Source: Bacteroidales bacterium (GTDB taxonomy: Bacteria; Bacteroidota; Bacteroidia; Bacteroidales; UBA932). Taken from it: a stretch of DNA of 62,539 bases. A program made the position numbers and the translations under genes. This document shows positions 1-62,539 of this stretch, one piece after another. The notes under the pieces were generated by a model. The model saw only the letters and a program-made list of their open reading frames with translations. It did no database searches and had not been told where the DNA came from. The stretch covers positions 1 to 62,539 of the forward strand of contig JAGBJY010000044.1 of NCBI GenBank assembly GCA_017934185.1, given 5' to 3'. Each line of letters opens with the position of its first letter. Position 1 is the stretch's first letter.

Positions 1-68
1 CCATGTCAGTGCTCGCTTATATAGTTGTTGTGGTAAGCACTAATTTAGGTGAAATTTCTGACAATATC

Positions 69-100
69 AAGTCCTGGTAAGGATTTCTTTATCAGGACTT
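69..100. repeat. inverted repeat, terminator-like hairpin
   Basis: AAGTCCTG at 69-76 is perfectly complementary to CAGGACTT at 93-100. An inner TAA/TTA pair can extend the stem. It is followed by only a short T-run, so it is a weak terminator candidate on either strand. Confidence 0.35.
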
Positions 101-151
101 TTGGAATTTAGCAGACAAATTGTCTGCGGAATTTAGGAATACTTTCTTCAT
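92..151 (-). other. candidate 19-codon micro-ORF
   Basis: A short minus-strand frame with ATG at 151 and TGA at 94-92 reads MKKVFLNSADNLSAKFQKS. A -7 box (TACATTTG, 204-197) lies about 45 nt upstream, and a hairpin with 8-bp arms (69-76 and 93-100) overlaps the stop. It could be a small peptide, a leader peptide for a gene beyond the left edge, or chance. No family is recognised. Confidence 0.2.
103..135. repeat. 17-bp palindrome flanked by direct repeats
   Basis: GCAGACAA-A-TTGTCTGC (111-127) is a perfect dyad and is flanked on both sides by the same octamer GGAATTTA (103-110 and 128-135). This could be an operator or a small palindromic insertion with a target duplication. It falls inside the micro-ORF at 92-151. 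Confidence 0.4.
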
Positions 152-196
152 AATAGTAACTATTAAATTGTTGAATACACTCTCTGTTTTCAGCCG

Positions 197-204
197 CAAA
201 TGTA
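197..204 (-). promoter_or_regulatory. -7 box TACATTTG
   Basis: This matches the Bacteroidota TAnnTTTG consensus on the minus strand. It reads away from pepT towards the left edge, so it probably serves the micro-ORF or a gene outside the window. Confidence 0.35.
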
Positions 205-253
205 GTGCGTATTTTTGAAAAAGCAAAGAATTTTTTAAATTTTTAATTACAAT

Positions 254-1480
254 TTAACACTCGCCCGCAAAAAGCGTTATGATGTTGAGTATCACCTCGG
301 AAGCCTTTTCCATGCTCTGGAGCGGCACGTATTCCATTTTTCCGTGGAAATTGAGGCCGCCGGCAAAGATATTGGGACAGGGGAGTCCCTTGAAGGAAAG
401 GTTGGCCCCGTCGGTTCCCCCGCGGATGGGCTGGATCTTAGCTTTTACCCCGGCCATTTCCATGGCTTTAACCGCCTTATCTATAATGTGGTAGTGCGGC
501 TGAACCTGCTCACGCATGTTATAGTACTGGTCCTTGATGACGGCGGTGGCTGTGCCGGCGCCATATTTCAGGTTGATAAAATCTGTAACCTGCTGCATGA
601 GCTGCTTCTTGGCCTCGAACTTGGCACGGTCGTGGTCCCGGATGATGTAGGAAAAATCGGCCTCCTCTACGCTGCCTTTGAAGGCGGTGAGGTGGAAGAA
701 ACCTTCGTAGCCTTCGGTGTATTCCGGGCGCTGCTCAACGGGAAGGAGGGAACCCAGCTCCTGGCCGATGAGGATGGCGTTTTTCATCTTGCCCTTGGCA
801 TTTCCGGGGTGGACGTTGCGGCCCTGGATGTGGATTTTGGCGCTGGCCGCGTTGAAGTTCTCAAACTCCAGTTCGCCAATTTCGCCGCCGTCCATGGTGT
901 AGGCGTAATCGGCCCCGAAGCGGGCGACATCGAATTTTACCACGCCGCGGCCAATTTCTTCGTCGGGGGTGAAGCCTATCTTCACCGGGCCGTGCTTGAA
1001 CTCCGGGTGCTCCACCAGGTACTGGACGGCGTACATGATTTCGGCTACGCCGGCCTTGTCATCGGCCCCCAGGAGGGTGGTGCCGTCGGTGGTGATGAGG
1101 GTCTGGCCCACGTAATGCAGCATTTCGGGGAATTCTTCGGGCTTCAGCTGCAGCCCGGGAACGCCTTTGAGGTCAATAGGGCCGCCGTCGTAGTTCTCGA
1201 TGATTTGCGGCTTCACGTCCTTGCCGGAGGCGTCCGGGGCGGTGTCCACATGGGCGATGAAGCCCACGGCAGGAACCTCTTTGTCCAGGTTGGACGGGAG
1301 GCTGGCCATGACGTACCCGTATTCATCCAGGGTTACCTCTACGCCCAGGGCCTCCAGCTCGGCCTTGAGCATTTTCAGAAGGTCCCACTCTTTGGCGGCC
1401 GAGGGCTGGCTTTCGCTTTCTTCGTTGCTCTGTGTGTCTACGCTCACGTAGCGCAGGAATTTATCTACTACTTTTTCCAT
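254..1480 (-). CDS. pepT: Peptidase T (tripeptide aminopeptidase)
   Basis: M20-family zinc aminopeptidase that removes the N-terminal residue from tripeptides in the cytoplasm. At 408 aa it has the usual PepT length. Visible metal-site motifs are HVDTAPDASG (His77, Asp79), GADDKAG (Asp140) and the DEEIG pair (Glu174/Glu175); a late His sits in NFHGKMEY. Its start codon lies 20 nt inside the end of the upstream OPT transporter gene, so the two are translationally coupled. The pair forms an import-then-hydrolysis unit for small peptides. No clear terminator follows, only AT-rich DNA. Confidence 0.95.
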   Translation of the reverse strand: MEKVVDKFLRYVSVDTQSNEESESQPSAAKEWDLLKMLKAELEALGVEVTLDEYGYVMASLPSNLDKEVPAVGFIAHVDTAPDASGKDVKPQIIENYDGGPIDLKGVPGLQLKPEEFPEMLHYVGQTLITTDGTTLLGADDKAGVAEIMYAVQYLVEHPEFKHGPVKIGFTPDEEIGRGVVKFDVARFGADYAYTMDGGEIGELEFENFNAASAKIHIQGRNVHPGNAKGKMKNAILIGQELGSLLPVEQRPEYTEGYEGFFHLTAFKGSVEEADFSYIIRDHDRAKFEAKKQLMQQVTDFINLKYGAGTATAVIKDQYYNMREQVQPHYHIIDKAVKAMEMAGVKAKIQPIRGGTDGANLSFKGLPCPNIFAGGLNFHGKMEYVPLQSMEKASEVILNIITLFAGEC

Positions 1481-3407
1481 CTTTCATTGAAGCTATAATC
1501 ATGTAAACAATAAGGCCGATGAACGGGACTATGGCCACGGCCTCGCCGTAGGATGCGGCCCAGTCACTGAGGTACAGGTCTACGTTCGCGAACTTGAGGA
1601 TGGCGCTCACCACCCCCATGAGGGCACCGCCGGCAATGAAGCCGGAAGCGATGAGCGTGCCTTTTTCCTGCCGTTTGGCGTTGAGGGAGGCGTCCTTGCT
1701 GCGGGTGCTCACGTACCAGGAAATGGCACCGCCCACCAGCAGGGGGAGGTTAAGGTCGATGGGGATGAACATACCCAGGGCAAAGGGCAGGGCGGGCACT
1801 TTGCAGAAGTTCAGCACCAGGGCAATGGCCGCACCAATTCCATAGAGCAGCCAGGGTGCGCCGCCGCCGGAGAACAGGGGCTGAATCACGGCCGCCATGG
1901 CATTGGCCTGGGGCGCTACCAGGGCGTTTTCGCCGGTGAAGCCGTAAGTCTTGTTCAGCACCAGCATGACCCCGCAGACGGTGAGGGCGCTCACCGCAAT
2001 GCCCAGGAATTTCCAGCCTTCCTGCACCTTGGGCGTAGAGCCAATCCAGTAGCCAATCTTGAGATCTGTGATGAAGGAGCCGGCAACGGAAAGGGCCGTG
2101 CAAACCACACCGCCGATGATGAGTGCCGCCGCCATGCCGGTGTTCCCTTTAAGTCCCACGGCCACAAGGATGAGCGAGGCGATGATGAGGGTCATCAGGG
2201 TCATGCCGCTTACGGGGTTGGAGCCTACGATGGCAATGGCGTTGGCTGCCACGGTAGTGAAAAGGAAGCTGATGACAGCCACAATCACTAGCCCGATGAG
2301 GGCCTGCCAGACGTTGTTTACTACCCCGCCGAAGGCAAAGAAGGCGAAGATGCAAAGAAGGGCAATCACCACCCCGAAGACAACGGTCTTCATGGGCAGG
2401 TCCTCGTCTGTGCGGGGCACTTTTTCGTCCAGGGTGCCGGGTTTACGCTTGAACTCTTTCACGGCCAGCCCGGCGGCACTTTTAATGACGCCGAAGCTCT
2501 TTACAATGCCGATGATGCCGGCCGTGGCAATACCGCCGATGCCGATGTGTCGGGCATAGGTGCGGAAAATCTCCTCCGGCGCCATCGCGCTCACATCGGC
2601 CCCGCCAATGAGGTTCATCAGGGGAATAATCACCAGCCACACCAGGAGGGAGCCGCAGCAGATGATGAAGGAATATTTGAGGCCGATGATGTAGCCAAGA
2701 CCCAGCACAGCGGCACCGGTGTTCATTTTCAGCACCACCTTGGCTTTGTCGGCCACAGCGGCGCCCCAGCCCATGACGGTGGTGGAGATGGTCTCGGCCC
2801 AGGTGCCGAAGGTGGCTACGGCAAAGTCGTACAGGCCGCCGATGAGGCCCGCCCAGACCAGGGTTTTGGCGCTGGAGCCGCCGCTTTCACCGCTCACCAG
2901 CACCTGCGTGGTGGCCGTGGCTTCCGGGAAGGGGTACTTTCCGTGCATTTCCTTCACAAAGTATTTGCGGAAGGGGATGAGGAAAAGGATGCCCAGGACA
3001 CCGCCCAGCAGGGAACTCAGCACCATTTGCCAGAGGTGCACCTCTACGCCCAGGATGTAGATGGCGGGCAGGGTGAAGATGGCGCCGGCCACCACAGCGC
3101 CGCTGCAGCCGCCGATGCTCTGGATAATCACGTTCTGGCTCAGGCCCTGCTTGAGGCCCAGGGCGCCCGTAAGGCCCACCGCCATGATGGCAATGGGGAT
3201 GGCCGCCTCGAACACCTGGCCCACCTTGAGGCCCAGATAGGCGGCGGCCGCGCTGAAAATAATCACCATCACCAGGCCGATGGTTACCGAATACGGGGTG
3301 GCTTCGGCGTATTTCTGTTTGGGGTCCAGGATGGGCTGATACACCTCTCCCGGCTTGAGCTCCCGGCTTGCGTTTTCCGGCAGCATAATCTGTTTCTTTT
3401 CTTCCAT
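1461..3407 (-). CDS. OPT-family oligopeptide transporter
   Basis: Polytopic inner-membrane carrier of 648 aa with about 14-16 hydrophobic segments, of the bacterial OPT type that couples oligopeptide uptake to protons. The start at MEEKKQIML is preferred over an upstream in-frame ATG. A -7 box (TATATTTG, 3420-3413) sits 5 nt before it, and the longer start would overlap the neighbouring gene. The stop overlaps the pepT start by 20 nt. Exact substrate is not shown by the sequence; some OPT members carry metal chelates instead. Confidence 0.9.
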   Translation of the reverse strand: MEEKKQIMLPENASRELKPGEVYQPILDPKQKYAEATPYSVTIGLVMVIIFSAAAAYLGLKVGQVFEAAIPIAIMAVGLTGALGLKQGLSQNVIIQSIGGCSGAVVAGAIFTLPAIYILGVEVHLWQMVLSSLLGGVLGILFLIPFRKYFVKEMHGKYPFPEATATTQVLVSGESGGSSAKTLVWAGLIGGLYDFAVATFGTWAETISTTVMGWGAAVADKAKVVLKMNTGAAVLGLGYIIGLKYSFIICCGSLLVWLVIIPLMNLIGGADVSAMAPEEIFRTYARHIGIGGIATAGIIGIVKSFGVIKSAAGLAVKEFKRKPGTLDEKVPRTDEDLPMKTVVFGVVIALLCIFAFFAFGGVVNNVWQALIGLVIVAVISFLFTTVAANAIAIVGSNPVSGMTLMTLIIASLILVAVGLKGNTGMAAALIIGGVVCTALSVAGSFITDLKIGYWIGSTPKVQEGWKFLGIAVSALTVCGVMLVLNKTYGFTGENALVAPQANAMAAVIQPLFSGGGAPWLLYGIGAAIALVLNFCKVPALPFALGMFIPIDLNLPLLVGGAISWYVSTRSKDASLNAKRQEKGTLIASGFIAGGALMGVVSAILKFANVDLYLSDWAASYGEAVAIVPFIGLIVYMIIASMKDGKSSR

Positions 3408-3412
3408 AACTA

Positions 3413-3420
3413 CAAATATA
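3413..3420 (-). promoter_or_regulatory. -7 box TATATTTG for the OPT-pepT unit
   Basis: A perfect TAnnTTTG match begins right after the acyltransferase stop codon (3424-3422). Only 5 nt separate TTTG from the ATG at 3407, which predicts a leaderless mRNA. Confidence 0.7.
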
Positions 3421-3421
3421 G

Positions 3422-4525
3422 TTATTTTTTGATACCCAGAGCGCACCAGCGGACAAAGGGGATGCGCCTGAGCAGTTCATACAGCAGCGGGGAGAGGGTG
3501 AATACGGCCAGCGTGAGGAGGAGGTACATGGCAGCGGGCGGCAGCTGCGTGTACACTTTCATCATGTAGCCAAGGCTTGCGATGACCAGATAATGAACGA
3601 TATAGATGCCGTAGCTGCTACGCGTCATGTAGCCGGCCACCTTTCCCGTTCGGTTGAACTTGGCTTGGAACCAGCCCATCATGGCAAGGCACATGAGGTA
3701 GCCGTAAATGCAGTTGAGCGGGCTGCCAAGGTACTGCGGCGAAGTGTTGTCCTGCCCGAAAGTGGTGCCGATGAGAACCCCGCCGCTGATTAGGGCGCAG
3801 GCCATGAGCGGAGCCCAGGCATCGGCCAGCTTCTTTTGCACCTCGTCGTGGGAGAATACAAAGTAGCCAAGGAGGAAGGGAATCAGGTAGAACAGCGGTT
3901 TGTAGAGGTTGTACAGGCCGTCGGCCGATTCCGGTCTGGGGTCCCTGATGAGCGTTTGCTCTCCGGCCCAGAACAGTACGCCTAATAGGATGAGCCAGAC
4001 GATGTTAAGCTGGCTGCAGGCCGTCCAGAGTTTGTCTTTTTTGTCCAGCGCCCGGACGGCAAGCAGCACCAGGCAAAGCACCCACAGCAGCTGGATAAAC
4101 CACAGCGGGCCGATGCCGCTGAGGGACCACGCAAAGTATTTCACTACGTCCGGAACGCCCTCCGGCAGCATGGTAGTGCCGCTCACATAGGAAGATACGG
4201 CCGTGTTGAAATACCCCGTCATCCACTGGAAAACAAACAGGCCGATGGTTCCCGGCACCAGCAGTTTCCGCGTGCGGGCCTTCAGCCACTCCCCGGCCGA
4301 ATGCTTTTCCAGCGCATAGCGGGCGCTGATGCCGGAGAGAAGGAACAGCAGCGGCATGAACCAGGGATAGAGGAAGTACATCACCACGTCCTGGTACTGT
4401 GGCCCGTCTCCGACGCCGCCGATGCCCCCGAACACGCCCTTATTATTGTAGAAGTAGAAAACGTGGTACAGCAGTACCAGCAGCACGGTTACCCAGCGCA
4501 GATTGTCCATCCAATGCTTTCTCAT
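3422..4525 (-). CDS. Acyltransferase 3 family membrane protein
   Basis: 367 aa with about ten transmembrane segments and the N-terminal acyltransferase-3 signature: Asp-Asn-Leu-Arg-Trp followed by the conserved membrane His in LLYHVFYF. Such proteins transfer acyl groups to sugars or polymers across the inner membrane (OafA/MdoC-like); the acceptor here is unknown. Its ATG overlaps the stop of the AbrB-like gene (ATGA), so the two are coupled. The 3' end abuts the OPT promoter. Confidence 0.85.
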   Translation of the reverse strand: MRKHWMDNLRWVTVLLVLLYHVFYFYNNKGVFGGIGGVGDGPQYQDVVMYFLYPWFMPLLFLLSGISARYALEKHSAGEWLKARTRKLLVPGTIGLFVFQWMTGYFNTAVSSYVSGTTMLPEGVPDVVKYFAWSLSGIGPLWFIQLLWVLCLVLLAVRALDKKDKLWTACSQLNIVWLILLGVLFWAGEQTLIRDPRPESADGLYNLYKPLFYLIPFLLGYFVFSHDEVQKKLADAWAPLMACALISGGVLIGTTFGQDNTSPQYLGSPLNCIYGYLMCLAMMGWFQAKFNRTGKVAGYMTRSSYGIYIVHYLVIASLGYMMKVYTQLPPAAMYLLLTLAVFTLSPLLYELLRRIPFVRWCALGIKK

Positions 4526-4731
4526 CCCTGCAGGCCCTCCATCACCTGGTCTATGGCCGTTTGGAAGATTTCCGTCTTGAGGAGCGCCATGCCTTTCTGG
4601 TCTCCCAGAAGCAGCAGGGCGTCACCGGGCTGGATGTTGTACACTTTGCGGGCATCTTTGGGAATCACAATCTGGCCCTTGTCGCCCACCTTCACCACAC
4701 CGAAGATGTATTTGCCGTCTTTTTCTTGCAT
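4522..4731 (-). CDS. AbrB/MazE-like DNA-binding protein
   Basis: A 69-aa protein with a swapped-hairpin AbrB domain. The core VVKVGDKGQIVIPKDARKVYNI is followed by GDALLLLGDQKGMALLK. These dimeric DNA binders act as transition-state regulators or antitoxins. No toxin gene is adjacent; instead it is translationally coupled to the acyltransferase (4-nt overlap), so it is more likely a local autoregulator. Start supported by a -7 box 26 nt upstream. Confidence 0.85.
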   Translation of the reverse strand: MQEKDGKYIFGVVKVGDKGQIVIPKDARKVYNIQPGDALLLLGDQKGMALLKTEIFQTAIDQVMEGLQG

Positions 4732-4757
4732 TTATGAGAAAAGTTAGAATTTTCCCA

Positions 4758-4765
4758 CAAATATA
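4758..4765 (-). promoter_or_regulatory. -7 box TATATTTG for the AbrB-acyltransferase unit
   Basis: Perfect TAnnTTTG on the minus strand, 26 nt before the ATG at 4731. Confidence 0.65.
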
Positions 4766-4799
4766 ACCTTTTTCTTGATAATGCAAACTTTTATATCAC

Positions 4800-4936
4800 C
4801 GGCCGCCGATACAACTATACGCTACCTATTGGCGTTTTTCTGCATCGGCGGCAGGGAAATCGGCCCAAAACGGCAAAAACGCTGCCGCCGATCCCCAAAA
4901 GCGCCATTCTGTGCGTTGTGGCTGTATCGGCGGCCG
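4800..4936. repeat. nested inverted repeats
   Basis: Outer arms CGGCCGCCGATACA (4800-4813) and TGTATCGGCGGCCG (4923-4936) are perfect 14-bp complements. Inside them ATCGGCGGCAG (4844-4854) pairs with CTGCCGCCGAT (4882-4892). Together they can fold about 137 nt into a two-tier hairpin. The GTATCG motif recurs in the hairpin at 5353-5393. Confidence 0.7.
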
Positions 4937-5073
4937 ATCCGGCAACTACGGTGCAGGCAAAGTGTGCACTACTTTTGGCCCAGCGCTACAAAGACGGCTT
5001 CCTGGCCCCCGCCTGTATGCAGAACGGAAGAAAGATTGTGGTCGATGTGGACCGCGCAATGGAATTGTTTTAA
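4921..5073 (+). pseudogene. Relic of a small HTH/excisionase-like gene
   Basis: An open frame without a credible start ends in YKDGFLAPACMQNGRK followed by IVVDVDRAMELF and TAA. This shape resembles the C-terminus of small helix-turn-helix/excisionase-like proteins (turn, wing with GRK, acidic tail). Its 5' end dissolves into the inverted repeats at 4800-4936. It lies 11 nt before the next relic, as in an old operon of a mobile element. Assignment is weak. Confidence 0.3.
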
Positions 5074-5084
5074 CAACTACCAGA

Positions 5085-5514
5085 ATGGAAACAACTGATA
5101 CCATCAATCCTGTTGAGGCTATCAAAGCGGAAGTAGAGAAGGCCATGCGGGCACCCGACAAGCTCGGCCTTCTCTCCGTCCGCAGCGCAAATGCCTGGAT
5201 AGAAGAATCCCAGAATACGCCTATGCCGAAGAAATACTGCCACGGCCTCATTGTGGAGGGCGAGAACATTGTCCTCTTCGCCCGCTCCAATGCCGCATTA
5301 AAAAGGCCGGCAAACTCGGCATCACCGCCGAATCCTTCAAGACCTCAAACTATGTCGGCTGTATCGCCTGTGTCGCCCCCGATACAGCCGACACATCGAA
5401 CTGTTTGACATCAGCAACACTACGCCGATAGCCGTTCCCAAAGACTTCTGGGCCATGTCCTACCGGCACTGGAAGTTCACAACGCCGGAGTTCAGGGACG
5501 ACCATAAACAATAA
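5085..5514 (+). pseudogene. Decayed gene, possibly a RecA-like AAA ATPase of a mobile element
   Basis: The first frame starts METTDTINPVEAIKAE and runs to GENIVLFARSNA. The reading then continues in a second frame from 5297 (IKKAGKLGITAESFKTSNYV) and in a third from about 5380 (HIELFDISNTTPIAVPKDFW) to TAA at 5512-5514. The phrase EGENIVLFARSN resembles the segment just before Walker A in RecA-like ATPases of Bacteroidota conjugative elements and phages, but the P-loop itself is missing. A perfect hairpin (5353-5393) sits at the second frame change. Coding relic is clear; family is inference. Confidence 0.4.
5353..5393. repeat. 14-bp inverted repeat inside the relic gene
   Basis: TGTCGGCTGTATCG (5353-5366) and CGATACAGCCGACA (5380-5393) are perfect complements around a 13-nt loop. 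The arm shares CTGTATCG with the outer arm at 4922-4929, suggesting one repeat family. It coincides with a frame change in the relic. Confidence 0.65.
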
Positions 5515-5761
5515 AAAAGCCCCGCTTGAGCTACATAAACCGCCTTGGTGGAACCAGGGCCTTCGCTCCCGAGTAGGACTTTTTCTGATGCAAATATGGG
5601 AACTTTTTCCGGATTCTGCAAATAATAGGAGAATAATCGTACAATTCTTCGTAAAGGGAAGATAAATCAAGAAGCCATCCGAAAAACGCACCGAGCAAAG
5701 ATCAGTGCCATACGCCAGATGGGGCGTGAAATGGCTTCATACTAAAACAGGAGGCCAATTG
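5515..5761. other. Intergenic stretch with no confident gene
   Basis: No plausible protein gene. On the minus strand a near-consensus -7 box (CATATTTG, about 5602-5595) is followed by about 75 nt of structured-looking sequence and a short AAGC-GGG-GCTT hairpin with a T-run near 5515-5527. This is a weak small-RNA candidate. Confidence 0.2.
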
Positions 5762-7267
5762 TCAATTCAGTCTCACCATGGTCGTTACCACCATTCCGGC
5801 GTTGTTCTCGTGGCCGACAGTGGTTTTTACAATGCCCTTGTCGGCCCCTGTTACTGAGGTATAGAAGTTCAATTCGGTACCGTCTGAAAGGGAGGCCATA
5901 TACTGAAGAGTCATCGAAGCGGCTTCGAAACGGACAAGCCTCAGACTTCCCGGAACGATATTCCTCTGATACTGCGCGGCGCTGCTCCAATCCAGCGTAA
6001 CATATTCTGCGGCATCCTTCGACAAGTCACATTCCCAGTAACCATTGGTACCGTCGGCCGCATAGCCAACGCCGTCCACATACTCGGCCTCCTGCCCCGG
6101 ATAATGCTCCGGAAGGGTGCGGGAGCTTACTTTCGCTGCCTTGGGGTCGAAGGTGATGATGGTGTTGCCGTCCCAACAGCTGAGGGTTTCGGTACCGGAG
6201 ACATACGCACCGCTGACGCCTCCACCTGCTTTTAAGAATCCGAATCCATCATAAGAACAGATGGGGTTCCCTTTCTTGACAGAGCCTGAGGAAGTGTCCA
6301 GATGATAGACATCCGTATGGGGCACGCTGTTGTCGTATTGATCTTTCTTATAGCAGCTTACCGCCACATAGAGTTTTCCCGCCACGGATATCAGGGTTTC
6401 AACCGTTCCGTCCTCGGTAATGGCGGGATCCGGGAGGAGCTGCGGCTTGAAGCCGGGGGCTGCCAGTATTCCGTTGGAAAAACCGCCTGAACTGTAACTC
6501 AGGGAGGCTCCAAGCCACTCTTCGGCAGGGAGGATGTAATTGCATTGGATATTGTCGCCCAGCAGATTCACGGCGTCCAGGGTGCTCCCGTTATCCTGCA
6601 GGCGGAAAAGCGTAGAACCGCCTCCGTCGTTAGGATCCCAGCCCCATTTCTTGACAAACAGGTCCTTTCCCAATTGGTGGAACCAGCCGTTCAGGAACTT
6701 AGGCTGTTTGAAACCGTCGTCCATTCCGTCGGGAGCACCGGCCTCGACAGTCCATTCAAACAAGGCGCCGTCGCTCTTGCGGATGAGGTAATGGGCACCG
6801 TGCCGGTCGCGGTGGGCGTTGTTGAAATCGTTAAGAATGGTGCTGAGGGCGTTCCTCCCCGGACCGTGCGGCAGCGAGCAATTCTCCCAGCCTTCCGCAA
6901 CGTCGTAATAGCAGTTGGCAAGCCACAGCCATCCCTCTCCCACTGGAAAAACGAACCCGGGGGAGATGATAAGGTTGGCCTTGATGGTTTCCGCCACCTC
7001 ACTATTGGCCCCTTCCACATCCACATTGTAGGTCACTTGTACCATCGACCCGTCGGCCGAAACGGTATATAACGCATTGGGCCCTACGGAAACATCGCCC
7101 TCCGCTTTTGTTGCTGCACCGCCTTTGGCGAGAGCCAGCATTTTCGCCCCGGAGATATTGGCTTTGCGGAAAGTGACTTTAGCATTTGATCCGCCGTCGT
7201 CATCTTTGTTGCATGATAACAGGATAAGGGCCGATAAGGCCAGCATGGTAAAAAGAATCTTTTTCAT
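5762..7267 (-). CDS. Secreted lipoprotein of unknown function
   Basis: 501 aa. The signal peptide MKKILFTMLALSALILLSC ends in a lipobox, and the cysteine is followed by NKDDD, so it is probably a surface or periplasmic lipoprotein. The rest is beta-rich with many Trp, Gly and Asn and no family I recognise. The start is fixed by the signal peptide and by a -7 box 16 nt upstream. It is transcribed divergently from a beta-propeller sensor kinase, so it may be a regulated target or an accessory sensor; that link is inference. Confidence 0.8.
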   Translation of the reverse strand: MKKILFTMLALSALILLSCNKDDDGGSNAKVTFRKANISGAKMLALAKGGAATKAEGDVSVGPNALYTVSADGSMVQVTYNVDVEGANSEVAETIKANLIISPGFVFPVGEGWLWLANCYYDVAEGWENCSLPHGPGRNALSTILNDFNNAHRDRHGAHYLIRKSDGALFEWTVEAGAPDGMDDGFKQPKFLNGWFHQLGKDLFVKKWGWDPNDGGGSTLFRLQDNGSTLDAVNLLGDNIQCNYILPAEEWLGASLSYSSGGFSNGILAAPGFKPQLLPDPAITEDGTVETLISVAGKLYVAVSCYKKDQYDNSVPHTDVYHLDTSSGSVKKGNPICSYDGFGFLKAGGGVSGAYVSGTETLSCWDGNTIITFDPKAAKVSSRTLPEHYPGQEAEYVDGVGYAADGTNGYWECDLSKDAAEYVTLDWSSAAQYQRNIVPGSLRLVRFEAASMTLQYMASLSDGTELNFYTSVTGADKGIVKTTVGHENNAGMVVTTMVRLN

Positions 7268-7282
7268 AAGCAATGTTTTCTG

Positions 7283-7290
7283 CAAAGATA
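7283..7290 (-). promoter_or_regulatory. -7 box TATCTTTG for the lipoprotein gene
   Basis: Perfect TAnnTTTG on the minus strand, 16 nt before the ATG at 7267. It is divergent from the kinase promoter about 77 nt away. Confidence 0.7.
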
Positions 7291-7366
7291 CCCCATGTCG
7301 CACTTTTTCCTGTGGCGGATTCCACCACAAGGGATTGATTTGCAAGGATATTTCCGAAGGAATTGA

Positions 7367-7374
7367 TACCTTTG
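7367..7374 (+). promoter_or_regulatory. -7 box TACCTTTG for the sensor kinase
   Basis: Perfect TAnnTTTG, 8 nt before the chosen ATG at 7383. It rules out the longer in-frame starts upstream. Confidence 0.75.
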
Positions 7375-7382
7375 CAGGAGTG

Positions 7383-10277
7383 ATGCGCCGCGCTGTTGTA
7401 ATACTTTTCTTCCTGCTTTCCTCGGGTTTGGCCGCTCAGACTCCGCGTTTTGTGAACTACAGTGCGGCCGACGGCCTGCCGTCCAATACGGTGTATGCCA
7501 TCTCACAGGATGCCGACGGGAGCCTATGGGTTGGGACTCGCGGGGGCTTGAGCCGGTTTGACGGGGTGCGGTTCCAGACTGTCATGTCCGGAAAAAGGGT
7601 GACTTCGCTTGCCTTGGACCGGGAGAACAGGCTTTGGGTGGGGACTACTGAGGGGCTGGAGATTCTTCGCTTCGCTCAGAATGACAGCAAGGTCGCTCAG
7701 AATGGCAGAAGTGATACCCGGAATGACGGCCCCCTTTCCGTTATTGCCGACTCTGACAGGCAATCTCCGCTTAGCGGCAGGTATGTGCGGGCGCTGTGCA
7801 CGGACAGCCAGGGCGCATTGTGGGCTGCTACCAAGGACAGCCTTCTGGTGCGCATGCATATCGAGGATGATGTTGTTGTTCGGGATACGACCTTTCGTTA
7901 TTTGATTGGAGATTTTGAAGGTGATTATCCCGTTCAGCAGTTGTTCCCGGACACGGAAGGGCGCATTTGGCTTGGCGGACGGATGTGCCCTCTGCAGCGG
8001 GTGGATGATACTGCTCAGCCATCCGCACCTGCACTCCTTGGAGTCTGGTGGAACACTGGGAGTTATGCACTTAATAACGGGCAGCTCTGGGCGTACGACG
8101 ATTATATTTCCAGTCTTCTTCGCTTTGCCCCCGCCAGGCAGGACTTTGACAATCTGGGCCGATTGCCCGTCGCCCATGCTGCTCTTCTATCCGACAGCAA
8201 AGGACAACTTTGGGCGGCCGGTTGTTACGGCCTTTGCCTGGTTAACACGGAAAGTTCGTTAGAATCAATAGTTTATAAGCACGAGGCCGATAACCCTTCT
8301 TCCCTTGCCTCCACCGAGCTGTATTGCATCTTTGAAGACCGTCAGGGCAATCTTTGGATCGGAGGAAACAACGGCCTTTCGGTGCTGAGCCCGGCCTTGC
8401 AGCAGGTTCAGACACCGGACCTTCCTTCCAAACAGATAACCGCCCTTATGCAGGCCTCCGACGGCCGCCTTTGGGTCGGTACGGCCGATGACGGCGCTTA
8501 CGCACTTTGTCATTCTGAGCCTCCGGCGAAGAATCTCCACATCGACTACCGCCCCGCAGGCCGCCCCAACGAGGGGCACGTATCCTGCCTTTACGAAGAC
8601 CGTAGCGGGGCGGTTTATATAGGCCTTTATGCCGGCTGCGGGTTTAATATATGGGAGAACGGACGCGTAAGGAGGGGTTTTATCAGCGGCCCTATCCCAA
8701 AGCAGCAGCATGTGGTGGCTGACGGCGACCGCATCACTTCCAACTGGATTACGGATTTTCTTGAGGGCGGCGACGGACGGTTCTATGTGGTGAGCTGGGA
8801 AGGCGTGGGACTGAATGAATGGGACCGGAAAACGGGAAAGACGCTGCCGCCGGAGTGGCTGAGTCCGTTTAAGTATCCATCGTCGGAGAAAGACTCCACT
8901 ATATACTTGAGTTCCCGTTTGGGAAGCAGGCTTATTGAGGACGCTCAGGGTAACCTTGTGTATGGTACCACCGAAGCCGGACTTAACATTATAGACAAAG
9001 ACACACGCCTGGTAACTAAATATTACAAGGGTAATTCCGATATCCCCGACGACTATGTCACAGACCTTTGTCTTGCCCCGAACGGCACGCTTTGGGCCGC
9101 CACCCGCACTGGTTTGTGGAGTCCCTCAGGAGGCAGTTACCTTCAGGGCAAACTGGTTCAGTCGGTCATCTCCGACGCCAAGGGCCGCCTCTGGGCCGGA
9201 ACGGAGGAAGGTCTGTACTTTGTGGATACGGACGGAAGCGTAGGGGTGGCGCGGAAGGCCCTTGGCTTTCCATCGGACATCTATAACGAACGCGCTGCGT
9301 GCAAATTGAATGACGGCCGCCTGGCCTTTGGCGGCCCGGAAGGTGCGGCAGTTTTCCATCCTGACAGCCTATTGGCCCTGAATGCCTCCGATAACCTTCT
9401 TCTGGCCCCACTGGTACAGTATCGGCACCGCCTGAACGAAGGAGAATGGATATCCGGACGCTTTGCCGGACTTCCGGACAATATCCGTCCCGGCCGTTAT
9501 TCCCTTGAAGAGCAGAACTCCGACATTTTCGGCCGATGGGACAGAGGAGAAATCACCGTGCGTTCCATTCGTGTTCCCCTTCCCCTGTGGCTTCGCTGGC
9601 CATTCCTGCTACTCTACGTACTGGCGCTATCTGCCGCCATATGGACGTTTATCCGCCTTCGGGAACGCAGATTGTTGGTGAAGGAACTGGATATGAGAAA
9701 TCAGCTATTCTCCATAATCTCCCACGATTTACGCAATCCTGTTTCCGGAAACAGACTCCTTACCCACCAGTTAATGGATCAAGTGGACAAGCTCTCCACT
9801 GAGCAATTGAAGGAGGGCCTGGAAGCGCTGGCCGCATCGGCCGATAATACAACGACATTGTTGGAAAATTTGCTTCTTTGGTCCCTGAACCAGAAAGGGA
9901 TGCTGGAGCCCGTGATGAGGGATGAAAACCTTCTTTCGCTGGCCCGGGAGGCCGTGGAAAACGTCGGAGGGCTGGGAATTGTCACCCTGGACGTCCCTAA
10001 AAACCAGACTGTCCGCACCGACCGTAATATGCTCCTGACCTGCCTCAGAAACCTGCTGGATAATGCAGTAAAGGTCTCACCCGACTCCGTTATCCTGAAG
10101 AGCGAATCCAAGAAGATAATCATCCTTGACCAAGGTCCTGGATTGCTGAGCGGCGATGTCCAGTGGAGCCACGGTCTCGGCCTTGTCATTACCCGCGAGC
10201 TGCTTGAGAAGATGGGGGCCGGGATGGAGATGAAGAATCGGCCCGAAGGAGGACTTGAAATAACGATAACCCTATGA
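7383..10277 (+). CDS. Sensor histidine kinase with Reg_prop beta-propeller
   Basis: 964 aa. A signal-anchor (RRAVVILFFLLSSGLAAQ) is followed by two-component-regulator propeller repeats of the form DxxGxLWVGTxxGL across about residues 20-660, a shortened Y_Y_Y-like region, and one transmembrane helix (near 735-755). The cytoplasmic kinase has H-box SHDLRNPV (His about 781), N-box RNLLDNAVK, and G-boxes DQGPGL and GLGLVI. It lacks the receiver and AraC domains of hybrid Bacteroides sensors; a separate response regulator overlaps its stop (ATGA). Two repeat-derived segments (EILRFAQNDSKVAQNGRS and LCHSEPPAKNLH) interrupt the propeller in frame. Confidence 0.9.
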   Translation: MRRAVVILFFLLSSGLAAQTPRFVNYSAADGLPSNTVYAISQDADGSLWVGTRGGLSRFDGVRFQTVMSGKRVTSLALDRENRLWVGTTEGLEILRFAQNDSKVAQNGRSDTRNDGPLSVIADSDRQSPLSGRYVRALCTDSQGALWAATKDSLLVRMHIEDDVVVRDTTFRYLIGDFEGDYPVQQLFPDTEGRIWLGGRMCPLQRVDDTAQPSAPALLGVWWNTGSYALNNGQLWAYDDYISSLLRFAPARQDFDNLGRLPVAHAALLSDSKGQLWAAGCYGLCLVNTESSLESIVYKHEADNPSSLASTELYCIFEDRQGNLWIGGNNGLSVLSPALQQVQTPDLPSKQITALMQASDGRLWVGTADDGAYALCHSEPPAKNLHIDYRPAGRPNEGHVSCLYEDRSGAVYIGLYAGCGFNIWENGRVRRGFISGPIPKQQHVVADGDRITSNWITDFLEGGDGRFYVVSWEGVGLNEWDRKTGKTLPPEWLSPFKYPSSEKDSTIYLSSRLGSRLIEDAQGNLVYGTTEAGLNIIDKDTRLVTKYYKGNSDIPDDYVTDLCLAPNGTLWAATRTGLWSPSGGSYLQGKLVQSVISDAKGRLWAGTEEGLYFVDTDGSVGVARKALGFPSDIYNERAACKLNDGRLAFGGPEGAAVFHPDSLLALNASDNLLLAPLVQYRHRLNEGEWISGRFAGLPDNIRPGRYSLEEQNSDIFGRWDRGEITVRSIRVPLPLWLRWPFLLLYVLALSAAIWTFIRLRERRLLVKELDMRNQLFSIISHDLRNPVSGNRLLTHQLMDQVDKLSTEQLKEGLEALAASADNTTTLLENLLLWSLNQKGMLEPVMRDENLLSLAREAVENVGGLGIVTLDVPKNQTVRTDRNMLLTCLRNLLDNAVKVSPDSVILKSESKKIIILDQGPGLLSGDVQWSHGLGLVITRELLEKMGAGMEMKNRPEGGLEITITL
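7661..7708 (+). repeat. TTCTTCGCTTCGCTCAGAAT-family repeat inside kinase gene
   Basis: GATTCTTCGCTTCGCTCAGA followed by ATGACA (7661-7686), then a partial second unit TCGCTCAGAATGGCAG (7693-7708), all in frame with the kinase. The same family lies inverted at 8508-8535 and between miaA and smpB at 20021-20046. Confidence 0.7.
8508..8535 (-). repeat. Inverted copy of the CAGAATGACA-family repeat
   Basis: TGTCATTCTGAG...GCGAAGAATC, in frame in the kinase gene and in the opposite orientation to the copy at 7661. It encodes LCHSEPPAKNL within the propeller. Confidence 0.65.
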
Positions 10278-10926
10278 TAAACGTACTGCTCATTGAAGAT
10301 TCCGCCGTCTTTGTGATGGGGCTGAAACTGGCCCTGGCCGAGTCTCCCGAAATAGCCTCCGTGGAGTCCGTGGCTACGCCCGGAGCGGCCGTAGCCTTTC
10401 TCAATGCCCATCCGGAAACAGATGTCGCCGTCGTGGACATTACCTTGGAATCCGAGACCGACGGCCTCACGCTGCTCGGGATTATCCGCGAAGCCTTTCC
10501 TGCCGTCCATACGCTGGTGTTGTCCCACTACAAGAGGCCCGCTTACATCCTGAAAGCAATCACTTCCGGAGCCAGCGCCTATCTTGCCAAGGACTCCGCA
10601 CCCGAATCTATCGTAAAAGCCATCGTCGATGTGGCCGCAGGGAAGTGCCTCTTCTTCGGTGAAACCATTGATGCCGCCCGAATCACACGCCTTTTTGGTG
10701 GCGAGGAAAACCTTGAGGCGCGTAAGCCCCAGGGCTTACGCCCCGCGAACTGGAGGTTCTTCAGCTTACTACCTCCGGTTACAGCAATGCCCAGATTGCT
10801 TCGGCCCTGGAAATCTCCCTCAACACCGTAGACAGCTACAAAGAAAGGATTAAAGGCAAATTCGGCCTGGACAGCATTGTGGAATGCGTTGCCTGCGCTG
10901 TAGCCGACGGGATAGTGAGTGTATAA
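10274..10926 (+). pseudogene. NarL/LuxR-type response regulator, frameshifted
   Basis: The receiver domain starts MINVLLIEDS, with the phospho-acceptor Asp55 in VAVVDITLE and a conserved Lys in AYLAKDSAPES. The LuxR helix-turn-helix is complete but in another frame: LTPRELEVLQLTTSGYSNAQ onwards from 10735, ending TAA at 10924-10926. Frame is lost between about 10715 and 10735, exactly at a 22-bp palindrome. Without a frame change the product ends at 10831 with no DNA-binding domain. No canonical slippery heptamer is in the right frame. Partner of the overlapping kinase. Confidence 0.8.
10720..10741. repeat. 22-bp palindrome at the response-regulator frameshift
   Basis: GCGTAAGCCC (10720-10729), loop CA, GGGCTTACGC (10732-10741). 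The right arm contains the native LTP codons; the left arm is an exact inverted copy. Confidence 0.75.
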
Positions 10927-10932
10927 CTATAT

Positions 10933-10961
10933 AAGAAAACCGCCGCTGTGCAAAGCGCCGG
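10933..10961 (-). terminator. Intrinsic terminator after the tRNA pair
   Basis: On the minus strand CCGGCGCT-TTGCAC-AGCGGCGG forms an 8-position stem with one G-G mismatch, followed by TTTTCTT. It sits 33 nt past the tRNA-Met 3' end. Confidence 0.65.
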
Positions 10962-10993
10962 ACGATATATAGAGTGTTTTGAATTGTCTTGGG

Positions 10994-11067
10994 TAGCGGG
11001 AGTGGGTCACGATCCCACGACCTCCGGATTATGAATCCGACGCTCTAACCAGCTGAGCTACCCCGCC
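10994..11067 (-). tRNA. tRNA-Met (CAT)
   Basis: A 74-nt cloverleaf: acceptor GGCGGGG/TCCCGCT, D-arm GCTC/GAGC, anticodon stem TCGGA/TCCGG around TTCATAA (anticodon at 11033-11031), T-stem GTGGG/CCCAC. The T-loop reads ATCGTGA instead of the usual TTC-type loop, and pairs 1-72 and 7-66 are G-U. No CCA is encoded. Elongator Met and Ile2 (lysidine) cannot be separated by eye. Confidence 0.85.
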
Positions 11068-11090
11068 GTACCGTAAACGGCTGATTTTTG

Positions 11091-11161
11091 TTGAGATAGA
11101 AGGACTCGAACCCTCACTGACAGAGCCAGAATCTGTAGTGCTACCATTACACCATATCTCA
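11091..11161 (-). tRNA. tRNA-Gln (CTG)
   Basis: A 71-nt cloverleaf with acceptor TGAGATA/TATCTCA (the U1-A72 pair typical of tRNA-Gln), anticodon stem ACAGA/TCTGT around TTCTGGC (anticodon CTG) and T-arm GAGGGTTCGAGTCCTTC. It is co-transcribed with tRNA-Met from the box at 11190-11183. Confidence 0.9.
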
Positions 11162-11182
11162 ATGACTCCCCAAACGGGACTG

Positions 11183-11190
11183 CAAATGTA
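11183..11190 (-). promoter_or_regulatory. -7 box TACATTTG for tRNA-Gln/tRNA-Met
   Basis: Perfect TAnnTTTG on the minus strand, 22 nt upstream of the tRNA-Gln 5' end. Confidence 0.6.
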
Positions 11191-11229
11191 CGACTTTTTT
11201 TGGAATGAGCAACAAAAAAAGTGAAAAAA

Positions 11230-12129
11230 TTAATCCAGCGACTGTTTGGTGCTCACAGCCATGTACAGCATGCGGGCGTATTCTTCGGGGGAGAGGGAGG
11301 CGAAGAGGTAATTCACGGGGTCTTGCACCACGCCGCCCTTGAGCACTTCAAAATGCAAGTGCGGGGCCGTTACCATGGCCGATATGCCCACCGTGCCAAT
11401 CTTCTGGTTCCGCTTCACCCTTCGTCCTGGGGGGACCGTGGTCTCGTCCAGCAGGCAGTAGCGGGTTTGGTAACCGTTGCCGTGGTCGATGACCACAATG
11501 TTGCCGAGGCCTCTGCGGGAGCGGATTACTTTGCTCACGGTGCCATCGGCCGCGGCGTACACGGGGGCGTCCAGCGGGGCGATGAGGTCCAGCCCGTCGT
11601 GCTGTACCGCCACTTTGTACAGCGGATTGTGTTTGGGGCCCACGGAGGCGCCGGTTTGGGCGTAGGAGAGGTCGTGCAGCGGCAGGGTGAGCGGCGGAAT
11701 GCTGTCGCGCCGGGCCTGAAGCGCCTCAAAGATCTGCGCAAAATTCTCGTCCACATTTCCCGCCATGAGCATGAGGCTCTCGGAGGCCGATGCCGTGGCC
11801 GACAGGTAAAAGCTTTCCGACAGGGAATCGCTGCCGGAAATAAGGTCGGCCGCCGTGATGGCATCCAGGGAAGGAGCCTCGGTTTCAAACAGGCCGATGT
11901 AAAGGGCATCGTCTTTTTCCAGCAGCCCCTGCAGGACGTCCCCGATGAGGGCCTCTTTCTCCTGCATGCTGCGGTAACGCTCTCTGTACAAGCTGTTTTC
12001 GTGCTGCAGTTGCCGCTCTTCGGCCGTGGAGAACACCAGCGCAAAGAGGATGTAGAACACGACGGACAGCGAAACCGTTGCCACCAGATAGCGCACAATC
12101 GTGTACAATATGCGTTTGAACTGCTCCAT
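11230..12129 (-). CDS. M23-family peptidase
   Basis: 299 aa with one N-terminal transmembrane helix (about 12-34), a coiled-coil-like stalk (about 36-70) and a C-terminal M23 domain. The zinc site is HDGLDL and HLHFEV, both intact, so it may cut peptidoglycan cross-links in the periplasm or act as an activator. Its ATG shares an A with the stop of the preceding M23 gene (TAATG), so the two are coupled. Confidence 0.9.
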   Translation of the reverse strand: MEQFKRILYTIVRYLVATVSLSVVFYILFALVFSTAEERQLQHENSLYRERYRSMQEKEALIGDVLQGLLEKDDALYIGLFETEAPSLDAITAADLISGSDSLSESFYLSATASASESLMLMAGNVDENFAQIFEALQARRDSIPPLTLPLHDLSYAQTGASVGPKHNPLYKVAVQHDGLDLIAPLDAPVYAAADGTVSKVIRSRRGLGNIVVIDHGNGYQTRYCLLDETTVPPGRRVKRNQKIGTVGISAMVTAPHLHFEVLKGGVVQDPVNYLFASLSPEEYARMLYMAVSTKQSLD

Positions 12130-13079
12130 TATTTGGCCGGTTTGCGGACCATCTCAAAGTAGTCTTGGGGAGAGATGTCCAGATCCATGTACAGGGCCGG
12201 ATTCACGTAATCTTTGCGGTACATCACCTCATAGTGGAGGTGCGGTCCGGTGATACGGCCGCTGCGGCCGCTAAGGCCCAGGCAGTCTCCGCGCGAAACA
12301 CTCTGCCCTTCCTCTACGTCGGTGCGGGACATGTGGGCGTAACGGGTCCTGTAACCGAAGCCGTGCTCTACCTCTACGTGGTTGCCGTATCCGCCTTTGT
12401 CGTGGGCCACTTTGGCCACTACACCGTCTCCGGTGGCATAAATGGGATTGCCGGGCGGGCAGGCGAAGTCCATGCCCGTATGCCTTTTGCCGATGCCCAG
12501 AATGGGGTCTGACCGGTAGCCGAAGGGGCTGGTAAGCGTGTAAGTTTTGCGGTCGGTGTTCATGGGCGGGATGGCCGGAATATGCGCCAGGCGGTCACCG
12601 GCGCTTTGCTGCACCAGGGAAAGGTCGTCAAAGGACTTGGACTGGAGGTAAGTGCGCTTTTCAAGCACATCCAGGCGGCGCACGATAGTGGCCAGCGAAG
12701 TGCCTTCCAGGGAGGCGTATCGGCTTTCTCCGCCCAGGCCCGACTGCCGCACGCCCTGCGGGATTTCGTCCAGGCCGTAGACCGAACGGTAGATGCGGTT
12801 GTCCCGCACTTCCAGCAGGGACAGGAGCTCATCATAGCGGTCCAGCTGCTGGGACATTTGGTCGATGCGGGTGCGCCAGGCGGCGTTCTGGTACTTGAGG
12901 ATGTCCGTTTTGGGAAGGTCCAGGCCCAGCACCGCCACGTAGAACCACATGTAAAACAGGAAAAGCGCCAGCCCGGAAATGAACACCAGCAGCAGTTTCC
13001 ACCATCCGTGGCGGGGCTCCTGGCGAATCTCCGTGACCAGCTGCTGCGGGTCCTGTATGTATTTCTCCAATTTCGGCAC
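12129..13079 (-). CDS. M23-family peptidase, GTG start
   Basis: 316 aa: short cytoplasmic N-terminus, transmembrane helix near residues 27-48, coiled stalk, then an M23 domain with HTGMDF and HLHYEV intact. The GTG at 13079 is chosen because the -7 box TATCTTTG (13093-13086) lies 6 nt upstream and overlaps the codons of the longer TTG start. It is the first gene of a two-gene M23 unit; the second is coupled by TAATG. The family is a peptidoglycan endopeptidase; the exact bond is unknown. Confidence 0.9.
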   Translation of the reverse strand: MPKLEKYIQDPQQLVTEIRQEPRHGWWKLLLVFISGLALFLFYMWFYVAVLGLDLPKTDILKYQNAAWRTRIDQMSQQLDRYDELLSLLEVRDNRIYRSVYGLDEIPQGVRQSGLGGESRYASLEGTSLATIVRRLDVLEKRTYLQSKSFDDLSLVQQSAGDRLAHIPAIPPMNTDRKTYTLTSPFGYRSDPILGIGKRHTGMDFACPPGNPIYATGDGVVAKVAHDKGGYGNHVEVEHGFGYRTRYAHMSRTDVEEGQSVSRGDCLGLSGRSGRITGPHLHYEVMYRKDYVNPALYMDLDISPQDYFEMVRKPAK

Positions 13080-13085
13080 GATTTG

Positions 13086-13093
13086 CAAAGATA
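13086..13093 (-). promoter_or_regulatory. -7 box TATCTTTG for the M23 pair
   Basis: Perfect TAnnTTTG on the minus strand, 6 nt from the GTG start, predicting a leaderless transcript. Divergent from the alaS promoter. Confidence 0.7.
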
Positions 13094-13109
13094 GCAAAAT
13101 TCGTGCGAG

Positions 13110-13131
13110 ATTCCCGGTCGGGGCCGGGAAT
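13110..13131. repeat. Inverted repeat between divergent promoters
   Basis: ATTCCCGG (13110-13117) and CCGGGAAT (13124-13131) around TCGGGG, lying between the M23 and alaS promoters. It may be a small REP-like remnant. Confidence 0.5.
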
Positions 13132-13154
13132 GACGATATATCGGCAAAAATGCG

Positions 13155-13162
13155 TATATTTG
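13155..13162 (+). promoter_or_regulatory. -7 box TATATTTG for alaS
   Basis: Perfect TAnnTTTG, 32 nt before the alaS ATG. Confidence 0.7.
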
Positions 13163-13194
13163 CAGGCTATAATAGAATATTATAAACAAGCGAT

Positions 13195-15810
13195 ATGACT
13201 TCTAAGGAAATCCGCCAGAAATACCTGGACTTCTTTGCCTCCAAAGGCCACACCGTGGTGCCTTCGGCCCCCATGGTTATCAAGAACGACCCTACGCTCA
13301 TGTTCACCAATGCGGGCATGAACCAGTTCAAAGATATTTTCCTGGGCAACAGTGCCCCCAAATTCCCCCGCGCAACGGACAGCCAGAAGTGCCTGCGCGT
13401 AAGCGGCAAGCACAACGACCTGGAAGCGGTGGGCCACGACGGCCGTCACCACACCATGTTCGAGATGCTGGGCAACTGGAGCTTCGGCGACTATTTCAAG
13501 GCCGAGGCCATTGACTGGGCCTGGGAACTGCTCACCGAGGTGTACAAGATAGACAAGGCCAAGCTGTACGCCACCGTTTTTGAGGGCTCCAAGGAAGACG
13601 GAACTTCTTTGGACGAAGAAGCCCTGGCCGCCTGGAAAAAGCACCTGCCGGAAGACCACATCCTCCTGGGCAACAAGCACGACAACTTCTGGGAAATGGG
13701 CGACACCGGCCCCTGCGGCCCCTCCAGCGAGATTCACATAGACCTGCGCAGCGACGAGGAAATTGCCAAACTTCCCGGACGGGAGCTGGTGAACACCGAC
13801 AACGACGACGTCATTGAAATCTGGAACCTGGTGTTCATGCAGTTTAACCGCAAGGCCGACGGGCACCTGGAGCCGCTGCCGGCCAAGAACATTGACACCG
13901 GCATGGGCTTCGAACGCCTGTGCATGATTCTCCAGAACAAGAAGAGCAACTACGAGACGGATGTCTTCAGCGGCCTTATCGGCCAGGTAGAGGCTTTCTC
14001 CGGGCACAAATACGCAGAGGGTGGCAACGTCCAGGTGGCCATGCGCGTAATTGCCGACCACATCCGCGCCATCGCCTTCTCCATTGCCGACGGCCAGCTC
14101 CCTTCCAACGTGAAGGCCGGCTACGTGATTCGCCGCATCCTTCGGCGCGCCGTGCGCTACGGCTACACCTTCCTGGGCTTTGGCGAGCCCTTCCTCTGCC
14201 GCCTGATCCCGCAGCTGGTGGCCGATATGGGCGAGGCCTATCCCGAGCTCAAGGCCCAGCAGCCCCTCATTGAAAACGTCATCCGCGAGGAAGAAAACGC
14301 CTTCCTGCGCACGCTGGACCGTGGTATCCGCATGCTGGAAGACAATATGGCCCGCAATGCCGCCACCAAGGTGGTATCCGGCACCGATGCCTTCGTGCTC
14401 TATGACACCTATGGTTTCCCCATCGACCTCACCGAGCTCATCGCGGCCGAAAAAGGCTTCACCGTGGACCTGGATGGCTTTAATGCCGAGCTCCAGAAGC
14501 AGAAGGAGCGTGCCCGTAACGCCACCGCCAACGAATTTGGCGACTGGGTGGAGTTCCGCTCCGGCGACGAGGTGCAGTTCACCGGCTACGACCACCTGGA
14601 AGAGAAGGAGGTCCATCTCCTTCGCCAGCGCGTGGTGAAGCAGAAGAACAAGGAGTACTTCCAGCTGGTGTTTGACCGCACGCCCTTCTATGCCGAAATG
14701 GGCGGTCAGGTGGGCGACACCGGCTGCATCGTGAGCGCCTCCGGTGAAAAGATAGCCATTCTTAACACCGTGAAAGAGAACAATCTGACCATCCATCTGG
14801 CCGAGCATCTGCCCGCCGACGGCATGGAAAGCTTCAGCCTCTTTGTGGACGGAGAGCGCCGCCAGCGCATTATGAACAACCATACCGCCACGCACCTGCT
14901 GCATCAGGCGCTGCGGGAAATCCTGGGCACCCACGTGGAGCAGAAAGGCTCTTTTGTGGGGCCGGACTACTTCCGCTTTGACTTCTCTCATTTCCAGAAG
15001 GTTACGGACGAAGAGCTGCGGGCCGTGGAGAACCGCGTGAACGCCCTTATCCGCGCCAATGAGCCCCTCTGCGAAAAGCGCGATGCCACCATGGACGAGG
15101 CCAAGGCCATGGGCGCCATGGCCCTTTTCGGCGAGAAATACGGCGACGTGGTGAGGGTGGTGCGCTTCGGCGACTCCATCGAGCTTTGCGGCGGTACCCA
15201 TACCCGCGCCACCGGAACCATCGGCCTGTTTAAAGTGCGGGCCGAAAGTGCCGTGGCGGCCGGTGTGCGCCGCATCGAGGCGGTGACCGGCGCTGCCGCC
15301 GAAGAGGCCATCCAGACCGTTGAGGACATGCTCAAGACCGTGCGCGGCTTCTTCAACAACGTTCCGGACCTCACCTCGGCCATTGAAAAAATGGTGGCCG
15401 AAAATGCCGATGCCCGCAAGCAGCTGGAAGCCATCGCCGCCGAAAAGGCCGCAGCGCTGGCCGAAAAGCTGGAGGCCCATGCCGTTGAGATCAGTGGCAT
15501 CCGGGTTATTCGCTTTGACAACTCCGTGGACCCGGCCATGGCCCGCAATATGGCACTGCTCTTGCAGAAGAAGGCCCAGAACCTGGTAGTGGCCGGAGCC
15601 TTCGCCTTTGGCGGCAAGCCCAACCTTGTACTCATGTACTCAGGCGACCTGGTGGCCAAGGGCAAGAATGCCGGCAAGGACATCCGCGAGGCCGCCAAGT
15701 ACATTCAGGGCGGTGGCGGCGGACAGCCCGGCCTGGCCACTGCCGGCGGACGCCTGCTGGAAGGCCTCCCGGAGGCCCTGGATAAACTTGTGGAGTTGGC
15801 TATCGGCTAA
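13195..15810 (+). CDS. alaS: Alanine--tRNA ligase
   Basis: Class II synthetase that charges tRNA-Ala; 871 aa, the normal full length. The catalytic domain shows [19 protein letters not shown] and TGPCGPSSE; the editing domain has the zinc ligands HTATH and LCGGTH; the C-terminal domain ends with the glycine-rich [10 protein letters not shown] stretch. The stop shares its last A with the start of the next gene (TAATG), so the permease-Fmt ORF is coupled to it. Confidence 0.98.
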
Positions 15811-18344
15811 TGAAAAAACTGGACCAGTTCATACTCAAGTCGTTTGTGGGACCGTTTTTCGCGATCCTGGCCATTGTAGTATTCATACTGGTCATGCAGT
15901 TTTTGTGGGTATACATTGACGAACTGGTGGGGAAGGGCCTGGAATTCAAGGTAATCCTTGAGTTCCTGATGTGGGGGAGCTGCCAGGTGCTGCCGCTGGC
16001 CATTCCGCTGGCAACGCTCCTGAGCTCCATGATGACCCTGGGCGACATGGGTGAGCACTTTGAGCTCACGGCCATCAAGGCCTCCGGGGTGTCGCTGGCG
16101 CGGGTGCTGGTGCCCATGACGGTGGTGAGCCTCTTCATCATGGTGGGGGCGTTCTATATCGGCGACCGCCTGGTGCCCTATTCCATCAACCAGATTTACA
16201 CCATGCGGGATGATATCGGCCGCACCAAAAGCGAGATTAAAATCCCCACGGGCACCTTCTACGACGGCATTGAGGGTTATATCCTTCGCGTAGATCGCCG
16301 GGACAAGAAAACCGGCATGATGTACAACATCCAGGTGTACGACCACACCGGCAGCAAGGGCAATACCCGCATTACGGTGGCCGACAGCGGCATCATCAAG
16401 ATGTCCAAGGCCAAGGACTACCTCACGTTCCAGCTCTTTGACGGAACCAATTACCAGGAGGACAACACGCGCAAATACCGCGACACCACCCTGGCGCTGC
16501 GCCGCATCCGTTTCCGCAGCCAGGAAATGGTGATTCCGCTGGAGAATTACGCGTTCCACCATTCCGATTCGGCCCGTTACGGGGAGCAGGTGCGTTCCAT
16601 GAACCTCGCCTCGCTCCAGCACGGGCACGACTCCCTGGTGGGGCTGGTGAACGAAGGCACCCTCAAGCACGTGCGCGAATTCCAGAGCCAGACCTATCTG
16701 AGCCACCGGAACCAGTTGGACACGGCCTGGCGCAGCAAGGCCTCCGTGGCCCTGGATCCTCCTTCCGAGGGCCGATGGAACACCCTTGCCGACAAGAAAC
16801 GGGCCTTGGAATCGGCGGCATCGGCTGCCCGGCAGTACGAAAGCCTGGCCCGCGGGCAAACCATGGAGTCTTATGACTACACGCGCCTGATTTACCGCAC
16901 GGACGTGGAGATTTGGAAGAAGTATGCGCAGGCGCTGGCCTGCCTGCTGCTCTTTTTCATCGGCGCGCCCATCGGGGCCATTGTGAAAAAGGGCGGTCTG
17001 GGCACCCCGGCGGTGCTTTCCATGCTCTTCTTTGTGCTTTACTGGGTCATTGACATCACCGGCGAGCGTCTGGCCAACAACGGCGCCACCACGGCTTTTA
17101 TCGGCAAGTTTGTATCGGCCTTTGTGCTGGCGCCCATAGGGGTGTGGCTTACGGTGAAGGCGGTGAAGGATGCCAGCCTGTTCAACATGGACCTGCTGAA
17201 GAGCGGATTCCGCAGAATTAAAAGTAAGTTTTTCCGTATGTTCCGAAAGACAAGAATTGTGTATATGGGCACGCCGGAGTTCTCGGTGGGGCCGCTGGAT
17301 GCGCTGGTCAGTGGCGGCTACAAGATTGTGGGCGTGGTAACGGCGCCGGACAAACCCTCCGGACGCGGGCTCAAAATGAATGAGAGCGCGGTAAAGAAGT
17401 ATGCGGTGGAGCATGGGCTGCAGCTTTTCCAACCGGAAAAACTCAAGGCGCCCGGTTTCCTGGAGGCGCTTGCCGCCCTGAAGGCCGATTTGTTTGTGGT
17501 GGTGGGCTTCCGGATGCTGCCGGAAGTGGTATGGACCATGCCGCGCTACGGAACCTTTAACCTGCATGCCGCCCTGCTGCCCCAGTACCGTGGCGCCGCC
17601 CCTATCAACTGGGCGGTGATTAACGGCGAGAATATCACGGGTGTAACCACCTTTATGATTGACAAGCAAATAGATACGGGTGGCATTATCCTGCGCTCCG
17701 AGTGCCGGCTGGAACCCACGGACACCGCCGGGGACCTGCACGACAAGCTCATGGAGCTGGGGTCTTCGCTGGTAGTGGAAACTGTGGAAGGGATTGTGCA
17801 GAAGAACGTGGAACTGCGCATTCAGCGCAGCTTTATCCAGGGCTCGGAACTGCTCAAGCCCGCTCCCAAGCTCACACGCGAACTGCAGCACATTGACTGG
17901 AACGACAGCACGCGGCAGGTGTACAACCTCATCCGCGGCCTGTCCCCGTTCCCCTGCGCCTTCACGGAACTCGTGCCCGCCGCCCCTGTTCCGGAAAGGG
18001 ACACGCTTTCCTCCGCGTCGCTTCGCGACCCTGTCCGGGCAAATGCTCCGGAAAGCGTGTCCCCTTTCGGAACTGCCTCCGCTGTGCAGCTGAAGGTGTT
18101 CTTCGGCGAAATGCGCTATGACCTGCACGGGGCGCCGGGAACGGTGCTTTCGGACGGCAAGACTTACTTTGCGGTGGCCACCCAGGACGGCGCCATTGCC
18201 ATCACCGACCTGCAGCTCTCCGGAAAGAAGCGCATGGACGTGAAGAGTTTCCTCCTGGGCTTCCGCAATCCTACTTCTTATGTGTGCACCCAGGGCACTT
18301 CCAAGGCAGAAATCGCCAAGGCGCAACCCGTGCCCGAAGACTAA
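15810..18344 (+). CDS. fmt: LptF/LptG-family permease fused to methionyl-tRNA formyltransferase
   Basis: One uninterrupted 844-aa frame joins two proteins. Residues 1 to about 475 are a YjgP/YjgQ (LptF/LptG) permease: three N-terminal helices, a periplasmic domain and three C-terminal helices, used in LPS export. Residues 477-844 are Fmt, starting MFRKTRIVYMGTPEFSVGPL, with NLHAALLPQYRGAAPINWA, the active-site MIDKQIDTGG and the C-terminal GKKRMDVKSFLLGF. No stop separates them; ATG 17238-17240 could start Fmt internally. TAA codons at 17219 and 17225 lie one frame over. Topology allows a fusion, since LptF/G C-termini face the cytosol. Fmt also carries a palindromic repeat insertion (17988-18073). 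Confidence 0.9.
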   Translation: MKKLDQFILKSFVGPFFAILAIVVFILVMQFLWVYIDELVGKGLEFKVILEFLMWGSCQVLPLAIPLATLLSSMMTLGDMGEHFELTAIKASGVSLARVLVPMTVVSLFIMVGAFYIGDRLVPYSINQIYTMRDDIGRTKSEIKIPTGTFYDGIEGYILRVDRRDKKTGMMYNIQVYDHTGSKGNTRITVADSGIIKMSKAKDYLTFQLFDGTNYQEDNTRKYRDTTLALRRIRFRSQEMVIPLENYAFHHSDSARYGEQVRSMNLASLQHGHDSLVGLVNEGTLKHVREFQSQTYLSHRNQLDTAWRSKASVALDPPSEGRWNTLADKKRALESAASAARQYESLARGQTMESYDYTRLIYRTDVEIWKKYAQALACLLLFFIGAPIGAIVKKGGLGTPAVLSMLFFVLYWVIDITGERLANNGATTAFIGKFVSAFVLAPIGVWLTVKAVKDASLFNMDLLKSGFRRIKSKFFRMFRKTRIVYMGTPEFSVGPLDALVSGGYKIVGVVTAPDKPSGRGLKMNESAVKKYAVEHGLQLFQPEKLKAPGFLEALAALKADLFVVVGFRMLPEVVWTMPRYGTFNLHAALLPQYRGAAPINWAVINGENITGVTTFMIDKQIDTGGIILRSECRLEPTDTAGDLHDKLMELGSSLVVETVEGIVQKNVELRIQRSFIQGSELLKPAPKLTRELQHIDWNDSTRQVYNLIRGLSPFPCAFTELVPAAPVPERDTLSSASLRDPVRANAPESVSPFGTASAVQLKVFFGEMRYDLHGAPGTVLSDGKTYFAVATQDGAIAITDLQLSGKKRMDVKSFLLGFRNPTSYVCTQGTSKAEIAKAQPVPED
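17988..18073 (+). repeat. In-frame palindromic coding element (fmt copy)
   Basis: Arms of 24 nt (17988-18011 and 18050-18073; 22 of 24 positions complementary) flank a 38-bp core at 18012-18049 that begins TCCGCGTCGCTTCGCGACCC. The core encodes SASLRDPVRANAP. It sits in the C-terminal Fmt domain between TELVPAAP and AVQLKVFFGE, where homologues have a short loop. Confidence 0.85.
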
Positions 18345-18360
18345 AAGTGTGGCTGCTCAT

Positions 18361-18395
18361 GCAAAAGGTCGGATTTGAGGCCGCCGACCTTTTGC
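18361..18395. repeat. 12-bp inverted repeat upstream of thiamine pyrophosphokinase
   Basis: GCAAAAGGTCGG (18361-18372) and CCGACCTTTTGC (18384-18395), perfect complements with an 11-nt loop, just after the fmt stop. There is no T-tract. Confidence 0.7.
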
Positions 18396-18435
18396 GCCGA
18401 TAATGGCCTGCGATCCCTTCTGTTGCCGTTTTGCT

Positions 18436-18470
18436 GCAAAAGGAGGGCACTATTAAAACCGACCTTTTGC
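18436..18470. repeat. Second hairpin of the same family
   Basis: GCAAAAGGAGGG (18436-18447) and CCGACCTTTTGC (18459-18470) repeat the hairpin at 18361 with two mismatches. The right arm ends 2 nt before the ATG at 18473, where the -7 box would be expected. Confidence 0.6.
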
Positions 18471-18472
18471 AA

Positions 18473-19114
18473 ATGGACCGTATCATCATACTTTGTAACG
18501 GGGCTTTTCCTACAGAGCCGTATCCGCTGTTCCTTCTGGACGGTGCGGAGGGTGTGGTGTGCTGCGACGGGGCGCTGGAAAAACTGCTATCATATAGCCC
18601 GGAGGCCCGGCCCCTGGCGGTGGTGGGGGACCTGGATTCCTTGCCGGATGCGCTTAGGGAGCGTTTTTCGGCCTGCATTGTGCACGTGGCCGAGCAGGAC
18701 GACAACGACATGACCAAGGCCCTTCGCTGGGTGCTCCGGGAGCATCCGGAGGCCACCGACATTACCTTCCTGGGGGCTACGGGCCTGAGGGCCGACCATA
18801 CCATCGGCAATCTGGGCCTTCTCATGGAATATACCCGGCTGTTTGACCTGGGGGAGCGGCGCCTTTCGGCCGTAGACGATAATGGGACGGCGTTTGCCAT
18901 CACCGACAGCTGCGAGCTGCACCTGGGCGAAGGCCGCCGTTTCTCCCTTTTCAGTGCCGATAATTCGCTCAGAATCACTTCCGAAGGCCTCCAGTGGCCC
19001 ACGGACGGAGTTGTCTTTGACGCCTGGTGGAAAGCCACGCTCAACCGCACATCGGCCCCCATTGTGCGCCTGCACTTCTCACACCCTTCCGCCGCGCTGG
19101 TGATGATTGATTAA
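18473..19114 (+). CDS. Thiamine diphosphokinase
   Basis: 213 aa. Transfers pyrophosphate from ATP to thiamine to make the cofactor ThDP, which DXS also uses. Diagnostic motifs are VVGDLDSLP, EQDDNDMTKAL and LGATGLRADHTIGN. The start MDRIIILCNGAFP is preferred over an in-frame ATG 42 nt earlier that falls in a hairpin. It is convergent with miaA, and the two stops overlap within TTAA (19111-19114). Confidence 0.9.
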   Translation: MDRIIILCNGAFPTEPYPLFLLDGAEGVVCCDGALEKLLSYSPEARPLAVVGDLDSLPDALRERFSACIVHVAEQDDNDMTKALRWVLREHPEATDITFLGATGLRADHTIGNLGLLMEYTRLFDLGERRLSAVDDNGTAFAITDSCELHLGEGRRFSLFSADNSLRITSEGLQWPTDGVVFDAWWKATLNRTSAPIVRLHFSHPSAALVMID

Positions 19115-19998
19115 GGCCGCACCCAGTGGATGCGCACCCCGTCGCGCTCCATGCCGCGGAACCAGGTCATCTGGCGCTTGGCAAACTGGTGGATGGCGTT
19201 GCCCAGGGCCACTTCCATGTCCTCGTAGCTCAGCTGCCCCAGTACATACTGCGTAACAAACTTATACTCAAGGCCGTAGTAGAGAAGGTCATCGGCCGGG
19301 ATGCCGGAAGACAACAGGCTGCGGATTTCTTCCACCAGGCCTTCCTGGAGGCGCTCCGTAAGGCGTTTGTCTATCCGTGCCACCCTTTCTTCGCGGGTGA
19401 CAAGGGTGCCGATATAGTAAGGCTTCATCGGCAGCTGTGAAGCCGGGAGACCGTTCTCCTTTTCAAACTTATACGCGCGCGTGACAGATTCGATGTACAG
19501 GCCGCTGCCGCCGCAAAGGATGGGGATGGCCCCCCGCGAGCGCACATCGGCATAGGCATCGGCAAAGGCCTGCTGGTACTGGTAGATGTTGAATTTGCTG
19601 CCGGCCGGAACAATGTCAATCAGGTGGTAGGGGACATCCCCGTATTCGGCCAGGTCTTTCCCGGTGCCGATGTCCATGCCGGTGTACACCTGCCGCGAAT
19701 CGGCCGACAGAATTTCCGCTTGGACGGAAGGGGCGCTTTGCGGAGCATTTGCCCGGACAGGGTCGCGCAGCGACGCGGAGCAAAGCGCCCCTTCCGTCCG
19801 GGCTAGTGCCCTTGCGAGCTGCACGGCATAGCGGGTTTTGCCGGAGGCAGTGGGCCCCAGCACCACGATGAGGTCGATGGCGCCGTCGGCATACAGGCGT
19901 GCCAAATGGGCAGGCTCAATGATTTCCGGGTCCGGGAGCTTGGCCATGGGCGGGATGCCGGGGCGGTCCGGCAGCAGCTGCGTGCGGTTCAGTTTCAT
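19111..19998 (-). CDS. miaA: tRNA dimethylallyltransferase
   Basis: 295 aa. Adds the dimethylallyl group to A37 of tRNAs that read UNN codons, using DMAPP. P-loop GPTASGKT and the substrate motif SADSRQVYTGMDIGTGK are intact, as is the C-terminal RQMTWFRGMERDGVRIHW. Between the P-loop helix and SADSRQ lies an extra segment, TEGALCSASLRDPVRANAPQ, encoded by a palindromic repeat. Start at 19998 is 5 nt from a -7 box, so the mRNA is probably leaderless. Confidence 0.95.
   Translation of the reverse strand: MKLNRTQLLPDRPGIPPMAKLPDPEIIEPAHLARLYADGAIDLIVVLGPTASGKTRYAVQLARALARTEGALCSASLRDPVRANAPQSAPSVQAEILSADSRQVYTGMDIGTGKDLAEYGDVPYHLIDIVPAGSKFNIYQYQQAFADAYADVRSRGAIPILCGGSGLYIESVTRAYKFEKENGLPASQLPMKPYYIGTLVTREERVARIDKRLTERLQEGLVEEIRSLLSSGIPADDLLYYGLEYKFVTQYVLGQLSYEDMEVALGNAIHQFAKRQMTWFRGMERDGVRIHWVRP
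19722..19799 (-). repeat. In-frame palindromic coding element (miaA copy)
   Basis: Perfect 20-bp arms (GGACGGAAGGGGCGCTTTGC at 19722-19741 and its complement at 19780-19799) flank a 38-bp core (19742-19779). On the coding strand the core differs from the fmt core at one position and is read in the same frame, giving SASLRDPVRANAP. The arm sequences differ from those in fmt, but each pair is self-complementary. Confidence 0.9.
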
Positions 19999-20003
19999 AT
20001 CTG

Positions 20004-20011
20004 CAAAAATA
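20004..20011 (-). promoter_or_regulatory. -7 box TATTTTTG for miaA
   Basis: TAnnTTTG match on the minus strand, 5 nt before the miaA ATG. Confidence 0.6.
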
Positions 20012-20020
20012 CACACATTT

Positions 20021-20046
20021 TGTCATTCTGAACGAAGTGAAGAATC
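20021..20046 (-). repeat. Intergenic copy of the CAGAATGACA-family repeat
   Basis: TGTCATTCTGAACGAAGTGA followed by AGAATC lies between the divergent miaA and smpB promoters. It is the same family as the copies at 7661 and 8508 in the kinase gene. Confidence 0.7.
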
Positions 20047-20053
20047 TTTTTAT

Positions 20054-20061
20054 TAACTTTG
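20054..20061 (+). promoter_or_regulatory. -7 box TAACTTTG for smpB
   Basis: Perfect TAnnTTTG, 9 nt before the ATG at 20071. It excludes the longer TTG start at 20059, which lies inside the box. Confidence 0.7.
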
Positions 20062-20070
20062 CACTCACTT

Positions 20071-20526
20071 ATGCCCAAAGCAAAGAGCAGCATACAGATT
20101 AAGAACCGCCGGGCCTCGTTCGATTACGAGTTCCTGGAAACCTATACGGCCGGCATCCAGCTGGTGGGGACGGAAATCAAATCCATCCGCGCCGGCAAAG
20201 TGTCGCTGCAGGATGCGTACTGCTTCTTTGTGGGCCATGAGCTCTTCGTGCGGGGCATGAACATTGCCACCTACCATTGGGGCAGCTGGGGCCAGCACGA
20301 ACCGGTGCGTGACCGCAGGCTCCTCCTCAACCGAAAGGAACTCAGGCACTTGCAGCAGGCCGACAAGCAAAAAGGCCTCACCATTGTGGCCGTAAAGCTC
20401 TTTGTGGCCGACAACGGCTTTGCCAAGCTGGTGATTGCCCTGGCCAAGGGTAAGAAAGAGTACGACAAGCGCCAGTCCATCAAGGAAAAGGACGTTCGGC
20501 GGGAGATGGACCGCAGCGGGTATTGA
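20071..20526 (+). CDS. smpB: SsrA-binding protein
   Basis: 151 aa. Small OB-fold protein that binds tmRNA and delivers it to stalled ribosomes. The family pattern is clear: [60 protein letters not shown] and the basic C-terminal tail [19 protein letters not shown]. The tmRNA gene itself is not in this window. Confidence 0.97.
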
Positions 20527-20545
20527 TTATTTGAAAAATTCTCTC

Positions 20546-20553
20546 TACCTTTG
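20546..20553 (+). promoter_or_regulatory. -7 box TACCTTTG for metK
   Basis: Perfect TAnnTTTG with a TTG 20 nt upstream (20523-20525). It gives a leader of about 125 nt before metK, which holds the riboswitch. Confidence 0.7.
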
Positions 20554-20565
20554 CCGTCCCAAAAT

Positions 20566-20617
20566 ATGTGGATAGATTTGGCTTGCTTGCAACCACGTTA
20601 AAAAATGCTAAAAAACA
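20566..20617 (+). promoter_or_regulatory. SAM-II-like riboswitch aptamer
   Basis: Stem P1 ATGTGG (20566-20571) pairs with CCACGT (20593-20598). The 17-nt loop GATTTGGCTTGCTTGCA (20575-20591) matches the SAM-II pattern GAUUU-N7-UUGCA in length and at both ends. The conserved 3' strand GCTAAA follows at 20607-20612 and would complete the pseudoknot. Its position in the metK leader fits a SAM sensor. The call is by eye; no covariance model was run. Confidence 0.7.
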
Positions 20618-20637
20618 TTTCATATCAGTGTTTTGTG

Positions 20638-20678
20638 TTTTAGCCTCCGCATATATTGCTCCGGGGCTAATTTTTTAT
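20638..20678 (+). terminator. Riboswitch-controlled terminator before metK
   Basis: TTAGCCTC (20640-20647) pairs with GGGGCTAA (20663-20670), then TTTTTTAT, ending 2 nt before the metK ATG. The left arm TTTTAGC (20638-20644) is also complementary to the aptamer strand GCTAAAA (20607-20613), giving an antiterminator. SAM binding should trap GCTAAA and let the terminator form. Confidence 0.65.
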
Positions 20679-20680
20679 AT

Positions 20681-21979
20681 ATGAAGAACTATTTATTTAC
20701 AAGTGAGTCGGTGAGCGAAGGACATCCCGACAAAGTGGCGGACCAGATCAGTGACGCCATCCTGGACGAGTTCCTGATGCAGGATCCGGAGGCCAAAGTG
20801 GCCTGCGAGAGCTTCTGCTCCACCGGCATGGTGGTGGTCATGGGCGAAGTGAAGGCCGAGGCCTACGTGGACATCCAGACCACCGTCCGCAACACCATCC
20901 GCCGTATCGGCTACACCAAGGCCGATTATATGTTTGACGCATCCAGTTGCGGTGTCCTCAGTGCCCTGCATGAGCAGTCGGCCGACATCAACCGCGGCGT
21001 GGAACGGGCCACCGAGGAGCAGCAGGGCGCCGGCGACCAGGGCATGATGTTCGGCTATGCCTGCCGCGACACCGGGGACTACATGCCCCTGCCGCTGTAC
21101 CTGAGCCACAAGCTCCTTGAAATTCTGGCCGATATCCGCCACAACGAGCCTCAGCTGATGCCGTACCTCCGTCCGGACGCCAAAAGCCAGTTTACCATTG
21201 AGTATGACGGGGAAACGCATCAGCCGGTGAAGGTGCATACCATCGTCCTAAGCACCCAGCACGACGAATTTGTGCCGCGGAGCCTGGGCCGGATGAGCTA
21301 TGAAGCGGCGGTGGCGCAGTTCGGCCAGGCCAAGGTAGACGAGGCCATGCAGGGGAAAATCCGCTTCGACGTGGAGAAGATTCTGATTCCGCGTCTGAAA
21401 GCATCCCTCCCGGAGGCAACGGCCCGCCTTATCCACAGCTTCGTGCTGCACGTGAACCCCACGGGCAAATTCGTCATCGGCGGCCCTCACGGCGACACCG
21501 GCCTCACGGGCCGGAAAATCATCGTGGACACCTACGGCGGCAAAGGCGCCCATGGCGGCGGTGCCTTCTCCGGCAAGGACCCTTCCAAGGTAGACCGCAG
21601 CGCTGCGTATGCCGCCCGCTACATTGCCAAGAACCTGGTAGCTGCCGGGGTGGCCGATGAGTGCCTGGTGCAACTGGCCTATGCCATCGGCGTGGCCCAA
21701 CCCGTGAGCGTGTTCGTGGACAGCTACGGGACCGGCGTCATCCCCGACGGGGAGATTGCCGAAAAAGTGAAGGCGCTCTTTGACCTGCGTCCCTCGGCCA
21801 TCATCAAAAAGTTCGGCCTCAAGAATCCCATCTACAGCCCGACGGCCGCCTACGGCCACATGGGGCGCAAGCCTTACACCAAGGCCGTGACCGTCCAGGG
21901 CAAACGGAAAATTGTCCAGTTCTTCGGCTGGGAGCTGCTGGACAGCGTCCCTGCGGTAAAGAAAGCCTTCGGCCTGTAA
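20681..21979 (+). CDS. metK: S-adenosylmethionine synthase
   Basis: 432 aa, makes SAM from methionine and ATP. Motifs: [20 protein letters not shown] at the N-terminus, [12 protein letters not shown], and the phosphate-binding [18 protein letters not shown]. The start [11 protein letters not shown] is chosen over a longer frame because a terminator hairpin lies directly upstream. Expression is probably controlled by the SAM-II-like leader. A strong terminator follows. Confidence 0.97.
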
Positions 21980-21989
21980 TTCGGTACAA

Positions 21990-22025
21990 AAAAAGAGCCT
22001 TGCAAAAACTTGCAGGGCTCTTTTT
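21990..22025. terminator. Strong bidirectional terminator
   Basis: AAAAAGAGCC...GGCTCTTTTT with an inner TGCAA/TTGCA stem, between the convergent metK and Oar-like receptor genes. The A- and T-runs let it work on both strands. Confidence 0.85.
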
Positions 22026-22042
22026 GTATCGTATAGCTTCTA

Positions 22043-25000
22043 CTAGAAGGTGTACTTCAGACCAATCTGGCCTCTCCAGCGGGAGAGATAGTCGGCGTAG
22101 TCGAACATCTGGTAGTTGCCGTCATGCAGGAACTGGAACTCGCCGTTGCCGCTGTAGGTAACAGGGCTGTAGTAGGAATTCAGACCCATTCCGTAGCTGC
22201 GGCCCCAAGCGGGATTGAGCATGTTGGTGAAGTTGATGATGTCAATGGTGAGTTCGAAGGAGTGGACGTGCTTGCCGGCACGGAATCCGAACTTCTGACC
22301 CACGTGAACGTCAATGTGGTTCTCGAAGGGGAGGTTGTCGGCGTAACGGTCGAAGTACTGTCCGCGGTGATCCTTCAGGTAGCGGGTGCTGCCCAGCCAC
22401 TGCTTGTAGTTGGCAGTCTGAACTTCAGGAGTGAAGCGGGCGTTGGTGCCGGTACCGGCCTTGAAGACCATCTGGTTAACCTGCTCATCCGTGGGGATGA
22501 AGATAAGGTCGTTACCATTGGAGGAGTCGCCGTTGAGGTCACCATTGTAGTAGATGCTGTAGGCAGCACCGGAGGTACCTACGTACACAGCACCGACGGT
22601 GGTGGTCCACTGCTTGGAACGGCCATAGCTGATGTGATAGAAAGCGGAGGCCTTGATCTGGTGAGGGATGTTGTAAGCAGAGTTGGCCAGTTCCGGATCG
22701 TTGGGGTTGGTGTGGTGGTAGTTGTAGGCGAAGTTGGACTGGGCCACGGAGCTGCCGCCATTGAACACGCTCTTGGACTTGGAGTAGGTGTAGGAGGCAT
22801 TCAGATCCAGACCAAAGTCGAAGGACTTGGCAGCCTGGACCATGAAGTTGTAGCCATAACCCTTGCTGGTGGAGTAGAGCTTGTAGATATTGGCATACGG
22901 GGAACCGCTGGTAATTCTCTGGAACATAGGACGGTTGTCGTAAGGAAGCACGCTGGCGAAGGTCTCGTTGCCCTTGAGGGCGTAAGCCTCGTTGGTGTAA
23001 GCGATGTCGCTGATGGTCTTGGTGAAGATGCCTTCCACCGTCCAGTCAATACCCAGGAGATTGAAGTCGAAGCCAAGGTCGAAGCGGGCATTCTGAGGCA
23101 CGGAGAAGTTCTTGTCAACCACGTTGATCACCTGGGAACCGGCAGAGGCGGCTACAAGATTCTCGTTGGCGCCCTGTCCGGCGGGATCATAGATAACGGT
23201 CATCTGGTCCAGCAGGTCAGCATTGGCCTGAGAGGTGGAACGCTGGATGTTGAGGGTCTTCAGCTGAACACCGGTGTTGGAGTAGTTGTTGGAAATCCAC
23301 ACGAAAGGAACACGGCCGGTGAACAGGCCTGCACCACCGCGGAGGACATACTTGCGGTTGCCGGCAATGTCATAGCGGAAACCTACACGGGGAGAGAAGA
23401 CGGGCTTGGGAGCGGGGAGCTTGTTGGTGGCCAGTTCCCAGCCTTTCTCGTTGGCGTACTGGGTGAAACCGGTATTCTCAGTGGGGCTGGAAAGGTACAC
23501 GGGCATGTCTACGCGCACACCATAGGTGAGCTCGAACTTGTCCGAGACATTCCATTTGTCCTGAGCGTACAGACCCAGCTGGAGGAACCAGAAGGTAGGC
23601 TCCCAGTTCTCGGTGATGCCGGGAACGCTGGTATCGGCATGGGCATAACGATACTGCTTGATCTTGCCGTCATACAGGTCCTGAGGAGAGTCAAAGTAGT
23701 AGGTACCGTACTTGTCCTGGATGAACAGGTTGGTGAAGCGGTAAAGCTCATTGTGGGTACCGAAGGTGAGGGTGTGGTTGCCCAGGTACCAGGAGAAGTT
23801 GTCGGTGAGGGAGAAGATATCCTGGTCCAGACGGTTGGCGACGGAAGAACGCTCGTTGCCGATGCAGAGGGTACCGTCACCTACGCCGCCAATCTGGAAC
23901 ATGGGGAAGTTGGCACCCAGCGGGTTACGCTTGTCGCGGACGCGCACCCAGGAGAGACGGAGCTCGTTGTTCATGCTGTTGCCGATGCGGCTGTTCAGTT
24001 CACCCACGAAGCTGTTGGTGTTGGACAGGAAGTCGTAGCTGTAGTCGGTGGTGTTCAGATAAGTAGCGCTGCTCACGGAATTCAGCTGCTTGGCGTCTAC
24101 CAGGCTCCAGCGGAAGGAGGCGTGGTTCTTGTCGTTGATGTTCCAGTCCAGTTTGGCAGTGGCCTTGTAGGACTTGGTGTACACCTGAAGGTCGGTAGGA
24201 AGGGCTCCGGTATAGCTGTTGTTGGACTGGGCCTTGACAAAGTCAAGCACCTGCTGAGCTACGGTGTCGTCTACCTTGGACTGGGCAGAGCCGGCGCCGA
24301 AGGCGTTGGGGGTCTGACGGTTGGCAGCTTCGAAGCTGGCGAAGAAGAAGAGCTTGTCCTTGACGATGGGGCCGCCTACAGTAACGCCGGCCTGATACTC
24401 AAGCTGCTCGCCGTATTTGGCGCTCATGTCGCCATTGGCTTTCTTATAGTTGCCGATGATGCTCTGGTTGTTGCCGAAGCCATACACGCTGCCGTGGAAC
24501 TCGTTGGTACCGGACTTGGTGATAGCGTTGATGGTACCGCCGGTGAAACCGCTCTGACGCACGTCGAAGGGAGCGATGCTCACCTGAACCTGCTCGATGG
24601 TTTCCATGGAAACGGGCTGGGTACCGGCCTGGCCGCCGTTGGAACCGGTGGAGGTGAGGCCGAACACGTCGTTGTTCATGGCACCGTCAATCTGGAAGCT
24701 GTTGTATTTGTTGGAGGCACCGGCGATGGACATGGCACCGTCACCGTTGGTACGCACGAACGGGTTTACGCGGGTAACGTCGGCAATACCGCGGGTGATG
24801 GAGGGCATTTCCTCGATGGTGGCGCGGCGGATGGACTGGGCGGCGCCGGTCTTGCCGGAATCGCCGCTGGCCACTACCACAGCCTCGGAGAGCTGCTCGG
24901 AAGCCTCGGCCAGCCATGCATTGAGGGCGTAGGTTTCACCCAGCTGCAGGGCAATGTCGTTGAAGATAACGCTCTGGTAACCCAGATTGGAAACCTCTAC

Positions 25001-25240
25001 GGTGTAGGGGCCGCCGGCACGCATACCCTGAATGGTGTAACGGCCATCGGCGTTGGTCACAGCACCGTAAACGGTACCGGAAGGAGTGTGGGTAGCAATA
25101 ACTGCTGCCCCAATAACGGTCTCTCCCTTGTCGTCGGTAATCTTACCGGCAATGGAAGAAGAGGTCACCTGAGCATAGGCGACGGTGCTCACAATCATCG
25201 TAGTGACTGTAAGCAGTACAACTTTGAAGAATTTCTTCAT
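22043..25240 (-). CDS. Oar-like TonB-dependent receptor (CarboxypepD_reg-like)
   Basis: 1065 aa outer-membrane protein. Signal peptide ending AYAQ, a carboxypeptidase-regulatory-like domain (about 26-115), a plug region with DVRQSGFTGGTINAITKSGTN (about 205-230), and a large beta-barrel finishing in an aromatic residue (GLKYTF). Oar-like receptors move large substrates or participate in protein secretion; substrate here is unknown. A paralogue starts divergently 266 bp away. Convergent with metK. Confidence 0.9.
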   Translation of the reverse strand: MKKFFKVVLLTVTTMIVSTVAYAQVTSSSIAGKITDDKGETVIGAAVIATHTPSGTVYGAVTNADGRYTIQGMRAGGPYTVEVSNLGYQSVIFNDIALQLGETYALNAWLAEASEQLSEAVVVASGDSGKTGAAQSIRRATIEEMPSITRGIADVTRVNPFVRTNGDGAMSIAGASNKYNSFQIDGAMNNDVFGLTSTGSNGGQAGTQPVSMETIEQVQVSIAPFDVRQSGFTGGTINAITKSGTNEFHGSVYGFGNNQSIIGNYKKANGDMSAKYGEQLEYQAGVTVGGPIVKDKLFFFASFEAANRQTPNAFGAGSAQSKVDDTVAQQVLDFVKAQSNNSYTGALPTDLQVYTKSYKATAKLDWNINDKNHASFRWSLVDAKQLNSVSSATYLNTTDYSYDFLSNTNSFVGELNSRIGNSMNNELRLSWVRVRDKRNPLGANFPMFQIGGVGDGTLCIGNERSSVANRLDQDIFSLTDNFSWYLGNHTLTFGTHNELYRFTNLFIQDKYGTYYFDSPQDLYDGKIKQYRYAHADTSVPGITENWEPTFWFLQLGLYAQDKWNVSDKFELTYGVRVDMPVYLSSPTENTGFTQYANEKGWELATNKLPAPKPVFSPRVGFRYDIAGNRKYVLRGGAGLFTGRVPFVWISNNYSNTGVQLKTLNIQRSTSQANADLLDQMTVIYDPAGQGANENLVAASAGSQVINVVDKNFSVPQNARFDLGFDFNLLGIDWTVEGIFTKTISDIAYTNEAYALKGNETFASVLPYDNRPMFQRITSGSPYANIYKLYSTSKGYGYNFMVQAAKSFDFGLDLNASYTYSKSKSVFNGGSSVAQSNFAYNYHHTNPNDPELANSAYNIPHQIKASAFYHISYGRSKQWTTTVGAVYVGTSGAAYSIYYNGDLNGDSSNGNDLIFIPTDEQVNQMVFKAGTGTNARFTPEVQTANYKQWLGSTRYLKDHRGQYFDRYADNLPFENHIDVHVGQKFGFRAGKHVHSFELTIDIINFTNMLNPAWGRSYGMGLNSYYSPVTYSGNGEFQFLHDGNYQMFDYADYLSRWRGQIGLKYTF

Positions 25241-25289
25241 AGAAATAAATATTGATAAGAATAGTTTTTGGGTTTCTTCTAACCGGGCG

Positions 25290-25297
25290 CAAAGATA
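25290..25297 (-). promoter_or_regulatory. -7 box TATCTTTG for the minus-strand Oar-like gene
   Basis: Perfect TAnnTTTG, about 50 nt before its ATG at 25240. Confidence 0.65.
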
Positions 25298-25452
25298 CGA
25301 CCATTTTTTGACATATGAAAGTGGGCCGAAAGATTTTTTCCGAGAAATGCTAACACCTACACCTTAATAATATTGCGGAGGATTTGCCGCTTGTTCGGTA
25401 GTATGACAGCATTTGATTCTCGGCTCTTTTTGGTTTCCTCAATTCTTATTTG

Positions 25453-25460
25453 TATATTTG
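25453..25460 (+). promoter_or_regulatory. -7 box TATATTTG for the surface-nuclease operon
   Basis: Perfect TAnnTTTG, 46 nt before the ATG at 25507. No other promoter or terminator is obvious until 41971, so it may drive all eight genes downstream. Confidence 0.7.
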
Positions 25461-25506
25461 CCCTTTACGAGAGTAAACCAAAAAGTATCAATATTTAGCT
25501 AATTTT

Positions 25507-28500
25507 ATGAGAAACGCTTTCAAGAGCTTGTCGCTCTCACTGATGGCCCTTTTTGCCGGCGTTTTGGCTTATGCTCAGGTGACCACGTCATCCATGAGCG
25601 GCCGAATCACCGATGAGGCCGGCCCGGTGGTGGGCGCCGCCGTTGTGGCTGTCCATCAGCCCACGGGTTCCCAGTTCTACTCCATCACGGACGCAAAGGG
25701 TTACTATCGGCTCAACAACATCACAGCCGGCGGCCCTTACACCGTTACGGTAAGCTGCATGGGTTATGCCGATGCCGTCTTTACGGACATTTCGGTGGCC
25801 CTGTCCGATAACCTGGTGCTGGACACCGTCCTGGCCGAGGAAACCCTCACGCTGGAAGGCGTGGTGGTGAGTGCCGAAGGCCGCACCTCCAACATGCGCA
25901 GCGACCGCGCGGGAGCCATCACCTCCCTGGGCGCCAGGCAGATTATGGAGGTCCCTACCATCTCCCGCAGCATGAACGACCTCCTGAAGCAGACGCCGCA
26001 GGCTTTTGTGGATGGCAACAAGGTGTCCATCGGCGGCGGTAACTACCGTCAGTCTTATGTGACGGTGGACGGTGCTGCGTTCAACAACGCTTTCGGTATC
26101 GGCTCCAACCTTCCTGCCAACGGCAATCCTATCTCGCTGGATGCCCTGGATCAGGTGGCCATCTCCGTAACTCCGTACGACGTGCGCCAGAGCGGCTTCG
26201 TGGGCGGCGGTATTGCTACCACCACCAAGAGCGGAACCAACAAGCTCACCGGAACGGCCTATGTCTTCTTCCGTAACCAGGATATGCAGGGCACGGAGGT
26301 GGGAGACCAAAGCTTCACCCTGGACCCCAGCCGTTACCTCATGTACGGCGCTTCCGTGGGCGGCCCCATCGTGAAGGACAAACTCTTCTTCTTCCTCAGC
26401 GTTGAAGCTGACAGAAGCATCTCTCCCGGTCCTACCCGCCGCCTGTCCCAGCGCATTGACAACGGAAGTGGCACCCTTGTGGACAACGGTGAAGTGTTCA
26501 CCACCGGCAACGACGGCGTGGCCCGTCCTTCCGCCGTGGTGCTGGATGCCTTCCACGACTACCTCCTGAATAACTATGGTTATGAGGCCGGTGTGTACAA
26601 GGGCTATTCCACCGAATCGCCCGGCCTTAAGCTCCTGGGCCGACTGGACTGGAACATCAACCGCAACCATAAGCTGAATCTGCGCGTCAGCCGCACCCAG
26701 TCCAAGAGCGCCAACACCATGTCCGGCTCCCTGACCGGTTTTGCCGATACGGGTTACGCTCCCAAGGGCGGCCGTACTTCCATGTATTCCATGTATTTCA
26801 AGAACGCCCGTTATTATCAGGAGAACAACTTCACTTCCGTGGCTGCGGAACTGAACTCCCGCTTCCTGGACGGCGCCTTGAACAATACCCTCCGCGCCAC
26901 CTATTCCCACCAGTACGATCCCCGCAGCCAGGAAGGCGGTTACTTCCCGGGCGTAGACATCGTTGTGGGAGAGGGCAGTGAGCGTGCCATATATACGGTA
27001 ATCGGCTCGGAGACATACACTTACGGAAACCTTCGTGACGTTCACACCGCCCTTGTGACGGACGAACTCACCTACAGCGCCGGTATTCACAATCTCCTGC
27101 TGGGCGCCCAGTTCGAGTACAACCACACCACCAACGGTTATCAGACCCAGGGCGGTGGCGCCTATGTGTTTGAGTATCCTACGGAACAGGCTTTCTATTC
27201 TTCCATTCTGAACGGAAAAGTTTTCGACAACCCTTCCCAGTTTGCCGTGACCCACGGTAACAATGCCGAACTTACGCAGCAGTATCCTACCTTTGAATAC
27301 GAACAGATTTCGGCCTATCTGCAGGATCAGATGAACATCTCCAACCGCTTCCGCCTCACGGCCGGTGTCCGTTTCGAAATGCCCATCTATCCTTCCATCG
27401 CCTACAATAAGAATCCGTATGTAGAGGCCGTATCCTTTGCGGCCACCACGACCAATCCTTCGGGCGTATACGATACGGCCCAGCTGCCCAAGGCCCGCCT
27501 GCAGGTTTCACCGCGTGTGGGCTTCAACTGGGACATCCTGGGCAACCGCAAGCTTGTTCTGCGCGGCGGTACCGGCATTTTTGTAGGTCGTCTTCCTTTT
27601 GTTTGGATTGTGGCCCAGGCCGGGAACTCCGGTGTGCTGCAGACTTCCATCGCCCGGAAGGCCGCCGACGGCATCCCTGCCATCGGCAACGACCGCACTG
27701 CCATCATCCAGGGCCTCTATCCCGGAGGTTATACCCCTCAGATTGCGTCCAATCTGCCTCAGCTTACGCTCATTGACCCCGCCATCAAGAACCCCAGTTC
27801 CTGGAAGTCCTCGCTGGCATTGGATGCGGAACTCCCCGCCGGCTTCAACTTCAGCCTGGAAGGTGTTTACAGCAAGGATATGAATCCTTCGCATGTGTCC
27901 AACATCGGCCTGCGCGCCCCTACCTCCCTGGAAGCGGTGCCGGACATTACGGCCCGTCCCTACTACAACAACGGCTCTTATGTGAACGACATGGCCAATG
28001 TGTACCTGCTCCGCAATGTGGACAACAAGGCTCTTTGGGGTTATTATTACTCCGTAACGGCCACCCTGTCCAAGAACCTGTGGAAGGGCTTCACCGGCAG
28101 CTTGAGCTACACTTACACCGACGCCCGCAGTGTCAATGACGGTGTGGGTGACCAGGTTTCCTCTACTTGGAAAGCTTTCGTGACCAAGCGCGGCACCAAC
28201 TCCATGGAGCTGGGCATCCCCAACTACGTGATGCCGCACCGCGTCATGGGGAACATCACCTGGACCAAAGACTACTTCAAGTACTTCGGTACCACCATTT
28301 CCCTGTATTACTATGGCGGTCCCCGCAGCCGCGGCAGCATTGACTACGTGGACAACATCTACGGAGACGGCGCCTATCAGTACAGCCTGATTGACATCCC
28401 TACGTACAACGACCTCTTCGGCTCCAATCCCTGGCAGTTCGAGGCCTACAACGGCTATTCCGCCGAGCAGCAGAAACTGGACTTCTGGGCCTATATTCAG

Positions 28501-28902
28501 CAGGATCCTTATCTGTCCAAGCACACCGGGGAAGTGGCCGAGCGTAACGGCGCCGTGTTCCCTTGGGTACACCAGTTCGACCTCAAGATCAATCAGAATT
28601 TCTACTTCTACACCGGCTCCAAGCATCACAAACACACCATCCAGCTGGGCATGGATATTCAGAATTTCGGCAACATGCTCAATCCTTACTGGGGTAATGT
28701 CTGGGGCCTGAACGCCAGCGACGGTTACGGCAACTCCAAGCCGCTCAACCTTACCAATCCTGCCAAGGTATATCTGGAAGGTGCACGCCCGGTGTTCCGT
28801 TTCGTCAAAAACGGCACCCAGACCCTGGATTCCAGCTACTATCGCGTAGTGGGAACCGGCAGCACCTGGTCCATGATGATCAGCGCCCGTTACATCTTCT
28901 AA
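25507..28902 (+). CDS. Oar-like TonB-dependent receptor (paralogue)
   Basis: 1131 aa with the same architecture as the divergent gene at 22043: signal peptide to AYAQ, regulatory-like domain opening VTTSSMSGRITDEAG, plug motif YDVRQSGFVGGGIATTTKSG and a barrel ending RYIF. It heads a run of eight plus-strand genes with gaps of 3-21 nt, so it is probably the transporter for the substrate handled by the downstream lipoproteins and nucleases. Confidence 0.9.
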   Translation: MRNAFKSLSLSLMALFAGVLAYAQVTTSSMSGRITDEAGPVVGAAVVAVHQPTGSQFYSITDAKGYYRLNNITAGGPYTVTVSCMGYADAVFTDISVALSDNLVLDTVLAEETLTLEGVVVSAEGRTSNMRSDRAGAITSLGARQIMEVPTISRSMNDLLKQTPQAFVDGNKVSIGGGNYRQSYVTVDGAAFNNAFGIGSNLPANGNPISLDALDQVAISVTPYDVRQSGFVGGGIATTTKSGTNKLTGTAYVFFRNQDMQGTEVGDQSFTLDPSRYLMYGASVGGPIVKDKLFFFLSVEADRSISPGPTRRLSQRIDNGSGTLVDNGEVFTTGNDGVARPSAVVLDAFHDYLLNNYGYEAGVYKGYSTESPGLKLLGRLDWNINRNHKLNLRVSRTQSKSANTMSGSLTGFADTGYAPKGGRTSMYSMYFKNARYYQENNFTSVAAELNSRFLDGALNNTLRATYSHQYDPRSQEGGYFPGVDIVVGEGSERAIYTVIGSETYTYGNLRDVHTALVTDELTYSAGIHNLLLGAQFEYNHTTNGYQTQGGGAYVFEYPTEQAFYSSILNGKVFDNPSQFAVTHGNNAELTQQYPTFEYEQISAYLQDQMNISNRFRLTAGVRFEMPIYPSIAYNKNPYVEAVSFAATTTNPSGVYDTAQLPKARLQVSPRVGFNWDILGNRKLVLRGGTGIFVGRLPFVWIVAQAGNSGVLQTSIARKAADGIPAIGNDRTAIIQGLYPGGYTPQIASNLPQLTLIDPAIKNPSSWKSSLALDAELPAGFNFSLEGVYSKDMNPSHVSNIGLRAPTSLEAVPDITARPYYNNGSYVNDMANVYLLRNVDNKALWGYYYSVTATLSKNLWKGFTGSLSYTYTDARSVNDGVGDQVSSTWKAFVTKRGTNSMELGIPNYVMPHRVMGNITWTKDYFKYFGTTISLYYYGGPRSRGSIDYVDNIYGDGAYQYSLIDIPTYNDLFGSNPWQFEAYNGYSAEQQKLDFWAYIQQDPYLSKHTGEVAERNGAVFPWVHQFDLKINQNFYFYTGSKHHKHTIQLGMDIQNFGNMLNPYWGNVWGLNASDGYGNSKPLNLTNPAKVYLEGARPVFRFVKNGTQTLDSSYYRVVGTGSTWSMMISARYIF

Positions 28903-28914
28903 TATTTACAGGCT

Positions 28915-30039
28915 ATGAATCTGAAACATATATTTTCCGCCCTTGCAGTAGTATCTGCCCTGGCTGCCTGCCAGGCACCCCTGAACATTCAGGACCCTAT
29001 TGTTACCACTACAGTGGCCTCCTACGATATTCCCACGGAAGGCGGTACCATTGATGTGACTTTCCGGGCCAATCAGGATTGGAGAATTACCCTGGCTCCC
29101 GCCAACAGCAAAAGCAATACGGCGGGCGTAAGCGTATCTCCCTCTTTCGGTGCCGGTTCCAACAAGCCCATCACCGTCACGGTGAAAGCATCGGCCAATA
29201 CGGACCTCAAGCGTGAGATTGTGCTCTCTATCCTGGGACAGGCCACAGAGGCTGCGGTGCGCTTGATTCAACCCGGAGCCAACGATCCCCATGAAGTGTG
29301 GGGAACGCTGAACAATCCTTACCAACCGTCCAAGATTATTGAGGAAATGCTGGCCGGGTCCATTCCTGCCGGCGAAGTCTATGTGAGGGGTATTGTGAGC
29401 AAGGTGAATGAAATCAGTGCCCAATACGGGAATGCCACGTTCTTCCTCACCGATGACGGCACACATCCCGACGATGCCAACCAGGCTTTCCAGATTTACC
29501 GTGGCAAATCCTTCGACGGCGCCAGCTTTGTGGAGGGCGATGAATCGCTCTTCAAGGAAGGGGACGTAGTCACCGTTTTCGGCCTGGTAACCCTTTATAA
29601 TGGCAAAACGCCTGAAACACAGTCCGGTAAGGCTTCTCTTGTGGCGGTCAACGGCTTGGCCAAGGCCGATGGTGAAGGTACGGAGGAAAGCCCCCTCAAT
29701 GTGGGTAAGGCCATGGAACTGATTCAGGCTACCGGTGAAACGGCTACCCCCGAGTATTACGTGAAGGGTGTAATCAGCAAGATTGTAGAAGTGAGCCCTT
29801 CCTATGGCAATGCCACCTATTACATTACCGACGACGGCTTCCAGCCTTCACCTGATGCGGCAGCCGTGCAGGTATACCGCGGCAAATGGTTTGGCGGAGA
29901 GGCTTTCACCGACGCCGAGCAAATCAAGTTGGGCGATCAGGTGGTTCTCAAAGGCACCCTCGTCAATTACAGTGGCAATACTCCCGAAGTGAATTCCGGC
30001 AGCGCAATTGTCCTTCTGAACGGAACAAAACCCGAATAA
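28915..30039 (+). CDS. BACON plus OB-fold-like lipoprotein
   Basis: 374 aa. Lipobox LAAC (Cys20), a BACON-type immunoglobulin-like domain (about 35-118), then two similar modules (about 125-250 and 260-372). Each runs YVxGxxSKxxExSxxYGNATxxxTDDG, then VYRGKxFxGxxF, then a GDxVxxxGxxxxYxGxTPE strand. This pattern suggests OB-fold-like beta-barrels of the DUF5689/DUF6359 kind, often found with secreted nucleases. Likely surface-exposed binding protein; ligand inferred only from context. Confidence 0.75.
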   Translation: MNLKHIFSALAVVSALAACQAPLNIQDPIVTTTVASYDIPTEGGTIDVTFRANQDWRITLAPANSKSNTAGVSVSPSFGAGSNKPITVTVKASANTDLKREIVLSILGQATEAAVRLIQPGANDPHEVWGTLNNPYQPSKIIEEMLAGSIPAGEVYVRGIVSKVNEISAQYGNATFFLTDDGTHPDDANQAFQIYRGKSFDGASFVEGDESLFKEGDVVTVFGLVTLYNGKTPETQSGKASLVAVNGLAKADGEGTEESPLNVGKAMELIQATGETATPEYYVKGVISKIVEVSPSYGNATYYITDDGFQPSPDAAAVQVYRGKWFGGEAFTDAEQIKLGDQVVLKGTLVNYSGNTPEVNSGSAIVLLNGTKPE

Positions 30040-30060
30040 TCAATAATTAACAGTATACAC

Positions 30061-33000
30061 ATGAAACTCAGAAACCTCTTTATGGCCGTTATAGCCGGTG
30101 CAGCGCTGCTCGTCGGTTGTAACAAGGAAGTTGACCTGGGCCCCGCAAAGCTGGACGTGAGCACAAGCGCAGTGTCGTTTGATGCCGCCGAGGCTTCCCA
30201 GGAAATCAGTTTTACCGCTACCCGTGACTGGGTGGTGTCCGGTTTGCCGGATTGGATTGCCCTCAGCGCCGAAGCCGGCGTGGCATCCCCGGATCCCCAG
30301 AAACTCGTTATTGACGTAACGGAGAATACAGGTTTTACCCGTACGGCCGAGATTGTCATTACCATCGGCTATGCCCGCAGCGTCATCACCGTGAGCCAGA
30401 CCGGCCCCGAAGGAGAGTATGTCACTCCTACCATCACCATCGCCGAGTTTATTACCACCGATGGCACCACCGAGTACATTGTCAGTGGTAAGATCACCAG
30501 CGTCAGCATGGATTACAAGTATGCCTACATCAGTGATGGCACCGGCGAAGTGGAAGTGTATCAGCCTTCTAACTGGGCCGATTTCGCAGACAAACTCAAG
30601 GTGGGCCTTGTATTGACGGCTCAGGGTGTCTATACCAAGTATACGAATGCATCCGGTCGCACCTATGACGAACTTGTGGGCGTGATTCTGAGCGTCGAAG
30701 AAGCCCCCAATGACGGCGGTGAGGAAACCACCGACGAAAGCCTGCAGCCCGCCAGCGAAACCAATATCGCCGGCCTGGTGGCCAAGATCAGCAAGAGTTC
30801 CAACAGCTCCAACAAGAGTGCTTATGACGGAATCACCCTTACCGGTGCCACCGTTACTTATGTAAACGGAAACAATGCCTATCTGGAAGACGCTTCCGGT
30901 GCTGTTCTTCTGTACCTGAATGATCACGGTTTTGTGGCCGGCGACGTCATTACCGGTGCCGTAAGCGGTGAGGGTTACTACTACAATGGTCTGCCGGAAA
31001 TCGTTTCCCTCGGCGAGGCCTACACCAAGACGTCCGGTACGGCTCCCGCTCCCACCGAGATCACCATCGAAAAGCTGCTCTCCACTTATACTTCCCAGCT
31101 CAGCCGTTACCTCATCATCAAGGGAATCACCGTAACGGAAGGCTTGTCGGGCCGTAATGCGGTAATCTCCCAGGGCGATCAGAGCATCAATGTGTATACC
31201 GGCCTATCCTCCGGACTCACCCTTGAGGCCAACGCTACCGGTGACATCACCGTATTCCCTACCCTGTACAACACCACCAAGCAGGTCACCTTCTGGGACA
31301 ACAGCCATTTCACCGGCAACGGTGGTGGTAGTGACACCCCCGGCGGCGACACACCCACTCCGGGCACTCATGATGGTCTTACCTTGGAAACCGCTTTCAC
31401 GGCAAGTGAAGCAGCTGCCTGGGTCATGGCAAATCTGGAGCATAATACTGTTTCTCCTGCCAAATATTATGTGAAGGGTGTCATCGAGCATTTCTATGCC
31501 AGCAGTGGTGTCGATCAGAACTTCACGAACAACAGCTACCATCAGGCTTCCTTCTACCTCACCGATGACGGAAATGCCACAGACGCTTACGAGTTCGAGG
31601 CTTACCAGGTGAACTATCTGGATGGCGTCACTTTTGACCCGGCCACTCATACGGATGTTGTCAAGGGTGACAAAGTGGTTGTTTATGGCCCGCTGAAGAG
31701 ATACAATCAAATTGCCGAAACCGACGGTAAGGGTGCTGCCTATGTATACAGCATCAATGCAGATGGCGGCACCGACACCCCCGGTGGCGGAGATGTAACG
31801 CCCGGTGCGGCGGGAACCTATACTTTCCAGTTCTCGGATATTTCCGGTCTTACAGGGTGGCCTACTAAGGCTGCGGAAGCTACGGCTGCAAGTACGCAAA
31901 AGTATACGCTTAACGGTGTTGATTACACCTTTACGTTAAGCCCTAATATCTATACGAGCACCTATTCCGGATCTTCGTATCTGATGCTTGCGTCCAAGAC
32001 CAATAGCGGTCCTGTCTACCTGGGCCTTCCCGCCATCGAGGGATGCGCTCTTGTCAGTGTGACGGCAACTGTCAGAGATGGTGCTTCTAAGAGTGCGAAA
32101 GGTTTGATTGCGTCCGATCTTCAGGGTACTGTAGTCAAGGGCGGGGAGGAAAAGACGCTTGATTATAGTGATGGCACCATGTCCTATACTTGGACTTTGA
32201 GTGAAACTGAGGCCGGAAAGGTCTATTATTACAGTTCCTCTGCCGCCGGCTATAATTCACAGGTGGTTGAACTCAAGCTCGTTTACAGTGATGGCAATGG
32301 TGGCGGTACTGACACGCCCGGCGGCGGCGACGAGCCCGTAGTCTCCGACCTTCCCAAGCACGAAGGCACCGAGGCCGATCCTTTCACCGTAGAGGATGCC
32401 ATTTATGTGGCCAAGAACGCCACCGAAGCCAAGGAATACTTTGTGAAGGCCGTTGTGGGCAAGGATGTGAGCATCAAGGGCGGCGTGGCCTCCTTCGAAC
32501 TCATTGACGGCACCACCGACGGAAAGCTCACCGTGGTGAAGGCCAAGTCCTTCGGCGGCGAAGCCTTTGCTGATGACGCACCCCTTGAGTGGCTGGACGA
32601 AGTTGTGATGAAGGGTAAGGTTACCGAATACAGCACCCTCCCGGCCCTCCTGGACGGTCAGTTGGTGAAGTGGAACGACAAGACTTCCTTCACTGAGCCC
32701 ACCACCCCTGCCAATGATGGTCTGACTCTTGAAACCGCCTTCACCGCCAGCGAGGCGAATGCCTGGGTGCTTGCCAATCTGGCTCACAACCAGAACACCG
32801 GTGAAACCAAATACTATGTGAAGGGTAAAGTGTACAAGTATTACCAGAGCAGCGGTAAGGACCAGAACTTTGCCACCAACAGCTATCACCAGGCAACCTT
32901 CTTCATCAGCGACGATGGTGCAGAAGCAGCGGCCAACTTCGAGGCCTACCAGATCAACTACCTGGAGGGCAAGACTTGGGCTGAAGGTCAGACGGATGTT

Positions 33001-33522
33001 GTGGTAGGTGACGAGGTGGTGCTTTACGGTCCTCTTGCCAGATATAACACCACGGCTGAGACCCAGGGAGGAGGCAAGGCTTACTTGTACAGCCTCAACG
33101 GTGTAACCACTGCCCCTGCAACGGGTGGCGGTGACACCCCCGGCGGCGACACGACCGGTCCTGTGACCATCGATTTCTCTACCCTGGGTTATGAAAATAG
33201 CGTACAGTATCTTGAAACAAAATCTGGCGATGTTACTGTAACCTTCGGCGGTGGCGCCAATGACGGAAAGTATTATAATACCGGTACCGCTATGCGCATT
33301 TACGGTGGCGGCTATTGTGAGGTTTCTTCCGCAAAGGCTATCACAAAGATTGTTTATACTTTCTCCGATACGAACTATGCTCCGACATCTGCGGACGTCG
33401 TGAACGTTGGTACTTATGATGTAGCTTCCTCAACTTGGACAGGGTCGGCCGCTGCCGTGAAAATTACCCGTCCCAGCGGATCCGGGCACTGGAGACTTCA
33501 AAAGGTCGAAGTGACCTTCTAA
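30061..33522 (+). CDS. Large multi-module BACON/OB-fold-like lipoprotein
   Basis: 1153 aa. Lipobox LLVGC (Cys20), BACON domain (about 28-118), then at least five OB-fold-like modules separated by Gly/Asp/Thr-Pro linkers (GGGSDTPGGDTPTPG). The modules near 438-565 and 880-1015 are close repeats: both start DGLTLETAFTASEA and contain NSYHQAxF and VxYGPLxRYN. Two jelly-roll-like beta modules (about 581-740 and the C-terminus ending WRLQKVEVTF) complete it. It has the look of an extended surface adhesin that presents many nucleic-acid or glycan binding sites. Confidence 0.75.
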   Translation: MKLRNLFMAVIAGAALLVGCNKEVDLGPAKLDVSTSAVSFDAAEASQEISFTATRDWVVSGLPDWIALSAEAGVASPDPQKLVIDVTENTGFTRTAEIVITIGYARSVITVSQTGPEGEYVTPTITIAEFITTDGTTEYIVSGKITSVSMDYKYAYISDGTGEVEVYQPSNWADFADKLKVGLVLTAQGVYTKYTNASGRTYDELVGVILSVEEAPNDGGEETTDESLQPASETNIAGLVAKISKSSNSSNKSAYDGITLTGATVTYVNGNNAYLEDASGAVLLYLNDHGFVAGDVITGAVSGEGYYYNGLPEIVSLGEAYTKTSGTAPAPTEITIEKLLSTYTSQLSRYLIIKGITVTEGLSGRNAVISQGDQSINVYTGLSSGLTLEANATGDITVFPTLYNTTKQVTFWDNSHFTGNGGGSDTPGGDTPTPGTHDGLTLETAFTASEAAAWVMANLEHNTVSPAKYYVKGVIEHFYASSGVDQNFTNNSYHQASFYLTDDGNATDAYEFEAYQVNYLDGVTFDPATHTDVVKGDKVVVYGPLKRYNQIAETDGKGAAYVYSINADGGTDTPGGGDVTPGAAGTYTFQFSDISGLTGWPTKAAEATAASTQKYTLNGVDYTFTLSPNIYTSTYSGSSYLMLASKTNSGPVYLGLPAIEGCALVSVTATVRDGASKSAKGLIASDLQGTVVKGGEEKTLDYSDGTMSYTWTLSETEAGKVYYYSSSAAGYNSQVVELKLVYSDGNGGGTDTPGGGDEPVVSDLPKHEGTEADPFTVEDAIYVAKNATEAKEYFVKAVVGKDVSIKGGVASFELIDGTTDGKLTVVKAKSFGGEAFADDAPLEWLDEVVMKGKVTEYSTLPALLDGQLVKWNDKTSFTEPTTPANDGLTLETAFTASEANAWVLANLAHNQNTGETKYYVKGKVYKYYQSSGKDQNFATNSYHQATFFISDDGAEAAANFEAYQINYLEGKTWAEGQTDVVVGDEVVLYGPLARYNTTAETQGGGKAYLYSLNGVTTAPATGGGDTPGGDTTGPVTIDFSTLGYENSVQYLETKSGDVTVTFGGGANDGKYYNTGTAMRIYGGGYCEVSSAKAITKIVYTFSDTNYAPTSADVVNVGTYDVASSTWTGSAAAVKITRPSGSGHWRLQKVEVTF

Positions 33523-33534
33523 TAACCCTTAGTT

Positions 33535-34707
33535 ATGTCCAGAAAACTGACCGTCCTTACCGCCATTCTTCTGCTGGTTGCCCTGGTGGGCTGCCAGCAG
33601 GAGGACGTGGTAACGCTGACTCCCAGAAGCGAATACACAGGGTCCAGCGCCAGCACGATGTTCGTGAAGGTGACGGCCAGCGGTGACTGGTCCCTGGCCC
33701 TGGAATTCCCGGCAGGGGACAGCGGTTGGGCAACCGTAGACTCCCTTTCCCGCAAGGGGAGCGGAGACAAGGCCAATGTCCATCTGTACTTTGCCCATAA
33801 CAGCAGCGAAGCCCCCCGCCAGGTAACCCTGGTGCTCCTTCCCGCCAAGGGAAAGAGCGTATCGGCCACGGTAACGCAGTCCGGAAAGGGCGGCGAAGCC
33901 GTGCCGGGAAACTACGGCTACGACGTGGCACCCATGGACTGGCTGGAACTGCCCGCCATGGTCTCCGGAGACGGACGTGAACTGCTGGTGCACGATATGG
34001 ACGGCGGAAAATACAAGAGCAGCAGCACCAGCGGCGTGCGCAACTGGAGCTGTTACTGGGATTACGCCGAGCATTTGTCCCTCTGGGTGGCCTATCCGCA
34101 CAATAACAGCCTCAAAGGCAGCGGAAGCCGATCCAACGCCTGGGGCTGGGATGCCCTGCTGCCGCATGACATTCAGCCGGACCTTACCCAGCGCTCCTAT
34201 GGCGGCGGCTGGACCCGCGGCCATCAGATTCCGTCGGCCGACCGGCTCAGGAGCTATGCTGCCAACGCCTCTACCTTCGTACCCACCAACATGACCCCGC
34301 AGCAGTACGACTTCAATGCGGGCATCTGGGCAGGCCTGGAAGGAAAGGTGCGCAACTATGCCTCCCTGGCCGACACCCTGTATGTGGTTACCGGATGCCT
34401 CTTCGAGGACTCCAAGACCTATACCGGCGCCAGCTCCGGCTTCATTGTACGGGTGCCCACGCACTATTACAAGGCGCTGCTGTACCGCGGCTCATCGTCG
34501 CAGGCCACCGACGGCTTCATGGCCGCCGGCTTCCTCCTGCCCCACGACCGCACCATTGCATCGGCCAACTGCATGTCCTACATCTGCACCATCGACGAGC
34601 TGGAAGCCCGCACGGGCATAGACTTTTTCCCCAACCTTGCCAAGATGCTGGGGCAGGCCAAAGCCGATGCCATCGAGGGCCAACTGGTCAGGACTTTCTG
34701 GAATTAA
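33535..34707 (+). CDS. BACON-domain lipoprotein with NUC1 DNA/RNA endonuclease domain
   Basis: 390 aa. Lipobox LVGC, a BACON-like domain (about 25-120), then a non-specific nuclease domain with the active-site signature TRGHQIPSADR (normally DRGH, here Thr for Asp), the metal-site asparagine in PTNMTPQ and the C-terminal GIDFFPNL. The family cleaves DNA and RNA outside the cell. It sits between the OB-fold lipoproteins and a second nuclease. Confidence 0.85.
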   Translation: MSRKLTVLTAILLLVALVGCQQEDVVTLTPRSEYTGSSASTMFVKVTASGDWSLALEFPAGDSGWATVDSLSRKGSGDKANVHLYFAHNSSEAPRQVTLVLLPAKGKSVSATVTQSGKGGEAVPGNYGYDVAPMDWLELPAMVSGDGRELLVHDMDGGKYKSSSTSGVRNWSCYWDYAEHLSLWVAYPHNNSLKGSGSRSNAWGWDALLPHDIQPDLTQRSYGGGWTRGHQIPSADRLRSYAANASTFVPTNMTPQQYDFNAGIWAGLEGKVRNYASLADTLYVVTGCLFEDSKTYTGASSGFIVRVPTHYYKALLYRGSSSQATDGFMAAGFLLPHDRTIASANCMSYICTIDELEARTGIDFFPNLAKMLGQAKADAIEGQLVRTFWN

Positions 34708-34727
34708 CAAATGATAACTGACAGCTT

Positions 34728-35816
34728 ATGAAAAGACTAGCCTATCTTCTGTTGACCCTTGCACTCCTGTGCGGTTTCTCTGCCCGGCTCAATGCCGGTC
34801 CGGGAAAGGGCAAGTCCTACGTTATAGGGTTCTACAACCTGGAGAACCTCTTTGATACCTACCACGACGAAGGCAAGAACGACTACGAATACCTGCCCGA
34901 CGGTGCCAACGCCTGGACCGACGCCAAGTATGCCAAGAAGCTTTCCAACATGGCCAAGGTCATTGCCGAAATGAAAAAGGACAACGGCGTCTGGCATGCC
35001 GTGCTGGGCGTTTCCGAGGTGGAAAACCGCCACGTGCTGGAAGACCTGGTGAGCGAGCCCGCCATTGCCGAGGCCAACTTCCAGATTGTCCATTACGACA
35101 GCCCGGACCGCCGCGGCGTGGACTGCGCGCTGTTCTACAGGCCCGAAGTGTTCAAATACATTGCCTCCGAGGCCATACCTTTCACCTTCGACGACAACAC
35201 CCGCATTGACTGGAGCCAGTGGACCCAGGAAGAGAAGGATGCCTTCCGCACCCGTGACATCCTGATGGTACGCGGCACCATTGACGGTGAGATGTTCGCC
35301 TTCTTCGTGTGCCACCTGCCCTCCCGTCTGGGCGGCAAGGGTGCCGACCTGCGTCCCCGCGGCGCCGAGATTGCCTACAACCGAGCCATGGAGCTCCAGC
35401 TGGAGTTCCCGGGCATCAAGATTGTGGTGATGGGCGACATGAACGACAACCCCACGGATGTGTCCATGACCGAGTATCTGCGCGGCAAGGAAACCCTGGC
35501 CGAAACCACCGACCAGGACTTCTTCGACCCCTTCCTGCGCATGATCAAGGACGGCTACAGCTCCCTCTACTACAGGGGCGAAGGCAATATCTTTGACATT
35601 GTGATGGTGAACAACGCCCTGGCCAATGCGCCCAAGGGCACGTTCCAGCTGCAGCCCATCGTGAAGGGCAAGTACTATGGCCGCGTGTTCGTGAAGCCCT
35701 TCATGACCAACCAGACCGGTCAGTACAAGGGAACCCCGTTCCGCACCTTCTCCAATGGTGCTTTCATCGGCGGTTACTCCGACCACTATCCTACCTATAT
35801 TGTAATCAAAAAATAG
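34728..35816 (+). CDS. Secreted endonuclease/exonuclease/phosphatase family protein
   Basis: 362 aa with a cleavable signal peptide (to NAGPGKGK). EEP fold motifs: FYNLENLFD, the catalytic Glu in GVSEVENR, VVMGDMNDNP and the C-terminal YSDHYPT. Family members are metal-dependent phosphodiesterases such as DNases and RNases; the secreted form beside TonB-type transporters suggests processing of extracellular nucleic acid. Confidence 0.85.
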   Translation: MKRLAYLLLTLALLCGFSARLNAGPGKGKSYVIGFYNLENLFDTYHDEGKNDYEYLPDGANAWTDAKYAKKLSNMAKVIAEMKKDNGVWHAVLGVSEVENRHVLEDLVSEPAIAEANFQIVHYDSPDRRGVDCALFYRPEVFKYIASEAIPFTFDDNTRIDWSQWTQEEKDAFRTRDILMVRGTIDGEMFAFFVCHLPSRLGGKGADLRPRGAEIAYNRAMELQLEFPGIKIVVMGDMNDNPTDVSMTEYLRGKETLAETTDQDFFDPFLRMIKDGYSSLYYRGEGNIFDIVMVNNALANAPKGTFQLQPIVKGKYYGRVFVKPFMTNQTGQYKGTPFRTFSNGAFIGGYSDHYPTYIVIKK

Positions 35817-35825
35817 TATTACCAT

Positions 35826-38741
35826 ATGATCAAACGAATTACTCTGGCATTTGCCGCCCTTCTGGCCGCCGCGTCCCTGTTTGCCCAGGAACCCACCGGT
35901 GGTGTGAAGGGTACGGTGGTGGACCGCAATGGCCGCCAACCGGTGGAAAACGCCCGTCTGGTACTCATGAGCGGTGCTAACCAGCTTGCTACGGTTACAT
36001 CGGCCCAGGATGGTACATTCCTGATCCCCGGTCTTCCGGACGGTGTGTACACCCTGGTCATCGAGGCCCCTGATTTCCTGGAGAACCAGGTGCAGGTGAC
36101 GGTGAACGACGGCTATGTGAAGAATATGTTCAACCTCTCCCTTACCGCCGTGCAGCGCGTGAGCGAGGTGGACGAAGACAATTTTGCCGCCTTTGATATG
36201 GAGGATAGCGGTTACAGCGACAATCCCACCATCCTGTTCGGCAACAACGACGTGTTCAACAGCATTGCCGGTTACAACTTTTCTACCGTCCGTTTCCGCG
36301 CCCGCGGTTACAGCTCCGAGAGCCAGGATGTGTATCTGGCCGGCGTGAAACTGAATGACGCCATCACCGGATACAGCCCCTACTCCCTGTGGAGCGGCCT
36401 CAACGAGGCCATGCGTTCCAAGGACAGCGTGAACGGCGCAGAGATGGCCGATTTCGGCTTCGGCGGTTATAACGGCGCCACCAACATCTTCGGCACCGCC
36501 TCCGAGGTGCGCAAGGGCCTTCGCGGAAGTGTGATGACCAACAGTTCGCTGTACCGGCTGCGCCTGATGGCTTCCTATGCCACCGGCCTCATGGACAACG
36601 GCTGGGCCTTTGCCGCCAACGTGAGCGCCCGTCTGGGCGGAAACGACTGGACGGACGGCGTTTATTACCGTTCCTTCGCCTACTATCTGGGGGCCGACAA
36701 GAAGATTAACGACCAGCACCTTTTGAGCTTTGTCTTCTTTGCTACGCCCGGACAGCGCGGTGCTTCCATGGCTTCTACCCAGGAAGTGTACGACCTCATG
36801 GGCGACAACATGTACAACAGCAACTGGGGTTACCAGAACGGCAAGGTGCGCAATGCCCGTGTGCGTAAAACGCATGAGCCCGTGGCCATTGTCAAGTGGA
36901 CTTTCACGCCCTCCGACAAGTTTGAAGGCAGCCTCACGGCCCTGTACCGCTTTGGTAAGAACGGCTACACCGCCCTTGACTGGTACGACGCCCAGGATCC
37001 CCGCCCGGACTACTACCGCAACCTGCCCAGCTACTACTACGGCATGGTGGACGGCGTGTATGAGCCGGACCTGAACCGCAACAACTACGACAAGTACCTC
37101 ATCACCTACAATACCTGGAAGTACGCCGACATCAATTCCAATTACACGCATCTGGATTGGGACCGCCTGTACAACATCAACCGCCAGCAGGAAAGCGGCC
37201 GCGCCAAGTATGTGCAGGAGGAGCGCCGCACCGACCAGCGGGACCTGAACCTTGCGTTCAACTTCAAGGCCCGTCCGGCCGAGTGGCTCACCCTCAACGG
37301 CGGCCTCAACGCCCGCATCAACCGTACCGAGTACTACAAGGTCCTGGCCGACCTCCTGGGCGCCGAGTATTTTGTGGATGTGGACAACTTCGCCGAGCGT
37401 GAGTTTGCATCGGCCCCGTACAAGCTTCAGAACGACCTGGAGTACTATATGATTAATGGTGAGGCCCAGAAGATTCACAAAGGCGACAAGTACGGCTATG
37501 ATTATTATGCCCAGGTGCGCAATTACGGCGCCTGGCTCACCGGCCGCTTCGTGGCGGGCCCGTTCAGCGCCACCCTCGGCGGACGCATCGGCTACGAGAG
37601 CTTCTGGCGTGAGGGTCTGGTGCGCAAGGGCCTGTTCCCCGGCCTGGCCCCCAATGGCAACAAGATGATTGACCCGGCCACCGGTGCCGTGATTGAACCC
37701 ACTTATGAGACCGACGGCAGCGTGACCACTTCCATCGGCCGTTCCAAGAAGGCGCAGTTCCTTACCTATGCCGGCAAGCTGAACCTGAACCTGGTGCTGG
37801 GCGGCAACATGCGCATCTACGGCAATGTGGGCTACTTCAACGACGCCCCCAAGTTCAACCAGGTGTTCCTGAGCCCCCGTACCCGCAACTCCATGGTGGA
37901 CAACCTTACCACGGCCAAGACCTTTGCGTCCGACGTGAACTGGCAGTACAGCGGCAACGGCATCAACATCCGCGCCACCGGCTACTGGGCCAAGATTTGG
38001 GACCAGAGCAAGGTGATGAGCGCCTACGATGACCTGCAGAACGCTTTCTCCAACTTTGCCATCAGCGGCATCAACCAGCGCCACATGGGCGTTGAGCTGG
38101 GCTTCAAGATTCCTACCTATCTGGTGCCCAACCTGTCCCTGCAAGGCGTGCTGGCCCTGGGTGAGTACGTTTACACTTCCACCCCCATGATGACCCAGAC
38201 CGTGGACAACAGCGCCGACGTTGTGATGTCCGATGTCTATGTCCCTTACTGGTCCAAGACCATGCTCAGCGACGGTACCGTAACGCAGAAGCACTATGTG
38301 CCTTCCACGCCGCAGACCGCTGCCTCCCTGGGCCTGAGCTACAATTACAACTACTGGTTCATTGATGCCGATGTAGAGTACTTCGACCGCGCTTATCTGG
38401 ATATGAACCCGCTGTACCGCACCGACTACGCAGTGGCGGGCCTGGACAACGAGATTACGGACAAAGAGGTGCTGTACATGACCACCCAGGAGAAGTTCAA
38501 GGCCGCCTGGCTGGTGAACCTTTCCGTGGGCAAGAGCTGGTACATCCAGCGCAAGTACCAGCTGGGCTTCTCGGCCAATGTGAAGAACCTCCTGAACAAC
38601 AAGAGCGTGAAGACCGGCGGTTACGAGCAGACCCGTCTGGTGGACAACACCGCCACCAAGGCGCGCTATTACCGCTTCGATTCCCGTTACTACTACAACC
38701 CGGGCATCAATTATATGCTTAACATTTACTTCAGATTCTAA
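35826..38741 (+). CDS. TonB-dependent receptor
   Basis: 971 aa. Signal peptide ending LFAQEP, an N-terminal CarboxypepD_reg-like domain (about 25-105), a plug-like region (about 115-250) and a beta-barrel ending MLNIYFRF. It is followed after 5 nt by a DUF5689 lipoprotein, a pairing that recalls SusCD-like importers without a SusD. Given the two nucleases before it, nucleic-acid fragments are a reasonable substrate guess. Confidence 0.9.
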   Translation: MIKRITLAFAALLAAASLFAQEPTGGVKGTVVDRNGRQPVENARLVLMSGANQLATVTSAQDGTFLIPGLPDGVYTLVIEAPDFLENQVQVTVNDGYVKNMFNLSLTAVQRVSEVDEDNFAAFDMEDSGYSDNPTILFGNNDVFNSIAGYNFSTVRFRARGYSSESQDVYLAGVKLNDAITGYSPYSLWSGLNEAMRSKDSVNGAEMADFGFGGYNGATNIFGTASEVRKGLRGSVMTNSSLYRLRLMASYATGLMDNGWAFAANVSARLGGNDWTDGVYYRSFAYYLGADKKINDQHLLSFVFFATPGQRGASMASTQEVYDLMGDNMYNSNWGYQNGKVRNARVRKTHEPVAIVKWTFTPSDKFEGSLTALYRFGKNGYTALDWYDAQDPRPDYYRNLPSYYYGMVDGVYEPDLNRNNYDKYLITYNTWKYADINSNYTHLDWDRLYNINRQQESGRAKYVQEERRTDQRDLNLAFNFKARPAEWLTLNGGLNARINRTEYYKVLADLLGAEYFVDVDNFAEREFASAPYKLQNDLEYYMINGEAQKIHKGDKYGYDYYAQVRNYGAWLTGRFVAGPFSATLGGRIGYESFWREGLVRKGLFPGLAPNGNKMIDPATGAVIEPTYETDGSVTTSIGRSKKAQFLTYAGKLNLNLVLGGNMRIYGNVGYFNDAPKFNQVFLSPRTRNSMVDNLTTAKTFASDVNWQYSGNGINIRATGYWAKIWDQSKVMSAYDDLQNAFSNFAISGINQRHMGVELGFKIPTYLVPNLSLQGVLALGEYVYTSTPMMTQTVDNSADVVMSDVYVPYWSKTMLSDGTVTQKHYVPSTPQTAASLGLSYNYNYWFIDADVEYFDRAYLDMNPLYRTDYAVAGLDNEITDKEVLYMTTQEKFKAAWLVNLSVGKSWYIQRKYQLGFSANVKNLLNNKSVKTGGYEQTRLVDNTATKARYYRFDSRYYYNPGINYMLNIYFRF

Positions 38742-38746
38742 GAGCC

Positions 38747-39892
38747 ATGAAAAAGACATTGATACTCTTTGCTGCCTTTGCAGCCCTTGTTTCCTGCAAG
38801 AGTCTGAAAGAAGAATGGGATCCCGTGTTCACCTTTGGTGACAACGAGCCCGCGTATTCTGTGCCCGTGAGCCGCGAGGCCATCCTGGAGCAGGCCGGCA
38901 TCGAGGAATTCACCACCATCGCCGACCTCAAGAAACTGTACAAGAACAACCCTGTGGTGATTACCGGCAACGTGTGGATTGAGGGTCAGGTGACCACTTC
39001 CGACCAAAGCGGAAACATCTACAACGAGCTGTACATCCAGGACAAGACCGGCGCCATCGACCTTAAAGTGGGCCGTTCCGCCCTGTACAATGAATACAAA
39101 GTGGGCCAGCGCGTGTACGTGAAGTGCGACGGCCTCACCCTGGGGTCTTACAGCGGACTGCCCCAGCTGGGTTTCCAGGCCGATGACACTACCACTAACG
39201 AGTACGAGACCTCTTACATCCAGCTGCAGAGCCTTGTGGATGCGCATGTTTTCCGCGGCTTTGTGGAAACGCCCATTGCTCCGCTCACTGTGAATGAGGC
39301 TACCATTGCCGCCGCTGTCAGTGCCGGTTATACCAGCGACCTCTGGGGCAAACTGGTTACCGTGAAAGGACTTACCTACGGCAATCAAATCTTCGCCCTG
39401 TTCTATCCCAACCCCAACATGGCCCACAAGAGCGGCAACCCGGAGAACCGGGTCTTCCTCTCCGACAGCGGTGTATGGGGCGTCGATACCTGGGCCTGCA
39501 CCAAGTCCAAGTTCGTCGAGTACCTCAATGCAGGGGTCTGGGATACGGCCGAGGTGGGCAGCGGTGCCACCCGTTACGGTGCCATTACCGGCCGTCCGGC
39601 CGACTATCTCACCGGAGAGGTGCTGGACAAGTTCGGCATGGACATGTACCTCAGCTACAAGGAAATCATGATTAAGTATGCGACGGCCAACTACATTTCG
39701 CATTACTTCACTTTGGGTGGCCAGACCGTTCAGGTGCGCACCAGCGGTTATTCCAAGTTCGCGGACAGCCCGCTGGATTCTGAGATTCTCGCCGGCAAGG
39801 CAGTGGATATCACCGGTATTCTTGGCACTTACAATGGCGCGGCCCAGTTCACCCTCATCGATGACCCTTCCATTTCCGTTGTACTTCAGTAA
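38747..39892 (+). CDS. DUF5689-type lipoprotein
   Basis: 381 aa. Lipobox LVSC, then an OB-like domain with ITGNVWIEGQVTTSDQSGNI and LYIQDKTGAIDLKVG, followed by a longer beta-rich region and a second OB-like strand set (VDITGILGTYNGAAQFTLID). Matches the DUF5689 pattern, whose role is unknown. It probably forms the surface lid or binding partner of the receptor encoded 5 nt upstream. Confidence 0.8.
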   Translation: MKKTLILFAAFAALVSCKSLKEEWDPVFTFGDNEPAYSVPVSREAILEQAGIEEFTTIADLKKLYKNNPVVITGNVWIEGQVTTSDQSGNIYNELYIQDKTGAIDLKVGRSALYNEYKVGQRVYVKCDGLTLGSYSGLPQLGFQADDTTTNEYETSYIQLQSLVDAHVFRGFVETPIAPLTVNEATIAAAVSAGYTSDLWGKLVTVKGLTYGNQIFALFYPNPNMAHKSGNPENRVFLSDSGVWGVDTWACTKSKFVEYLNAGVWDTAEVGSGATRYGAITGRPADYLTGEVLDKFGMDMYLSYKEIMIKYATANYISHYFTLGGQTVQVRTSGYSKFADSPLDSEILAGKAVDITGILGTYNGAAQFTLIDDPSISVVLQ

Positions 39893-39895
39893 ACT

Positions 39896-41920
39896 ATGAA
39901 TACCCTTAAAACTGCAGCCAGGCTCCTTGGCCTGGCTGCTTTTATAAGCATGACAGCTTGTAACAACCAACCCGAAAACATTTTCCTGCAGGACTGGAAC
40001 ACCCCTTACGGCACCGCCCCGTTCTCCAAAATTACCACGGCCGATTATTTGCCGGCCTTCAAGGCGGGCATCGCCGAGGAAAAAGCCAATATTGAGGCCA
40101 TCATCAAGAACCCCGATGCGCCCACCTTTGAAAACACCATCCTGGCCTATGAGAATGCCAGCCCCATCCTGGACAAGGTGGAAGGCGTTTTCTTCAATCT
40201 TTCCGAGAGTGATTCCACCCCCGAGATGCAGGCCATCGAGGAAGAGGTGCTGCCGCTGCTGACAGAAGCCTCCAACGAGATTCTTATGAACGAAGCCCTC
40301 TTTGCCCGCGTGAAGGCGGTGTATGACGCATCCGAAAGCCTTACCCGTGAGCAGCAGATGGCCACAAAGAAGCTCTATCAGGCCTTCGAGCGCAATGGCG
40401 TGGGCCTGGACGAGGCCGGCAAGAAGCGTTTTGCCGAGATTAACACCCGCCTCAGCAGCCTTTCCCAGAAGTTCGGCCAAAACCTCCTGGCCGAAAACAA
40501 CGCCTTCAAAGAGGCCACCGGCATCACGGTGAGCGAGTACTATGACTTCATGGCCTCCTGTGAGGACCGGGCCAAGCGCGAGCAGGTGTTCAAGGCCTAC
40601 AGCGCACGCGGCAACAACGGCGACGAACATGACAACAATGCCATCGTCCTGGAAATCCTGCAGCTGAGGGCCGAAATGGCCCGGCTCCTGGGTTATCCCA
40701 ACTTTGCCGCCTTCCAGCTCTCCGACAAAATGGCCGGAACGCCGGAGACCGTGGACAACTTCCTCCAACCCATCATGGATGCCGCCATGCGGAAAGCCAA
40801 GGCCGAAAAGGCCGATATGGAAAAGCTCTCCGGCCACAAGATTGAGGCCTGGGACTGGAGCTACTACGCTGAGAAAGTGCGCGCCCAGAAGTTTGCCTTG
40901 GACGAGAGCCAGACCAAGCCCTATTTCCAGGCCGACAGCGTGCTGAAGGGCGTTTTCACGGCCGCAGAGCGCATTTACGGGATTAAGATTGAGCCCGCTC
41001 CGGAAGTGGAGGTGTACAACCCTTCCGTGAGCGCCTACAAGCTCACGGAGCCGGACGGCAGCCTCATCGGCATTTTCTATCGCGACTACTATGTACGTCC
41101 CACCAAGCGCGGCGGTGCCTGGATGAACAATTTCCGGGATGCCGAAACGGGAGTGCGCCCCATCATCGTGAACGTGTGCAACTTCCCGGCCCCCGGCGAA
41201 GACCCCACCGAGCCGCAGCCCAGCCTTCTCACCATTGACAATGTGCAGACGGCTTTCCACGAATTCGGCCACGCCCTGCACGGTTTCCTTACCCGGTGCA
41301 ATTACAAGAGCGTTTCCGGAACGGCCGTGGCGCGCGACTTTGTAGAGATGTTCTCCCAGTTCAACGAGAACTTCGCCTTTGTGCCGGAGATCCTCAGCGC
41401 CTACGCCAACAACTGGGAAACCGGTGCCCCCATTCCCGAAGAGCTGGTGCAGAAAATCGGCAAGGCCCTCAAATTCAACCAGGGCTTCATGACCGGCGAA
41501 CTCTGCGCCGCTTCCATCCTGGACATGAAGTGGCACGAGCTTTCATCGGCCCAGCTGGCCGCCCTCAAGGGTCCGGAGGACATCCGCGACTTTGAGCAGA
41601 GGGTCTGCGCCAAGATGGGACTCATCGACGAGATTATCCCGCGCTACCGTACCACGTACTTCAACCACATCTTCAACAGCGGCTACAGCGCCGGCTACTA
41701 CAGCTATCTCTGGAGCGAAGTGCTGGCCGCCGATGCCTGGGAGAAGTTCAAGGCCGATGGCGTGTTCAACAAGGCCACGGCCGGTTCTTTCCGCGCCACC
41801 TTCCTGGAAAAAGGCGGCTCCGAAGAGCCGATGGTGCTGTACAAGAGCTTCCGTGGCGCCAATCCCGACCCCGGCGCCCTCATGCGCGCCCGTGGGCTGG
41901 AATCCCACCGGCGTGGTTGA
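39896..41920 (+). CDS. dcp: M3-family peptidyl-dipeptidase
   Basis: 674 aa zinc metallopeptidase of the Dcp/oligopeptidase A group. The signature FHEFGHALHGFL holds the zinc ligands and catalytic Glu; the C-terminal substrate loop HIFNSGYSAGYYSYLWSE is typical. The N-terminus ends in a lipobox-like TAC motif, so it is probably an envelope lipoprotein that trims dipeptides from peptide C-termini. It lies 3 nt after the DUF5689 gene and is followed by a terminator, making it the last gene of the long operon. Confidence 0.9.
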   Translation: MNTLKTAARLLGLAAFISMTACNNQPENIFLQDWNTPYGTAPFSKITTADYLPAFKAGIAEEKANIEAIIKNPDAPTFENTILAYENASPILDKVEGVFFNLSESDSTPEMQAIEEEVLPLLTEASNEILMNEALFARVKAVYDASESLTREQQMATKKLYQAFERNGVGLDEAGKKRFAEINTRLSSLSQKFGQNLLAENNAFKEATGITVSEYYDFMASCEDRAKREQVFKAYSARGNNGDEHDNNAIVLEILQLRAEMARLLGYPNFAAFQLSDKMAGTPETVDNFLQPIMDAAMRKAKAEKADMEKLSGHKIEAWDWSYYAEKVRAQKFALDESQTKPYFQADSVLKGVFTAAERIYGIKIEPAPEVEVYNPSVSAYKLTEPDGSLIGIFYRDYYVRPTKRGGAWMNNFRDAETGVRPIIVNVCNFPAPGEDPTEPQPSLLTIDNVQTAFHEFGHALHGFLTRCNYKSVSGTAVARDFVEMFSQFNENFAFVPEILSAYANNWETGAPIPEELVQKIGKALKFNQGFMTGELCAASILDMKWHELSSAQLAALKGPEDIRDFEQRVCAKMGLIDEIIPRYRTTYFNHIFNSGYSAGYYSYLWSEVLAADAWEKFKADGVFNKATAGSFRATFLEKGGSEEPMVLYKSFRGANPDPGALMRARGLESHRRG

Positions 41921-41970
41921 TATGCACCAGCCCTCTCGCTGGGGAATATTGCATTTTGAACGCGAGTTCC

Positions 41971-42002
41971 AAGGGCGATCCCTCCGCGGGACCGCCCTTT
42001 TT
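41971..42002 (+). terminator. Intrinsic terminator ending the surface operon
   Basis: AAGGGCG/CGCCCTT plus TCCC/GGGA stem (one mismatch, loop TCCGC), then a T-run. It lies between dcp and the GH92 promoter. Confidence 0.8.
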
Positions 42003-42020
42003 ATTCTGCCAAATAATGCT

Positions 42021-42028
42021 TATCTTTG
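42021..42028 (+). promoter_or_regulatory. -7 box TATCTTTG for GH92-manA
   Basis: Perfect TAnnTTTG, 18 nt before the ATG at 42047. Confidence 0.7.
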
Positions 42029-42046
42029 ATAGCTAAAACTGATAGT

Positions 42047-44242
42047 ATGAAAAAAATCCTTCTGGCGGCGGCCGCCTGTCTTTTGGCCGCATGCAGCGCA
42101 CCTGAGGCGGAGGACTATGCCGCTTATGTGAACCCTAAAATCGGCACCGGAGGCCATGGCCACGTGTTTGTGGGGGCAGGGGTGCCTTTCGGATTCGTGC
42201 AGCTGGGACCCACCAGCATCCCCCAGGCGTGGGACTGGTGCTCCGGCTACCATGACAGCGACTCCACCGTCATCGGCTTCAGTCATACGCACCTGAGCGG
42301 CACCGGCATCGGCGACCTCTTTGACATTACCGTGATGCCGGTTGTGGGGGCCACCAAGCCCCAGCGGGGCGTTGAGGCCGATCCGGCTTCCGGCGCCTGG
42401 AGCTATGCAGGCAGAAGCAAAGAAGTGACGGAACCCGGTTATTACAGCGTTCCGCTGCTGCGGTACGACATTCTGGCCGAACTCACGGCCACTTCCCGCG
42501 TGGGCCTGCACCGCTATACCTTCCCGGAGGCGGACGATGCCGCCCTCCTCTTTGACCTGGAAAACGGCGGCTGCTGGGACGATGTGACGGATGCCGGCTT
42601 TGAGGTGCAGCGCAGTGATGGCGGCGCCGTCATTGCCATCGGCGGTTACCGCTATTCCACCGGCTGGGCCAAAAACCAGAAAATCTTCTTCTGGGCCACG
42701 TTCTCCCGCCCCGCCGAAGACTTCACCGTGACGGAAAACCCCAACAATGACAGTGAGCGCGGCAAGGCCCGCAAGCCGCTTTACGGCCGCTTCCAGCTGG
42801 GACACACCGCTGCCGGAGAGCAGGTGCTGGTTAAGGTAGCCCTCTCGCCCGTCTCCATTGAAGGCGCCAAGGCCAACATGGCCGCAGAGCTCCCGGGCTG
42901 GGATTTTGAGGCCGTGAAGGCCGATGCCCGCACCGCCTGGAACAAGGAACTGGGCAAGATTCAGATCAAGACCCCGGACCCTCAGAAGAAGACCGTTTTC
43001 TATACCGCCCTCTATCATACGATGATAGCCCCGTCGGCCTACAACGATGTGGACGGCCAGTACCGCGGCTCCGATGACGTGGTTCGCCAGGGAGACTTCC
43101 AGAACTACACAACCTTCTCACTCTGGGATACTTACCGCGCTGCGCATCCCCTGATGACCCTTATCCATCCGGAGAAAATGGAAGACATGGTGGCCACCCT
43201 GTACCACATTTACAAGGAGCAGGGAGACCTGCCCGTCTGGCACCTCATGGGCAATGAGACGGACTGCATGGTGGGCAACCCCGGCCTTGTGGTGTTTGCC
43301 GATGCCGTGGTAAAGGGTTTCCGCGCCGGCCTCTCCGACGATGAAATCATAGCGGCCATGACCGCTACGGCCACCCAGCCGGACCGCGGGCAGGACCTTC
43401 GCATGAAGTACGGCTACATCCCCGCCGACCTCTTGGTGGAATCCGTGGCCTTTGACATGGAATATGCCATTGCCGACGGTGCCCTGGCCAATTGCGCCCA
43501 TTTCCTGGGCCGCGGCGATGTAGCGGCCCAGTACCGTGAGCGCAGCCACTCCTATCGCAAATACTGGGATCCGGAGCTTCAGTTCTTCCGCGGGGTAAAG
43601 ACTGACGGCAGCTTTACGGAGCCTTTCAATCCCATCGGCTCGGAGCACAGGGCTAATGACTACACCGAAGGAACGGCCTGGCAGTACCTGTGGCTGGTCC
43701 CGCAGGATGTGGACGGCCTGGTAGCCCTTTTTGGCAGCAAAGAGGCAACGCTTGCCAAGCTGGACGGCCTGTTTGAGGCCCCGTCCATCGTGGAAGGCGA
43801 AGATGCTTCCCCGGACATTTCCGGCCTCATCGGCCAGTATGCCCATGGCAATGAGCCCGGGCACCATACCCTGTATCTGTATACCATGCTGGGGGCGCCG
43901 GAAAAGGCGGCCCGCCGCATCGCCCAGGTGTACGATGAAATGTATTTCAATGACGTTGAGGGACTTGCGGGCAATGAAGATGTGGGCCAGATGAGCGCCT
44001 GGTATGTCCTTAGCGCCATGGGCTTCTATCAGGTGGAACCCGCCTGCCCGCGTTTCTGGTTCGGCCTGCCGCTCTTTGACGAAATGAAGGTGCAGGTGGC
44101 CGGAGGCTGCTTTACCGTTGTGAAGAAGGGTGAGGGGACGCAGATTGCCTCCGTGAAGCTCAACGGCCAGCCCTACGACAAGCTTTATCTCGACTACGCC
44201 GACATCGTCGCCGGCGGAACCCTTGAATTTACAATGCAGTAA
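42047..44242 (+). CDS. GH92 family alpha-mannosidase
   Basis: 731 aa with a lipoprotein signal (LLAACS). Family 92 features include VNPKIGTGGHGHVFVGAGVP, FSHTHLSGTGIGD, GNETDCM, the catalytic-region HGNEPGHHT and the closing AGNEDVGQMSAWYV. GH92 enzymes are calcium-dependent exo-alpha-mannosidases that trim host or yeast N-glycans. The start at MKKILLA agrees with the -7 box. One nucleotide separates its stop from manA, which fits use of released mannose. Confidence 0.93.
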   Translation: MKKILLAAAACLLAACSAPEAEDYAAYVNPKIGTGGHGHVFVGAGVPFGFVQLGPTSIPQAWDWCSGYHDSDSTVIGFSHTHLSGTGIGDLFDITVMPVVGATKPQRGVEADPASGAWSYAGRSKEVTEPGYYSVPLLRYDILAELTATSRVGLHRYTFPEADDAALLFDLENGGCWDDVTDAGFEVQRSDGGAVIAIGGYRYSTGWAKNQKIFFWATFSRPAEDFTVTENPNNDSERGKARKPLYGRFQLGHTAAGEQVLVKVALSPVSIEGAKANMAAELPGWDFEAVKADARTAWNKELGKIQIKTPDPQKKTVFYTALYHTMIAPSAYNDVDGQYRGSDDVVRQGDFQNYTTFSLWDTYRAAHPLMTLIHPEKMEDMVATLYHIYKEQGDLPVWHLMGNETDCMVGNPGLVVFADAVVKGFRAGLSDDEIIAAMTATATQPDRGQDLRMKYGYIPADLLVESVAFDMEYAIADGALANCAHFLGRGDVAAQYRERSHSYRKYWDPELQFFRGVKTDGSFTEPFNPIGSEHRANDYTEGTAWQYLWLVPQDVDGLVALFGSKEATLAKLDGLFEAPSIVEGEDASPDISGLIGQYAHGNEPGHHTLYLYTMLGAPEKAARRIAQVYDEMYFNDVEGLAGNEDVGQMSAWYVLSAMGFYQVEPACPRFWFGLPLFDEMKVQVAGGCFTVVKKGEGTQIASVKLNGQPYDKLYLDYADIVAGGTLEFTMQ

Positions 44243-44243
44243 T

Positions 44244-45215
44244 ATGTACCCGTTAAAGTTTAAACCTATTCTTAAAACCATCGTCTGGGGCGGTGAAAAG
44301 ATTGCCCCTTACAAGGAAATTCAAACAGAGCAGAAGCACATCGGCGAAAGCTGGGAGCTTTCCGGAGTGGCCGGCAACGAAAGCGTGGTGGCCGAGGGCC
44401 CGCTGGCGGGGAAAACCATCGCCGAACTGGTTCATGAGTATAAAGGGGAACTGGTGGGGGAGCACGTGTACGCCAATACCGGCGACGAATTCCCGCTCCT
44501 CATCAAGTTCATCGACGCCCTCACGGACCTCTCCATCCAGGTGCATCCCAATGATGAACTGGCCGCCGTGCGTCACAACGGGTCCAAGGGAAAAACCGAA
44601 ATGTGGTACGTGGTGGACGCGGAGCCCGGGGCTCATCTGCTCTCCGGCCTCACGGCCAAAATCACGCCGGAGGAATATGCGCAGAAGGTGGCCGATGGCA
44701 GCATCGTGGACGTACTGGCCCGCCATGAGGTGCATCCCGGCGACGTTTTCTTCCTGCCCGCCGGCCGCATCCACGCCATCTGCGGCGGCTGCTTCATCGC
44801 AGAAATCCAGCAAACCTCCAACATCACCTACCGCATCTGGGATTATGGCCGGCTGGGCCTGGACGGCAAGCCGCGAGAAGTGCACACGGAACTGGCCAAG
44901 GATGCCATCGACTACACCGTGTATGACAATTACCGTACGGAGTATACGCCCCAGCAGAACGAGGAGCAGGAAGTGGTGAGCTGCAAGTATTTCACTACCA
45001 GCATCTACGACCTCACGCTCCCTTACGCCAAGGACCTCTCCGAGCTGGATTCCTTTGTGGTGGTGATGTGCCTGAGCGGCAGCGGTCTCCTGGAAGTGGA
45101 CGGCGAAGAAGTCCCCGTGCACCAGGGCGAGACCGTCCTTATTCCCGCATCGGCCGACGACCTCTGCTTCGTCCCCGACGAAGGCATGAAGATTCTGACC
45201 TCCTATATTGCTTAA
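44244..45215 (+). CDS. manA: Mannose-6-phosphate isomerase
   Basis: 323 aa, class I phosphomannose isomerase that interconverts mannose-6-P and fructose-6-P. Zinc-site motifs: DLSIQVHPND (His, Asn-Asp), KTEMWYV (Glu) and PAGRIHAI (His). The cupin C-terminus is present. Start MYPLKFKPILKT lies right after the GH92 stop, so the pair forms a mannose-release and metabolism operon. Convergent with the S41 protease gene; stops overlap within TTAA. Confidence 0.95.
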   Translation: MYPLKFKPILKTIVWGGEKIAPYKEIQTEQKHIGESWELSGVAGNESVVAEGPLAGKTIAELVHEYKGELVGEHVYANTGDEFPLLIKFIDALTDLSIQVHPNDELAAVRHNGSKGKTEMWYVVDAEPGAHLLSGLTAKITPEEYAQKVADGSIVDVLARHEVHPGDVFFLPAGRIHAICGGCFIAEIQQTSNITYRIWDYGRLGLDGKPREVHTELAKDAIDYTVYDNYRTEYTPQQNEEQEVVSCKYFTTSIYDLTLPYAKDLSELDSFVVVMCLSGSGLLEVDGEEVPVHQGETVLIPASADDLCFVPDEGMKILTSYIA

Positions 45216-46816
45216 ACGGCGGAAGGCAGCTCAAGCGCGTGCTTGAGCTGCCCGTCGTATCTTAAACGCACCTGAATGCCGGCTTCCTGGAAGTAGTAGC
45301 GCACGGCAATCTCTTCTTCGATGAAGGGCACAATCTCGGCCTGTTTCAGGCGCAGGAAACTGGCTTTGTCCATGTCCAGGCTCTTTTCCAGGGCCTCCAG
45401 TTCACCGCCCATGGCCTCCGTCAGGCCATCTTCGGCGAGCTGTTTTTTCATTTCGTCAAACAGGGCCCGGGCCGATGAGCGGTAGTCAAAGTTCTTGTCG
45501 GCGGCGAAGGCTACAAAGTCCTCGTAGTCCGTGAAATGGAAATCGGCCAGGGCGGGGATGCTCTCGTGGCCCCGCACATATTCCAGCGCATACTGCTCCA
45601 CGATGCCGCTCCACACCACGGAATAGGTGAGGCGGGAATATTTGTGCGCCTTCACTTCGTGGTCCGGGGTAATGCCGCCGCCGTCACGCACCGTGCGGCC
45701 GTGGGCGGTAGTGAAGGCATGGGTGAGGGAGTCGGGAATGTGGCCCACGCTGCCGTCTTCGTTGCGGTGGCTGTAGTCAATGGCCTGGACGCATCGGCCC
45801 GAAGGCGTATAATACTTGGCGGTGGTGAGCTTGAGCTGGCCGGAATAGGGGAGCGGCCGGATGCTCTGCACCAGGCCTTTTCCGTAGGTGCGGGTACCGG
45901 CAATGGTGGCCCGGTCATAGTCCTGCAAGGCGCCGGAAACAATTTCGGAGGCCGATGCTGAGGCCGAATCTACCAGCACCAGGATGGGAATTTCCGTGTC
46001 GATGGGCTCCGAGGAGGTTTTGTAGGTCATCTCGGTGCCGGCGGCGCGGCCCTTGGCCGTTACCACCACGGAACCTTTGGGCACAAAGAGGGAAACAATG
46101 TTCACGGCCTCGGTCAGCAGGCCGCCGCCATTGCCGCGCAGGTCCAGCACCAGGCGCTGCATACCCTGGGCTTTGAGTTTGAAGTACGCGTCCCGGATGC
46201 CCTGGCCCACCCCGTCGGTGAACTTGGTGAGGAGGATGTAGCCATCGGCCTCATTAAGCATACCGGCATATTCGATGGAGGGGAGGGCGATGCGCTGCCG
46301 CACCACCGGAACGTCCAGAGTCTCGCCGCGAAGCTTTTTCACGCGAAGGACCACGGTGGTGCCGGGTTTTCCGCGCATCTTTTCAGAGGCCTCGGTGCTC
46401 TGCATGCCGTGGGTGCTTTCCCCGTCAATGGCTTCCACTTCGTCGCCGCAGCGGAGACCGGCCTTGGCGGCAGGCGAGCCGGCATAAGGCTCATTGATGA
46501 TCACGTTGCCGTTCACGTCCGGCTTGTAAATGATGGCCCCCACACCGCCGTAGGTGCTGGTGAGCATCATTTGGAAGTCTTCCTGTTCTTCTTCCGGGAC
46601 ATAGACGGTATAGGGATCCAGGCTTTCCAGCATGGCGTCCACGGCGCTGCGCTCGATGCGTCCCACTTCCAGGGAGTCTACGTACGAGCGGCTCAGTTCT
46701 TTGAGGATAGCGTTCTGAATCTCCACCCATTTGCCCAGGGTGAAGTGCTTGGATTGTGCTCCTGCGCTGAAGGAGAAGGCTCCTGCGAGGGCGGCAAAGA
46801 TAAGGATTCGTTTCAT
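45212..46816 (-). CDS. S41-family C-terminal processing peptidase
   Basis: 534 aa secreted serine protease. Signal peptide ending AGAQ, a small N-terminal helical domain, a PDZ domain (about 85-165; GGVGAIIYKPD and LRCGDEVEAIDGEST), then the protease core with LRGNGGGL, the nucleophile region VDSASASASEIVSG and the Lys in TYGKGLVQ. Acts in the periplasm on protein C-termini. The start is fixed by the signal peptide and a -7 box 9 nt away. Confidence 0.93.
   Translation of the reverse strand: MKRILIFAALAGAFSFSAGAQSKHFTLGKWVEIQNAILKELSRSYVDSLEVGRIERSAVDAMLESLDPYTVYVPEEEQEDFQMMLTSTYGGVGAIIYKPDVNGNVIINEPYAGSPAAKAGLRCGDEVEAIDGESTHGMQSTEASEKMRGKPGTTVVLRVKKLRGETLDVPVVRQRIALPSIEYAGMLNEADGYILLTKFTDGVGQGIRDAYFKLKAQGMQRLVLDLRGNGGGLLTEAVNIVSLFVPKGSVVVTAKGRAAGTEMTYKTSSEPIDTEIPILVLVDSASASASEIVSGALQDYDRATIAGTRTYGKGLVQSIRPLPYSGQLKLTTAKYYTPSGRCVQAIDYSHRNEDGSVGHIPDSLTHAFTTAHGRTVRDGGGITPDHEVKAHKYSRLTYSVVWSGIVEQYALEYVRGHESIPALADFHFTDYEDFVAFAADKNFDYRSSARALFDEMKKQLAEDGLTEAMGGELEALEKSLDMDKASFLRLKQAEIVPFIEEEIAVRYYFQEAGIQVRLRYDGQLKHALELPSAV
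45225..45252. repeat. 12-bp inverted repeat at convergent gene ends
   Basis: GGCAGCTCAAGC (45225-45236), loop GCGT, GCTTGAGCTGCC (45241-45252), perfect. It begins 10 nt after the manA stop and lies within the last codons of the S41 gene. It has no T-run, so it may stabilise or pause the manA transcript. Confidence 0.65.
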
Positions 46817-46825
46817 AGCAGTGTG

Positions 46826-46833
46826 CAAAGTTA
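46826..46833 (-). promoter_or_regulatory. -7 box TAACTTTG for the S41 protease
   Basis: Perfect TAnnTTTG on the minus strand, 9 nt before the ATG. Its expected -33 region overlaps the opposing rdgB -7 box. Confidence 0.65.
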
Positions 46834-46846
46834 ACAAAAATAGTGC

Positions 46847-46854
46847 TAACTTTG
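46847..46854 (+). promoter_or_regulatory. -7 box TAACTTTG for rdgB-recO
   Basis: Perfect TAnnTTTG, 13 nt from the divergent box. The 47-nt leader holds a short GC hairpin (GGGCC 46873-46877, GGCCC 46883-46887). Confidence 0.65.
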
Positions 46855-46901
46855 CCGCCGGTTAGAAGATATGGGCCCGCGCGGCCCGCAATTGTTAGTG
46901 T

Positions 46902-47543
46902 ATGAGAAAATTAGTATTTGCAACGGGCAACCCCGGAAAGCTCCGGGAAGCAGCCGAAATCTTAGGCGGGGAGTTTGCGCTCGTTACCCCCGCACAGGTG
47001 GGCATCACCGAAGAAATACCCGAAACCGGACACACGCTCAGGGCCAATTCCCTGCAGAAAGCCAATTATATCTATGAAAAGACAGGCCTGGATTGTTTTG
47101 CCGATGATTCCGGCCTGGAAGTGGACATCCTGGGCGGAGCGCCCGGCGTGGAGACAGCCCGCTATGCCGGGCCTTCCCACGACTCGGAGGCCAATATGAC
47201 CAAGCTCCTCACGGAGATGGCCCGCCGCGAAAAGGAAGCGGCCATGGCCCGCACCAACGGGCAGTCTACGCCCAAAGCCACCCGGGGCGCGCGCTTCCGC
47301 ACCTCCGTAACCCTTATCCTGGGCGGCGAGCGCCATTTCTTTGACGGTGTCATGGAAGGCAGCATTGCCAAGGAGCGCCGTGGAAACGGCGGCTTCGGCT
47401 ATGACCCCATTTTTATTCCCGCGGGCTACACCCAGACCAACGGGGAGCTGGGGGAAGAAGTGAAAAACACCATTTCGCACCGCTACAAGGCGCTTTCGGC
47501 CATGGCCGCCTTCCTCAAAGAATCTTATGCAACAAAGCCTTGA
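46902..47543 (+). CDS. rdgB: Non-canonical purine NTP pyrophosphatase (Ham1/RdgB)
   Basis: 213 aa. Hydrolyses dITP, ITP and XTP to keep deaminated purines out of DNA. Motifs: FATGNPGKLREA, the catalytic FADDSGLEVDILGGAPGVETARY, GGFGYDPIF and SHRYKAL. An internal stretch (about 118-133, TNGQSTPKATRGARFR) is longer than in many homologues. The 3' end overlaps recO by 17 nt. Confidence 0.93.
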   Translation: MRKLVFATGNPGKLREAAEILGGEFALVTPAQVGITEEIPETGHTLRANSLQKANYIYEKTGLDCFADDSGLEVDILGGAPGVETARYAGPSHDSEANMTKLLTEMARREKEAAMARTNGQSTPKATRGARFRTSVTLILGGERHFFDGVMEGSIAKERRGNGGFGYDPIFIPAGYTQTNGELGEEVKNTISHRYKALSAMAAFLKESYATKP

Positions 47544-48177
47544 GTTCATTGTTCTGGGAACCACCAAGGTGGGGGAGAACGCGCTGGTAGTACACACCCT
47601 TTCCAGGGAATACGGCCGGCGCGGATTCCTGGTCCGGTCGGCCAAAAAAGCCGGCACGGCCCTTTTCCTTCCCCTCAATATCCTGGAGGCCGATGTGCGT
47701 GAGAACCCCAGGAGCGAGCTTTGGACCCTTTCCGGCATCACGCTGCGGGACCCGCTGTCCGGGATTCGCAGCCGCCTGGACAAGAGTGCCGTGACGCTGT
47801 TTCTGTCCGAGGTGCTGTTCCGCGTCCTTCGCGACGGCGCCAACGAGGACGGCCTGTACGAGTGGTGCGTGGGCAGCATCCTCACCTACAATGCTTTGGA
47901 GGCCGATTACGCGAACTATCACCTGCGATTCCTGCTGGATCTTGCCGCGGCGCTGGGCTTTCGGCCTACCCTTGCCGATGTGGCTCCTTTTGCCGAAAAG
48001 CACCTCCCCAAGATGCAGGCCCTTTTGTCGGCCAGTTTCTCGGACTGCATGCTCTTGCCGTTTTCCGGCGCCGAACGCAGCGCCCTCTGCGAGGACCTGG
48101 TTCAGTACCTGGCCTACCACACCGACCAGAGCCTCACCCTCCGCTCCCTCCCCGTGCTGCGCGACCTTTTTCGGTAA
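47527..48177 (+). CDS. recO: DNA repair protein RecO
   Basis: 216 aa, slightly short for the family. RecO with RecR loads RecA on SSB-coated single strands. The N-terminal OB-fold reads EFIVLGTTKVGENALVVHTLSREYGRRGFLVRSAKK in two parts; the helical C-terminus has the usual LxExLFRxL and AxHLPKMQ features. No zinc cysteines are evident. Coupled to rdgB by overlap. Confidence 0.88.
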   Translation: MQQSLEFIVLGTTKVGENALVVHTLSREYGRRGFLVRSAKKAGTALFLPLNILEADVRENPRSELWTLSGITLRDPLSGIRSRLDKSAVTLFLSEVLFRVLRDGANEDGLYEWCVGSILTYNALEADYANYHLRFLLDLAAALGFRPTLADVAPFAEKHLPKMQALLSASFSDCMLLPFSGAERSALCEDLVQYLAYHTDQSLTLRSLPVLRDLFR

Positions 48178-48223
48178 CGGCAATATTTTTGCACAAAAAT
48201 TTGCACGAAAGAAAAATCTGTTC

Positions 48224-48231
48224 TATCTTTG
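48224..48231 (+). promoter_or_regulatory. -7 box TATCTTTG for the efflux operon
   Basis: Perfect TAnnTTTG, 31 nt before the ATP-binding protein ATG at 48263. Confidence 0.7.
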
Positions 48232-48262
48232 CAGTGTAATAGCATACTAATACAGCAAGCAA

Positions 48263-48979
48263 ATGGCGCTCATCGAGCTCAAAGACATCAACAAGACCTA
48301 CAACAACGGGCAGCCGCTGCACGTACTTAAAGGCATCAACCTCCAGATTGAGCAGGGGGAGTTCGTGGCCATCATGGGAGCTTCCGGCTCCGGAAAATCC
48401 ACCCTCCTTAATATCTTGGGCATCCTGGACAATTACGACACCGGCACCTACCTCCTGGACGGGACGCTCATGAAGGACCTCTCGGAAAAGCAGGCGGCTT
48501 CTTACCGCAACCATATGATAGGTTTCATTTTCCAGAGCTTCAACCTGATCAGTTTCAAAACGGCCGTAGAGAACGTTGAGTTGCCGCTTTACTATCAGGG
48601 CGTTCCCCGCCGGCAGCGCCACGAAAAAGCCATGGAGTACCTTGAGAAGCTGGGCCTCACCAGCTGGGCGGGCCATTTCCCCAATGAAATGTCCGGCGGC
48701 CAGAAGCAGCGCGTAGCCATTGCCCGTGCCCTCATCACGCAGCCGCGCATTATCCTGGCCGATGAACCCACCGGCGCCCTGGACTCCAAAACCTCCGTGG
48801 AGGTGATGCAGCTCCTCAAGCGGCTGAACCAGGAAGAGGGGATTACCATCATTGTGGTTACCCATGAGAGCGGCGTTGCCAATGAGACCGACAAGATTAT
48901 CCACATCAAGGACGGGGTCATCGGCAAAATAGAAGAAAACACCCGTCACGACGCCTGGCAAGGCGGCCTTATCAAGTAA
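48263..48979 (+). CDS. ABC transporter ATP-binding protein (MacB/LolD-like)
   Basis: 238 aa nucleotide-binding subunit. Walker A GASGSGKST, Q-loop FIFQSFNLI, signature MSGGQKQRVAIARAL, Walker B IILADEPTGALD and the H-loop VVTHE are all intact. Shares an A with the next start (TAATG). With the two FtsX-type permeases, adaptor and outer-membrane protein downstream it makes a tripartite MacAB-TolC-like exporter, in which the ATPase is separate from the permeases. Confidence 0.95.
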   Translation: MALIELKDINKTYNNGQPLHVLKGINLQIEQGEFVAIMGASGSGKSTLLNILGILDNYDTGTYLLDGTLMKDLSEKQAASYRNHMIGFIFQSFNLISFKTAVENVELPLYYQGVPRRQRHEKAMEYLEKLGLTSWAGHFPNEMSGGQKQRVAIARALITQPRIILADEPTGALDSKTSVEVMQLLKRLNQEEGITIIVVTHESGVANETDKIIHIKDGVIGKIEENTRHDAWQGGLIK

Positions 48980-50241
48980 TGCGCGAACTTTTCCATGAAA
49001 TAGCCAGTTCCCTGAGGAACAACAAGCTCCGCACGGCCCTTACAGGCTTTGCGGTGAGTTGGGGCATTTTCCTGCTCATCGCTCTTCTGGGGGCGGGCAA
49101 CGGCCTCATGAATTCCTTTATGGGGAACATGGAACAGTTTGTGAGCCAGACCGTCAGTGTGGAGGGCTGGCGCACCTCCAAGCCTTATGCGGGGTACAAG
49201 GAGAACCGGCGCATTGAACTGGACCAGCGCGACATTGACTACACCGAGGGACGCGACTGGGAGGGCACCATCACAGGCGTTACCACCACAACGCCTTCCA
49301 CCAGCGCCACCCTCACCCTGAACGGGCATTCCGCGGGGGGCTGGATTATGGGCGTAATGCCGGAAAACCTGGAGATGGAAAAGCGCCAGATGGCTGCGGG
49401 CCGGTATATCAATGCGGCCGATGTGAAGGAGCGCCGCAAGGTCATCGTCCTTAGCACGGCCCACGCCAAAGAGCTTCAGCCGCAGGACCCGGAAGGCATT
49501 GTGGGAAAGTGGGTGAACGCCGGGGCGCTGGCCTTCCGTGTCATCGGCCTTTATCACACCGAGGAGCAGGATTTCCGTCGGCCCACCCCCATCCCTTATT
49601 CCACCTACAAAGGCATTTACGACAGCTCCGACAAGGTGGAGAGCATCAGCTTTTCCGTGAGCGGTCCCAAGAACCTGAAGGAGCATGAGGCCTTTCAGGA
49701 GGCCTATGTGGGGGCCCTCAAACGCATGCACAGCATTGCGCCCGATGACCAGATGGGCCTTTGGGTGCGCAACGGCTACACCCAGAACATGCAAATGAAC
49801 AAGGCCTCCGGGATTATCCGGATTGCCCTCTGGATCCTGGGGCTCCTTACGCTCATCAGCGGCATTGTGGGCGTGTCCAACATCATGCTCATCACCGTGA
49901 AGGAGCGCACCCATGAGTTCGGGATCCGGAAAGCCATTGGCGCCAAGCCGGGCGACATCCTGAAACTCATTATCACCGAGAGCGTTACCATTACGGCGGC
50001 CTTCGGTTATGTGGGCATGTTCCTGGGTATGCTGGCCTGTGAGATTATGGACAAGACCGTGGCACAGCGGGGCGTGAACGTGGGCTTTGATACCATCAAG
50101 ATGCTGGTGAACCCCTCCGTGGGCCTGGATGTGGCCCTGGAAGCTACGCTGCTCCTTATCATTGCCGGGACGCTGGCCGGACTGGTGCCCGCCTGGAAAG
50201 CCGCCAAAGTAAAACCCATTGAAGCCCTCAGAGCCGAATGA
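48979..50241 (+). CDS. MacB-like ABC transporter permease
   Basis: 420 aa FtsX-type permease: one N-terminal helix, a MacB periplasmic core domain (about 45-260) and three C-terminal helices with the hallmark GVSNIMLITVKERTHEFGIRKAIGA and PAWKAAKVKPIEALR. Overlaps the next permease gene by 4 nt (ATGA). Two different permeases suggest a heterodimer. Confidence 0.93.
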   Translation: MRELFHEIASSLRNNKLRTALTGFAVSWGIFLLIALLGAGNGLMNSFMGNMEQFVSQTVSVEGWRTSKPYAGYKENRRIELDQRDIDYTEGRDWEGTITGVTTTTPSTSATLTLNGHSAGGWIMGVMPENLEMEKRQMAAGRYINAADVKERRKVIVLSTAHAKELQPQDPEGIVGKWVNAGALAFRVIGLYHTEEQDFRRPTPIPYSTYKGIYDSSDKVESISFSVSGPKNLKEHEAFQEAYVGALKRMHSIAPDDQMGLWVRNGYTQNMQMNKASGIIRIALWILGLLTLISGIVGVSNIMLITVKERTHEFGIRKAIGAKPGDILKLIITESVTITAAFGYVGMFLGMLACEIMDKTVAQRGVNVGFDTIKMLVNPSVGLDVALEATLLLIIAGTLAGLVPAWKAAKVKPIEALRAE

Positions 50242-51488
50242 AACTGTTTGATACAGATACTTTCCGGGAAATCCTGGACAGCCTCCTGCGCAACAAGTCC
50301 AGGAGCCTCCTCACCGGCTTCGGGGTGTTCTGGGGCGTGTTCATGCTTATGCTCCTGATTGGTGGCGGACAGGGCCTGAAAGGCCTTCTGATGAAGAATT
50401 TCGAGGGTTTTGCCCAGAATACCGGCATCGCCTTCTCCAGCCAGACCTCCAAACCGTACAAGGGCTTCAAGAAGGGACGCACTTGGAATATGACCTACGC
50501 GGATGTCGAACGCCTGAAGAACCTGGTGCCGGAGCTGGAAACCGTCACCCCTACCGTCAGTTTCTGGGGCCGGAGCATCGCCCGCGGAGAGAAGAGTTTC
50601 TCTGACGCCGTAGTGAAAGGGGTGCGCCCAGACTATGCGAATATCGAAACACCCAAACTCCGTTACGGCCGTTACCTCACCGACAGCGACAACGCCGCCG
50701 AGCGCAAAGTCTGCGTGCTGGGGAAGAAAATCTATACTAACCTGTTCCCGGAAGGCGGCGACCCCTGCGGGCAGCGCATCCGCATTGACGGAAGCTATTT
50801 TACCGTGGTGGGCGTAGACTGGAACGAAGGACAGATTTCCATCAACGGCAGTGCCGATGAAACGGTGAGCATCCCCCTGAACCTGGCCCGCAAGGCCTAC
50901 AATCAGGGCAACATCGTGCACCTGATTTGCTTTACGGGGAAAGAGGGCATTGCCATCAGCGACATTACCCCCAGGGTGCGGGAAGTGGTGAACCGGGCGC
51001 ATTACGTAGACCCTACCGACGAGCAGGCCCTCTTTATCATGAACACCCAGCTCATCTTCGGCATCGTGGACAACCTTTTCCGGGGCATTAACTTCCTGGT
51101 CTGGCTCATCGGCCTGGGAACGCTGCTGGCGGGCATTATCGGCGTGTCCAATATTATGATGGTGAGCGTGCGGGAACGCACCACGGAGATAGGCATCCGG
51201 CGGGCCATCGGTGCCACACCACGGCAGATTCTGGGGCAGATTCTTTCCGAGAGCATTGTCCTTACGCTGGTAGCGGGCATGTCGGGCATTGTGTTCAGCG
51301 TGCTCATCCTTGCCGGCGTAGAGATGGCCATGACGCAGGGCGGTATCCTGAAAGCCGCCTTCCAGGTGCCCTTTGCCACGGCGGTGCTGGCCGCGATGCT
51401 GCTCACGGTGCTGGGCGTAGCCGCCGGTGCCATGCCGGCCTCCCGCGCCTTGCAGATTAAACCCGTAGACGCCATGAGGGACGAATAA
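50238..51488 (+). CDS. MacB-like ABC transporter permease (second)
   Basis: 416 aa, same fold as its neighbour: N-terminal helix, periplasmic core, three C-terminal helices and the motif GVSNIMMVSVRERTTEIGIRRAIGA, ending PASRALQIKPVDAMR. Likely pairs with the upstream permease. Followed after 14 nt by the adaptor gene. Confidence 0.93.
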   Translation: MKLFDTDTFREILDSLLRNKSRSLLTGFGVFWGVFMLMLLIGGGQGLKGLLMKNFEGFAQNTGIAFSSQTSKPYKGFKKGRTWNMTYADVERLKNLVPELETVTPTVSFWGRSIARGEKSFSDAVVKGVRPDYANIETPKLRYGRYLTDSDNAAERKVCVLGKKIYTNLFPEGGDPCGQRIRIDGSYFTVVGVDWNEGQISINGSADETVSIPLNLARKAYNQGNIVHLICFTGKEGIAISDITPRVREVVNRAHYVDPTDEQALFIMNTQLIFGIVDNLFRGINFLVWLIGLGTLLAGIIGVSNIMMVSVRERTTEIGIRRAIGATPRQILGQILSESIVLTLVAGMSGIVFSVLILAGVEMAMTQGGILKAAFQVPFATAVLAAMLLTVLGVAAGAMPASRALQIKPVDAMRDE

Positions 51489-51502
51489 TAGTTAAACACA
51501 AT

Positions 51503-52594
51503 ATGAAAAAGTTTGGAAAAATACTTCTGATTGTAGCCATTGCGGCTGTGTTTTTGGGCACTTTCGCCTACCTTTTCAAGCGCTCGCAGCCTAAGGCCAT
51601 CCAGTACCAGGAGCTTACGGCCGAAGTGGGGGCCGTGTCGCGCAGCACCGTGGTCACCGGCAAAATCCAGCCCCGCGACGAGGTGAATGTGAAGCCCCAG
51701 ATCAGCGGTATCGTGGCCGAGGTGTACAAAGAGGCCGGCGAGATGGTGCAGCAGAACGAGGTCATTGCCAAGCTCAAGGTGATTCCGGACATGAACCAGC
51801 TGTCATCGGCCCAGAGCCGCGTGCGCCTGGCCGAGCTGAACCTCAGGCAGGCCCAGACCGACTACAATCGGGAAAAAGAGCTGTGGGACAAGCAGCTGGT
51901 GAGTGCCGACGAGTACGAGAAAGTGCTCCAGGCCCTGAATCAGGCCAAGGAAGAGTATGCCATCGCCCAGGAGAGCCTGGAGATTGTGCGCGACGGCGTG
52001 GCCTCCTCCAACAAGAGCGGCAGCACCACCCTTATCCGTTCCACCATTTCCGGCCTCATCCTGGACGTGCCGGTGAAAGTGGGTAATTCCGTCATCAATT
52101 CCAACACCTTCAACGACGGTACCACCATTGCCACGGTGGCCAATATGGACGACCTTATCTTCGACGGCAATATCGACGAGACGGAGGTGGGACGCCTGCA
52201 CATCGGCCTTCCTGTCCGCATCAGCGTGGGGGCCCTGCAGGACCTTTCCTTTGACGCGGCGCTGGAGTATATCGCACCAAAGGCCACGGAGAGCAACGGC
52301 ACCAACCTCTTCGAAATCAAGGCTTCCGTGAAAGTGCCCTCCGGTGTCACCATCCGCAGCGGCTACAGCGCCAATGCCGAAATCGTGCTCCAGGAGGTGC
52401 AGGACGTGGTGACCATCCCCGAAAGCGCCATCCAGTACGAGGGGGAGAAAACCTATGTCTTCATCCCCGAAGGGGCCGATTATGTGCGGAAAGACGTGGT
52501 GACGGGCCTTTCCGACGGGGTGCGCATTGAAATCAAAGAGGGCCTCAGCGCCGGCGACAAAGTGCGCGGCCCGCAAATCATTAGCAGTAAGTAG
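51503..52594 (+). CDS. Membrane-fusion (HlyD/MacA-type) efflux adaptor
   Basis: 363 aa. N-terminal membrane anchor (about 7-26), lipoyl half-motifs (GKIQPRDEVNVKPQISGIV and STISGLILDVPVKVGNSV), an alpha-hairpin coiled coil (about 95-165) and beta-barrel/membrane-proximal domains. It bridges the MacB-like pump to the outer-membrane channel encoded 3 nt downstream. Confidence 0.92.
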   Translation: MKKFGKILLIVAIAAVFLGTFAYLFKRSQPKAIQYQELTAEVGAVSRSTVVTGKIQPRDEVNVKPQISGIVAEVYKEAGEMVQQNEVIAKLKVIPDMNQLSSAQSRVRLAELNLRQAQTDYNREKELWDKQLVSADEYEKVLQALNQAKEEYAIAQESLEIVRDGVASSNKSGSTTLIRSTISGLILDVPVKVGNSVINSNTFNDGTTIATVANMDDLIFDGNIDETEVGRLHIGLPVRISVGALQDLSFDAALEYIAPKATESNGTNLFEIKASVKVPSGVTIRSGYSANAEIVLQEVQDVVTIPESAIQYEGEKTYVFIPEGADYVRKDVVTGLSDGVRIEIKEGLSAGDKVRGPQIISSK

Positions 52595-52597
52595 CCT

Positions 52598-53911
52598 ATG
52601 AAAGCACTTCTTTTGGCCCTGGCCCTTGCGGCACCGGCCGATACCCTGCCGGACCTTTCCCACCCCTGGACGCTGGCCCAGTGTGTGGACTGGGCCCTCG
52701 AACACAACCTCAGCGTAGCGTCCAGCAGGCTTACCACGGAGCTCCGCCAGGTAGACAAGGAGACGGCCGACTGGTCCTGGGTGCCCAGCGTGAGCGCATC
52801 GGCCGGTGAAAACTGGAGCTTCGGGCGCGGTATCGGCGGCGACAACACCTACCAGTCGGGCAACTCTTCTTCCACCAGTTTCAGCCTGGGCGCCAACATG
52901 ACGCTGTTTGACGGCCTGGCCACGCCCCGCCGCATACAGCTGTCCCGCCTGAACCTGGAGGCCGCTACGGCCGATTTGGAGAAGGCCCGCGAAGACATCC
53001 GCGTCTCTGTGACGCAGGCCTATGTCCAGGTGCTGTACAATTATGAGATAGAGGAGGTTGCCAGGGAGCAACTGTCCATTGACTCGCTGCAGGTGGCCCG
53101 CCTCCAGGGGCTCTTCGAGAGCGGGAAGGCATCGGCCGCCCAGGTCTCCGAGCAAAAAGCCTCCCAGGCCCAGAGCTACCTCACCTGGGTGCAGGCCTCC
53201 AACAATGTGAGAAGCTCGCTGCTGGAGCTGTCCCAGCTGCTGGAACTCCCCGTATGGGATGGCTTTTCCATCGAGCGCCCGGCGGTGGATTTCGAAGACA
53301 GCTATATCGGCACTCCCGACGACATTTATGCCGATGCTGTACTGTCCCGCCCGGCTGTCCAGGCCGAAAAACTGCGCCTGGAGGGGAGTGAAAAGAGCCT
53401 GCAGATTGCCAAGGCCGGGTATTTTCCTTCGCTGTCGCTGAGCGGCGGCCTGGGCACCAATTATTACTCCACCTTCGGCTCCCAAGGTTTTTGGAATCAG
53501 CTCAGCAATAACTTCAGCCAGTACGTGGGGCTGTCGCTGAACATCCCTGTCTTCGACCGTTTCTCTACCCGCGGCCAGGTGCGGCAGGCCCGGCTGAACA
53601 GGGAGAACCAGCAAATCCAGCTGCAGCGGGTGCAGCAAAGCCTTTACAAGGAAATTGTCCAGGCCTGGAACGGGGCCGTGGCGGCTCAGGCCAAGCTGCG
53701 CGCCTCCACTCTGGCCCGGCAGGCCGCCGCCGATGCCATGGAACTGGCTACCGCCAAGTACGAAAACGGCAAAGCCACCCTCACGGAATTCAACGAGGCC
53801 CGTAACCGCCTGGTAAAAGCCCAGTCCGACGCCGTGCAGGCCACTTACGAATACCTCTTCCAGCGGGCCCTCCTCCGCTTCTACCGCGGAAAAACGGCCT
53901 TGACGCTGTAG
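52598..53911 (+). CDS. TolC-family outer-membrane efflux protein
   Basis: 437 aa. Short signal (ALALAAPADT), then two repeated coiled-coil/beta units typical of outer-membrane efflux proteins: WTLAQCVDWALEHNLSV, ARLQGLFESGKASAAQVSEQ and the second-half counterpart ATAKYENGKATLTEFNEARN. Last gene of the efflux operon. A REP-like element follows at 53951. Confidence 0.92.
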   Translation: MKALLLALALAAPADTLPDLSHPWTLAQCVDWALEHNLSVASSRLTTELRQVDKETADWSWVPSVSASAGENWSFGRGIGGDNTYQSGNSSSTSFSLGANMTLFDGLATPRRIQLSRLNLEAATADLEKAREDIRVSVTQAYVQVLYNYEIEEVAREQLSIDSLQVARLQGLFESGKASAAQVSEQKASQAQSYLTWVQASNNVRSSLLELSQLLELPVWDGFSIERPAVDFEDSYIGTPDDIYADAVLSRPAVQAEKLRLEGSEKSLQIAKAGYFPSLSLSGGLGTNYYSTFGSQGFWNQLSNNFSQYVGLSLNIPVFDRFSTRGQVRQARLNRENQQIQLQRVQQSLYKEIVQAWNGAVAAQAKLRASTLARQAAADAMELATAKYENGKATLTEFNEARNRLVKAQSDAVQATYEYLFQRALLRFYRGKTALTL

Positions 53912-53950
53912 CGGCTAGCTCCTTCGGCCAGTCTGCCCTCGCCCCTTCGG

Positions 53951-54042
53951 CCCAAATCGCGCGTTTTGGGCCATTTTTGACCGATTTCGCGCTTGGACGC
54001 ATCTCAAATCGTGCATTTTCAGCCAAAAATGACGGTTTTCAG
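53951..54042 (+). repeat. REP-like bipartite palindromic element A
   Basis: Two imperfect palindromes joined by GCGCTTGGACGCATCT. The 60 bp at 53974-54033 recur as a perfect inverted copy at 56225-56284 (element B). It lies between the efflux operon and the polyprenyl synthase. Confidence 0.85.
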
Positions 54043-54077
54043 TTTAAGGGGCCGGCTTGCAGCTCCGTACTTTTTGC

Positions 54078-54085
54078 TATCTTTG
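54078..54085 (+). promoter_or_regulatory. -7 box TATCTTTG for polyprenyl synthase
   Basis: Perfect TAnnTTTG, 4 nt from the ATG at 54090, predicting a leaderless mRNA. Confidence 0.75.
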
Positions 54086-54089
54086 CAAA

Positions 54090-55064
54090 ATGATAGCACA
54101 AAACACCCTCGAAAGCGCCCTCGAAAGCCTTTTCGCCAACCCTGGTTTTCAGCAGGAGCCGGCGGGTCTGTACGACCCTCTGCGTTATATGATCGCCATC
54201 GGCGGCAAGCGGCTCCGCCCCCGCCTTTGCCTTACCACCTACGGCATTTATGCCGATGAGCTCACGCCTGCCATCCTGCAGCCGGCCGCCGGACTGGAAA
54301 TCTTCCACACCTTCACCCTCATCCACGACGACATCATGGACCGCAGCCCCCTGAGGCGTGGCCATGAGACCGTTTGGAAAAAGTGGGGGGAAGATACCGC
54401 CATCCTCAGCGGCGATGTGATGTTCATCGAGTCGTACCGCCGCATGGCGCAGGCTCCATCGGCCGTTCTCCCTGAGGTGCTGGACCTTTTCTCCCGCACC
54501 GCCAGCCAGGTCTGTGACGGACAGCAGCTGGACATGGACTTCGAGCGCAAGGAGATTGTGCCCATGGGGGACTACATGCAGATGATCGGCCTTAAAACCG
54601 GCGTCCTCATTGCCTGCGCGGCACAGCTGGGTGCCCTTATCGGCGGGGCCAACCTGCCCAGTCAGGAGTGCCTGTACGACTATGGCTACTACCTGGGCCT
54701 GGCCTTCCAGGTGGCCGATGACTATCTGGATGCCTACGGTGACGAAAAGGTGTTTGGGAAACCCATCGGCGGGGATATCCTGAACCAGAAGAAGTCCTGG
54801 CTCACCATCCGGGCCTACGAAAAAGGCGCAGAGGGGCTGATGGAAGCCCTGCAGGCCCCGGCCGAAACCCCAGAAGAGAAAGCCGCCAAGATTGCCCGGG
54901 TAAAAGCCATCTACGACAGCGTAGACGTGGCGGCCGATGCACGCAAAGCCATCGGCGACCTCACCACCCGCGCCATTTTCAAAGGCACCGATGCCGGCAT
55001 GGGCGCGGATGGGCACGAGGCCCTGCGGCAGTTCGCCGGCAGCCTTGTTGGCCGTACGGTATAA
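54090..55064 (+). CDS. Polyprenyl synthetase family protein
   Basis: 324 aa trans-prenyltransferase that condenses IPP with allylic diphosphates. First Asp-rich motif in LIHDDIMDRSPLRRG and second in DDYLDAYGDEKVFGKPIGGD are intact, as is GGKRLRPRL. Chain length (FPP, GGPP or longer) cannot be set by eye. Start chosen at MIAQNTLES because the -7 box sits 4 nt before it. Flanked on both sides by REP-like elements A and C; dxs, another isoprenoid gene, lies 4 kb downstream. Confidence 0.92.
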   Translation: MIAQNTLESALESLFANPGFQQEPAGLYDPLRYMIAIGGKRLRPRLCLTTYGIYADELTPAILQPAAGLEIFHTFTLIHDDIMDRSPLRRGHETVWKKWGEDTAILSGDVMFIESYRRMAQAPSAVLPEVLDLFSRTASQVCDGQQLDMDFERKEIVPMGDYMQMIGLKTGVLIACAAQLGALIGGANLPSQECLYDYGYYLGLAFQVADDYLDAYGDEKVFGKPIGGDILNQKKSWLTIRAYEKGAEGLMEALQAPAETPEEKAAKIARVKAIYDSVDVAADARKAIGDLTTRAIFKGTDAGMGADGHEALRQFAGSLVGRTV

Positions 55065-55086
55065 CTCCTCCTCACGCATATCTAAC

Positions 55087-55179
55087 TGAAAACCGTCATT
55101 TCGGGGCAGAAATGACGGTTTTCAATTGCGACCGTGCGTGAAATCGGTCATTTTGGGCCGAAAACGCACGATTTCGCGC
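55087..55179 (-). repeat. REP-like bipartite palindromic element C
   Basis: A perfect 16-bp hairpin (TGAAAACCGTCATTTC 55087-55102, complement 55109-55124, loop GGGGCA), then linker, then a second palindrome (55136-55146 with 55169-55179, one mismatch). The segment 55111-55166 matches element D inverted over 56 bp with one mismatch. Confidence 0.85.
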
Positions 55180-55283
55180 ATTGTGGATGAAGGGGACATC
55201 GGCCTGAAGTGCGTAGAAGGCCGATTTTACAAAATTATCCGTTTCATATTTTTTAAACGGATAAGAATTGCTTACTTTGCTCC

Positions 55284-56195
55284 ATGTCAAGATTGATTGA
55301 ACGAAAAATATACCGGGCAGTAGGTGAGGGAGATTACCATTTCTGCACAGACGGTCTCAGCGGAGGCCTTTTATTCAACACCCAAGCGGAGTATTCGTTT
55401 GGCATGTTCCTGATGGGGCTCATTTGCATCAAGTTCTCCATCCGGATTTATGCTTTTACGCTGATGCCCAACCACATCCATATCATTCTGCATGGCACAG
55501 GGGAGAATTGCGTGCTGGCGTTCGACTTCCTGAAACGGAAACTGTCGGCCCGGCTCAAACGGGACGGGTATGGTCCATTACCGGACAACTATTGGTTCAT
55601 GCTCACCCCCATCGATTCGGAGCTGCAGCTTCGGCAAGAGTTCATTTATGTTCTGCGGAATCCCTTAGAACAAGGGCTATGTGCGGTGGGCGGGTACCAG
55701 TGGAGCTCCGAGTGGCTCTATTACTCCAACTTTTCCACCTTGCTACAAGGCACTCCGGTTAGTCAAATCTCCAAACGCAGCCTCAAGGGGATGCTGGGCG
55801 GAGAGGACGAATTGCCTGGCCATTGGCTGGTGCATCCCGAAATAGGGCTGTTGCCCGGCTCATTTGTAGATGTGGATGCAGTGAGGGCGCTGTTTCCTCA
55901 CCCCAAAGACCTCCAAATAGCGCTGGTAAAAGACTACGAGGTGTTTTATCAGATTGCATCACGGCTGGGGGAACTCACCAAATACAGCAAAAGCGAGTTG
56001 GAGAGCATCGTCTCACAAACGCTACAGCAGCGGTTCAGCGGCAAAACCCTCCGCATGCTTTCGGAAGAGGACAAAGGAAAACTCATGATTATCCTCCATC
56101 GGGAGTTTGGCATGAACTCCTATCAAATCTCTACAACCATTTATGTGAAGGAAAAGATTGTCAGGCAGTTCTTGGGTTCCAAAGAACTGCGCTAA
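55284..56195 (+). CDS. REP-associated tyrosine transposase (RAYT, Y1_Tnp/IS200-like)
   Basis: 303 aa. The HUH metal-binding motif is in LMPNHIHIILHG (about 67-78), and a candidate catalytic Tyr is in FIYVLRNPLEQG (about 132), followed by YQWSS. Beyond the nuclease domain is a C-terminal extension with a helix-turn-helix-like end (FGMNSYQISTTIYVKEKIVRQF). Such RAYTs nick and move REP palindromes instead of a full IS; no IS ends are seen. It is flanked directly by elements C and B, with A and D beyond the neighbouring genes. The start is 4 nt from a near-consensus -7 box (TTACTTTG). Confidence 0.88.
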   Translation: MSRLIERKIYRAVGEGDYHFCTDGLSGGLLFNTQAEYSFGMFLMGLICIKFSIRIYAFTLMPNHIHIILHGTGENCVLAFDFLKRKLSARLKRDGYGPLPDNYWFMLTPIDSELQLRQEFIYVLRNPLEQGLCAVGGYQWSSEWLYYSNFSTLLQGTPVSQISKRSLKGMLGGEDELPGHWLVHPEIGLLPGSFVDVDAVRALFPHPKDLQIALVKDYEVFYQIASRLGELTKYSKSELESIVSQTLQQRFSGKTLRMLSEEDKGKLMIILHREFGMNSYQISTTIYVKEKIVRQFLGSKELR

Positions 56196-56215
56196 TGCTT
56201 CTTTAACAGCCCCAC

Positions 56216-56308
56216 CTCAAATCGGTCATTTTTGGCTGAAAATGCACGATTTGAGATGCGTCCAAGCGCGAAATCGGTCAAAAACGGCTAAAAACGCGCG
56301 ATTTGGGG
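56216..56308 (-). repeat. REP-like bipartite palindromic element B
   Basis: Inverted copy of element A: 60 bp (56225-56284) perfectly complementary to 53974-54033. It sits 20 nt after the RAYT stop. Confidence 0.85.
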
Positions 56309-56385
56309 TGGCCGGGGTTTGGGAGTTGGGATTTTTTCGTTAATTTAGCGCTCTGTTAGTAAAGTGTATATAAAAACAGAAGAAT

Positions 56386-57816
56386 ATGTCTGAAAAGATT
56401 AAATCCCTCATGAACGACAGCGCGACCCTGCGCTGGACAGCGCTCATCCTCATTGCCCTCATGATGTTCTTCGCGTACCTGTTCGCAGACATCCTCTCCC
56501 CGCTGAAATCGCTGCTGGAGAGCTCCAGGGGCTGGGATAGCGCCACTTTCGGCACCTATGCCGGCGGTGAGTATTTCCTGAACGTATTTTTCTTTTTCCT
56601 CATCTTTGCCGGCATTATCCTGGACAAGATGGGGGTACGCTTCACCGGCATTCTCAGCGCCTCGCTCATGTTTGTGGGCGCCTGCGTGAAGTACGTGGGC
56701 GTAAGCGACTGGTTCCAGAGCACCGAGATGATGAACTGGCTCAACAGTTGGTGGACCTCCTTCCCCGGAAGCGCCAAAATGGCTACTCTGGGTTTTATGA
56801 TCTTCGGCTGCGGCTGCGAAATGGCCGGCACAACGGTGTCCAAGGCCATCGCCAAGTGGTTCAAGGGTAAGGAGATGGCTCTGGCGATGGGCGTGGAGAT
56901 GTCCATCGGCCGATTGGGCGTTTTTGCCGCCATGTGGCTTTCCCCGGCCATCTCCAAGGCATTCCCGGATGCCGTGGGCGCTCCGGTCCTCTTCGGCGCC
57001 CTGCTGCTCCTCATCGGCCTCATCACCTTCAGCGTCTTCTGCGTGATGGACAAGAAGTTCGATGCCCAGCTAGCGGCCATCGGCCAGTCCGACGACTCCA
57101 AGTCCGATGAATTCCAAATCAAGGACCTGGGCCGCATCTTCACCAGCAAGATGTTCTGGATTGTGGCCATCCTGTGCGTACTGTACTACAGCGGCATTTT
57201 CCCCTTCCAGAAATTCGCCACCAACTTTCTGGAGGAGACCCTGCAGGTGGAAGCTTCGCTGGCCGCCCGCCTGTTCAGCTGGTTCCCCATCCTGGCCATG
57301 ATCCTTACCCCCTTCCTGGGCATTTTCCTGGACAAGAAGGGCAAAGGAGCCACCATGCTCATGATTGGCGCCCTTATCATGATGGTGTGCCACCTGTGCT
57401 TCGCCTTTGTACTGCCCGTGTACAAGGCCCAGTGGCTGGCCGTAGGCTTGATTCTTATCCTGGGCGTGAGCTTCTCGCTGGTGCCTGCCGCCCTCTGGCC
57501 CTCCGTTCCCAAAATCATTGACGAAAAGATTCTGGGAAGCGCCTACTGCGTGATTTTCTGGGTACAGAACATCGGCCTCTGGGGCGTTCCGCTGCTGATT
57601 GGCGCCGTGAACAAAGCCACCGGCGGCTATACCGTTCCCATGATTATCTTCGCCAGTTTCGGCCTCATTGCTTTCCTGTTCACCTTCCTCCTCAAGATAG
57701 AAGACAAGAAGAAAGGCTATGGCCTGGAACTTCCCAACATCAAGGAAGAACCCGTGGCCGTTGACGCCGAAACCCTGGCCGAAGAGTTCGCCAAAGACGA
57801 ATGCTCCGATAAATAA
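56386..57816 (+). CDS. MFS transporter
   Basis: 476 aa with 12 predicted helices. Major-facilitator motifs: DKMGVRFTG after helix 2, GCEMAGTTVSKAIAKWFKG in the first half and LDKKGKGATM in the second. Substrate unknown; the closest relative visible is the next gene, which shares AKWFKG, ALWPSVPKI and WVQN. TAATG overlap couples the two. Upstream box TAATTTAG is one base off the -7 consensus. Confidence 0.88.
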   Translation: MSEKIKSLMNDSATLRWTALILIALMMFFAYLFADILSPLKSLLESSRGWDSATFGTYAGGEYFLNVFFFFLIFAGIILDKMGVRFTGILSASLMFVGACVKYVGVSDWFQSTEMMNWLNSWWTSFPGSAKMATLGFMIFGCGCEMAGTTVSKAIAKWFKGKEMALAMGVEMSIGRLGVFAAMWLSPAISKAFPDAVGAPVLFGALLLLIGLITFSVFCVMDKKFDAQLAAIGQSDDSKSDEFQIKDLGRIFTSKMFWIVAILCVLYYSGIFPFQKFATNFLEETLQVEASLAARLFSWFPILAMILTPFLGIFLDKKGKGATMLMIGALIMMVCHLCFAFVLPVYKAQWLAVGLILILGVSFSLVPAALWPSVPKIIDEKILGSAYCVIFWVQNIGLWGVPLLIGAVNKATGGYTVPMIIFASFGLIAFLFTFLLKIEDKKKGYGLELPNIKEEPVAVDAETLAEEFAKDECSDK

Positions 57817-59159
57817 TGGACGCCCGTAAAGTTTACAGGTCGGCGGCCTGGCTGGTGCTGGCCTGCCTTGTAGTGCCGATGTTCGCATCGTACTACTTCG
57901 ACGACATGTTCTCCAGCATCTCGTATCTGTTTGAGAATGCGTCACTTACACAGCTTGGCTGGGATGCGTCCGGCTATGGTCTCTACGCCAGCGGCTACAG
58001 CGTCCTGTGCGTGTTCGGCGGTCTGGTCCTGGGAGGTATCCTCCTGGACAAATGGGGCGTCAGGGTAACCGGATCGCTCTTTGTGGGCCTCATGGTTGCC
58101 GGCGCCGGCTTGGTGCTGTGGGCCCTTCTGGGCGGACAGAGCTGGTCGCTGAAAGTGGCCTACGCAGGATGCATGATTTTCGGGCTGGGCAGTGAAATCG
58201 CCGGCACCGCCGTTACTCGCAGCATCGCAAAATGGTTCAAAGGCGGGCCGATGGCTTTCGCCATGGGGCTCCAACTGGCCATTGCCCGCTTGGGGACGGC
58301 CTTTGCGCTGGTGCTTTCGCCGGCGCTGGTAAAGCAGCAGGCCAATCATGTCTACACCCTGGCCGAAACAGCCCGTCCCGCCGAAGTAGGGATGGGCCTG
58401 ATGGCCCTGGGGCTCATTCTGTGGGCGGTTTTCGTGGCGCTGGATGCCCGGACAGGGTCGCAAAGCGACGCGGATGGAAGCGCTTCTTCCTCTGCCGCTG
58501 AGGCTCAGGACAAAGAAGTCTTCCGTCTTAGAGACGTCCTTAAAGTACTGGGGAACAAGAACTTCTGGCTGCTGGGCCTGCTCTGTGTACTGTTCTACAG
58601 CAGCATCATCGCCTTCAAGAAGTTCGCAGGAGCCATTCTGATTCCCCGTTTCGACATCCCCGCATCGGCCGCCGGCTGGATGGTATCCATGCTGCCTTTT
58701 TCCACCGTTGTCTTTGCGCCGCTGTTTGGCATGCTGGTAGACAAGGTGGGGCACGGCACCCGTTGGATGGTCATTGGCGCCATTCTGGCTCTCATCGCCC
58801 ACAGCCTGCTGGCTTTTGCCCCGCAGGGCGTGCCGTTCTGGGGATACCTGGCCATGGTCTTCCTGGGCTTCGGCTACTCGCTGGTGCCCGCCGCCCTCTG
58901 GCCTTCCGTCCCCAAAATTGTGCCGGACAAAGTGCTGGGAACCACCTTCGCCCTGGTGAACTGGGTGCAGAATCTGGGCCTCCTCAGCTTCAAATGGGTT
59001 TCCGGCGCCATCCTGGGGGCATCGGCCCTGAACGGTCCCTTCCATGTAGAACTGATGTTCACAGGCCTCTGCGTGGCCTCGGTGCTGGTGGCCCTTCTTT
59101 TCATGCGCACCTCCCGCCGTCACCCTTCCCTGGGGCTGGACAAACCGAATAAGAATTAG
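57816..59159 (+). CDS. MFS transporter (paralogue)
   Basis: 447 aa, 12 predicted helices, clearly related to the preceding gene (LDKWGVRVTG, AKWFKGGPMAFAMG, VPAALWPSVPKI). The cytoplasmic loop between helices 6 and 7 contains DARTGSQSDADGS, encoded by a 30-bp fragment of the palindromic element found in fmt and miaA. Tandem duplication suggests a heteromer or diverged substrates. Confidence 0.88.
   Translation: MDARKVYRSAAWLVLACLVVPMFASYYFDDMFSSISYLFENASLTQLGWDASGYGLYASGYSVLCVFGGLVLGGILLDKWGVRVTGSLFVGLMVAGAGLVLWALLGGQSWSLKVAYAGCMIFGLGSEIAGTAVTRSIAKWFKGGPMAFAMGLQLAIARLGTAFALVLSPALVKQQANHVYTLAETARPAEVGMGLMALGLILWAVFVALDARTGSQSDADGSASSSAAEAQDKEVFRLRDVLKVLGNKNFWLLGLLCVLFYSSIIAFKKFAGAILIPRFDIPASAAGWMVSMLPFSTVVFAPLFGMLVDKVGHGTRWMVIGAILALIAHSLLAFAPQGVPFWGYLAMVFLGFGYSLVPAALWPSVPKIVPDKVLGTTFALVNWVQNLGLLSFKWVSGAILGASALNGPFHVELMFTGLCVASVLVALLFMRTSRRHPSLGLDKPNKN
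58445..58474 (-). repeat. Partial core of the fmt/miaA palindromic element
   Basis: A 30-bp stretch matching the element core (29 of 30 against the fmt copy), inverted relative to the gene and without recognisable arms. It lies in frame in the helix 6-7 loop of the MFS protein. Confidence 0.75.
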
Positions 59160-59187
59160 CTCCGGCAGCACATCCGCCGCCCGCCAA

Positions 59188-59279
59188 CTCAAATCGCGCG
59201 TTTTCGGCCCAAAGTGACCGATTTCACGCACGGTCGCAATTGAAAACCGTCATTCTCACTGCAAAATGGCGGTTTTTCC
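59188..59279 (+). repeat. REP-like bipartite palindromic element D
   Basis: Inverted counterpart of element C: 59199-59254 matches 55166-55111 over 56 bp with one mismatch. The second palindrome has decayed arms. It lies between the MFS genes and dxs. Confidence 0.8.
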
Positions 59280-59322
59280 GTTACGCAAAGATGGAGAAAA
59301 CGCAAAATCGGCCAAAAATGCT

Positions 59323-59330
59323 TATCTTTG
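59323..59330 (+). promoter_or_regulatory. -7 box TATCTTTG for dxs
   Basis: Perfect TAnnTTTG, 7 nt from the dxs ATG at 59338. Confidence 0.7.
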
Positions 59331-59337
59331 CGAGTCG

Positions 59338-61215
59338 ATGTACGAGATTCTGAATCATATACAGTCCCCGGAGGACCTCAGGAAACTGCCGCAAACGCAG
59401 CTGCAGCAGCTATGTGAGGAGGTGCGGAAATACATGGTGGAGTGCTGCGCGGTGAATCCCGGCCATCTGGGCAGCAGCCTGGGGGCGGTGGAACTCATCG
59501 TGGCCCTGCATTACATCTATGACACCCCCAAGGACAAGCTCATCTTCGACGTGGGCCATCAGGCCTATGCCCATAAGATTCTTACGGGCCGGCGGGAGCT
59601 TTTCAAGAAAAACCGCACCCTGGAGGGCATCAGCGGCTTCCCCAAACGCTCGGAGAGCCCCTACGATGCCTTCGGTGCCGGACATTCCTCCACGTCCATA
59701 TCGGCGGCCCTGGGCTTTGCCGAAGCGGCCCGTCTGACCGGCAGCGGGGAAAAGAGCGTGGCCATCATCGGCGACGGCGCCCTCACCGGCGGCCTGGCCT
59801 GGGAAGGCCTGAACAACGCCGGCTCCTCCAAGGCCGATATCCTGGTGGTGCTGAACGACAACAACATCTCCATCGACCAGAACATCGGCGGGGTGCACGA
59901 TTATCTGCTGAACGTCACCACCAACCCTATTTATAATAAGGTCAAAAACAAGATCTGGAATTCCCTGGGCGAGGGGAAAACCCGCGACTGGGTGCAGAAG
60001 CGGGTCATCGACACCAAGTCCAATCTGGTGCGCCGCAGCGGCGGCTCCGTCTTCGAGAGCCTGGGCTTCCGCTATTTCGGCCCCATTGACGGCAATGACG
60101 TGGAGCAACTTACCGATACGCTCCGGCGCCTGAAAAACCTCCGAGGGCCCCGCATCCTGCACATCCACACCCGCAAGGGCTGCGGTTATGCCCCGGCCGA
60201 GGCCGATCCCACCACCTGGCATGCTCCCGGCCGCTTTGACCCGGCCACCGGGCAGCGCATCAAGACGGTGTATGCCGCCGACCGCTACCAGGATGTCTTT
60301 GGCGAGGTGCTGGTGGAGCTGGCCGCGAAAGACCCTAAGGTTGTGGGCATTACGCCGGCCATGGCTTCCGGCTGCGGCATGGTGAAACTGGAACGGGCCT
60401 TCCCGGACCGCTTCTTCGATGTGGGCATTGAGGAGGGACATGCCGTCACTTTCTCGGCCGGCCTGGCTGCCGCGGGGCTCAAACCCTATTGCAACATCTA
60501 TTCTTCCTTCTCCCAGCGGGCCTACGACAACATCATCCACGACGTTGCCCTGCAGAACCTGCCGGTGGTCCTGTGCTTCGACCGGGCCGGCCTGGTAGGA
60601 GAAGACGGCGCCACCCATCACGGCTGCTACGACCTGGCCGCCTACCGCAGCATCCCGGGCGCCATCATTGCCGCCCCGCGCGACGAAACCGAGCTCAAGC
60701 GCCTCATGTACACCGGCTTGGAGATTACCGGCGGCCCCTTCATCATCCGTTACCCGCGCGGCTGCGGAGAAGGAACGCCCTGGCGCGAGGCCCCCGCCGA
60801 GCCGCTTCCCATCGGCAAGGGGGAAAAACTGCTGGACGGCAAGGGCGTTGCCATTGTGGGCCTGGGCCCTTCGGTGAACCGTGCCCTAGAGGCCGCCCGG
60901 CGCCACAAGGCCGATTATTGGGTGGGCCCTGCCGTTTATGACGCCCGTTTCCTGAAGCCGCTGGATCCCGCCCTGATGGAGGAACTTTCCCAGTACAGGG
61001 CCATCATCACCGTGGAGGACGGAGCGCTCAAGGGAGGCCTCTTCAGCGCCGTGAGCGAATACTTTGCCGCCCGCACGGATGCGCCCCTCATCAAAGGCGT
61101 GGGCATTCCCGACAGGTTTATCCGGCAGGATACCCAGAAAGGCCAGTGGGCCGCCTGCGGTCTGGACAGCGAATCGCTGCTGGACCTTTTGATAGGGATG
61201 ATGAAAAATGTTTAA
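59338..61215 (+). CDS. dxs: 1-deoxy-D-xylulose-5-phosphate synthase
   Basis: 625 aa, ThDP-dependent first enzyme of the MEP isoprenoid pathway (pyruvate plus glyceraldehyde-3-P). N-terminal GHLGSSLGAVELIVALHYIY, DVGHQAYAHKILTGR, the ThDP site GDGALTGGLAWEGLNNAG and NDNNISID, and the C-terminal TVEDGALKGG are present. The start is set by the -7 box and excludes a longer frame that runs through REP-like element D. Supplies precursors for the polyprenyl synthase upstream. Confidence 0.96.
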   Translation: MYEILNHIQSPEDLRKLPQTQLQQLCEEVRKYMVECCAVNPGHLGSSLGAVELIVALHYIYDTPKDKLIFDVGHQAYAHKILTGRRELFKKNRTLEGISGFPKRSESPYDAFGAGHSSTSISAALGFAEAARLTGSGEKSVAIIGDGALTGGLAWEGLNNAGSSKADILVVLNDNNISIDQNIGGVHDYLLNVTTNPIYNKVKNKIWNSLGEGKTRDWVQKRVIDTKSNLVRRSGGSVFESLGFRYFGPIDGNDVEQLTDTLRRLKNLRGPRILHIHTRKGCGYAPAEADPTTWHAPGRFDPATGQRIKTVYAADRYQDVFGEVLVELAAKDPKVVGITPAMASGCGMVKLERAFPDRFFDVGIEEGHAVTFSAGLAAAGLKPYCNIYSSFSQRAYDNIIHDVALQNLPVVLCFDRAGLVGEDGATHHGCYDLAAYRSIPGAIIAAPRDETELKRLMYTGLEITGGPFIIRYPRGCGEGTPWREAPAEPLPIGKGEKLLDGKGVAIVGLGPSVNRALEAARRHKADYWVGPAVYDARFLKPLDPALMEELSQYRAIITVEDGALKGGLFSAVSEYFAARTDAPLIKGVGIPDRFIRQDTQKGQWAACGLDSESLLDLLIGMMKNV

Positions 61216-61244
61216 AAAAGTTTGGCAGTTTCAAAAAAAGTACC

Positions 61245-61252
61245 TACCTTTG
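61245..61252 (+). promoter_or_regulatory. Promoter of the tRNA-tuf cluster
   Basis: TTTG (61221-61224), 20-nt spacer, TACCTTTG: the cleanest -33/-7 pair in the window. Confidence 0.75.
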
Positions 61253-61284
61253 CAGTCCTTTCAACGAGGAAGGATTCATGAGCT

Positions 61285-61358
61285 GCCGATATAGCTCAGT
61301 TGGCCAGAGCACGTGATTTGTAATCTCGGGGTCGTGGGTTCGAATCCCTCTATCGGCT
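61285..61358 (+). tRNA. tRNA-Thr (TGT)
   Basis: A 74-nt cloverleaf: GCCGATA/TATCGGC acceptor, D-arm GCTC/GAGC, anticodon loop TTTGTAA, T-arm GTGGGTTCGAATCCCTC. First of four tRNAs before tuf. No CCA encoded. Confidence 0.92.
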
Positions 61359-61391
61359 CGAAAGGGCTTTGAAATACTGAAAAGCGCTATT

Positions 61392-61472
61392 GGGAGGTTC
61401 GCATAGTGGCAATTGCGGCGGACTGTAAATCCGCTCCCTCAGGGTTCGGTGGTTCGAGTCCACCACCTCCCA
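61392..61472 (+). tRNA. tRNA-Tyr (GTA)
   Basis: An 81-nt class II tRNA with a long variable arm; acceptor GGGAGGT/ACCTCCC, anticodon loop around CTGTAAA, T-arm GGTGGTTCGAGTCCACC. Confidence 0.92.
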
Positions 61473-61486
61473 CAAGTTAACTGCAA

Positions 61487-61559
61487 GCGGAAGTAGCTCA
61501 GTTGGTAGAGCATCAGCCTTCCAAGCTGAGGGTCGCGAGTTCGAACCTCGTTTTCCGCT
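61487..61559 (+). tRNA. tRNA-Gly (TCC)
   Basis: A 73-nt cloverleaf: acceptor GCGGAAG/TTTCCGC (G7-U66), anticodon stem TCAGC/GCTGA around CTTCCAA, T-arm GCGAGTTCGAACCTCGT. Confidence 0.92.
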
Positions 61560-61571
61560 CAAATAAGTTAA

Positions 61572-61643
<72 letters not shown>

Positions 61644-61678
61644 CTTTTTTTGGGTTTTGACCCTTTGATGAAGCAACA

Positions 61679-61692
61679 ATTGTTTAAACAAT
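61679..61692. repeat. 14-bp perfect palindrome before tuf
   Basis: ATTGTTTAAACAAT, 9 nt upstream of the tuf ATG. Possible operator, processing signal or AT-rich ribosome-loading site. Confidence 0.5.
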
Positions 61693-61701
61693 AATAAAAC
61701 T

Positions 61702-62539
61702 ATGGCAAAAGAAACATTCCAGAGAACCAAACCGCATATCAACATCGGTACTATCGGCCACGTTGACCACGGTAAGACCACCCTCACCGCCGCTATCACC
61801 AAGGTGCTGGCAGAGCGTGTTTCCGGTAACGCCGACAAGGTGAAATCCTTCGACCAGATCGACAATGCTCCGGAAGAGAAAGAGCGTGGTATCACCATTA
61901 ACACTGCTCACGTTGAGTACGAGACTGAAAAACGTCACTATGCTCACGTTGACTGCCCTGGTCACGCCGACTATGTGAAGAACATGGTTACCGGTGCTGC
62001 CCAGATGGACGGTGCTATCCTTGTTGTAGCTTCCACCGACGGTCCTATGCCTCAGACCCGTGAGCACATCCTGCTCGCCCGTCAGGTTAACGTACCTAAG
62101 ATTCTTGTTTTCATGAACAAGGTGGACCTCGTGGACGACGAAGAAATGCTGGACCTCGTTGAGATGGAAATCCGCGACCTCCTCGCTTTCTACAACTTCG
62201 ACGAAGATTGCCCTATCATCCGTGGCTCCGCCCTTGGTGCTCTGAACGGTGAGAAGGTTTGGGAAGACAAGGTCATGGAACTCATGGACGCTGTGGATGA
62301 GTACATCCCGCTGCCTGAGCGTCTGGTTGACAAGGACTTCCTGATGCCTATCGAAGACATCTTCTCCATCACTGGTCGTGGTACTGTGGTTACCGGCCGT
62401 ATCGAGTCCGGCACCATCCACGTGAACGACCCTGTGGAACTCGTAGGTTTCGGTGATGAGCCCCGTACCTCCGTGGTTACCGGTGTGGAAATGTTCCGCA
62501 AGCTCCTCCCTCAGGGTGAGGCCGGTGACAATGTAGGTC
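61702..62539 (+). CDS. tuf: Translation elongation factor Tu (3' truncated by the window)
   Basis: The first 279 codons are present. GTPase that delivers aminoacyl-tRNA to the ribosome. G-domain motifs [11 protein letters not shown], the switch region around [15 protein letters not shown] and NKVD are intact, and domain 2 begins with [11 protein letters not shown]. The start [20 protein letters not shown] is typical of Bacteroidota. The tRNA-Thr/Tyr/Gly/Thr-tuf order is the same as the thrU-tyrU-glyT-thrT-tufB cluster known in enterics, implying co-transcription and RNase processing. Codon use is more biased than in neighbouring genes, as expected for high expression. Confidence 0.98.

Follow-up and report, generated by a model that had tools for sequence, protein, structure and literature searches.

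The window, a 62,539-nucleotide stretch of a draft Bacteroidales genome (contig JAGBJY010000044.1), carries the genes for methionyl-tRNA formyltransferase (fmt) and tRNA dimethylallyltransferase (miaA), each of which contains a short palindromic element, here called type A (Table 1). In both copies a 38-nt tip lies between complementary arms, which are 24 nt long with 22 of 24 positions paired in fmt and 20 nt long with 20 of 20 paired in miaA. The two tips differ at a single position (T/G), which gives the miaA copy a TGC loop instead of TTC and is synonymous (CTT to CTG). Re-measurement returned the same boundaries, arm pairing, and single core difference as a preliminary description of this DNA. 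The in-frame translation is ...ERDTLSSASLRDPVRANAPESVSPF... in fmt and TEGALCSASLRDPVRANAPQSAPSV in miaA, and the sense-direction peptide common to the two is SASLRDPVRANAP. The third occurrence in the window, a half copy, lies inside a + strand ORF to which the element is oppositely oriented; its in-frame translation, DARTGSQSDADGSASSS, is the element's antisense reading. By eye, this ORF is transporter-like. When up to 3 mismatches were allowed, a 39-nt pattern matched the copies in both fmt and miaA within the window and had no match in 100 dinucleotide shuffles, and copies are present in separately assembled genomes, excluding chance or an assembly artefact.

Table 1 Type A elements and host genes in the window.
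Feature	Coordinates	Strand	Basis or remark
fmt, methionyl-tRNA formyltransferase, host gene	17238..18344	+	part of longer open frame
Type A element in fmt	17988..18073	+	arm inspection, peptide check against homologues
Left arm, fmt element	17988-18011		
Tip, fmt element	18012-18049		
Right arm, fmt element	18050-18073		
miaA, tRNA dimethylallyltransferase, host gene	19111..20001	-	
Type A element in miaA	19722..19799	-	arm inspection, peptide check against homologues
Arms, miaA element	19780-19799 and 19722-19741		
Tip, miaA element	19742-19779		
Half copy (third in window)	58445..58490	-	pattern search; one arm and most of tip, second arm absent

The type A element is an insertion without counterpart in most MiaA and Fmt homologues. 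Its peptide occurs in 0 of 29 MiaA and 2 of 29 Fmt homologues fetched from the same genus, and the insert is absent from solved distant homologues of both enzymes, in agreement with the precise insertion proposed in the preliminary description. No target duplication could be defined at the insertion sites.

Distribution and architecture of the family

The preliminary description had suggested a search for further copies in the genome and its relatives, and these are abundant. At the same tolerance of 3 mismatches, a 29-nt pattern occurs at 21 places in the source draft genome, a count that includes the half copy and L040, without proper arms, and the reversed control pattern finds none; many more copies are present in related genomes. 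In total, 108 distinct copies were compiled, nearly always from Bacteroidales MAGs, and the range of the family so far is one group of Bacteroidales, mostly from the rumen. Copies from named genomes were collected by exact match to a 24-nt pattern, so that variation within that stretch is hidden; a search of viral_contigs for the same pattern, directed at phage carriage, gave 0 exact matches. Two models, R1 and R2, built from hand-chosen sets (A2 and A5), were run on more than 40 genomes with only 39 and 12 candidates scored per genome, so that absences in those searches are weak. Other hosts include TruA, TruB, FolP, PolA, CysRS, MetRS, and ATP synthase genes.

The elements are mostly 64-112 bp in size, with arms mostly of 14-30 nt on either side of a near-invariant tip of 30 nt. 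The tip comprises a small hairpin, GTCGC-TTC-GCGAC, with loop TTC in 105 of 108 copies, a short CC..GG hairpin, and CAAAT. In an Rfam 15 scan of 22 sources, no family reaches its gathering score over the element, where only matches below that score to hairpin families are found.

The same genus also contains relatives with other, covarying tips, of which the kind with a TAAAT tail lies mostly outside ORFs. Among 25 other-tip relatives examined, 10 have a neighbour called on both sides, in divergent (3), convergent (3), or one-direction (4) arrangement, and these directions do not support a role as plain terminators. Comparison of CysRS together with pattern search defines a second family of tips (type C) and places in it the Fmt copy of G117, for which a decayed tip had been considered. 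At four type C sites, the type A arms from that very site rank, at best, 3rd (Fmt) and 7th, 5th, and 34th (CysRS) in similarity among 105 copies, ranks that do not support a swap of A and C tips on retained arms. Another in-frame palindromic family occupies the same gene sites. The gene sites shared by related and other palindromic families had been missed in the preliminary description.

Reading phase, arms, and tip

In-gene copies of type A are free in orientation and fixed in phase through the arms. A clear gene frame allows strict assignment of 56 copies, of which 33 are sense, 22 antisense, and 1 in another frame; the two used frames share one arm phase, so that 55/56 copies keep it (p = 2e-25 versus one third). 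In-frame landing, first described for fmt and miaA, is therefore the rule. The shared orientation and frame reported for those two genes, both read in sense, stand for that pair, but the orientation does not extend to the family. The phase is kept even though all six frames are open in 86 of 105 copies.

Arm sequences were originally reported to differ between copies while pairing is kept, and covariation bears this out. Watson-Crick pairs make up 1594 of 1680 inner arm cells (~95%) in 105 of the 108 copies, three with arms under 12 nt being excluded, and A-C mismatches (41) outnumber G-T mismatches (21). With 60 copies, one per site, the covariation score is 0.636 versus 0.121-0.180 for slid partners. 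Cells with changes on both sides number 390 versus 91.0 after shuffling, with 0 of 500 shuffles as high; such change occurs in 20/20 arm pairs, and one-sided cells are few (16/1740). A first count used alignment A2 (52 copies), from which 10 of the 60 copies were omitted, among them several whose arms are shifted or poor, and to which two others were added. The choice of set hardly alters the score (0.639 for A2 versus 0.636 for all 60).

The tip, by comparison, follows the genome, whereas the arms follow the locus. Over 38 positions, tips at different loci within a genome differ by a mean of 1.10 (396 pairs), those at a locus shared between genomes by 2.09 (64 pairs, copies at one locus not being independent), and the remaining pairs by 2.37 (4490 pairs); 0 of 500 label shuffles gave a genome signal as low. 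Copies L147-L154 (7 of 108), not mapped to genomes, are excluded from these tip tests and from the arm comparison by locus. One tip base is C in 20/20 own-genome copies and A in 11/11 JAFVAU copies, shared sites included, and two genomes, CAMVMG and CAMHST, are non-uniform, with several tip-edge types. Arms at the same locus differ at 5.24 of 16 positions versus 7.73 expected, the lowest of 1000 draws being 6.78. Two MetRS copies (L050 and L119) have flanks that are 94% identical and different arms, and flank identity at shared sites is only 65-95%, with the tip hardly varying. Other palindromic families also use these linkers, so that some pairs at one locus may have arisen by separate insertion. 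The segregation of tip by genome and arms by locus points to homogenisation of the tip among the copies of a genome. This split is not in the preliminary description.

Origin and spread of the elements

With a probability of roughly 0.65, type A copies are lineage-specific, putatively mobile short palindromes that enter genes and become part of the translated host protein. The number of copies, the homologues lacking the insert, the fixed phase, and the arm covariation all support the initial proposal of a mobile element with tolerable in-frame landing. Survivors would be almost only those insertions whose phase yields a hydrophilic, flexible peptide (PEGDTLS...), and a tolerated landing spot would be a length-variable linker or turn. 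Arm complementarity may be kept by copying one arm from the other, that is, by hairpin (quasipalindrome) correction in DNA and not by selection on RNA, and the tip may be renewed from other copies in the genome via gene conversion or tip exchange. To our knowledge, the origin and spread of coding palindromes such as the Rickettsia elements are unsettled. The present family is an independent one of many copies, with many shared sites in related species, insert-free homologues, and diagnostic tip variants, in which insertion phase, orientation, arm correction, and tip renewal are testable one by one. It also means that core enzymes of a rumen genus contain many extra peptides from apparently mobile DNA.

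A tentative alternative, possible but on the unlikely side, is that a Y1 tyrosine transposase of the RAYT type moves the elements as REP-like sequences, recognising the tip when it is folded in single-stranded DNA. The source genome has three Y1_Tnp genes with open frames of 292-323 aa, and Y1_Tnp is present in 34/35 genomes of the genus that contain the element or its relatives versus 55/86 that do not (Fisher p = 7e-5, uncorrected for kinship). On the antisense strand, moreover, most copies form in their TTC-loop hairpin a DNA hairpin of the GCGNAGC type, a class with special stability, and the lean of arm mismatches toward A-C would be wobble on that strand. Against this, RVT_1 is enriched as well (16/35 versus 17/86, p = 0.006), no unpaired GTAG or CGTC tag is present at element ends, and a tip-like sequence is found at 0/3 Y1 loci of the source genome (~1.5 kb each side; own genome only), so no flanking RAYT is seen there. 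No Y1_Tnp was found in G159, an 83% complete genome with 2 model matches. A reverse transcriptase is excluded as a necessary partner by the absence of RVT_1 (E up to 1e-10) from 19/35 element genomes.

It is somewhat doubtful that the spreading unit is the tip and not the whole palindrome, with a dedicated process copying 30-38 nt of tip into the ends of palindromes resident in genes. Tip and arms would then have separate histories, the arms being docking sites that evolve by self-copying, and hairpin-tip homing would represent mobile DNA of a new kind.

Improbable, too, is a tip that serves the host as a structural element (binding site or RNA) under purifying selection at each site instead of homogenisation. 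A tip that stays near-constant between diverged flanks would fit such a role, as would the covariation of tip helix P2 between families, but the tip follows genome and not locus, both orientations relative to the gene occur, Rfam offers no family at threshold, and type A copies are seen in none of the close relatives G117, G038, and G051, among others.

It is very improbable that selection retains the peptide itself, as one that benefits its host proteins or is at least under constraint. The peptide SASLRDPVRANAPE recurs in unrelated proteins, and the most frequent variation in the tip, between A (75 of 108 copies) and C (32), is silent in both used frames and would alter one residue in the other four, as the miaA change is likewise silent; part of the tip constancy could therefore be coding constraint. 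However, the same DNA gives two different peptides in the used frames, SLRDPVRAN and FARTGSRSD, further tip variants alter the peptide (PVRENAP, TSLRDPVRANVP), and copies with no ORF through them (e.g., L044, L061, L088) have a tip identical to others. Removal of the element after transcription, intron-like or by ribosome bypass, is scarcely credible: the location in housekeeping genes recalls the bypassing elements in housekeeping genes of some mitochondria, but a removed segment needs no fixed phase, and nearly every assigned copy is in phase and open.

Comparison with known systems

A partial literature search, at the level of titles and opening lines of abstracts, returned papers on RPEs, REPs, MITEs, and unrelated subjects, among which no such element is mentioned for Bacteroidales. 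REPs of the GTAG/CGTC kinds are palindromes of 20-40 bp that carry an unpaired tag at one end; the CGTC kind has an 8-9 bp stem, and no transposase was found for it. Both may lie in frame in genes, including those for the UvrABC complex, DNA polymerase I, and TruB (PMC3733652). The Bacteroidales element is likewise palindromic and in frame in genes, but it is longer, both of its ends are paired arms, and its CGTC lies inside the tip helix. Copies beside a Y1 gene, the mark of RAYT-associated REPs (REPtrons), are seen at none of the three own-genome Y1 loci. MITEs have fixed terminal inverted repeats and a target-site duplication; here the arms are inverted repeats that vary between copies, and no target duplication could be defined. 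Mitochondrial double-hairpin and GC-cluster elements are also small mobile hairpin repeats, though of mitochondria, and we know of none that keeps one reading phase in many housekeeping genes.

The closest likeness is to RPEs and the Wolbachia coding palindromes, which are described as short palindromic repeats that have inserted in frame into unrelated genes, mostly housekeeping ones, and are translated with them (PMC10969869, PMC2996958). The resemblance to Rickettsia elements seen at the outset is one of behaviour: here too a palindromic repeat lies in frame in unrelated protein genes, in one phase and absent from most homologues. Lineage sets the two apart, as do a near-invariant tip that goes by genome and arms that vary freely yet pair. 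We read the type A element as a novel coding palindromic element of the Rickettsia type, with a tip and arms that evolve separately.

Copies in the window and their distribution

The preliminary description placed in fmt and miaA two palindromes with long arms about a tip differing at a single base, encoding the same peptide. Coordinates, arm lengths, the 38-nt tip with its one-base difference and the shared peptide are all reproduced for this element, here called type A (see table). At up to 3 mismatches, the tip pattern matches the window at these two places only, versus none in 100 dinucleotide shuffles. The ORF hosting a further half copy is taken, from its sequence alone, to encode a transporter. 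The part upstream of fmt in the 844-aa frame appears by eye to be YjgP/YjgQ-like, and the fusion looks real because most genomes of the genus have frames of ~790-870 aa at Fmt.

Features of the window
Feature	Position	Strand	Details
Type A element in fmt	17988-18073		24-nt arms, 38-nt tip; reads SASLRDPVRANAP in sense direction
Type A element in miaA	19722-19799	-	20-nt arms, 38-nt tip; reads SASLRDPVRANAP in sense direction
Half copy of element	58445-58490		In frame; orientation opposite to host ORF
Open frame containing fmt	15810-18344	+	Single frame, 844 aa; membrane-protein part upstream
SAM-II riboswitch	20562-20621	+	62.8 bits, above gathering score; directly upstream of metK-like ORF
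REP-like repeats	20020-20050		TCATTCTGAACGAAGTGAAGAATCT and TGTCATTTCGAGCGAAGTCGAGAAATCT kinds also at MiaA and CysRS sites of relatives
42-nt repeat	53951-59281		Seven copies, mostly paired at 52-nt spacing; long inverted copies reaching 92 nt

The search for further copies that the preliminary description proposed was positive. In the draft genome holding the window (G000; 2.13 Mb, 62 contigs, 86% complete), 21 places match the 29-nt tip pattern with at most 3 mismatches and none match its reverse; among 100 relatives, the pattern occurs in 6 of the 60 that belong to the genus and in 0 of 40 from other families. One exact 24-nt pattern, searched across a collection of 84,980 species, yielded 89 stretches; viral contigs, searched with it as well, gave no match. 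Among the 80 matches listed, 79 are in MAGs assigned by label to Bacteroidales or Bacteroidia, with titles that in many cases point to rumen or other ruminant gut. The remaining one, an exact tip copy (L142), lies in a Fibrobacter-labelled MAG; this contig may be misbinned, because its sample number is shared with a positive Bacteroidales MAG. Altogether, 108 distinct copies were compiled.

With a covariance model of the element, 35 of 121 genus genomes give matches (E up to 0.01), many of these matches having other tips, and a second model found none beyond the own genome among 393 genomes of the order (E up to 1e-4, 12 candidates scored per genome). A survey of 44 such elements gives GTTGC/GCAAC, GCTGC/GCAGC and GCGC/GCGC as variants of tip helix P2, GCC/GGC as a variant of helix P3 (2 copies), and tails of CAAAT, TAAAT or AAAAT. 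At two P2 pairs, both bases change, in 19/50 and 19/52 sequences respectively, in a model-fitted alignment, a kind that leans to the structure. Elements with TAAAT tails fall outside any spanning ORF in 14 of 17 cases; other elements, with the AAAAT tail, lie within one. In one relative (L262), P2 is a longer stem-loop, enlarging the tip hairpin by ~20 nt, with the remaining tip kept. Genomes with type A cluster in the Fmt tree. By a statistic that ignores kinship, the transposase family Y1_Tnp is present in 34/35 element genomes vs 55/86 others (p = 7e-5) and the reverse transcriptase family RVT_1 in 16/35 vs 17/86 (p = 0.006, likewise ignoring kinship); the three Y1 genes of the own genome have no tip within ~1.5 kb.

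Insertion into host genes in a fixed phase

Alignment of homologues bears out the proposed insertion into both genes. The peptide is absent from all 29 fetched same-genus MiaA homologues; in ~20 of these, the ARAL helix and AEILSADS are separated by only a few residues, and the remainder have other, unrelated inserts there. In Fmt it is present in G000 and 2 of 29 fetched homologues (G005, G028), its place being taken by a short turn in ~17 and by longer, different stretches in the others. Solved MiaA has 2 residues where ~29 are found here, and solved Fmt 3 vs ~38. In G037, a neighbour of G005 by Fmt phylogeny, this site holds just a short stretch, which could be an outer-arm remnant or an empty site.

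Spanning ORFs of 29 of the 108 copies (14 own-genome, 15 from relatives) were scanned against Pfam. Own-genome families, assigned in 11 of 14, are TruA, MraW/RsmH, TruB, WbqC, Pterin_bind (FolP), prephenate dehydrogenase, a 4Fe-4S protein, DNA polymerase I, SpoU methylase, CitG and Radical_SAM_N, in addition to Fmt and MiaA. Those of relatives, assigned in 12 of 15 (E up to 1e-4; one under its curated cut-off), include MetRS, CysRS, ATP synthase gamma and A chains, UvrA, DnaX, ketoacyl synthase and M16 peptidase.

Codon usage in the sequence around the element served to assign the gene frame of each copy. When the best frame had to be identical on both sides (n=56), 33 copies read SLRDPVRAN, 22 read FARTGSRSD from the other strand and 1 uses another frame; a looser rule (n=81) gives 49, 31 and 1. 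Because the arms mirror each other, the two used frames are a single phase through the arms, and phase is therefore fixed while orientation is free (33 vs 22, p = 0.18). Stop codons do not account for this, since all six frames are free of them in 86/105 copies. We infer that other phases, which would yield more hydrophobic or aromatic peptides, are not tolerated.

Tips follow the genome, arms the locus

The claim that pairing is kept while arm sequences differ holds under a covariation test of 60 copies, one per site: the score is 0.636 vs 0.121-0.180 with partners slid, two-sided changes number 390 vs 91.0 shuffled, both members vary in all 20 arm pairs, and one-sided changes occupy only 16/1740 cells. 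Across 16 inner arm positions in 105 copies, 1594/1680 cells are Watson-Crick, with 41 A-C, 21 G-T and 24 other. Many G-U steps are normal in a selected RNA; their scarcity here favours DNA-templated copying, in which the complementarity would arise as one arm is copied off the other. The tip, predicted to form two small hairpins in minimum-energy DNA structures (2 copies folded), hardly varies.

Similar flanks group 75 of 108 copies. Tips differ least within a genome at different loci (1.10 of 38; 62% identical, 396 pairs), more between genomes at a shared locus (2.09; 28%, 64 pairs) and most among all other pairs (2.37; 14%, 4490 pairs); when genome labels were permuted within loci, 0 of 500 trials reached a within-genome distance this low. 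Arms follow the locus, differing at 5.24 of 16 positions at the same locus vs 7.73 when the same genomes are compared at other loci, where the lowest of 1000 draws was 6.78. A diagnostic tip base is C in 20/20 own copies and A in 11/11 JAFVAU copies, also at sites common to both genomes (L024/L060, L035/L062), and this substitution alters no residue in either used frame. The GGAGC tip edge is common to 4/5 G028 (JAEEXZ) copies, at sites with other edges in other species; CAMVMG and CAMHST, with mixed tips, are exceptions to the pattern. These patterns are explained most simply if the tip undergoes concerted evolution on resident arms. The alternative, in which tolerant sites receive insertions repeatedly, surely also occurs and is consistent with the several palindrome families found in the same gene sites.

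Other palindrome families and known elements

The CysRS linker, compared across 15 genomes, is one such site: type A occupies G028 and G037 and, reversed, G114 and G122; a second family with a different tip, type C, occupies G000 and G117, with a variant in G109; TGTCATTTCGAGCGAAGTCGAGAAATCT-kind repeats lie in G104, G057 and G051, a half element in G054, and shorter or different stretches in the rest. The type C tip pattern (AAAANAAGGCCGATGCTCC) has 21 matches in G117, 11 in G000 and 1-3 in each of 20 further genomes (of 121), there mostly without arms. In 18 of 20 fetched G117 and G000 matches (examples L361, L378, L383-L402), the best gene frame reads KADAP, QADAP or MADAP, invariably in element sense; in several of the 20 the arms are short or missing. 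Hence, several families of coding palindromes have entered these genes. Some of the TCATTCTGAACGAAGTGAAGAATCT and TGTCATTTCGAGCGAAGTCGAGAAATCT REP-like repeats also lie in gene sites that the elements use.

No description of such an element was found in the part of the literature covered. Identity with GTAG/CGTC REPs is rejected, as the structure differs. In-frame REPs show a similar choice of host genes (PMC3733652), and the element behaves like the coding palindromes of Rickettsia and Wolbachia (PMC10969869, PMC2996958). As far as we know, three features are new: a near-invariant tip on freely varying, still-pairing arms, a split between the histories of tip and arms, and the combination of fixed phase with free orientation.
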